A DNA stretch of 36,842 nt, from NCBI GenBank assembly GCA_903824045.1, contig CAIJVD010000008.1, forward strand, positions 1-36,842, given 5' to 3'. The notes beneath the pieces are model-generated. The model saw only the letters and a program-made list of their open reading frames with translations. It did not search any database and was not told the origin of the DNA. Made by a program: the position numbers and the translations under genes. This document shows, in pieces, positions 1 through 36,842 of the stretch (position 1 is the first letter of the stretch; each line of letters begins with the position of its first letter). Source of the DNA: an uncultured Chlorobiaceae bacterium (GTDB lineage: Bacteria > Bacteroidota > Chlorobiia > Chlorobiales > Chlorobiaceae).

Positions 1-240
1 AAAACCAGCGGCACCAGCTGCAAAGGGAGCTCCAGCAGCCCCCGGTGCAAAACCAGCGGCACCAGCTGCAAAGGGAACTCCAGCAGCCCCCGGCGCAAAA
101 CCAGCGGCACCAGCTGCAAAGGGAGCTCCAGCAGCCCCCGGTGCAAAACCAGCGGCACCAGCTGCAAAGGGAACTCCAGCAGCCCCCGGCGCAAAACCAG
201 CGGCACCAGCTGCAAAGGGAGCTCCAGCAGCTCCCGGCGC
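1..240 (+). repeat. Five tandem 48-bp repeats encoding a 16-residue Ala/Pro/Lys unit
   Basis: Five head-to-tail copies of a 48-bp unit run from the window edge, followed by truncated copies to about 280. Copies 1 and 3 share one set of variants (GGAGCTCC, GGTGC end) and copies 2 and 4 share another (GGAACTCC, GGCGC end). This implies a 96-bp higher-order duplication. Each unit keeps the reading frame of the ferredoxin gene. The array may extend upstream of the window. Confidence 0.93.
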
Positions 241-616
241 AAAACCGGCAGCTCCCGGCGCAAAACCGGCCCCGGTTGCCAAGTCGAAAGATTTTCATTC
301 TTCGACAAGGCGTCACTATTTCATCATTGAGAACCGGTGTGTCGGCTGCGGTCTCTGCCTTGACAAGTGCCCTCCAAAAGTGAAGGCCATCGGCTACAAG
401 TTTTACGGCGATGTCCAGGAAGGTGGTTTCCGCTGCTATATCGATCAGAGTTCCTGCATCTCCTGTTCAGCTTGTTTCAACTCCGATGAGTGCCCTGCTG
501 GAGCCCTTATTGAAGTTCTTCCTCATGGGGAAGTGCTCGATTACAAGTTTACGCCACCAGAAAGGCTTGATTTTGATTTGAGGTTTCTTCACCGCTTCCA
601 CAGGGAGTCGAAGTAG
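2..616 (+). CDS. 2[4Fe-4S] ferredoxin-type protein with Ala/Pro/Lys repeat tail (5' partial)
   Basis: The frame is open from the window edge, so the start lies upstream; 204 residues are visible. The N-terminal part is low-complexity Lys-Pro-Ala-Ala-Pro repeats (about residues 1-95). It is followed by a compact ferredoxin domain with two cysteine clusters, CVGCGLCLDKCP and CISCSACFNSDECP, which fit CxxCxxCxxxCP and CxxCxxCxxxxxCP ligand patterns for two [4Fe-4S] clusters. Such domains carry electrons at low potential. The Ala/Pro tail resembles flexible linkers, so the domain may be tethered to something encoded upstream. The gene ends at TAG and is followed by a hairpin terminator. The partner and exact role are unknown. 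The family call is firm, the function is not. Confidence 0.8.
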   Translation, partial: KPAAPAAKGAPAAPGAKPAAPAAKGTPAAPGAKPAAPAAKGAPAAPGAKPAAPAAKGTPAAPGAKPAAPAAKGAPAAPGAKPAAPGAKPAPVAKSKDFHSSTRRHYFIIENRCVGCGLCLDKCPPKVKAIGYKFYGDVQEGGFRCYIDQSSCISCSACFNSDECPAGALIEVLPHGEVLDYKFTPPERLDFDLRFLHRFHRESK

Positions 617-652
617 TCTCCAGCGGATTATCGTTTCGGTATACAATTACAG

Positions 653-688
653 AAAGCATTGCTTCACCAAGGGCAATGCTTTTTTTTT
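653..688 (+). terminator. Intrinsic terminator after the ferredoxin gene
   Basis: A 10-bp stem (653-662 with 673-682) with a 10-nt loop is followed by a run of T to 688. It lies between the ferredoxin stop and the next start, separating the two units. Confidence 0.85.
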
Positions 689-705
689 GAAGATTGCTGT
701 TTGTT

Positions 706-1428
706 ATGATTGAAGCCCTTCTCATTATCCCCACGTTTAACGAAGCTGAAAATATCGGCCGTCTGGTCGATGAACTCGCTGAGCGCTACGCCTCTTGTGC
801 TGAGATACTGGTCATTGATGACAACTCTCCAGACGGAACTGCTGCAGTCGTCAAATCCCGGCAGGAGTCCATGAAGGGGCTGCATCTGATAGTACGGGAG
901 CGCAAACTTGGGCTCGGCACGGCCTACCTTGCAGGGTTCCGCTATGCTCTCCAGAAAGGGTACCGATACATTGTGGAGATGGATGCTGATTTCTCTCACG
1001 ATCCCCAGTCGGTTGGACGCCTTCTTGATGCTATCGGCAGTGCGGATATTGTGATCGGTTCCCGCTACATGAACAATACCATCAATGTCGTCAACTGGCC
1101 GCTCAGCCGTCTGATCCTCTCGAAAATGGCAAGCATCTATACCCGCTTTGTGACTGGAATGCCGGTATCAGATCCAACAAGCGGGTTCAAGTGTTTCAGG
1201 CGTGAGGCGCTCGAGGCTATCGATCTCGGGAGGATAAACTCACAGGGCTACTCTTTTCAGATTGAGATGAACTTCAGGATCTGGAAAAAAGGGCTTGCCA
1301 TCAGGGAGGTTCCTATTGTGTTTGTCGATCGGAGCGTTGGTCGCTCAAAAATGACCAAAAAAAACATCAGGGAGGCTATCCGGATCGTTTGGTGGCTGAA
1401 AATAAAGTCGATCGCGGGGATTCTGTAA
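706..1428 (+). CDS. Polyprenol-phosphate mannosyltransferase-like GT2 glycosyltransferase
   Basis: The product is 240 residues of the DPM1-like GT2 family, which moves a sugar (classically mannose from GDP-mannose) onto a polyprenyl phosphate at the inner face of the membrane. Visible landmarks are the N-terminal PTFNEAENI, the nucleotide-binding VIDDNSPDGT near residue 36, the metal-binding DADFSHDP at 93-100 and the later SGFKCFRREAL at 159-169. There is no C-terminal membrane segment, as in short bacterial and yeast-like soluble types. I chose ATG 706 because it begins the conserved fold; a TTG four codons upstream sits in the tail of the terminator. Acceptor and sugar are inferred from family only. 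It stands alone, between two terminators. Confidence 0.82.
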   Translation: MIEALLIIPTFNEAENIGRLVDELAERYASCAEILVIDDNSPDGTAAVVKSRQESMKGLHLIVRERKLGLGTAYLAGFRYALQKGYRYIVEMDADFSHDPQSVGRLLDAIGSADIVIGSRYMNNTINVVNWPLSRLILSKMASIYTRFVTGMPVSDPTSGFKCFRREALEAIDLGRINSQGYSFQIEMNFRIWKKGLAIREVPIVFVDRSVGRSKMTKKNIREAIRIVWWLKIKSIAGIL

Positions 1429-1456
1429 GGATAACGAGGCTGCGCGATTACAATAA

Positions 1457-1508
1457 AGAGAGTGCAGGAGCAGACTGTTGTGGCAGTGAACTCTTGCACT
1501 CTCTCTCT
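1457..1508. terminator. Hairpin between convergent genes, probable bidirectional terminator
   Basis: A 14-bp stem (1457-1470 with 1491-1504, one G-T pair) with a 20-nt loop lies between the stop of the glycosyltransferase (1428) and the stop of the minus-strand EF-G-like gene (1528). T-rich sequence follows on the plus side; the minus side has only a short T run. Confidence 0.65.
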
Positions 1509-1527
1509 GTTTTGAGCGGGCTCGGCG

Positions 1528-3615
1528 TTACTCAGCGGTTTTTTTGTTCTCTTTCTCCGCGATGATCTTTTGCGCGATATCTGGCGGAGCCTCTTCGTAG
1601 TGGCTGAAACTGTAGGAGTACCTCGCACGGCTTTGAGTCAGGCGCGTCAGTGCGTGATGAAACAGCGTCAGCGCAGATTGCGGAATAAGTGCCCGAATAA
1701 TCTGCATTCTCACATCCGCTTCCATTCCGAGAATCTTTCCGCGCTTGCTGGAAATATCGCCTACGATCTCGCCAGTGTACTGGTCGGGAGCATGGACAGT
1801 CAGTGCGTAGATCGGTTCAAGCAGAAATGGCTTTGCCTTTTCAAACGCGGCCTTGAATGCCATGCTTCCTGCAATCTTGAAGGCAAATTCCGAGCTGTCG
1901 ACAGGGTGAAATGATCCGTCGTAGGCGACCGACTTCAAATCGACAACAGGGTAGCCCGCCAGTATGCCGTGCTCGATACTCTCGCGAATTCCCTTTTCAA
2001 CTGCGGGGAGATATCGGGTGGGAACGACACCTCCAACGACCTCGCTTGAGAAGGTGAAGCCGGAGTCTCTGTGAGCAGGCTCAATTCTTACCCATACATC
2101 ACCATATTGACCGCGTCCGCCAGACTGCTTTTTATACTTGCCCTGCGAGGATGCCCCGAGACGAATGGTTTCACGATAGGGGATTCTGATTGGCGCGATC
2201 TCAACCTTGACATTGAATTTCTCCAGAAGACGGCTGATAATGATGTCGAGGTGGGTCTCTCCAAGGGTCCGCAGGATTGTCTGGTTGAACTCCACATCGT
2301 GATCGATTGCAAAGCTCGGGTCCTCTTCGTGGAGATGGTGAAGGCCGGTCGATATTTTCTCCTCATCTCCCTGTGCGACCGGAATGATCGCTGTTGCAAG
2401 AACGGGAACAGGAAAGGTGATCGGGCTGATTCTGCAGAGGGTACCCTTGTCGGCAAGGGTATCGTTGGTGTGTGCGTCCTTGAGCTTCACCACCATGCCG
2501 ATGTCTCCGGCAAGCAGCTTTTCGACCGGGATTTTCTTTTGGCCAAGCATGGTGTAGACCTGTCCGGGCTTTTCAATCTGTCCGGTCTGGACATCGATCA
2601 GTTCATGGCCTGTTTCGAGGTGGCCCGAATAGACCCTCAGGAACGAGATCTCGCCAACGCGGGGCTCAGACATTGTTTTGAAAATGAATGCGACAGTCGG
2701 TCCGTCCGGGTTCGGCTGAAGCAGCGACTCGGTTTCGTCTAAGGTGCAGATTGAGTGTTCTGGTCCGCGCTCAATCGGAGAGGGGCAGATGTTGACGATG
2801 ACATTGAGCAGCCGCTCGGAACCGATGAGGTGAAGCGGAGAGGTACAGAAAACAGGGAAGAAGGTTCTGGTCAAGAGCGCCGATTTGATGCCTGAGCGCA
2901 GTTCATCCTCAGTCAGATTTCCGACCTCGAAGAATTTGTTCATGAGCTCTTCGTCAGTCTCGGCGACGGCTTCGACCAGCTGCTGATGCATCTCTTCAGC
3001 TCGTTTCAGATAGAGGTCCGAAATATCGGAGATCTTCATGCTTCCCGGCTTGTCGGGGCTGAACTCGATCTGCTTCATCATGAGCACGTCGATCAGGGTG
3101 TGGTGCCCAAGACCCTCTTCGGCGGGGAACTGTATGGGTGTTACGAGATGGCCGAAATGGTCGCGAAGCTCCTGAATGCTGTTGCTGAAGCTTGTCCGGT
3201 CGGCATCGAGCTTGGTGAGGATGAACATCGACGGCTTGTGATATTCGGCAGTATACTCCCAGATGGTATCGGTGCCTACTTCCACACCAGTCGCCGCATT
3301 GACGGTTATCAGCACGGTATCGGCCACACGCATGGCGCTCTTGACATCCCCATGAAAGTCGAGCAGGCCTGGAGTATCGATGATATTGATTTTACTGTCG
3401 TTCCAGAACCCGTGGATAAGAGAGGTGTTCAGGCTGTGCTTTCTGTGAATTTCGTCCGAAGAGTAGTCGGAGAGCGTGTTGCCGTCATCGATGCTGCCGA
3501 GCCGGTTGATGACTCCCATGGTGAGGGCGAGTGATTCGGCCAGCATGGTCTTGCCACTGCCCGTATGACCTGTAATGACGATGTTTCTCAATTGCTCCGG
3601 TTGCACTGCATGCAT
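1528..3615 (-). CDS. EF-G-like translational GTPase (EF-G paralogue)
   Basis: The product is 695 residues with the five-domain layout of elongation factor G. The P-loop reads GHTGSGKT (residues 16-23) instead of the AHIDAGKT of canonical EF-G, the G3 motif is DTPG (80-83), and the G4 motif is TKLD (134-137) instead of NKxD. These departures are known from the second EF-G class (FusA2 / EF-G-2 type), whose role in translation or ribosome recycling is not well settled. The C-terminal half keeps the EF-G domain IV-V style (GGRGQYGDVWVRIEP, GEIVGDISSKRGKILGME). The start ATG at 3615 has a good Shine-Dalgarno, AGGAG, 7 nt upstream. It is divergent from enolase and convergent with the glycosyltransferase. 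It is unlikely to be the main EF-G, which normally sits in the str operon. Confidence 0.88.
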   Translation of the reverse strand: MHAVQPEQLRNIVITGHTGSGKTMLAESLALTMGVINRLGSIDDGNTLSDYSSDEIHRKHSLNTSLIHGFWNDSKINIIDTPGLLDFHGDVKSAMRVADTVLITVNAATGVEVGTDTIWEYTAEYHKPSMFILTKLDADRTSFSNSIQELRDHFGHLVTPIQFPAEEGLGHHTLIDVLMMKQIEFSPDKPGSMKISDISDLYLKRAEEMHQQLVEAVAETDEELMNKFFEVGNLTEDELRSGIKSALLTRTFFPVFCTSPLHLIGSERLLNVIVNICPSPIERGPEHSICTLDETESLLQPNPDGPTVAFIFKTMSEPRVGEISFLRVYSGHLETGHELIDVQTGQIEKPGQVYTMLGQKKIPVEKLLAGDIGMVVKLKDAHTNDTLADKGTLCRISPITFPVPVLATAIIPVAQGDEEKISTGLHHLHEEDPSFAIDHDVEFNQTILRTLGETHLDIIISRLLEKFNVKVEIAPIRIPYRETIRLGASSQGKYKKQSGGRGQYGDVWVRIEPAHRDSGFTFSSEVVGGVVPTRYLPAVEKGIRESIEHGILAGYPVVDLKSVAYDGSFHPVDSSEFAFKIAGSMAFKAAFEKAKPFLLEPIYALTVHAPDQYTGEIVGDISSKRGKILGMEADVRMQIIRALIPQSALTLFHHALTRLTQSRARYSYSFSHYEEAPPDIAQKIIAEKENKKTAE

Positions 3616-3656
3616 GGCAGGACTCCTTTGTTGGTGAATTGGTGATGCCCTTGTTC

Positions 3657-3705
3657 TAACCTGTAAAAAAGCAGGTTACCCTTTCCGTTTCCGCTTCACG
3701 GAAAC
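3657..3705. promoter_or_regulatory. Two adjacent perfect inverted repeats in the divergent EF-G-like / eno spacer
   Basis: TAACCTG (3657-3663) pairs with CAGGTTA (3672-3678) around an 8-nt loop, and GTTTCCG (3687-3693) pairs with CGGAAAC (3699-3705) around a 5-nt loop. On the minus strand both would fold in the leader of the EF-G-like mRNA. They could be operators or leader hairpins; no protein or ligand can be named. Confidence 0.5.
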
Positions 3706-3738
3706 ACTCAAGGAAGTAATTAACAAAAAAAAGTCTGA

Positions 3739-5169
<1,431 letters not shown>

Positions 5170-5181
5170 CTGAACTGACAG

Positions 5182-5214
5182 GGAACCCTTTGACAAGAAG
5201 GGTTCCTTTTTTTT
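5182..5214 (+). terminator. Intrinsic terminator of eno
   Basis: GGAACCCTT (5182-5190) pairs with AAGGGTTCC (5198-5206), 7-nt loop, then eight T residues. Confidence 0.93.
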
Positions 5215-5256
5215 CTCATCGCTGTTAACAGCGGACTGTTTTACTCCTCCAGCACT

Positions 5257-5589
5257 ATGCTAACAACAGTGTTTCGCGGCGTAAAGAGGCTTGGCAACAA
5301 CCTCTGGGAACATATCCGTTCCGACCCGAAAAAGTTCTTTTTCAGGGTACTCGCCGCATTTATTGTCATCTGGTTTCTTTTTGATGATTACGGTGTGGTC
5401 AAACGGATCCGCATGGAGGCCGAACGACGCATTCTGCTTGATCGATTGAAAGTTGAGCAGCAGAAGATCATCGCCAATGAGCTTCGCATCCAGCATGCCC
5501 ACGATCCGGACAGCATCGAAAAGGCTGCGCGGGAGAAATATAATTTCCGGAAACCGGGAGAGACGCTCTACATCATCAAGGATAAATAG
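5257..5589 (+). CDS. FtsB/DivIC-family septum formation protein
   Basis: A 110-residue small membrane protein. A short cytoplasmic N-terminus is followed by one hydrophobic segment (about residues 28-43), a charged heptad-like coiled-coil region (about 50-85), and the closing motif EKAAREKYNFRKPGETLYII. The last is the signature of the FtsB/DivIC family (AREKYxxxxPGExxY). These proteins pair with FtsL and FtsQ at the division site and help activate septal peptidoglycan synthesis. The gene is the first of a likely operon with ispG (27-nt gap) and the dehydrogenase. Family assignment is strong; whether to call it ftsB or divIC cannot be decided from sequence alone. Confidence 0.83.
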   Translation: MLTTVFRGVKRLGNNLWEHIRSDPKKFFFRVLAAFIVIWFLFDDYGVVKRIRMEAERRILLDRLKVEQQKIIANELRIQHAHDPDSIEKAAREKYNFRKPGETLYIIKDK

Positions 5590-5616
5590 CACTCCATTCA
5601 ACCGCTCCTCAACCGC

Positions 5617-7668
5617 ATGTATCACTACCGCCGCCGCTTGACCCGTGAGGTACCCTTCGGTAAGCTCTCACTCGGGGGATATCAGCCGATAAGGGTTGAG
5701 TCCATGACCAATACGCATACGATGGACACTGAGGCGACCGTTGCCCAGTGCCGAAGGCTTTATGAGGCCGGGTGTGAAATAATCCGCCTCACCGTGCCGA
5801 CAGAGAAAGATGCCGAGAACCTCCGCAACATCCGCGACCAGCTCCGCAGGGACGGCATCAAAACCCCGCTTGTTGCCGATATCCATTTTTCTGCGCGTGC
5901 CGCATTCAAGGCAGTGGAGTTTGTCGAGAATATTCGCGTCAATCCCGGCAACTATGCCACCAGCCAGAAGTTTTCCAGCAGTGACTACACCGAGGATGAG
6001 TATCAGCAGGAGCTTGATCATGTTCGTCTGGAGTTTGCTCCGCTGGTTGAAAAAGCCAGGGAATTCGGGGCGTCGATGAGAATCGGCACCAACCACGGCT
6101 CTCTCTCTGACCGCATCGTCAGCAGGCACGGGAACTCGCCAGAAGGGATGGTTGAGGCGGCGCTCGAGTTTGCGCGGATGTGTGAGGAGATGGGGTATTT
6201 CGATCTCCTCTTCTCCATGAAATCCTCCAACGTCAGGGTGATGATCCAGGCATACCGGCTTCTGGTCAAGCAGGCTGACGAGGGGCTTCGGCACGCCTAT
6301 CCGCTGCATCTCGGCGTGACTGAGGCCGGCGATGGCGACGAGGGCCGAGTTAAATCCGCCATGGGTATCGGCGCGCTTCTCGAAGACGGGCTTGGCGATA
6401 CGATCCGGGTCTCCCTCACCGAAGATCCGGTCAATGAGGTGCCTGTCGGCTTTGCGATCGTCAAAAAGTATAACGACCTTCATCTCGTCAGTGGCGAGCG
6501 GGGCCACGTTCCCATCAGCAGGATCGTCGAAGACCGGATTCCCCGCCATTGCGGGGTCTCACCGGCCGGCGAGCCACCGCCATTCAACCCCTTCAGCTAC
6601 CATCGCCGTCCCTCCCTTCCGCTTGAGATTGGCGGGATTCGGGTTGGCGGCGAGAGTGTGCCGAGGGTCGAAACCGAGCTGCACGCCCCTCTTTCATCGG
6701 GCGACTTGATTTATGATGAGTTGGTGCAGAGGCTTGCTCCGGGGAAGCCGGATGATGCCATCCGCTCCGAATTTGTTTCTGTTCGCATTGACAGTGAGGA
6801 GGATCTCGCCAAGCTCGACCTTCTGCTGGCCCGCCTGGGTGAAGCAGCTTCACGCTTGTGCGCATCGACTTCCGATACGGCCCTCTATGTCAGCCTGCTC
6901 GACCGGGTATCCAAGGCAAGGCTCGATATTGTCGAGGGCGAGCGGCTTGACCGGGAGTTTCTGCGTCGGCTCCAGGGTGAGCGCAAAGCGGTCGCTGAGC
7001 TCTCTTTCATTCAAGACATTGCAGGCTCATCGGTGCCGGCAGGAGTGCTTCAGCATCTCGCCCAAAAGCTGAAAGACCAGGGCGTAACACGACTACTCTT
7101 CTCGGTTCTCTCCAATGATGCCGTCTACAGTTATCGCAGACTCCTTCAGGCTTTCAACGGCCGCGCTCTCGATTATCCGCTGGTGGTGCGCTTCAGGGAT
7201 AACTCCCCGGAGAGACTCCAGACACTTATCCGGAGTTCGGTTCAGACCGGCACGCTTTTCTCTGACGGAATCGGCGACATGCTCTCGCTCCAGACACCGC
7301 TCTCTGTGGATGACGAGGTCGGGCTGGCCTTCAACATTCTTCAGGGCGCCCGCATCAGAATGTCAAAAACCGAGTTCATCTCCTGCCCCGGATGCGGAAG
7401 GACCTACTTCGATCTGGAAAAGGCAGCGGCCTCCATCAAGGGGAGGATGGCCCACCTGAAGGGTCTGAAGATCGGTATCATGGGGTGTATTGTCAATGGC
7501 CCCGGCGAGATGGCCGATGCCGATTTCGGCTATGTCGGCGCGGGCAGGAACCGCATAAGCCTCTATGTAGGCAGAGAGTGTGTTGCCGAGAATATCCCGG
7601 AAGCTGAGGCCGTTGACCGTCTCATCGAGCTCGTCAGGGCTCATGGAAAGTGGGTTGACCCATTGTAA
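5617..7668 (+). CDS. ispG: 4-hydroxy-3-methylbut-2-enyl diphosphate synthase, long form with insertion domain
   Basis: IspG (GcpE) reduces methylerythritol cyclodiphosphate to HMBPP in the MEP isoprenoid pathway, needed here for quinones, carotenoids and chlorophyll tails. The N-terminal TIM barrel is clear (RVESMTNTHTMDTEATVAQ, RVNPGNY, RIGTNHGSLS). The C-terminal iron-sulfur domain has SCPGCGR with Cys590 and Cys593, Cys624 in MGCIVNGPGE, and Glu631 as the likely fourth ligand of the [4Fe-4S] cluster. At 683 residues it is about 300 longer than the E. coli enzyme. The extra part lies between barrel and cluster domain, the three-domain form known in plants, Bacteroidetes and Chlorobi. ATG 5617 follows the ftsB-like gene closely. 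The electron donor is probably a ferredoxin. Confidence 0.96.
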   Translation: MYHYRRRLTREVPFGKLSLGGYQPIRVESMTNTHTMDTEATVAQCRRLYEAGCEIIRLTVPTEKDAENLRNIRDQLRRDGIKTPLVADIHFSARAAFKAVEFVENIRVNPGNYATSQKFSSSDYTEDEYQQELDHVRLEFAPLVEKAREFGASMRIGTNHGSLSDRIVSRHGNSPEGMVEAALEFARMCEEMGYFDLLFSMKSSNVRVMIQAYRLLVKQADEGLRHAYPLHLGVTEAGDGDEGRVKSAMGIGALLEDGLGDTIRVSLTEDPVNEVPVGFAIVKKYNDLHLVSGERGHVPISRIVEDRIPRHCGVSPAGEPPPFNPFSYHRRPSLPLEIGGIRVGGESVPRVETELHAPLSSGDLIYDELVQRLAPGKPDDAIRSEFVSVRIDSEEDLAKLDLLLARLGEAASRLCASTSDTALYVSLLDRVSKARLDIVEGERLDREFLRRLQGERKAVAELSFIQDIAGSSVPAGVLQHLAQKLKDQGVTRLLFSVLSNDAVYSYRRLLQAFNGRALDYPLVVRFRDNSPERLQTLIRSSVQTGTLFSDGIGDMLSLQTPLSVDDEVGLAFNILQGARIRMSKTEFISCPGCGRTYFDLEKAAASIKGRMAHLKGLKIGIMGCIVNGPGEMADADFGYVGAGRNRISLYVGRECVAENIPEAEAVDRLIELVRAHGKWVDPL

Positions 7669-7681
7669 GGGAAGCAACGTA

Positions 7682-8503
7682 ATGGCCAAAGCTGCATATC
7701 ATCCGTTTTCAGCTGAAAACCGCTCCCGCCAGGTGCTGATCACCGGCGCATCGATGGGTATCGGCGAGGCGTTTGCACGCGAGTTTGCCAAGAGAGGCCG
7801 CAACCTGGTGCTTGTCGCCCGTTCCGCCGATTTGCTTGTGTCACTTGCCGCAGAGCTTCAGCGGAAGCACGGCGTGAGTGTGTCGGTCTGCCCCGCCGAT
7901 CTGACCGAACCCGAAACCCCCGGCCGCATCCACGCCTTCTGCCAGAAGCACAATCTAGACGTTGACCTGCTCATCAACTGTGCAGGACTCTCAAGGGCGG
8001 GTGATTTTGATGACATACCCATGGAGAAACTTGAGGAGATCATGGCGGTCAATGTGATGGCCATGGCCCGCCTGACAAGATGTTTTGCCGCCGACTTGGC
8101 CGACGGGCGAGGTGGCGGGATCATCAATGTTGCATCTTTGGGTGGTTTGCAGGGTGTTCCGGGGCTTGGACTCTATTCGGCAACAAAGGCGTTTGTCATG
8201 ACCCTCACTGAGGCGCTTCATGTTGAGCTTCAGCAGAGAGGGGTGCATGTTGTGGCACTCTGCCCCGGATTTATCGATACCGGTTTTTTTGTCACGGCGG
8301 GCCATAATGCAGCCCGGCTCCGCCTTCCGCTTTCCGGAACAGAGGTCGTCGTCCGCTCGGCAATCAAGGGGCTGAAGAAAAACCGCATGAGGGTCTTTCC
8401 AACTCTCCTTGATAACCTCCTCGTTTTTACCCAAAGAGCGGCTCCCCGTGAGCTCTCGGTGAGGCTTGCAGGTTTTTTTGCGGCGGTCAGGGATGCACAA
8501 TAA
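7682..8503 (+). CDS. Short-chain dehydrogenase/reductase (SDR, DltE/YqjQ-like)
   Basis: A 273-residue classical SDR. It has the Rossmann nucleotide motif TGASMGIG at residues 21-28, the NCAG structural motif (usual NNAG), a serine in NVASLGG, and the active-site YSATK (YxxxK). The product resembles COG0300-type dehydrogenases of unknown substrate. The ATG at 7682 lies 13 nt after ispG, so it is probably translated from the same mRNA. A frame extension upstream overlaps ispG and is not needed. A link to isoprenoid metabolism is suggested only by position. Confidence 0.85.
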   Translation: MAKAAYHPFSAENRSRQVLITGASMGIGEAFAREFAKRGRNLVLVARSADLLVSLAAELQRKHGVSVSVCPADLTEPETPGRIHAFCQKHNLDVDLLINCAGLSRAGDFDDIPMEKLEEIMAVNVMAMARLTRCFAADLADGRGGGIINVASLGGLQGVPGLGLYSATKAFVMTLTEALHVELQQRGVHVVALCPGFIDTGFFVTAGHNAARLRLPLSGTEVVVRSAIKGLKKNRMRVFPTLLDNLLVFTQRAAPRELSVRLAGFFAAVRDAQ

Positions 8504-8519
8504 TTTATTCCTTTTTTCT

Positions 8520-8547
8520 TTGTATTATTAAAACTGCTCTGTATATT
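8520..8547 (+). promoter_or_regulatory. Candidate sigma-70-type promoter for the tRNA cluster
   Basis: TTGTAT (8520-8525), a 16-nt spacer and TATATT (8542-8547) lie about 25 nt upstream of the first tRNA. This is a visual match only. Confidence 0.4.
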
Positions 8548-8572
8548 ACCTGCCCTGTTTTTTGAGTGAGCT

Positions 8573-8645
8573 GCTGGTGTAGCTCAATTGGTAGAGCAGC
8601 TGATTTGTAATCAGCAGGTTGCGGGTTCGAGTCCCATCACCAGCT
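8573..8645 (+). tRNA. tRNA-Thr (anticodon TGT)
   Basis: The acceptor stem GCTGGTG pairs with CACCAGC. The D arm has AGCTC...GAGC, the anticodon stem GCTGA/TCAGC encloses TTTGTAA with TGT at 8606-8608, and the T loop is TTCGAGT. Discriminator T; CCA is not encoded. Confidence 0.96.
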
Positions 8646-8656
8646 CTGGAAAAAAC

Positions 8657-8738
8657 GGGTAGGTAGCGAAGTGGTTAAACGCAACAGACTGTAAATCTGT
8701 CGACTCTGTCTTCGGAGGTTCGAATCCTCCCCTACCCA
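8657..8738 (+). tRNA. tRNA-Tyr (anticodon GTA)
   Basis: 82 nt with a long variable arm as expected for tRNA-Tyr. Acceptor GGGTAGG/CCTACCC, anticodon loop CTGTAAA with GTA at 8691-8693, T loop TTCGAAT, discriminator A. CCA is not encoded. Confidence 0.96.
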
Positions 8739-8760
8739 CAGCCTTTTTTTTGTAGTTCAG

Positions 8761-8833
<73 letters not shown>

Positions 8834-8858
8834 CAGGTTTTGGAGGTATTGATAAGAT

Positions 8859-8931
8859 ACGTCAGTAGCTTAATTGGTAGAGCAGCGGTCTCCAAAACCG
8901 CAGGTTGGGGGTTCGATTCCCTCCTGACGTG
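8859..8931 (+). tRNA. tRNA-Trp (anticodon CCA)
   Basis: Acceptor ACGTCAG/CTGACGT with discriminator G, anticodon stem GCGGT/ACCGC around CTCCAAA with CCA at 8892-8894, T loop TTCGATT. It lies 45 nt before secE, the classic tRNA-Trp/secE/nusG arrangement without a tuf gene. Confidence 0.96.
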
Positions 8932-8976
8932 CATGCTGAAGAGAATTTCACTGTATTTTATTCCGGGCAGTTATTC

Positions 8977-9168
8977 ATGAATAATTATATCGGCAAGGTT
9001 GGTCAGTACTATCAGGATGTGATCAACGAAATGAGGAAGGTTGTCTGGCCGGGCAAGGAAGAGATCAAGGACTTGACGATTGTGGTTCTGACGGTTTCGG
9101 GTATTCTTGCCTTGTTTACGTTTCTTGTCGACTGGGTCATAAATTTCGTCATGGGTAAGTTATTGTAA
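8977..9168 (+). CDS. secE: Preprotein translocase subunit SecE
   Basis: A 63-residue single-span SecE, the clamp subunit of the SecYEG channel in the inner membrane. The conserved amphipathic motif NEMRKVVWPGKEEI precedes one transmembrane helix (about residues 38-58). ATG 8977 gives the normal short bacterial length; the frame opens upstream inside tRNA-Trp and is not coding there. It is 45 nt after tRNA-Trp and 22 nt before nusG. Confidence 0.96.
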   Translation: MNNYIGKVGQYYQDVINEMRKVVWPGKEEIKDLTIVVLTVSGILALFTFLVDWVINFVMGKLL

Positions 9169-9190
9169 GCAACCGAGAGTAGGTGGATTG

Positions 9191-9766
9191 ATGAGTGCAA
9201 GAAAAAAGGAAGTGGATGTTCAGAGTGTGCCGGTAGCCCGCTGGTATGCACTCAGGATTTATTCCGGCCATGAGCGCAAGGTTAAAGAGGGTATAGAGGC
9301 GGAGGTGACGCGCTGCAATCTTGCTGAGAAGATCCTTCAGGTCTATGTTCCCTACGAGCGTTTTGTTGAGGTCAAGAACGGCAAGAAGCGCAGCCTTACC
9401 AAGAATGCTTTTCCGGGATATGTGCTTATTGAGGCAGTCCTCGACAAGCAGACAAGGAACCTGATTCTTGATATTCCTTCCGTGATGGGTTTTCTTGGCG
9501 TGGATGATAATCCCATTCCGCTCAGACCCGACGAGGTTGAGAAGATTCTTGAGCCGGAGAGCTCTGTTGAGCATCGCTCTGTTGTTGAGTCGCCCTTCAA
9601 GGTCGGCGATTCAGTCAAGGTTATTGATGGTCCGTTCAGTTCGCTGACCGGTGTCGTCAATGAGGTGAGTGTCGACCGGATGAAGGTAAAGGTTATGATC
9701 AGTTTCTTCGGGCGCAGCACGCCGACGGAGCTTGATTTTTCTCAGGTTAAGTCAGTTTCCCAATAA
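9191..9766 (+). CDS. nusG: Transcription termination/antitermination protein NusG
   Basis: A 191-residue NusG. The NGN domain (WYALRIYSGHERKVKEGIEA; FPGYVLIEA) binds the RNA polymerase clamp and processes elongation and Rho-dependent events. The C-terminal KOW domain (FKVGDSVKVIDGPFSSLTG, about residues 136-155) contacts Rho or ribosomal protein S10. ATG 9191 follows a weak AGGTGG Shine-Dalgarno; a TTG one codon upstream is less likely. It is cotranscribed with secE and the L11 operon. Confidence 0.97.
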   Translation: MSARKKEVDVQSVPVARWYALRIYSGHERKVKEGIEAEVTRCNLAEKILQVYVPYERFVEVKNGKKRSLTKNAFPGYVLIEAVLDKQTRNLILDIPSVMGFLGVDDNPIPLRPDEVEKILEPESSVEHRSVVESPFKVGDSVKVIDGPFSSLTGVVNEVSVDRMKVKVMISFFGRSTPTELDFSQVKSVSQ

Positions 9767-9771
9767 TGAGG

Positions 9772-9788
9772 GCTTAATGTATTTAAGC
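9772..9788 (+). promoter_or_regulatory. Small hairpin in the rplK leader
   Basis: GCTTAA (9772-9777) pairs with TTAAGC (9783-9788), loop 5 nt, in the 41-nt space between nusG and rplK. Leaders of L11 operons often hold the L1 repressor site; this may be it, but the sequence match was not tested. Confidence 0.3.
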
Positions 9789-9807
9789 TTCTGAATAGAA
9801 ATAGTTT

Positions 9808-10233
9808 ATGGCAAAAAAGGTAATCGGTTTTATCAAGCTTCAGATCCCGGCTGGCGCAGCAAATCCTGCCCCTCCGGTTGGCCCGGCTCTTGGTCAGAAG
9901 GGTGTCAACATCATGGAGTTTTGCAAGCAGTTCAATGCAAAGACCCAGTCAGAGGCGGGGATGATCATTCCTGTGGTGATTACCGTCTACTCCGACAAGT
10001 CGTTCACCTTTATCACCAAAACTCCGCCGGCAGCAGTGCTTCTTTTGAAAGAGGCCAAGCTTCAGAAAGGTTCCGGTGAGCCGAACCGCAATAAGGTTGG
10101 TACTGTTTCGCGCGAGCAGGTCCGCAGGATTGCCGAGCTGAAAATGCCCGATCTCAACGCGATTGATCTCAGAGGTGCCGAGGAGATGGTTGCCGGTACA
10201 GCAAGGAGCATGGGGATTATCGTTCAGGATTGA
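9808..10233 (+). CDS. rplK: 50S ribosomal protein L11
   Basis: 141 residues, standard length. Recognised by [20 protein letters not shown] near the N-terminus (the Pro-rich thiostrepton-binding domain) and the C-terminal RNA-binding domain ending in [11 protein letters not shown]11 forms the GTPase-associated centre with 23S rRNA and L10/L7/L12. Its position right after nusG and before rplA is the conserved bacterial order. Confidence 0.98.
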
Positions 10234-10302
10234 ACGTCCTCGGCTAAAAAGGATGTGGGAGGCTGAAAGGCCGCTTTTTTTACCACTAATACAAACACTA
10301 CA

Positions 10303-10992
10303 ATGGCAGGAAAAAAATATACGAACGCCGCATTGAAGATCGACAGGAATCAGGAGTACGATCTTGTTGATGCGGTTGAGAAGATCCGTGAGATTACCCA
10401 GACGAAGTTTGATGCGACTATTGACATAGCTGTAAAGCTTGGCGTTGATCCGCGTCATGCAGACCAGGTGGTACGCGGAACAGTAATGCTTCCTCACGGA
10501 ACAGGCAAGACGGTTTCCGTGCTTGTTGTCTGCAAAGAGGCGAAGGTCGAGGAGGCGAAAGCCGCCGGAGCCGATCTCGTTGGTTTTGAGGAGTACATTG
10601 AAAAGATTCAGGAGGGATGGACGGGCGTTGATGTCATCATCGCCACCCCGGATGTCATGGGTCAGCTCGGCAAGGTTGCCAAGATTCTCGGACCACGCGG
10701 CCTGATGCCGAATCCGAAGTCGGGCACCGTTACGATGGATGTCGCCAAGGCTGTCAAGGATGTCAAGGCCGGCAAGATCGAGTTCAGGGTTGATAAGGCT
10801 GGAAATGTTCATGCTCCAGTCGGCAAGGTTTCGTTTCAGACGGAACAGCTGGTTGCCAATATTTCAAGCTTCCTTCGTGAGATTGTTCGCTTGAAGCCAG
10901 CGGCAGCCAAGGGACACTATGTGCAGGGGATTGCGATTTCAAGCACCATGTCTCCGAGTGTAAAGGTCAGGAACGAAAAATTTGTCGCCTAA
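10303..10992 (+). CDS. rplA: 50S ribosomal protein L1
   Basis: 229 residues with the L1 signatures [27 protein letters not shown] and the C-terminal [15 protein letters not shown]1 builds the mobile stalk at the ribosome E site and in many bacteria represses its own operon by binding the rplK leader. The ATG at 10303 is preceded by a 69-nt spacer holding a weak G-rich stem and a T run, possibly a processing or attenuation point. Confidence 0.98.
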
Positions 10993-11010
10993 TAAAAACG
11001 GTTTATAACG

Positions 11011-11529
11011 ATGAAGCGAGATAGAAAAGAAGAGATCGTTCAGCAGGTTGCTGAAAAGATCAGTCGGTCGCAGGGTATATATCTGACTGAGTTCCAGGGT
11101 TTGAGCGTTGCCAAGATGGCAGAGCTTCGCCGGGAGTTTCGCAAGGTCGGAGTAGAGTACCGTGTTGTAAAGAATACACTTATCAAGAAGGCGCTTCGCG
11201 ATCAGGAAGGGGCTGACAAGCTTGATGCAGGTCTTAAGAGCACCACCGCAGTGGCTTTTGGATACGATGATCCGATCGCTCCGGCAAAGGTCATCCGCAA
11301 GTTCAGCAAAACCAATGAGCAGCTGAAGTTCAAGCTTGCGTCCATCGACGGCGTTGTCTACGGTGCCGACAGGCTGCCGCAGCTTTCAGAGATGCTGAGC
11401 AAGGTCGAAAATATCGGACGTACAGCAGGCTTGATCAACGGCGTTGTCAGCTCTGTACCGATGGTCGTCAATGCAGTTGCCAGAGGTCTGGTATCGGTCA
11501 TTGATCAGATCGCCAAGCAGAAGAAGTAG
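11011..11529 (+). CDS. rplJ: 50S ribosomal protein L10
   Basis: 172 residues. The N-terminal rRNA-binding part carries FQGLSVAKMAELRREFRK and YRVVKNTLIKKAL; the C-terminal helix carries the L7/L12 dimers. Only 18 nt separate it from rplA, so there is no room for the long rplJ leader through which L10 autoregulates in E. coli. Confidence 0.97.
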   Translation: MKRDRKEEIVQQVAEKISRSQGIYLTEFQGLSVAKMAELRREFRKVGVEYRVVKNTLIKKALRDQEGADKLDAGLKSTTAVAFGYDDPIAPAKVIRKFSKTNEQLKFKLASIDGVVYGADRLPQLSEMLSKVENIGRTAGLINGVVSSVPMVVNAVARGLVSVIDQIAKQKK

Positions 11530-11595
11530 ATTGTACCAAACTATTACGCACTCAAGAAAATATCATAACAGTAAATTAAACAAGAGAGGGGAATA

Positions 11596-11970
11596 ATGTC
11601 TATCGAAACACTTGTAGAACAGATTGGAAAGTTGACTCTTACCGAGGCTTCTGAACTTGTAAAAGCTCTCGAAGAGAAGTTCGGCGTAAGCGCAGCTCCT
11701 GTAGCTGTTGCCGGTGTTGCCGCCGCTCCGGCTGGTGATGCTCCTGCAGCTGAAGAGAAAACCGAGTTTGACGTCGTGCTGACTGCCGCTGGCGAAAGCA
11801 AGATCAACGTCATCAAGGTTGTTCGTGCTATCACCGGTCTTGGACTGAAAGAAGCCAAGGATCTCGTCGATGGTGCTCCGAAGACCGTCAAGGAAGCTGT
11901 TTCAAAGGACGAGGCTGAAAAGATTGCCAAAGAGCTTAAGGATGCTGGTGCGGCTGTAGAGTTGAAGTGA
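11596..11970 (+). CDS. rplL: 50S ribosomal protein L7/L12
   Basis: 124 residues: an N-terminal dimerisation helix pair (about 1-35), an Ala/Pro-rich hinge (about 36-54) and the globular C-terminal domain ([35 protein letters not shown]) that recruits GTPase factors. A purine-rich Shine-Dalgarno (GAGAGGGG) precedes the ATG, fitting the need for extra copies of this stalk protein. Confidence 0.98.
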
Positions 11971-11997
11971 TCTTTGAAAAGAGTCATTACTAAAGCG

Positions 11998-12030
11998 AGC
12001 TCCGTTTCGATCTGATACGGAGCTTTGTCT
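11998..12030 (+). terminator. Attenuator-like hairpin between rplL and rpoB
   Basis: AGCTCCGT (11998-12005) pairs perfectly with ACGGAGCT (12017-12024), loop 11 nt, followed by a T/G-rich stretch. A partial terminator here would lower rpoBC expression relative to the ribosomal proteins, as known for E. coli. A further CAGATC/GATCTG hairpin lies at 12095-12111. Confidence 0.6.
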
Positions 12031-12157
12031 GTTTGTGTAAGTTTCTGTTTTGATGGTAGTTCCTGTGATGATACGATTGAGGTAATCCGTTTTTCAGATC
12101 TGATTGATCTGACTTGATCTGTAAGTAATTCATGCAATTGATAAAAGCGAGGTGCAT

Positions 12158-15100
12158 GTGAAAGTGGCTGATGCAACAACACCGTGTATTGACTTTTCCA
12201 AAATCCAGAGTATAATAGAGCCCCCCGACTTATTAAAAGTTCAGTTAGACTCATTTCATAACTTTATCCAGGACAGCGTTCCTCTCGCCAAGAGAAGGGA
12301 TCAGGGTCTGGAGAGGGTTCTGCGCAGCGCGTTTCCTATTACCGATACACGGGGCCTCTATCTCCTCGAGTATATCTCATACAGCTTCGACAAGCCCAAA
12401 TACACCGTTGAGGACTGTATCGAGCGCGGCCTTACCTACGACGTCTCCCTGAAGGTCAAGCTCAAGCTCTCCTACAAGGATGAGCCGGATGAGACCGACT
12501 GGAAGGAGACCATTCAGCAGGAGGTCTACCTCGGCAGAATTCCCTACATGACCGAGCGCGGCACGTTCATCGTCAACGGCGCCGAGAGAGTTGTCGTTGC
12601 ACAGCTCCATCGCTCGCCGGGTGTCGTCTTCAGTGAAGCCGTCCATCCGAATGGCAAGAAAATGTATTCGGCTAAAATCGTTCCGACCCGAGGATCATGG
12701 ATCGAGTTTCAGACCGACATCAACAACCAGATCTTTGTTTATATAGACCAGAAGAAAAACTTCCTGGTCAGCGCCCTGCTCAGGGCTATCGGCTTTGCCC
12801 GTGATGAAGACATTCTCGGACTCTTCGACCTTGTCGAGGATGTGCCGCTGAAAGCCAACAAAAAGGAGCAGCTTGTAGGCCAGTATCTTGCTTCCGACAT
12901 TGTTGATATGCAGACCGGCGAGGTTGTCAGCGCAAGAACGGCCATCACCGAAGAGATTTTCGAACAGATCCTTGCCGCCGGTTACAAGAGCGTCAAGGTG
13001 ATGAAGGGCTTTTCCGGCGGAGACAAGGGCAAGGACAAGTCGATCATCATCAACACCATTCTCAATGACAGCTCGGCAACTGAGGAAGAGGCGCTCGAGA
13101 TTGTCTATGAAGAGCTCAGAGCCAACGAGGCTCCGGATATCGATGCTGCCAGAAGCTTCCTCGAGAGAACCTTCTTCAATCAGAAGAAGTATGATCTCGG
13201 AGAGGTCGGCCGCTACAGGATCCAGAAGAAGCTTGGTCGCGAGTTCGAGGAGCTCGACACCTATCTTGCCGGCAAGCCGGAACTGAAAAAGCTCTCTGAT
13301 TCCATCAATGAGAAAATTCACCAGACCATACAGTCGTTTTCAGACGAGCCGGTTGGTGAGGATATTCTGGTGCTGACGCATTATGATATTATCTCAGTCA
13401 TCTACTACCTGATCAATCTGGTCAACGGCCTTGCAGAGGTTGACGATGTCGACCATCTCGCCAATCGCCGTGTCCGTTCGGTCGGTGAGCAGCTTGCTGC
13501 ACAGTTTGTCATCGGCCTTGCAAGGATGGGCAAGAATGTTCGCGAAAAGCTCAACTCCCGCGACTCCGACAAGATTGCGCCAGCCGACCTGATCAATGCC
13601 CGTACGGTTTCCAGCGTCGTCTCCAGCTTCTTCGCCACGAGCCAGCTCTCGCAGTTTATGGACCAGACCAACCCTCTGGCCGAAATGACCAACAAGCGGA
13701 GGGTTTCGGCTCTCGGACCTGGTGGTCTTACCCGTGAGCGTGCAGGTTTCGAGGTTCGTGACGTTCACTACACCCATTACGGACGCCTCTGCCCGATTGA
13801 GACGCCGGAAGGCCCGAATATCGGTCTGATCTCATCGCTCTCCGTCTACGCCGAGATCAACGACAAGGGCTTTATCCAGACCCCTTACCGTGTTGTCGAA
13901 AAGGGTCAGGTCACCGATACGGTGCTGATGCTTTCGGCTGAAGATGAGGAGAACAAGATCACCGTTCCGGTAAGTGTTCCGCTCGACGCCACCAACCGCA
14001 TTGCGGTTGAAACCGTACAGGCCAGGACCAAGGGTGACTATCCGGTCGTGGCTGCTGAAGATGTCAACTACATGGACGTCTCTCCGGTACAGATTGTCAG
14101 TGCTGCCGCAGCACTTATTCCCTTTCTTGAGCATGATGACGGTAACCGTGCGCTTATGGGCGCCAACATGCAGCGCCAGGCAGTTCCTCTCCTGACCTCC
14201 GAAGCCCCAGTGGTCGGTACCGGCATGGAGGCCAAGGTTGCAAGGGATTCCCGCTCGGTTATTGTTGCCGAAGGGCCCGGAATTGTCGAGGATGTTACGG
14301 CTGAATATGTACAGGTCCGCTATGATCTCAGCGGCGATAACGATGGTCGCCTCTCGCTGCTTGATCCGGATGAAGGTCTTAAAACCTACACGCTTATCAA
14401 GTTCAAGCGCTCCAACCAGGACACCTGCATTTCACAGAAACCGATGGTCCACATTGGCCAGCGCGTTGAAAAGGGCACGGTTCTGTCCGACAGCTCGTCG
14501 ACCGACAATGGAGAGCTTGCTCTTGGAAAAAATGTGCTCGTGGCATTCATGCCATGGCGCGGATACAACTTTGAAGATGCTATCATTCTGAGCGAAAGAC
14601 TTGTCTATGACGATGTCTTTACCTCAATTCATCTCCATGAGTTCGAGGCAAACGTGCGCGACACCAAGCGTGGCGAAGAGCAGTTTACCCGCGATATCTA
14701 CAATGTCAGCGAGGAGGCACTCAGAAACCTTGATGAAAACGGTATTGTCAGGATCGGTGCCGAGGTCAAGGAGCGCGATATCCTTGTCGGAAAAATAACC
14801 CCGAAAGGCGAAAGTGATCCGACGCCGGAAGAGAAGCTCCTCAGGGCAATCTTCGGCGACAAGTCGAGTGATGTCAAGGACGCTTCGATGCACGTACCTG
14901 CCGGTATGAAGGGCATTGTCATCAAGACCAAGCTTTTCAGCCGCAAGAAAAAGGTCGGCATGGATGTCAAGGAGAAGCTCGAGGCTGTCGACAAGCGCTT
15001 TGACCACAGAGAGCACGATCTGCGCAAGCGTTTTGCCAAATGGCTCAAGCAGCACCTGGAGGGCAGCGTTTCCAAGGCTGTCGCAAACGATAAAGGAAAG

Positions 15101-16066
15101 TCGGTTATTGCCGAGGGCACAGCTTTTGACGATGCACTGCTCGCAAAGTTCAGCAGCCTTCCTTTCCTTGAGTCGATCGACTTCACCAAGGGCCTGACCT
15201 CATCGAAGAAGGTCAACGACAATGTGCTCCGCCTTGTCAAGGAGTTCCGCTTCAAGCTGAAAGATCTGAATGACGAGAGAGAGAACGAAAAATACAAGAT
15301 CAACGTTGGCGATGAACTTCCTCCGGGCATCGAGGAGCTTGCCAAGGTTTATATAGCCCAGAAGAGAAAGATCCAGGTCGGCGACAAGATGGCAGGCCGC
15401 CACGGTAACAAGGGTGTTGTCGGCAAGATTCTGCCTATCGAGGATATGCCCTTCATGGAAGATGGCACACCCGTCGATATCGTCCTCAACCCGCTTGGCG
15501 TGCCGAGCCGTATGAATATCGGCCAGCTCTACGAAACCTCGCTCGGATGGGCCGCCAAAAAGCTCGGTGTTAAATTCAAGACACCTATCTTCAACGGCGC
15601 CACCTATGAAGAGGTCCAGCATGAGCTTGAAAGAGCAGGTCTTCCGGCTCACGGAAAGGTCTCCCTTTATGACGGCCGTACCGGTGAGCGCTTCCATGAC
15701 GAGGTTACCATCGGCTACATCTACATGCTCAAGCTGAGCCACCTTGTAGACGACAAGATTCATGCCCGTTCAACCGGCCCATACTCACTCATTACCCAGC
15801 AGCCGCTTGGCGGAAAGGCCCAGTTTGGTGGACAGAGGTTTGGTGAAATGGAGGTCTGGGCTCTTGAAGCCTACGGCGCAGCAAACATTCTTCGTGAAAT
15901 GCTTACGGTCAAGTCGGATGATGTGGTTGGCCGCAACAAGACCTACGAGGCCATCGTCAAAGGCCAGAACCTTCCCGAGCCCGGTATTCCGGAGTCGTTC
16001 AACGTTCTGGTCAGAGAGCTCCAGGGTCTTGGACTTGAAATTCGTATCGACGACAGAGTTCCTTAG
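12158..16066 (+). CDS. rpoB: DNA-directed RNA polymerase subunit beta
   Basis: The beta subunit (1302 residues from this start) of the core polymerase. The rifampicin-binding region is intact around residues 495-525 ([26 protein letters not shown]), then [16 protein letters not shown], and near the C-terminal third [14 protein letters not shown] (from about 1075), which lines the active centre. Three GTG codons can start the protein (12152, 12158, 12164). I prefer 12158 because GAGG (12149-12152) lies 5 nt upstream; the true start could be one of the others. It is cotranscribed with rpoC 70 nt downstream. Confidence 0.97.
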
Positions 16067-16136
16067 TAGTGCGTTAATTGGCGTAACGATCAATAACTGT
16101 CATTAACAAAGAGTCGTTTTAACCAGGAAATTGACT

Positions 16137-19100
16137 ATGATTTTTTCACAGGGAGCATCACCGTTGAAAGGTGATTTTTCAAGGATAAAGTTCAGTATTG
16201 CCTCGCCTGAAAGCATTCTCGCCCACTCAAGGGGAGAGGTACTGAAGCCGGAGACCATCAACTACCGTACATTCAAGCCTGAGCGTGACGGCTTGATGTG
16301 CGAAAAGATTTTCGGTCCTACCAAGGACTGGGAGTGCTATTGCGGCAAATACAAGCGCGTACGCTATAAAGGCATTATCTGCGATCGCTGCGGCGTCGAG
16401 GTAACGACCAAGAGCGTCCGCCGGGAGCGCATGGGTCATATCTCCCTTGCCGTACCTGTCGTGCATACCTGGTTTTTCCGCTCGGTTCCGAGCAAGATCG
16501 GCGCACTGCTCGATCTTTCGACCAAGGAGCTCGAAAGGATTATCTACTACGAAGTATATGTCGTTATCAACCCTGGCGAACCAGGTGAAAAGCAGGGAAT
16601 CAAGAAGCTCGACCGTCTGACGGAAGAGCAGTATTTCCAGATCATCACCGAGTACGAAGACAACCAGGATCTTGACGACTCTGATCCCGACAAGTTTATC
16701 GCCAAAATGGGCGGTGAGGCCATTCACCTTCTGCTCAAGAATATCGATCTCGATACCACAGCAGTTCATCTCCGCAAGGTGCTCAAGGAGAGCAGCTCGG
16801 AGCAGAAAAGGGCTGATGCGCTCAAGAGACTCAAGGTTGTTGAGGCCTTCAGAAAGAGCTACGAGCCACACAAGAAATCCCGCAAAAAGCCGACAGGCCT
16901 TTTCCCGGAGGACGAGCTCCCGGAACCTTACGTCTACGAAGGCAACAAGCCTGAGTACATGGTGATGGAAGTTGTGCCGGTCATTCCGCCGGAACTGCGT
17001 CCGCTTGTTCCGCTTGAAGGCGGCCGATTCGCCACCTCCGATCTTAACGATCTCTACCGCCGCGTTATCATCCGCAACAACCGGCTCAAAAAGCTGATCG
17101 ACATCCGCGCCCCGGAGGTTATTCTCCGCAACGAAAAGCGAATGCTGCAGGAGGCCGTTGATGCGCTGTTTGATAACTCCCGCAAGGCCAATGCGGTCAA
17201 GACCGGCGAGTCCAACAGACCGCTGAAATCCCTCTCCGATGCCCTCAAAGGCAAGCAGGGCCGTTTCCGTCAGAACCTTCTCGGAAAGAGGGTAGACTAC
17301 TCCGGCCGTTCGGTTATCGTTGTCGGTCCCGAGCTCAAGCTGCACGAGTGCGGTCTGCCGAAAAGCATGGCTATCGAACTCTTTCAGCCATTTGTCATCC
17401 GCCGTCTTGTTGATCGCGGAATTGCAAAATCGGTCAAATCAGCCAAAAAGCTTATTGACAAGAAAGACCCGATCGTCTGGGATGTGCTTGAAAAAGTCAT
17501 CGATGGACGTCCGGTTATGCTCAACCGGGCCCCGACCCTTCACCGTCTCGGTATCCAGGCCTTCCAGCCGGTGCTGATTGAAGGCAAGGCTATCCAGATT
17601 CATCCGCTCGTCTGTACGGCATTCAACGCCGACTTCGACGGTGACCAGATGGCGGTACATATTCCGCTCTCGCAGGAGGCACAGCTTGAGGCATCGCTGC
17701 TCATGCTCTCCTCTCATAACCTTATTTTGCCGCAGTCCGGCAAGCCGGTTACCGTTCCTTCGCAGGACATGGTACTCGGCATGTACTATCTGACCAAGTC
17801 ACGCCCTGGCGACATGGGTGAAGGCCAGATATTCTACAGCCCTCAGGATGTGCTTATCGCATATAACGAGGAGCGGGTAGGACTGCATGCCCAGATTTTT
17901 GTTCAGTACACTGGCCAGAACGACCAGAAATTTGACTCGCTGAGGGTTCTCGACACGCTTGTTGAGGCCGGAACGGAAAAGAATACCTGGCTGAAATCAC
18001 AGCTTGAGAAGAAGTCGATCCTGCTGACGACCGTCGGCCGCGTGATCTTCAACCAGCATGTTCCCAAGGAGATCGGTTTCATCAACCGCGTTATCGACAA
18101 AAAGGTCGCCAAGGAGCTGATCGGCCGCCTTAGCAGCGAGGTCGGCAACGTTGAAACCGCAAAATTCCTTGACAATATCAAGGAGGTCGGCTTCCATTAC
18201 GCTATGAAAGGCGGTCTCTCTGTCGGACTTTCCGATGCCATTGTGCCGGAAACCAAGGTCCGTCATATCAAGAGCGCCCAGCGCGACAGCACCAAGGTTG
18301 TCAAGGAGTACAACCGCGGTACACTCACCGATAACGAACGCTACAACCAGATCGTTGACGTCTGGCAGAAGACCTCCAACATCGTTGCCGAGGAGTCCTA
18401 CCAGAAGCTCAAGAAGGATCGTGACGGCTTCAACCCGCTTTACATGATGCTTGACTCCGGAGCCCGAGGCTCCCGCGAGCAGGTTCGTCAGCTGACCGGT
18501 ATGAGAGGTCTTATCGCCCGTCCGCAGAAGTCGATGTCCGGCCAGCCGGGTGAGATTATCGAGAACCCGATTATCTCGAACCTAAAGGAGGGTCTTACGG
18601 TTCTCGAGTACTTCATCTCGACGCACGGTGCACGAAAGGGTCTTTCCGATACCTCGCTGAAAACCGCTGATGCTGGTTACCTGACCAGAAGGCTTCATGA
18701 TGTGGCGCAGGATGTGATCGTCACCATGGATGACTGCGGAACAACCCGCGGCCTCTATGTTCACCGCAACATCGAGGAGGAGACCAGCGGCCAGATCAAG
18801 TTCCGCGAGAAGATCAAGGGACGCGTTGCAGCTCGTGATATCTATGATACACTCAACAACAAGGTCGTCGTCAAAGCAGGCGAAATTATCACCGAAGAGC
18901 TCGCTGAGCTCATACAGGAGACTCCGGGCGTCGAAGAGGCCGAGATCCGTTCGGTGCTGACCTGTGAGGCCAAAATCGGCATCTGCTCGAAGTGCTACGG
19001 CACCAACCTTTCGGTTCATGAAATCGTCGAAATCGGTGAGGCGGTCGGTGTTATTGCGGCCCAGTCGATCGGTGAGCCTGGAACCCAGCTGACGCTGCGT

Positions 19101-20609
19101 ACCTTCCACCAGGGCGGTACCGCACAGGGCGGCATCTCCGAAACCGAGACCAAGGCCTTCTACGAAGGACAGGTCAAGTTCGAGGATATCAAAACCGTCG
19201 AGCACTCTGCCATCAATGAGGACGGCGTCGAAGAGATTCGCACCATCGTCATACAGAAAAACGGCAAAATCAATATCGCAGATCCGGAATCCGGCAAGAT
19301 TCTCAAACGCTATCAGGTTCCGCATGGCGCGCATCTCTACTGCACCAGCGGCTCACTTGTTCGTAAAGATCAGGTGATGTTCAGCAGCGAGCCTAACAGC
19401 ACGCAGATTATTGCCGAACAGCCGGGTATTATCAAATTTGCCGATATCGAAAAAGGCATCACCTACAAGGAAGAGGTCGATCCTCAGACCGGATTTGCCC
19501 AGCATACCATCATCAACTGGCGTTCCAAGCTCAGAGCAACCGAGACAAGGGAGCCAAGGCTTCTTGTTGTCGACAAGAGCGGCGAGATCAAGAAGACCTA
19601 CCCAGTCCCGATCAAGTCGAACCTCTATGTCGAAGACGGCCAGAAGGTTCTGCCCGGCGACATTCTTGCCAAGGTGCCGAGAAACCTTGACCGTGTCGGT
19701 GGTGATATTACCGCCGGTCTGCCGAAGGTAACCGAGTTGTTCGAAGCCCGTATTCCTACCGATCCGGCAATTGTCTCCGAAATCGACGGCTACGTCAGCT
19801 TCGGCTCACAGCGCAGAAGCAGCAAGGAGATCAAGGTCAAGAACGATTTTGGTGAGGAGAAGATCTATTACGTCCAGGTCGGTAAGCATGTGCTTGCCAA
19901 CGAGGGCGATGAGGTCAAGGCAGGTGATGCGATGACGGATGGAGCGATTTCACCGCAGGACATTCTTCGTATCCAGGGTCCAAATGCTGTGCAGCAGTAC
20001 CTGGTCAACGAGATCCAGAAGGTCTACCAGATCAATGCCGGTGTCGAGATCAACGACAAGCATCTTGAGGTTATCGTTCGCCAGATGCTTCAGAAAGTCC
20101 GCGTGGAAGAGCCCGGTGATACCGAGCTGCTGCCGGGTGATCTCATCGACAGAAGCGCATTCATGGAAGCCAACGAAGGCGTTGGCGAGAAGGTGCGTGT
20201 TACCGACAAGGGTGAGGCACCAGCGAGGATTCAGGATGAGCAGCTCTACAAGCTTCGCGATATCACCAAGCTCAATCGCGAGCTTCGCAAGAACAGCAAG
20301 AACATGATTGTTTTCGAGCCGGCCCTCCAGGCCACATCGCATCCCGTGCTGCTCGGCATCACCAGTGCCGCACTGCAGACCGAGAGCGTGATTTCAGCAG
20401 CATCCTTCCAGGAGACCACCAAGGTGCTGACCGATGCGGCTGTTGCCGGAAAGGTTGACTTCCTTGCAGGTCTGAAGGAGAACGTCATCGTCGGCAAGCT
20501 GATTCCGGCCGGAACGGGCCTGAAGAAGTACAAGGCCATCAGGCTGACCGGTGAAGGCCAGGATAAAGCCCCCGTCGCGGAAGGCGAAGCTGTTGTTGCC
20601 GCTGAGTGA
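16137..20609 (+). CDS. rpoC: DNA-directed RNA polymerase subunit beta'
   Basis: The beta' subunit, 1490 residues. The first zinc site is Cys67, Cys69, Cys82, Cys85. The catalytic magnesium triad is in NADFDGDQM with Asp499, Asp501 and Asp503. A second zinc site is visible in [13 protein letters not shown], followed by [19 protein letters not shown] of the trigger-loop region. ATG 16137 has AGGA 8 nt upstream; an in-frame TTG two codons earlier is ignored. The last gene of the L11-rpoBC operon, it is closed by a strong terminator. Confidence 0.98.
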
Positions 20610-20630
20610 AGATCTCTGAGGTAAGAGAGA

Positions 20631-20671
20631 GCAATAAAAAAGGGAGATGCGAGTCTCCCTTTTTTTATTGC
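20631..20671. terminator. Bidirectional intrinsic terminator between rpoC and accC
   Basis: A near-perfect stem (20631-20647 with 20654-20671) has GGGAGA/TCTCCC at its tip and runs of A and T at its base, so it gives a T tail on either strand. It serves rpoC on the plus strand and accC on the minus strand. Confidence 0.93.
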
Positions 20672-20687
20672 CGTTTTTGCTTCCAGT

Positions 20688-22031
20688 CTATTTTTTCTCG
20701 AACCTGAAGGTCTCAAGAAAACTGGTGTCGAAGTCGCCGCTCTGAAAAACCGGCGAATGCATGACCTGCTTGTGGAACGGTATGGTCGTTTTTACACCGA
20801 CAACGATAAACTCGTCGAGGGCTCTCGACATTCGTGCAATAGCCTCATCCCTGGTGTGCGCCGTTACAATAAGCTTGGCGATCATCGAGTCGTAGTTTGA
20901 GGGTACAACATAGCTCGCATAGGCATGGGAGTCAACCCTCACGCCGTGGCCTCCAGGCGTATGGAAGACCTGAAGCGGTCCTGGAGAGGGCCTGAACATG
21001 TGCTCCGGATCCTCGGCATTGATGCGGCACTCGATGGAGTGTCCCTTTGCAACGAACTTTCTGTCCTCAATCGACTCGCCCGCAGCAATGACGATCTGCT
21101 CTCTGACGATATCGACATCGTAACGCTCTTCAGTGACCGGGTGCTCAACCTGAATGCGGGTGTTCATCTCCATGAAATAGAAGTTGCGGTGCTTGTCAAG
21201 CAGAAACTCGATAGTCCCGGCACCCTCATAGTTGATGGCGCTGGCGGCTGCCACGGCGGCATCACCCATTTTTTTGCGGAGCGCCTCGTCGACTGCCGGT
21301 GAGGGCGTCTCTTCGATAAGTTTCTGATGACGGCGCTGGACGGTACAGTCGCGCTCTCCAAGATGCATGGTATGGCCGTGCTGGTCAGAGAGAATCTGGA
21401 TCTCGACGTGGCGCGGGTTTTCAAGGAACTTCTCAATGTAAACTCCGCTGTTGCCGAAAGCCTGCTCAGCCTCGCTGCGTGCGGTGCTCAGAGCCTTCTC
21501 AAGCTGGCTCTCCTCGGTCACAACCCTCATCCCCTTTCCGCCGCCGCCGGCCGTAGGCTTGATGATGATCGGGTATCCGGTTTTTTTTGAGGTTTCAATC
21601 GCCTGCTTCAAATCGGTTACCAGTCCGGGGCTTCCGGGTACAACTGGAACACCCGCGGCAATCATGGTCGACTTGGCGGTGTTCTTGTCGCCCATCTGGT
21701 TGATCATTCTGGCTGTGGGTCCGATGAACTTTATGTTTGCCGATTCACAAACCTCGGCAAAATCGGCGTTCTCCGCCAGGAATCCGTAGCCCGGATGAAT
21801 GGCGTCGGCATTGGTTACCTGCGCAGCTGCAATGATGCGAGGAATGTTCAGGTAACTCTCTTTTGACAAGGCTGGTCCAATACAGACAGCTTCATCGGCG
21901 TATTTGACATGGATGGATTCAGCGTCGACTGTGGAATAGACAGCGACAGTACTGATCCCCATTTCGCGGCAGGTCTGCATAACACGCAATGCAATTTCAC
22001 CGCGATTCGCTACAAGTATTTTCTTGAACAA
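20688..22031 (-). CDS. accC: Acetyl-CoA carboxylase, biotin carboxylase subunit
   Basis: AccC carboxylates the biotin of AccB with bicarbonate and ATP, the first half of malonyl-CoA synthesis. The 447-residue product starts [16 protein letters not shown] and has the ATP-grasp glycine loop [14 protein letters not shown] and the catalytic [14 protein letters not shown]. The start is a TTG at 22031, which gives exactly the family N-terminus; the frame continues upstream but only into unrelated sequence overlapping accB. It lies 19 nt after accB on the same strand, in an efp-accB-accC operon, with a terminator shared with rpoC downstream. Confidence 0.95.
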
Positions 22032-22050
22032 TGCTTTTTCTGGTGAAAGA

Positions 22051-22512
22051 TTATGGTTTAACGCGGAACAAAGGCTGATCGTATTCGACCGCCTGCCCGT
22101 TTTCAACAAGAATTTCGACGATTGTGCCTGAAATCTCCGCCTCTATTTCGTTCATCAGTTTCATTGCTTCGATAATGCAGAGGACATCCCCTGTCTTGAT
22201 AGTATCGCCAACGGCAATAAAAGAGGGCGAGTCCGGAGAGGGGGACTGGTAGAAGGTTCCGACGATTGGTGAGCAGATATCCTTCAGACCTGCAGCAGCC
22301 TCTGGCTTCGAAGCTGCAGGAGCAGCCGGAAGAGGGGCCTGGACGGCTGCAACGGGTGCAGCCTGCAGGGCCGGAGCTGCCTGAAGCTGAACGACGGGGG
22401 TTGCAGAAGAACGTTTGAGGGTGATTTTAAAGTCCTTCTCCTCAATGGTGGTTTCCTGGAGATCCGAGTTATTGACAAGGTCAATAAGCTGCTTGATTTC
22501 GTTAAAGTTCAT
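22051..22512 (-). CDS. accB: Biotin carboxyl carrier protein of acetyl-CoA carboxylase
   Basis: 153 residues. The N-terminal part binds AccC; an Ala/Pro-rich linker (about 37-75) joins it to the biotinyl domain. The biotin-accepting lysine is Lys118 in the motif [12 protein letters not shown]. The thumb-like insertion typical of BCCP ([18 protein letters not shown]) is present. It lies between efp and accC; the efp-accBC arrangement is common in bacteria. Confidence 0.97.
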
Positions 22513-22566
22513 GATGATCTTACTTAGGGTTTAGGCGTTCTTCCACGATAGCGGGAGTCAAGCTGG

Positions 22567-23133
22567 TTACTTTTTTACTCTTTCGATATATTCGCCGGTA
22601 CGCGTATCGACACGGATGATGCTTCCTGTCTGGATAAACATCGGAACGTTGACCTCGGCGCCCGTCTCCACTTTTGCAGGTTTTGTGCCGCTTGTCGCAC
22701 GGTCGTCCTTCGATGCCGGACTTGTTTCAGTAACCTCAACTTCGACAAAGGTTGGCATCTCAACGTCGAGAATGGAGCCGTCATCAGAGAATACTATTGT
22801 CAGCGTGATGCCATCCTTGAGAAAGTTGGCCGCACTGCCTATGGTCTGTTCAGGTACGTTGATCTGGTCGAAGGTGTCGTTGTCCATCATCACAAAGTCA
22901 GTGCCGTCCTGGTAGAGGTACTGGTACTGCTTCCTCTCGGTGATGATCAGGTCGACCGCTTCGGTGGCGCTGAACCTGTATTCAACGTTACGGCCGCTCT
23001 TCAGGTTTTTCATGTTCGCCTGGTAAAACGCACGCAGGTTTCCCGGAGTGCGGTGAATGAGGCTTTCGATAATATGGGGCTCACCCTTGAAGCGGATGAT
23101 GGAGCCTTTCGATATGTTACTGATTGCAGTCAT
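22567..23133 (-). CDS. efp: Translation elongation factor P
   Basis: EF-P enters the ribosome E site and rescues stalling at polyproline. The 188-residue product has the three-barrel EF-P layout, with the C-terminal [31 protein letters not shown] region matching the family signature. The domain I loop reads RTPGNLRAF, so the tip residue aligned with the lysine modified in E. coli is Asn32. ATG 23133 gives the normal length; 15 further upstream codons are not needed. A good promoter lies about 55 nt upstream. First gene of efp-accB-accC. Confidence 0.96.
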
Positions 23134-23188
23134 AGTCCTGGGAAAATGGGTCGCGATCGATTGGGGTTGCTTCGTCAAAAAGAGCTTA

Positions 23189-23216
23189 AATATAACACAG
23201 TACAGGACGAATTCAA
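23189..23216 (-). promoter_or_regulatory. Candidate sigma-70-type promoter of efp-accBC
   Basis: Read on the minus strand, TTGAAT (23216-23211), a 16-nt spacer and TATATT (23194-23189) lie about 56 nt upstream of the efp ATG. Confidence 0.6.
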
Positions 23217-23254
23217 ATCACAGTAAAGCAAAGTGGGATAATGGCAAAAAGCAA

Positions 23255-23283
23255 TTGCAACTTTGTAGGGGACTGGTTAAATT
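23255..23283 (+). promoter_or_regulatory. Candidate promoter of the HU gene
   Basis: TTGCAA (23255-23260), a 17-nt spacer and TAAATT (23278-23283) lie about 60 nt upstream of the HU start, divergent from the efp promoter. A visual match only. Confidence 0.4.
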
Positions 23284-23344
23284 CATCAAACTGACAGCGT
23301 CGAGCTGCTATGCTTTTTTCCTCTAAACCTAATTAACAAGTCAT

Positions 23345-23620
23345 ATGTCAAAAGCTGAGTTGGTTGAGCAGATTGCCGCGCAGGCAAATCTGACAAAAGT
23401 TGATGCCGAGCGTGCAGTCAACGCATTTATCAGTGCCGTTACCGGATCATTAAAAAAGGGAGAAGACGTCACTCTCGTCGGATTCGGAACCTTTGCAGTC
23501 GGCGACAGGGCCGAAAGACAGGGCAGAAACCCCCAGACCGGCAAATCGATTACCATTGCCGCAAAGAAAGTTGTCAAGTTCAAGCCAGGCAAAGCTTTGA
23601 AGGATGAGGTCGGCGGTTGA
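23345..23620 (+). CDS. hup: HU-family DNA-binding protein
   Basis: A 91-residue histone-like protein of the HU/IHF family. It starts [17 protein letters not shown], has [10 protein letters not shown] and the DNA-inserting arm motif [12 protein letters not shown] dimers bend and compact DNA. ATG 23345 gives the standard size; no Shine-Dalgarno is visible. A terminator follows directly, so it is probably a single-gene unit. HU versus IHF cannot be settled from sequence alone, but the arm is HU-like. Confidence 0.93.
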
Positions 23621-23650
23621 TTCCGATGTTCTCTTTTCCCGAACTCTTTT

Positions 23651-23690
23651 AAAGTCCATCATGAGCCTATGCTTGATGGGCTTTTTTTTA
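23651..23690 (+). terminator. Intrinsic terminator of the HU gene
   Basis: AAAGTCCATCA (23651-23661) pairs with TGATGGGCTTT (23674-23684) with one G-T pair, followed by a T run. It lies between hup and accA. Confidence 0.8.
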
Positions 23691-23708
23691 TCACTAATAT
23701 TTCGCCCT

Positions 23709-24716
23709 ATGGCCACGAAAGTTGTCCTTGATTTTGAAAAGCCCCTGTTTGAGCTCGAAGCCAAACTCGACGAGATGCGGGTGTGCCTCAGGAGCAGTGC
23801 CAGAGAGCAGGCTCCTTCTGAAGCCGATTCGCTCAACCATGAGATAGAGTCTCTGGAGCTGAAGGTTGATGCACTGCGGCGCTCGATCTACAAGAATCTT
23901 ACCCGCTGGCAGAAGGTGCAGCTTGCCCGTCATCCCGAACGGCCCTACACCCTCGACTACATCTACATGATGACCAAAGAGTTTGTTGAGCTGGCCGGCG
24001 ACCGCCATTTCAGTGATGACAAGGCTATCGTGGGCGGTTTTGCCCGCATTGAAGAGAGTGAGTCCGGGTTTTCACAGCCGGTCATGATCATCGGCCATCA
24101 AAAGGGTCGCGACACCAAGAGCAATGTCTACCGCAACTTCGGCATGGCGCAGCCCGAAGGGTACCGCAAGGCCCTCCGGCTCATGAAGCTTGCCGAGAAG
24201 TTTCGCAAGCCGGTTATCACCCTTATCGACACCCCGGGCGCATTTCCCGGCATAGAGGCCGAGGAGAGAGGGCAGGCCGAGGCAATTGCGAGGAACCTCT
24301 TCGAGATGGCAAAGCTTACCGTTCCGGTTATCTGCGTCATTATCGGCGAAGGTGCAAGCGGCGGGGCGATCGGCCTTGGCGTCGGCAACCGGATCCTCAT
24401 GGCGGAGAACAGCTGGTATTCGGTCATATCGCCCGAAAGCTGCTCTTCGATTCTCTGGAGAAGCTGGAACTACAAGGAACAGGCGGCCGAAGCACTTCAG
24501 CTTACCGCCGAGGATCTTCTTTCGCAGGGCATCATCGACCGCATCATCCCCGAGCCGGTTGGCGGGGCCCATACCGACCCCGAAACCATGGCCGCGACGC
24601 TCAAGTCCATACTCATCGAGGAGCTCAAAGGGCTGCTTCTGAAGGAGCCCGGTGAACTGGTCAACGACCGCATTGAGAAGTTTGCGGGGATGGGAGTCTG
24701 GAAAGAGGAAGCATAG
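23709..24716 (+). CDS. accA: Acetyl-CoA carboxylase, carboxyltransferase subunit alpha
   Basis: With AccD (not in this window) AccA moves the carboxyl group from biotin to acetyl-CoA. The 335-residue product has the family landmarks [18 protein letters not shown] at the start, [27 protein letters not shown] and the oxyanion-hole segment [15 protein letters not shown] 23709 begins the conserved N-terminus; the frame also opens upstream through the hup terminator and is not used. It is 88 nt from hup, so it may have its own start or rely on readthrough. Confidence 0.96.
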
Positions 24717-24721
24717 CAAAC

Positions 24722-24751
24722 AAAAAAGCCGGCAAGAGCGCCGGCTTTTTT
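24722..24751. terminator. Bidirectional intrinsic terminator between accA and korB
   Basis: Six A residues plus GCCGGC (24722-24733) pair with GCCGGC plus six T residues (24740-24751), 6-nt loop. It gives a T tail on both strands, serving accA and korB. Confidence 0.93.
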
Positions 24752-24772
24752 ATTGAACCTTTCAACTGTTTG

Positions 24773-25819
24773 TTACTTGATAACGTAGGAGTTCTCTCCC
24801 CTGAGCAGCTCTTCAAGCGTTCCGGCACCCTTCGCCTGGGCATCCCCAATCTGCGCCGTCAGTGCATCTTCGTAGGTTACACGGTCCTCCGCATAGAGAA
24901 TACCCATAGGTCTCGGCAGTGATGATTCTGCGCCTGAAAGGTCGTCAGCAAAGCGTGCAAGAATTGCAGCCTTGTTGATATCAGCCTCGTCATGCACCCA
25001 GAGGTCGCTCTGCGACAGTCCGGCTTTTTCGAGATCAACCACAACCGGCTTGAAGCCGTCGAGCTTGATGCCCTTGTTGCTTGCCGCACCGAAAACGAGT
25101 GGTTTGCCCTGTTCGAGATAGACGGTGTTCTCTGCCTTGTTCTCTGCGCTTGCAAAGGCTTCGAAAGCGGAGTTGTTGAAGATCGGGCAGGCCTGGTAGA
25201 TCTCCACCAGCGACATTCCCTTGTGCTTTGCGGCACGGTTGAAAATCGAACGGAGATATTTGCCGTCCCTGTCAAAGGCTCTGGCAAAGAATGTTCCGCC
25301 GGAACCGATTGCAAGAGAGGCCGTGTTGAACGGGTGGTCGATAACGCCGGAAGGAGAGGTAACGGTACGCATGCCGATTTTGGTCGTCGGAGAGTACTGT
25401 CCCTTGGTGAGTCCGTAGATCTCGTTGTTGAGAAGCACCACGTTGAGGTCGGGATTTCTTCTCAGCGTATGGATAAAATGGTTTCCGCCGATTGAAAGCG
25501 CGTCACCGTCACCGGTCGCAACCCAGACGCAGAGGTCGGGGCGTGCAACCTTTAGCCCCGTTGCCATCGGCAGAGCGCGGCCGTGAATACCGTGTACGCC
25601 GTAGGTCTCCATGTAGTAGGGCAGACGTGACGAACATCCGATACCCGAGATGAATGCAAAGTTCTCCCTTGCGATGCCCAGGTCAGGCAGTGTGCTCTTG
25701 ATCTGCTGAAGCACGGCATGGTCGCCGCAGCCCGGACACCATTTCGGTTCCTGGTTTGAAGCGAAATCCTTGGCGGTATACGCAGACCCTGCTGTTGCTG
25801 TTGTATCCTTTTCAGTCAT
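24773..25819 (-). CDS. korB: 2-oxoglutarate:ferredoxin oxidoreductase subunit beta
   Basis: The thiamine-diphosphate subunit of a 2-oxoacid:ferredoxin oxidoreductase, 348 residues. In the reverse TCA cycle this enzyme carboxylates succinyl-CoA to 2-oxoglutarate using reduced ferredoxin. The TPP/Mg motif runs from GDGD (103-106) to NN (131-132). Cys28 and Cys31 (CPGC), Cys62 and Cys211 match the ligands of the single [4Fe-4S] cluster of two-subunit enzymes. The ATG at 25819 lies 3 nt after the korA stop; AGGAG inside the korA end is its ribosome binding site. Substrate preference (2-oxoglutarate rather than pyruvate) is inferred from the KorAB architecture and the usual gene set of green sulfur bacteria. 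Confidence 0.9.
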
Positions 25820-25822
25820 GGT

Positions 25823-27703
25823 TTAAAGCTCCTTTAGAAGGTCTGTGATTTTTTCAAGAATTTCCATTTCGTTAAACGGCAGTCCCTTTACCTTGCTGTA
25901 TCCCACCGGCTCGATGAGGAAGGTGTCGCGGATGACATGGACAAGCTGCCCGTTGTTGTTCTCGGGGATGACCACCTTTTTGTAGTTGCCGAGAAGCGTT
26001 CCAAGGTTTTTCGGGAAGGGATGGATGTAGCGAAGGTGTGCGTGTGCAACACTCAGTCCCTGCTCCAGCGCCTGTTCTACAGCGGTTTTGATTGCGCCGT
26101 AGGATGATCCCCAGCCGAGCACGAGCAGATCGCCTTTTTCCGGACCGTTGTCGATGCTCTGAAGCGGAATGCTGTCGGCGATGCGGTTGACTTTTTCCGC
26201 ACGAAGTTTGGTCATCAGCTCATGGTTGTCCGGGTCATGAGAGACGTTGCCGGTCTCATGCTGCTTTTCCAGACCGCCGAGGCGGTGTTCGAGCCCTGGA
26301 GTTCCAGGAATCGCCCATGCACGAACCTGCTTTTCATCTCTCTTGTAGGGGAGGTAGGGTGGATCTTCCGGTTTTCTTGCCGGCTGAATGCGTGGCTTGA
26401 TCTCGGCAAGGTTGTCTGGTGACTCGACCTTCCATGGTTCCGAGCTGAGGGCAAGGTAGCCGTCGGTCAGGCAGAGCACCGGAGTCATGTGCTCAAGCGC
26501 GATGCGTGCGGCTTCATAGGTTGTATAGAAGCAGTCGACCGGAGAGGATGCGGCGATGACCGGCATCGGTGCATCACCATGGCGGCCGTAGAGCGCCATG
26601 AAGAGGTCGGACTGTTCGGGTTTTGTAGGCAGGCCGGTTGAGGGGCCTCCGCGCTGGACATTGATGATGACCAGCGGAATCTCCATAATGACGGCAAGTC
26701 CGAGCGCCTCGGTTTTCAGTGCAAGACCTGGGCCGGAGGTGTTGGTTGCTGCAAGCGCGCCGCCGAAAGAGGCGCCGATGCTGCTGACAATACCTGCGAT
26801 TTCGTCCTCGGCCTGGAAGGTTTTTACACCCCACTTCTTCATTTTGGCAAGATTCTGCAAGATCTCGGTTGCCGGGGTGATCGGGTAGGAGCCGAGAAAG
26901 AGCTCAAGACCGGCTTTTTTTGCCGCAGCCGCCAGGGCGATGGCACTGGCTTCATTGCCGGTTACGCGGCGATAGACGCCATGCTGCTTCTGGGGCGCGA
27001 CATCGAAGCGTCCAAGGTTGGCAAAGATCTCGGTTTCGTCGCCGAAGTTATAGCCCGCCTGAACAGCAGTAATGTTTGCCTCAGCCATCTGGGGGCTTTT
27101 TTTGAACTTGGCTCTCAGGGTTTCCGCTGTTCCCTCAATCGTAAGGTTGTAGAGCCAGTAGAGCAGGCCGAGCACGAACATGTTCTTGCATCGGTCGATC
27201 TCCCTGCTGCTCAGGCCGCTCTCTTTGAGTGCCTCGCGGGTAAGCTGCAGTACCGGAACCTGAAAAACGATATAGTTGCTGAGTGAACCGTCCTCAAGCG
27301 GGTTGACACCTTCAGGATAGCCTGCGAGCTTCAGGTTCTTCTCATCGAAGCCCTCGGTGCCGGCAATAATAATGCCACCACGGTGCAGATCCTTGATGTT
27401 GGCCTTGAGTGCCGCCGAGTTCATGGCGATCATGACATCAAACTTTGCTCCGGGAGTATAGACCGGCTTGCTGCCGAACTGGAGCTGGAATCCTGATACA
27501 CCCGAAATGGTTCCGGCTGGAGCCCGGATCTCGGAGGGGAAGTTTGGGAAGGTGTTCAGTTCAGAGCCGCGTACCGCCACGGTATTGGCGAACTGTGTGC
27601 CGGTCAACTGCATGCCGTCGCCGGAGTCTCCTGCAAAAAGGACAGAAACACTGGCTTTCGGTGTGATGTTGACCTTTCTGCTTGTCGTTGTAGTATCAGT
27701 CAT
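25823..27703 (-). CDS. korA: 2-oxoglutarate:ferredoxin oxidoreductase subunit alpha (fused gamma-alpha)
   Basis: 626 residues made of an N-terminal gamma domain (about 15-195; [38 protein letters not shown]) fused to the pyrimidine-binding alpha domain (from about 235; [48 protein letters not shown]) and a C-terminal domain. This gamma-alpha fusion is typical of two-subunit KorAB enzymes. There is no attached ferredoxin domain, so electrons must come from separate ferredoxins. ATG 27703 begins a Thr-rich N-terminus. The gene starts the korA-korB operon. Confidence 0.9.
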
Positions 27704-27740
27704 TTGCCCTGTTAATTACTTTTCAAAGTTGGTAAACAGC

Positions 27741-27783
27741 AAAAAAAACCAAGACAATGAACATCGCTCTGTGGCGTTCATTG
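27741..27783 (-). terminator. Probable terminator of the small four-cysteine gene
   Basis: CAATGAAC (27755-27762) pairs with GTTCATTG (27776-27783). On the minus strand the stem is followed after 6 nt by eight T residues (27748-27741). It lies about 120 nt past the stop of the 27902-28249 gene and upstream of korA. Confidence 0.45.
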
Positions 27784-27901
27784 AGTTGCTGTCTGGTGAA
27801 ATGTATCCTGGCGGGAAAAAGAAGACAAGGTATCCCTCATGCAGTCTTCTGCAAGGAAAATATAAGGTATCGTGCGGGTTAAAGCAAGAGGAGTGTAGGG
27901 C

Positions 27902-28249
27902 TCAGGTGATTTTTTTTTCGATCACGATGTTGTTCTGTTTCAGATACTCCTGCCACGCCTGCTCCTCCATGATCGGGCAGTCCACCGCGAGATCGCAGAA
28001 ATCGCACCTCACCATCCCGTACATCTGCTCCATCCAGCACCCGCTGGTGCTTTTCGGAACTTCATTGACATGGTTGGGATTGGCCCTCATGATCTTCTCT
28101 GAAATCGCCATGAGTTCCTTGATACCCTCCCGGCGTCCCTGATGTTCAACTCCCCAGCTCATAGGGTACTCCTGTTTGGTAAGGAAATAAGCTCTCGCGC
28201 CTGATTGCCCGAAGCTTTTCTTTTGAATATAAATCTTTTTTCTGAACAT
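27902..28249 (-). CDS. Small conserved-looking protein with four cysteines, function unknown
   Basis: I do not recognise this 115-residue protein. It has a basic N-terminus (MFRKKIYIQKK), a helical middle, and a C-terminal cluster Cys71, Cys82, Cys85, Cys91 (C-x10-C-x2-C-x5-C) that could bind zinc or an iron-sulfur cluster. The start at 28249 is supported by GGGAGG a few nt upstream; 20 further in-frame codons upstream are less likely. No membrane segment or signal peptide is seen. It is divergent from alaS and lies upstream of korA on the same strand with a possible terminator between. Confidence 0.72.
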   Translation of the reverse strand: MFRKKIYIQKKSFGQSGARAYFLTKQEYPMSWGVEHQGRREGIKELMAISEKIMRANPNHVNEVPKSTSGCWMEQMYGMVRCDFCDLAVDCPIMEEQAWQEYLKQNNIVIEKKIT

Positions 28250-28403
28250 CAACGCCTCCCGGCGCCTCACGCTTGCCTCCTCCGGTGCAATAAAATAAGT
28301 TGGCAACAAGCCTCAAAAAAGATTAACTTTGGGGCCAAAACAGGCAACCGTTCAGCGTTCGTAACGGCTCGACGGCAGGCATTGCAACAAGATTAACAGC
28401 CCT

Positions 28404-31061
28404 ATGAAATCCCGAGAAATCAGGCGTTCTTTTTTAGATTTTTTTGCTCAAAAAGACCATACAATCGTTCGTTCAGCACCGGTTATTCCTGCCGAAGATC
28501 CCACGCTTCTTTTCACCAACGCCGGCATGAACCAGTTCAAGGATGTCTTTCTCGACAAGGGAACGCGTCCCTACCGGCGCGCCGCCGACACACAGAAGTG
28601 CATCAGGGCCTCCGGCAAGCACAACGATCTTGAGGATGTGGGGCGCGACACCTACCACCACACCTTCTTTGAGATGCTCGGCAACTGGTCGTTCGGCGAC
28701 TACTACAAGAAAGAGGCCATCTCCTGGGCCTGGGAGCTGATGACGGGTGTGTGGGGTTTGCCTGCCGACCGTCTCTATGCCACGGTCTACCAGGATGACG
28801 ACGAGAGCTTTCAGATCTGGAAGGATCATACCACCATCCCGCCCGACCATATACTCCGCTTCGGCGACAAGGACAACTTCTGGGAGATGGGTGAAACCGG
28901 CCCCTGCGGTCCCTGCTCCGAAATTCATATCGACCTGACCGACGACGCCTCCGGCAAGAGCCTCGTCAATGTCGGCGACTACCGCGTCATCGAGCTATGG
29001 AACCTTGTCTTTATACAGTACAACCGCCAGAGCGACGGACGTCTTGAGCCGCTGCCCAACAAGCACGTCGATACCGGCATGGGATTCGAACGAGTTGCTG
29101 CTGTCTTGCAGGGCAAAAAATCCAACTACGACACCGACGTTTTCAAGCCGCTTTTCAATCGCATCACTGAAATTACCGGCGTCAGCTACGGCGCATCGAT
29201 GGACGACCCCAGCGATATCGCCATGCGCGTTATTGCCGACCATGCCCGAACACTCACCTTCGCGCTCTCCGACGGGGCAATGCCCTCCAACGAGGGGCGC
29301 GGCTACGTGTTGCGCCGCATACTCCGCCGCGCACTGCGCTACTCCAAGAATCTCGGCTGCAACGAGCCGATTCTCTACCAGCTTGTCGCAACGCTTGCCG
29401 ATTCGATGGGCGATGTCTTTCCCGAGCTCTTGAAGCAGCAGGATACCGTCACCAAAATCATCCGCGCCGAAGAGGAGAGCTTTATTGTTACCCTCGACCG
29501 CGGTATCGAAATTTTCAACGAGGTCGCCGCCGCAGTTCGCGCCGAGAATGGCGCCCTCATCAAGGGCAAAGACGCCTTCAAGCTCTATGACACCTACGGC
29601 TTCCCCTTTGACCTTACGCGTCTCATGGCGGCCGACGTCGGGCTTCAGGTAGACGGAGAAGGCTTCGAGCACAGCATGCAGATCCAGAAAACCAGGGCGC
29701 GAGCCGACCGCAAGGAGAAGCATCAGGTGCATGATGACGGAGCCGAGTGGCAGTGGTTCAGTGACCTGCACAGCTCGATTTTTGCCGGTTACGACAAGCT
29801 CGAAATGCCGGTAAGGATCACCGGCGTCAAGCATGCGCGCGGCCAGGTGCTTCTCGTGCTTGAACGCACCCCCTTCTACGCCGAAAGCGGCGGCCAGACG
29901 GGTGACCGCGGCTGGATTGAGACCGAAAGCTACCGCCTCCATGTCTCCGACACACTCAAGGACGGCGACGCCATTGTTCATGTTGTTACCGACGCATTCG
30001 ACAAGATTCTCGATACCGCAGTCAACCCCGGCGACCTCTCTATCGACCAGGCCCAGCTCTCTGCCGAGGCCTCCGTTGACCGCCATATCCGCCAGGACAG
30101 TGAACGCAACCATACCGCCACCCATCTTCTGCACGGCGCGCTCCGCCGAATTGTCGGCCAGCATGTGCAGCAGAAAGGCTCGTTTGTCAATTCCGAGAGG
30201 CTCCGTTTCGATTTCAGCCACTTTTCAAAGCTGACTGATGCCGAGATTTCGAGCATCGAAGCCGAGGTGAACGAGCAGATCAGAAAAGCCGAAGTTGTGC
30301 TGAAGCATGCCGATGTCCCCTACGATGACGCCATCGCCAAGGGCGCGCTCGCCTTCTTTGGCGACAAGTATGCCGACCTGGTAAGGGTCGTTGAAGTGCC
30401 AGACATCTCCGTCGAACTCTGCGGCGGCACCCATGTCGACAATATCGGGCGCATCGGGCTTTTCAAGATTGTCAGCGAATCGTCCGTGGCATCAGGTGTG
30501 CGCCGTATTGAGGCACTGACCGGAAAGAGCGCCGAAAAGTTGCTCTGGAAGGAGTACGCCGAGTTGCAGCAGATTCGCGACCTGCTCAAGGCAAAAGGTG
30601 ATGAGCCTGTTCACTCGAAAATCGTCGAGCTGCTTGACAGCCGCAAGTCGCTTGAAAAAGAGCTGAACGATACCCGTCTCTCATTCCTTCTTGGTACCCT
30701 TTCTGCCGAACTTCAGGTAGCCCCCGAGGTGTCGGGGTGCAGGGTGATGACCCGTATTGTCGACGGTTCCGATGCGGAGGCACTGCGACAGGCAGGCCTT
30801 GCCCTTCGTGAACAAATGCCTCTTGTTGTCGGCCTGCTCTGCAGCGTCGATGATGGCAAGGTATCGCTCGCAGGCTTTGCCTCCGACGCCGCTGTCAAGG
30901 AGCTTGGCATCGATGCAGGCAAGCTCGTCCGCGAGGCAGCAAAAGAGGTGCAGGGCGGAGGCGGAGGCAAGCCCGAATTCGCCACAGCCGGAGGAAAGAA
31001 CCCCGCCGGAGTGGAGCGTGCAATGGCGGCATTTACCGCTGCCGTCAAAGCACAGCTATAA
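28404..31061 (+). CDS. alaS: Alanyl-tRNA synthetase
   Basis: AlaRS charges tRNA-Ala and hydrolyses mischarged Ser/Gly. The 885-residue product has the class II core ([56 protein letters not shown]), the editing-domain zinc motif HTATHLLH with CGGTH, and the C-terminal glycine-rich domain ([15 protein letters not shown]). ATG 28404 gives the usual N-terminus; no Shine-Dalgarno is visible. It is probably a single-gene unit; no clear terminator was found after it, where repeat sequence begins. Confidence 0.97.
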
Positions 31062-31080
31062 ATTTATTACGCGATTCGAT

Positions 31081-31354
31081 GGCTTCGTTGGCCGGTGCTC
31101 GAAATCCTTCCCGACTTGTCGGGATACATTCCGGTTTCTGTGCTCCGTCCGCCTTGCCCTCAACCCGCTCATGACAATTTATAGCAGTGCTGCCGCGGCC
31201 TCAAAAACAGGTGACGATATCAAATTTAACCCATCGCATTGCAACGGTTATGTTGGTTTTTGACTGCTTTTTTGGTCGCTGCACAAAACCCTCATGCGAC
31301 GGTTGTGCTTTCCGGCTTGTCCGCTCCCTTCGCCTCGCGCTCAAGTCGCGTGCG
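31081..31354 (+). repeat. Two diverged copies of an intergenic repeat between alaS and the ferredoxin genes
   Basis: Segments at about 31081-31175 and 31264-31357 resemble each other (TTGGYCGSTGCWC at the start, a TTCCGG box, then CCTTGCCCTCAA versus CCTCGCGCTCAA). Read in the frame of each, both give related peptides (GRCSK...RLALNPLM and GRCTK...RLALKSRAM). The first holds a perfect CCCGAC-TT-GTCGGG hairpin (31110-31123). Apart from these repeats the 293-bp gap after alaS holds no recognised gene. Confidence 0.55.
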
Positions 31355-31744
31355 ATGGAGCGACCCGATGAGCCCATCGAGGCTCCGGCTGTTAGTTTGC
31401 CGAAAGCTGACCCGGTAATGCCCGCCGTCCATATAGCTCACCAGAAATCGGCCGCACCAAAAAAACGCAAGCGGCTGCTCGCTCCGAGGGAGGAGATTGC
31501 GTGGTTCCCGACCATCAAACCTGAACTCTGCAACGGTTGCGGCGACTGCAAGGTTCTCTGCAAGCCCGGCGTCTTCGAGCCCGGCGAACCCGACCCTGCC
31601 GGCATCCACCGCCCGAAACTGATTGTCGCACGCCCCTACAACTGTCAGGTACTCTGCACCCGCTGCCTTCCCATCTGTACCTCCGGAGCCATTATTCTCC
31701 CCCCCAAAGAGGAGTTCGAACACTTCGTTGAGTATATTGACTGA
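31355..31744 (+). CDS. Ferredoxin-like 2[4Fe-4S] protein, copy 1
   Basis: 129 residues. A basic stretch ([17 protein letters not shown]) leads into a first cysteine cluster [14 protein letters not shown] and a second, [18 protein letters not shown], so eight cysteines could hold two [4Fe-4S] clusters. The second cluster is C-x3-C-x2-C-x3-C. The domain closes with [12 protein letters not shown] start it at ATG 31355, since the frame upstream runs through the intergenic repeat; a later start near the basic stretch is possible. A close paralogue follows 81 nt downstream. Likely a soluble electron carrier; partner unknown. Confidence 0.8.
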
Positions 31745-31787
31745 AGCGGAAGATGCTGTCCGCGAATTGCACGAATTTGAAGAGTCA

Positions 31788-31813
31788 GCCCCAGAGGGGC
31801 GCAACGTTGTTAG
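31788..31813 (+). repeat. Short GCCCC-AGA-GGGGC palindromic element
   Basis: A perfect 5-bp stem (31788-31792 with 31796-31800) is followed by GCAACGTTGTTAG, between the two ferredoxin genes. It resembles short palindromic elements seen in many copies in Bacteroidetes/Chlorobi genomes, an impression from memory that a genome search would test. Confidence 0.5.
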
Positions 31814-31825
31814 ACGAAATAACAA

Positions 31826-32113
31826 TTGAACAAACCAAAAAGACGCAGGCTGCTCGCTCCGAGAGAGGAGATTGCGTGGTTTCCTGTCATTGATGCCGAT
31901 GCCTGTAACGGCTGTGGTGACTGCGAGACCTTCTGCAAGCCCGGCGTTTTTTCCCCCGGAGAGAAGGTTGGGCCCAAACGGCCGAAAATGACCGTATCCA
32001 GCCCCTATAACTGCGTGCTGCTCTGCACCCGGTGTGCCCCTATATGCACCTCCGGAGCGATTACGCTTCCCCGGCCTGAAGAGTTTGAGCGGTTTGTGGA
32101 GTATGTAGATTGA
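31826..32113 (+). CDS. Ferredoxin-like 2[4Fe-4S] protein, copy 2
   Basis: 95 residues, a tandem paralogue of the gene at 31355: [17 protein letters not shown], cluster one [14 protein letters not shown], cluster two [18 protein letters not shown] and the ending [11 protein letters not shown]. It lacks the N-terminal extension of copy 1. The start is TTG 31826, the only initiator available before the conserved part (a stop lies two codons upstream); no Shine-Dalgarno is seen. The 3' end overlaps the convergent serB by 53 bp. It is probably an electron carrier, perhaps cotranscribed with copy 1. Confidence 0.78.
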
Positions 32114-33329
32114 CCGACAGGTCGTCCCGATCCCTGAATCCTATCAAGTAGAGGATAGCGTCAAGGCCGAGGGTTGAAATTGCCTGCTTTGCGCTCTCCC
32201 TGACAATCGGTTTCGCCCTGAAAGCGATGCCGAGCCCCGCTTTTCCCAGCATCGGCAGATCGTTTGCCCCATCCCCCACCGCAATGGTCTGCTCAAGGCG
32301 TATGTTCTCCTTTCCGGCAATCAGCTCCAGCAGTTCCGCCTTCCGCTGACCGTCAACAACACGGCCGAGAACCTTTCCCGTCAGCTTTCCCTCAATGATC
32401 TCAAGGGTATTGGCGTACACGTAATCGATATTGAGCTTCTTCTGCAGGTAGTGGCCGAAATAGGTGAACCCGCCCGAAATGATCGCGGTCTTGAATCCGA
32501 GATTGTGCAGGTTGTGAAAGAGCGTCTCCGCCCCCTCGGTCAGCTGCAAGCGCGCGGCAATTGTCTCAAGCACACGCTCGTCCAGCCCCTCAAGGAGCGC
32601 AACCCTTCGTTGCAGGCTGCCGGTAAAGTCGATCTCACCCCGCATCGCCTGCTCCGTAATTGCCGAAACCTCCTCGCCCACCCCCGCTTCAATCGCCAGC
32701 TCATCGATCACCTCCGACGTGATCAGCGTTGAATCCATATCAAATACCACAAGGCGCCGGTTGCGCCGGAAGATATTGTCCTCCTGAAATGCGATGTCGA
32801 TGCCCAGGGAGTCGGTGATGGCCAGCATCTGCTCGCGGAAGAGGTTCTCGTTATGAAGCGTGCCCCTTATCGAAAACTCCACACAGGCCTTGCTGTGCAG
32901 GCGGTCACTCTTTTCAAGCGGAATTCGCCCCGAAAGCCGGTTGATGGTATCAATATTCAGGTTATGCGACGCAATAATCGACGACACCCGCTCCAGATGC
33001 TCCGCCGTAATCCGCCTCGCCAGCAGCGAAAGCAGATGGCGCGCCTTGCCCTGCTCATGTACCCAGTCGTTGTACTCACTATCGGTAACCGGCGTAAAGG
33101 TAATCTGTATGCCGAGCGTATGGGCGCAAAAGAGCAGATCCTTCAGCACCGGCGACGAAGCCGACTCCTTCGGCACCTCCACCAGCATCCCCAGCGAAAG
33201 GTGGTTATGAATAACCGCCTGCCCGATATCGAGCACCGGCACTTTGTAACCGGAGAGGATCGAGGTGATTTTCGACGTCAGACCCGGCTTGTCCTGGCCT
33301 GTAATATTGATCAAGAGAAGCTCGCTCAT
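32061..33329 (-). CDS. serB: Phosphoserine phosphatase with N-terminal ACT domains
   Basis: SerB removes phosphate from phosphoserine, the last step of serine synthesis. The 422-residue protein has an N-terminal ACT-like regulatory region ([21 protein letters not shown]; a second ACT-like unit about 95-180) and a HAD domain with the nucleophile motif DMDST (Asp197, Asp199), IISGGFTYF and [10 protein letters not shown]. The start at 33329 is kept in the partial copy downstream. The last 53 bp overlap the convergent second ferredoxin gene, so the two transcripts are antisense at their ends. Confidence 0.95.
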
Positions 33330-33339
33330 TGTGGCTTGG
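33181..33339. repeat. Direct repeat, copy 1 (serB 5' end)
   Basis: 159 bp matching 34294-34452 with 8 mismatches and no gaps (about 95% identity). It covers the first ~50 codons of serB and 10 bp of its leader. A further flanking match, 33428-33461, corresponds to 34595-34628 (32 of 34 identical). Confidence 0.95.
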
Positions 33340-33362
33340 TAAGGTTATTCGCAGCGGTCGAG

Positions 33363-33398
33363 GTATCAACAAAACATTATATCGCAATACGTTGATAC
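33363..33398. promoter_or_regulatory. Inverted repeat upstream of serB
   Basis: GTATCAAC (33363-33370) and GTTGATAC (33391-33398) are perfect arms 20 nt apart, 34 nt upstream of the serB start on the minus strand. Possible operator or leader structure; no regulator can be named. Confidence 0.4.
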
Positions 33399-33487
33399 TC
33401 CTGCCCGACACTCAGCAAAAACATCAATCAAGATAGTGTTGTTTTCCGAACCTTCAAAAACAGGGGGGGGAAGACAAAACGGGATAA

Positions 33488-34228
33488 ATCCTTTCTTCTC
33501 TTCAATCACGCTTTCAGCTTACCAATCAGGAAAAAGCGGAACTGGTCGCAAATTGCGACCGGTTCGAACCCCTGAAGCATTCGACGGTCAATCCTTATGC
33601 TTTTACCGAACAGGGCGTTTCCATGCTTTCAGCGGTTCTGCGCAGTGAAACAGCAGTCAAGGTCTCCATACAGATTATGAATGCGTTCGTGCAGATGCGG
33701 CGATTCATGCATGATAATGCACAGGTTTTTGTACGACTTGAATCTGTTGAACGCCGACAGCATCTGCTGGAATTTGAAACCGAAAAAAACTTTGAAAAGG
33801 TTTTTCAGGCATTGGAACGGCAGGATAAACCTCCCGAACAAGGGATTTTCTACGCTGGACAGGTCTATGATGCCTGGCAGTTCGCCAGTGAGCTGGTTCG
33901 TCAGGCGAAAACATCATTGGTGCTCATTGATAACTGGTTGGATGATTCTGTGCTAACCCTGCTGAGCAAGCGTTCAGAAGATGTGTCTTGTACGATTTAT
34001 ACGAAAACCATTTCAAAGCAACTCGCGCTGGATTTGGAAAAGCATAACCAGCAATACACGCCTATCGTTATTAAGGAGTTCTCCGATGCTCATGACCGGT
34101 TTTTGCTCATTGACGGAACTGAGATTTATCATATCGGCGCATCTCTCAAAGACTTGGGAAAAAAGTGGATCGGTTTCTCAAGATTTGAAACCGGAGCCAT
34201 CGAGATGCTCGAAAAGCTGAAAGGATAA
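33488..34228 (+). pseudogene. ORF6N-domain protein remnant with PLD-like C-terminal part
   Basis: Reading in the frame of ATG 33623, the segment from 33488 continues as FQLTNQEKAELVANCDRF and NPYAFTEQGVSMLSAVL, the second half of an ORF6N (phage antirepressor-type) DNA-binding domain. The first half is missing and the frame is closed by TAA at 33485. A shifted frame just upstream reads NGINPFFSSIT, which resembles the expected preceding residues, suggesting a frameshift near 33505-33512. The C-terminal region has HDRFLLID and YHIGASLKDLGKK, like one half of a phospholipase-D-type nuclease fold. Residues from ATG 33623 (201 aa) could still be made. The gene lies between the two serB repeats. 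Confidence 0.7.
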
Positions 34229-34250
34229 TGCCAAGGAAACCGGGACGCGG

Positions 34251-34442
34251 TTACGTAAGTGAAATAACTCGGAAGGAGGTTTGTTTACGTTCAACCAGCA
34301 TGTCGAGCGAGAGGTGGTTATGGATAACCGCCTGGCCGATGTCGAGCACCGGCACTTTGTAACCGGAGAGGATCGAGGTGATTTTCGACGTCAGACCCGG
34401 CTTGTCCTGGCCTGTAATATTGATCAAGAGAAACTCGCTCAT
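34251..34442 (-). pseudogene. Truncated serB copy (first ACT segment only)
   Basis: A 63-codon frame begins like SerB ([16 protein letters not shown]) and stays homologous for about 50 residues, then runs into unrelated sequence (RKQTSFRVISLT) and stops. It lacks the phosphatase domain. One conserved-position change is visible (Gly to Asp in LSLDMLVE). It is the coding part of the second direct repeat. Confidence 0.88.
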
Positions 34443-34452
34443 TGTGGCTTGG
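34294..34452. repeat. Direct repeat, copy 2 (serB 5' end)
   Basis: Partner of 33181-33339, same orientation and length. Apart from one change near the start codon, the mismatches are in the distal 50 bp; the rest is identical. The region 34453-34780 after it holds no recognised gene, only the inverted repeat at 34536 and the flanking repeat at 34595-34628. Confidence 0.95.
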
Positions 34453-34535
34453 AGATAACGGTTAGTTCCACTCGATAGGCGATATCGAGACAGTCTTTCA
34501 AGGTACGGTTCATGATTAATGGTGCGGTTTATTGC

Positions 34536-34572
34536 GTTCAACAGTCATGACGATTCTGCCCGACTGTTGAAC
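34536..34572. promoter_or_regulatory. Perfect 11-bp inverted repeat
   Basis: GTTCAACAGTC (34536-34546) and GACTGTTGAAC (34562-34572) are perfect arms around a 15-nt loop, in the diverged leader of the second serB copy. It may be an operator or a leader hairpin. Confidence 0.5.
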
Positions 34573-34789
34573 AACAATATCGCATTATAAACCGTCAAGA
34601 TAGTGTTGTTTTGCCAACCTTCAAAAACGGTGATGGCTACGATAATCGGTGTGCGGGGATCGGACACCTTCAAATCGGAGCGTATGACGACATGCCTCAG
34701 GGTGATTACAGCGCGCTTTATTTAACCGGACACGACTGAAAGTAAGTTCATTTTGGAGTAGTTATCAGATATTTACTGCCGTGTTTTTT

Positions 34790-34818
34790 TTGAAGGCCCG
34801 ACATTATTTCGCTATACT
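34790..34818 (+). promoter_or_regulatory. Promoter of the integron integrase gene
   Basis: TTGAAG (34790-34795), exactly 17 nt, and TATACT (34813-34818) place a start of transcription near 34825, about 40 nt before the chosen ATG. No LexA-type box is visible around it. Confidence 0.65.
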
Positions 34819-34864
34819 TTCAATAAGTTATCGTTGGGGTAAGGCAAGCGAAGGACAAGGTGAG

Positions 34865-35881
34865 ATGGGAGCTGATTCACGCACACTTTTACAGTCGGGT
34901 GTAAATCCTTTGACACTGCAACACAGCCCGAAATTACTGGAATTATTTCGGGAGGCTATGCGTGTTCGTCACTACAGCAACAGGACAGAAGAGACCTATT
35001 GCGCTTGGGTCAAGCGTTATGTTCATTTTCACAACATGAGGCATCCAAAAGAGATGGGTGAGCTGGAGATCAATGCTTTTTTAACCCATCTTGCCGTAGC
35101 GGAAAAGGTTAGCGCATCAACTCAGAATCAGGCATTGAGTGCACTGTTATTTCTCTACCGGAACGTGATTGGCAAAGAAGTCGGTGACCTTGGACACGTC
35201 ATCCGTGCAAGAAAGCCGATTCATTTGCCCGTGGTTTTAACACGTGAAGAGGTAAAGGCTCTTCTTGCTCAGCTTACAGGTGACAAGTGGTTAATGGCGT
35301 CACTCATGTATGGCGCTGGATTGAGGCTGATGGAATGTCTTCGTTTGCGCGTCCAGGATATTGATTTCTCCCGTAATGAAATTTTGGTTCGTGATGGCAA
35401 GGGAGCAAAAGATCGGATAACCATGTTGCCTGAATCTTTGAAAAAGTATCTCGGCGACCATCTGAAAAATGTCAAGGAAATTCACGATAAAGATCTTGCT
35501 GATGGCTGGGGGCGGGTACTCTTGCCTGGCGCTTTGGACCGCAAGTATTCTAATGCACCTTCAGAGTGGCGATGGCAGTGGGTTTTTCCCCAGGAAAATC
35601 GGTGGGTGAACACCAAAACCGGCGAAGAGGGACGGCACCATATTGATGAGTCACTGATTCAAAAGGCTGTTAAAATGGCGGCTTTTCATGCACAATTGAT
35701 AAAACGGGCCACTTGCCATACATTTCGGCACTCTTTTGCAACTCATTTACTTGAGGCAGGGTATGATATTCGAACCATTCAGGAGCTAATGGGGCATAAG
35801 GATGTAAGCACCACGATGATTTATACGCATGTTTTAAACAAAGGTGGTCATGGCGTAAAAAGCCCGGTTGATGGCTTGTAA
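34865..35881 (+). CDS. intI: Integron integrase (tyrosine recombinase, IntI type)
   Basis: 338 residues. IntI recombines attI and attC sites to insert or release gene cassettes. The tyrosine-recombinase residues are present: Arg154 (GAGLRLME), the lysine region GKGAKDR, His285 and Arg288 ([12 protein letters not shown]), His311 ([11 protein letters not shown]) and nucleophile Tyr320. Between them lies the IntI-specific extra segment ([19 protein letters not shown], about 223-242), then RRHH-like GRHHID, which ordinary XerC/D lack. The C-terminus [13 protein letters not shown] is also IntI-like. I start at ATG 34865, with AAGGA 9 nt upstream and the promoter just before; GTG 34781 would lie ahead of the promoter. 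The gene points toward the cassette it precedes. Confidence 0.92.
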
Positions 35882-35882
35882 G

Positions 35883-36101
35883 CAACGTTGTTATGCCGAT
35901 CCGTATAAGACGCTAAAATAAAACTTAATACAATGGTTAAGTGCTTTTTATTAAAACGATTAACGGTATTTCGAGTGGTTTGTAATTTGCGTCTTATATG
36001 GGTTACTATTCAAAAATCTGCGGTTTAGGCGGATCAATCTAATTATTGTTATGCAGAAAGGAGTTTCTGATTTTTTTGGGATTAGATAGATCGGTCTAAA
36101 C
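35883..36101 (+). other. Putative attI region: two GTTATGC sites and nested inverted repeats
   Basis: Right after the intI stop is CAACGTTGTTATGC (35883-35896), close to the attC end CAACGTTATGC at 36681-36691. A second GTTATGC is at 36048-36054. Two large inverted repeats occupy the space: 35901-35913 with 35989-36001 (13 bp, one G-T) and 36023-36043 with 36081-36101 (18 of 21 pairs), the latter enclosing the second GTTATGC. Either the first GTTATGC is attI and a gene-less cassette follows, or the second is the junction. No gene is seen here. Confidence 0.5.
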
Positions 36102-36121
36102 AATGTTGAGGGCAAAAGAAA

Positions 36122-36568
36122 ATGATAAATAAACTTAATGGATGGCAAAGATTGTGGGTGCTATTAGCGTTCATTTCACTCATCGTTGTTGTGGTCTTCG
36201 TAGTGCAGGCGTTTCCTCAACCCAATAAAGTATTTCATAGCCCAAAGCTCATTCAACAAATTCCCACAGAGTCACGAGAACTTTTCGTTTTGGAGGATGA
36301 GCATGGGATGACACCAGTCGCAGACGTAGGCATTTGTGTTTATGCTTCTAACGGTATGATTTTGCCGTTTAGAGCAGGCACATCAGATGCACAAATAGAG
36401 AAGGCTCGAAATGAGTATGAGTTCGCGTTGGTCGCTGTTTCAAATGCCAACCGAACATCGTTAATCATCAAAAGCGCCATTCTATGGTTCGTGTTCTGTA
36501 TCGGCATTTATTTGTTGGGTTGGTCTATAGGCTGGATTCGTAAAGGCTTTTATAGCAGCAAGCTCTAA
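36122..36568 (+). CDS. Integron cassette gene: small two-helix membrane protein, function unknown
   Basis: 148 residues. A short N-terminus is followed by a hydrophobic segment (about 11-30, WVLLAFISLIVVVVFVVQAF), a soluble middle of about 85 residues (including TPVADVGICVYASNGM), and a second hydrophobic segment (about 117-137). The middle is thus probably outside the cytoplasm, with both ends inside. No known family was recognised. The stop codon TAA lies inside the start of the attC site, as in many cassettes, and the low GC content differs from the core genes upstream. The ATG at 36122 has no clear Shine-Dalgarno. Integron cassettes often encode such orphan proteins. Confidence 0.75.
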   Translation: MINKLNGWQRLWVLLAFISLIVVVVFVVQAFPQPNKVFHSPKLIQQIPTESRELFVLEDEHGMTPVADVGICVYASNGMILPFRAGTSDAQIEKARNEYEFALVAVSNANRTSLIIKSAILWFVFCIGIYLLGWSIGWIRKGFYSSKL

Positions 36569-36691
36569 CAAGTCGCTCAAGTACCGTTCGCTTCTGCTTA
36601 TTGGTGGTTTTTGTACTTGTTATTTGCGCATTTATTGCCAATTTTACGCGCAGAAAAAGTACAAAAGCCGCTGATTAGCTCAACGTTATGC
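36563..36691 (+). other. attC recombination site (59-base element) of the cassette
   Basis: About 129 bp between an R'' box (TCTAAC, 36564-36569, then AAGTCGCTCAAG) and an R' box (CGTTATGC, 36684-36691) preceded by TTAGCTCAA. The centre is an imperfect hairpin: TTTTGTACTT (36609-36618) with AAGTACAAAA (36657-36666), and TGCGC (36625-36629) with GCGCA (36648-36652). Layout and box order match attC sites; crossover would be between G36685 and T36686. Confidence 0.78.
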
Positions 36692-36704
36692 ACCTTATAC
36701 ATTT

Positions 36705-36842
36705 GGCTCTTCGCGGAAGTTAGTGGAATGAGTTGATAAAGTCGTAGACTGCAGTATTTCAATACGAGCCACCGAGATGCAAAAACTTACTGACCATTAC
36801 CAACAGCTCTTAGGATTTCCAGCCATCTGGCAGGTAGACGAT
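36705..36842 (+). mobile_element. Left end of a probable ISL3-family insertion sequence (partial)
   Basis: The sequence from 36705 begins GGCTCTTCGCGG, which resembles ISL3-family terminal repeats, and is followed at 36777 by a start whose product looks like an ISL3 transposase N-terminus. The 8 bp before it (36697-36704, ATACATTT) would be one target duplication. The right end lies beyond the window, so this rests on resemblance from memory. Confidence 0.5.
36777..36842 (+). CDS. Possible ISL3-family transposase, N-terminus only (3' partial)
   Basis: An open frame from ATG 36777 runs to the window edge (22 codons: MQKLTDHYQQLLGFPAIWQV, then Asp-Asp). The pattern Y-x-x-LLG-x4-W-x-V is like the first residues of ISL3 transposases. 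The fragment is too short to be sure, but the terminal-repeat-like sequence upstream supports it. Confidence 0.45.
   Translation, partial: MQKLTDHYQQLLGFPAIWQVDD

Follow-up and report, generated by a model that had tools for sequence, protein, structure and literature searches.

A probable structured attI with two dyads, extended by a partial second attI, downstream of the integrase gene in a chromosomal reverse integron of Chlorobiaceae

The window, i.e., the whole stretch of 36,842 nucleotides from an uncultured Chlorobiaceae bacterium that was analyzed, reaches the end of a contig of a Chlorobium-group MAG, for which Chlorobiaceae MAGs were the nearest named relatives. It contains close to its right end an intact integron integrase gene (intI), whose product scored 470 bits against TIGR02249, as compared with a curated cut-off of 265. 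This gene is transcribed towards the attI and the cassettes. Such a collinear layout is known from Treponema denticola, Chlorobium phaeobacteroides, and others, and the corresponding integrons have been called "unusual" or "reverse" (PMC3607928, PMC6557892, PMC7691350). In the reverse integrons that we examined, attC-like sites were found 3' of intI and never 5'. On the other side of intI, the window carries a 162-bp duplicate (34290-34451, 94%) of the start of serB (33178-33339), located between serB and intI. Since relatives have a full serB directly 5' of intI, this is the ancestral location of the integron, in which part of serB has been duplicated. A mobile unit with a boundary at position 34290 was ruled out because this edge is merely the end of the partial serB copy of the window. 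An apparently shared internal deletion of intI, extending from just 5' of the start codon to around codon 250, was observed in several genomes, at L031/L046, L032, L034, L030, and L037, where attI was kept. The features of the segment are the following.

34865 to 35881, plus strand: intI, intact integron integrase of 338 amino acids, with TIGR02249 and Pfam Phage_integrase matches
35887 to 36048, plus strand: left part of the proposed attI (type A), up to the crossover; block kept to G36048 in relatives, followed by divergence
35891 to 35908, no strand: distal dyad D, TTATGCCGATCCGTATAA; the first GTTATGC (35890) forms its left arm
35901 to 35916 and 35986 to 36001: inverted repeat 1, 16 nt, 88% (given as 13 bp previously)
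35980 to 36009, plus strand: candidate cassette promoter, TTGTAA, 18 nt, TACTAT
35994 to 36001, plus strand: single half-site H, TTATATGG; in inverted orientation to the right arm of D, with 54-55 nt to the crossover
36023 to 36043 and 36081 to 36101: inverted repeat 2, 21 nt, 18 matching
36025 to 36042, no strand: proximal dyad P, TTAGGCGGATCAATCTAA; ends 5 nt before the crossover, with the L box (ATCTAAT) as the right arm
36048 to 36054, plus strand: R box GTTATGC, with the crossover between G36048 and T36049 at a sharp homology end
36049 to 36105, plus strand: partial second attI (proximal module, type B subtype), with a second crossover between 36105 and 36106
36106 to 36691, plus strand: probable first gene cassette, composed of an ORF (36122-36568) and a possible attC (36562-36691)

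The preliminary description of this DNA had reported two copies of the heptamer GTTATGC, 158 bp apart, and two nested long inverted repeats. Both heptamers are present, at 35890-35896 and 36048-36054, and the window contains 8 copies against 2.6 expected, a number that none of 100 shuffles reached. The two inverted repeats exist as well, but they sit side by side and are not nested.

The segment 35882-36121 was searched against 101 genomes (most of the relatives among them being from the genus). Matches were obtained in 53 genomes and ended mostly at one identical base. More than 50 distinct copies read AATCTAATTATTG up to this base and TT after it, or a close variant, and continued with differing DNA. 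In the copies from the Chlorobium genus, homology ended at the G^TT of the second GTTATGC, between positions 36048 and 36049, and a different cassette followed in nearly every copy. Among 61 unique copies, 246 pairs had a common left flank, 243 of which had nothing in common on the right, and only 5 pairs had a right flank that was common from the junction onward. The homology end at G^TT and the unrelated right flanks thus indicate that cassettes enter between 36048 and 36049, and the comparison with the intI-downstream regions of relatives, which had been put forward earlier as a check, places the crossover there on the basis of more than 50 copies. The cassette boundary coincides with a G^TTRRRY crossover, and an inverted L box (ATCTAAT) is located 5' of the R box, 4 nt before GTTATGC. 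Both heptamers had been regarded as core recombination sites, which holds for that at 36048, whereas the one at 35890 represents an accessory half-site; this position reads GTTTTTATGC in many copies and was never seen as a cassette boundary.

Left of the crossover, the motifs are more conserved than their surroundings, with 90-96% conservation in the Chlorobium-genus copies as compared with 70% in the spacer; the values were 90% for D (column conservation in 28 copies) and 92% for H. The order of dyad, half-site, dyad, 5 nt, and G^TT after intI was found in most of 37 integrons from about 15 phyla, the phylum names being taken from the titles of MAGs, whose taxonomy may include misbinned contigs. 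An example of a distal dyad from across the phyla is TTATGCGGATCCGCATAA, which is followed by a spacer, the half-site, and the proximal dyad. In most of the reverse integrons examined, the half-site TTATnnnG was located mostly 52-56 nt before the crossover. For the 37 integrons, distal dyads within 70 nt of the intI stop codon, on its 3' side, scored above dinucleotide shuffles (Fisher p 1e-15), about 8-10 of the 37 dyads being weak. The proximal dyad gave a p of 1e-13 in a test that is partly circular, since the crossovers at distant loci were picked by their similarity to this core, whereas the distal test is not circular. In an independent 450-bp background, a score of 8 was reached in 2 of 72 segments, as compared with most of the proximal dyads. 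Control segments within intI, in the mid-spacer, and in downstream DNA gave no dyad signal. A classic-orientation attI was also looked for at L117-L124, and no dyad site was found on either side. We found no description of the dyad-half-site-dyad architecture in the open-access literature.

The dyads have lengths of 17, 18, or 19, and D and P agreed in 15 of the 17 confident integrons (permutation p <1/20000). Since this length class changed at least five times on the IntI tree, D and P have changed together repeatedly, as expected if they are bound by one protein. These data suggest a common binding protein for the two dyads. IntI is the likely candidate, since P contributes, with its right arm, the L box of the crossover site. 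Between the dyads, an internal cassette promoter at 35980-36009 is possible, with 8 of 12 matches, which is under the scan threshold, and many copies carry TTGnAA-18-TATAAT at this position. It is unlikely that the dyads serve as operators, at which a separate regulator (e.g., of this promoter) would act, instead of integrase sites: a constant distance of 5 nt separates the right arm of P from the crossover, the half-sites resemble the R box, and the length class changes jointly in D and P, and these observations stand against the flanking of the candidate promoter by the dyads and the retention of dyads by solo copies in integrase-less genomes.

The single-strand folding that had been proposed as a check revealed a better fold for the plus strand of 35883-36105 than for any of 200 shuffles (z -3.9), and the minus strand gave a z of -2.9. 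No double-sided compensatory changes of weight were detected in the helices tested, which for the two repeats comprised the parts inside attI. As the helices have no compensatory support, the strong folding is best explained as a side effect of the repetition of protein sites. According to the comparative data, the repeats are copies of one half-site (TTAtnnnG) and not an extruded hairpin. In the 13-16 bp repeat, H pairs with the right arm of D, and in the 21-bp repeat, P pairs with the dyad of the second attI module. The latter repeat does enclose a GTTATGC, as stated in the preliminary description, but its composition is half attI and half second partial attI. We consider it very unlikely that the structure acts mainly as RNA, in the form of leader hairpins, a terminator, or an attenuator between intI and the array. 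Helix variation is almost entirely one-sided, and the large hairpin, which spans attI and a foreign module, is consequently absent in most relatives; the z score of the plus strand, the stems followed by T-runs in type B modules, and the 93% pairing of AUCCGC/GCGGAU would be compatible with such a role. A search for RNA families yielded chance microRNA matches only.

We reject, as the least likely reading, the earlier suggestion of a gene-less cassette. Such a cassette would extend over 35897-36048, with the attI crossover at 35890 and a divergent attC at its end. The inverted repeats between the two GTTATGC sites and the existence of ORF-less cassettes in reverse integrons (PMC6557892) could be cited for it, but the block 35887-36048 stays at the 3' end of intI in relatives while only the DNA past 36048 changes, position 35890 is not kept as GTTRRRY in many copies and belongs to an arm of a dyad found across phyla, and the block is fixed behind intI and shows no attC fold with paired R''/R' boxes.

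The mapped crossover and an architecture unlike that of attI1 thus bear out the view of an unusual structured attI that is not class 1-like. The class 1 attI1 (L, R, DR1, DR2) has in common with the present site an R box GTTRRRY, an L box 5' of it, and upstream accessory integrase sites; however, attI1 is a 65-bp site with DR1/DR2 and a divergent intI, whereas the site described here measures about 160 bp, has two dyads, of which the accessory distal one is about 157 bp away, and lies 3' of a collinear intI (PMC12901181). The reverse-integron attI of T. denticola shares with the present site a collinear intI, a location about 200 bp past this gene, L and R boxes, and a G^TT, and putative DR1/DR2 have been noted there (PMC4909258, PMC7691350). 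In contrast to that site, there are here two dyads and a fixed single half-site that recur across phyla, length co-variation of the dyads, and a second partial attI joined on.

This second module, 36049-36105, is 80-88% identical to the type B attI of L184-L188 and 74-80% identical to those of L050, L051, and L054, each of which has its own intI. Its dyad, TTAGATAGATCGGTCTAA (36082-36099), ends 5 nt before a G^TT, and the R box of the first attI is at the same time the half-site of the module, GTTATGCAG, which places the junction exactly at G^TT. As a partial attI that ends at G^TT and is joined at a crossover, the module corresponds to a Delta-attI; similar pieces have been found to be active in integrons of classes 1 and 2 (PMC12901181). 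Delta-attI cassettes of these integrons likewise carry a partial attI joined at the crossover within the array (PMC12901181), whereas the partial attI found here directly follows a full attI, is 5' of an ORF, and belongs to another attI subtype. Given this junction of the type B module, position 36106 is the probable start of the first gene cassette. Its ORF encodes 148 amino acids without a family match, and in genome G013 a homologue of the cassette start lacks the type B module and begins at the position that corresponds to 36110. The possible attC contains R''/R' boxes and an inner hairpin, and its outer stem is weak; good attC sites are present in the relatives L045 and L053, and simple attC folding filters proved too strict. 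The last 140 bp of the contig (36702-36842) are also present, with 97-100% identity, in two further contigs of this genome, C28 and C34, and the assembly therefore probably breaks at a repeated cassette. At L070, directly past the crossover, there are two copies of a 110-bp attC-like palindrome (GATGAACGGTCTGGCC...), with a distance of 1.4 kb between them.

Taken together, the segment is very probably the attI of a chromosomal reverse integron, with a six-half-site array presumably bound by IntI, cassette insertion at G36048^T36049, and a tandem attI. IntI, encoded just 5', would bind the two half-sites of D, the single half-site H, the two half-sites of P, and the R box, the right arm of P serving as the L box beside the R box. 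By analogy with DR1/DR2 of attI1, the distal accessory sites are probably engaged in a complex, looped or wrapped, which would favor attI x attC recombination, with cassettes being inserted at G36048^T36049. The partial attI of the other subtype, joined at the same G^TT, gives rise to the tandem attI and may have arrived by IntI recombination.

The attI sequence model produced 314 matches, some of them partial, in 53 of the 61 genus genomes, and an integrase above the TIGR02249 cut-off was found in only 12 of the 61. The genus thus holds more attI sites than integrases, a direct observation like the crossover position, the conserved architecture, and the co-variation of dyad lengths. The median number of matches was 8.5 in genomes with an integrase and 3 in those without (p 0.002), a difference confounded by relatedness and MAG incompleteness. 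Many species have one attI per genome at the ancestral locus beside serB. Many copies retain 3' fragments of intI of variable length, and where at least two attI lie within about 10 kb, they have the same direction in all of the clusters, about 13 in number (counted by eye). The same segment without any integron had been named as a finding that would speak against the interpretation; many copies are formally of this kind, yet intI remnants are usual there, so that these copies are relics or solo attI sites. In this respect they resemble CALIN elements (attC clusters without integrase), in which integron parts are likewise left without intI; the solo parts are, however, attI sites with intI remnants. 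At L006 (G000:C7, 2888-5914), far from intI, a degenerate attI is followed by a short attI that heads a protease-like gene with a good attC. The left edges of short solo attI were considered as crossovers at half-site H, which was unsupported since an orthologue reaches further left.

The data on solo attI sites fit both a decay of numerous former integrons and a movement by attI x attI recombination. As a tentative and rather doubtful proposal, the attI of this genus, and not only attC, could be a dispersed mobile landing pad that undergoes attI x attI excision and reinsertion, with solo attI sites served in trans. In that case, because of the collinear layout, stretches between attI sites, intI included, would be excised and reinserted like cassettes, leaving arrays of solo attI, each heading another gene and served by the few remaining integrases.

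Standard integron finders model attC and hardly attI. To our knowledge, attI has been defined experimentally in only a few integrons, and we would not expect standard finders to report solo attI sites with intI remnants. With a recognizable attI layout common to phyla, one can predict where reverse integrons insert cassettes and read their first cassettes correctly, and solo attI sites come to light by the hundreds. This layout also raises the question of whether a distal integrase dyad 3' of intI controls cassette capture.
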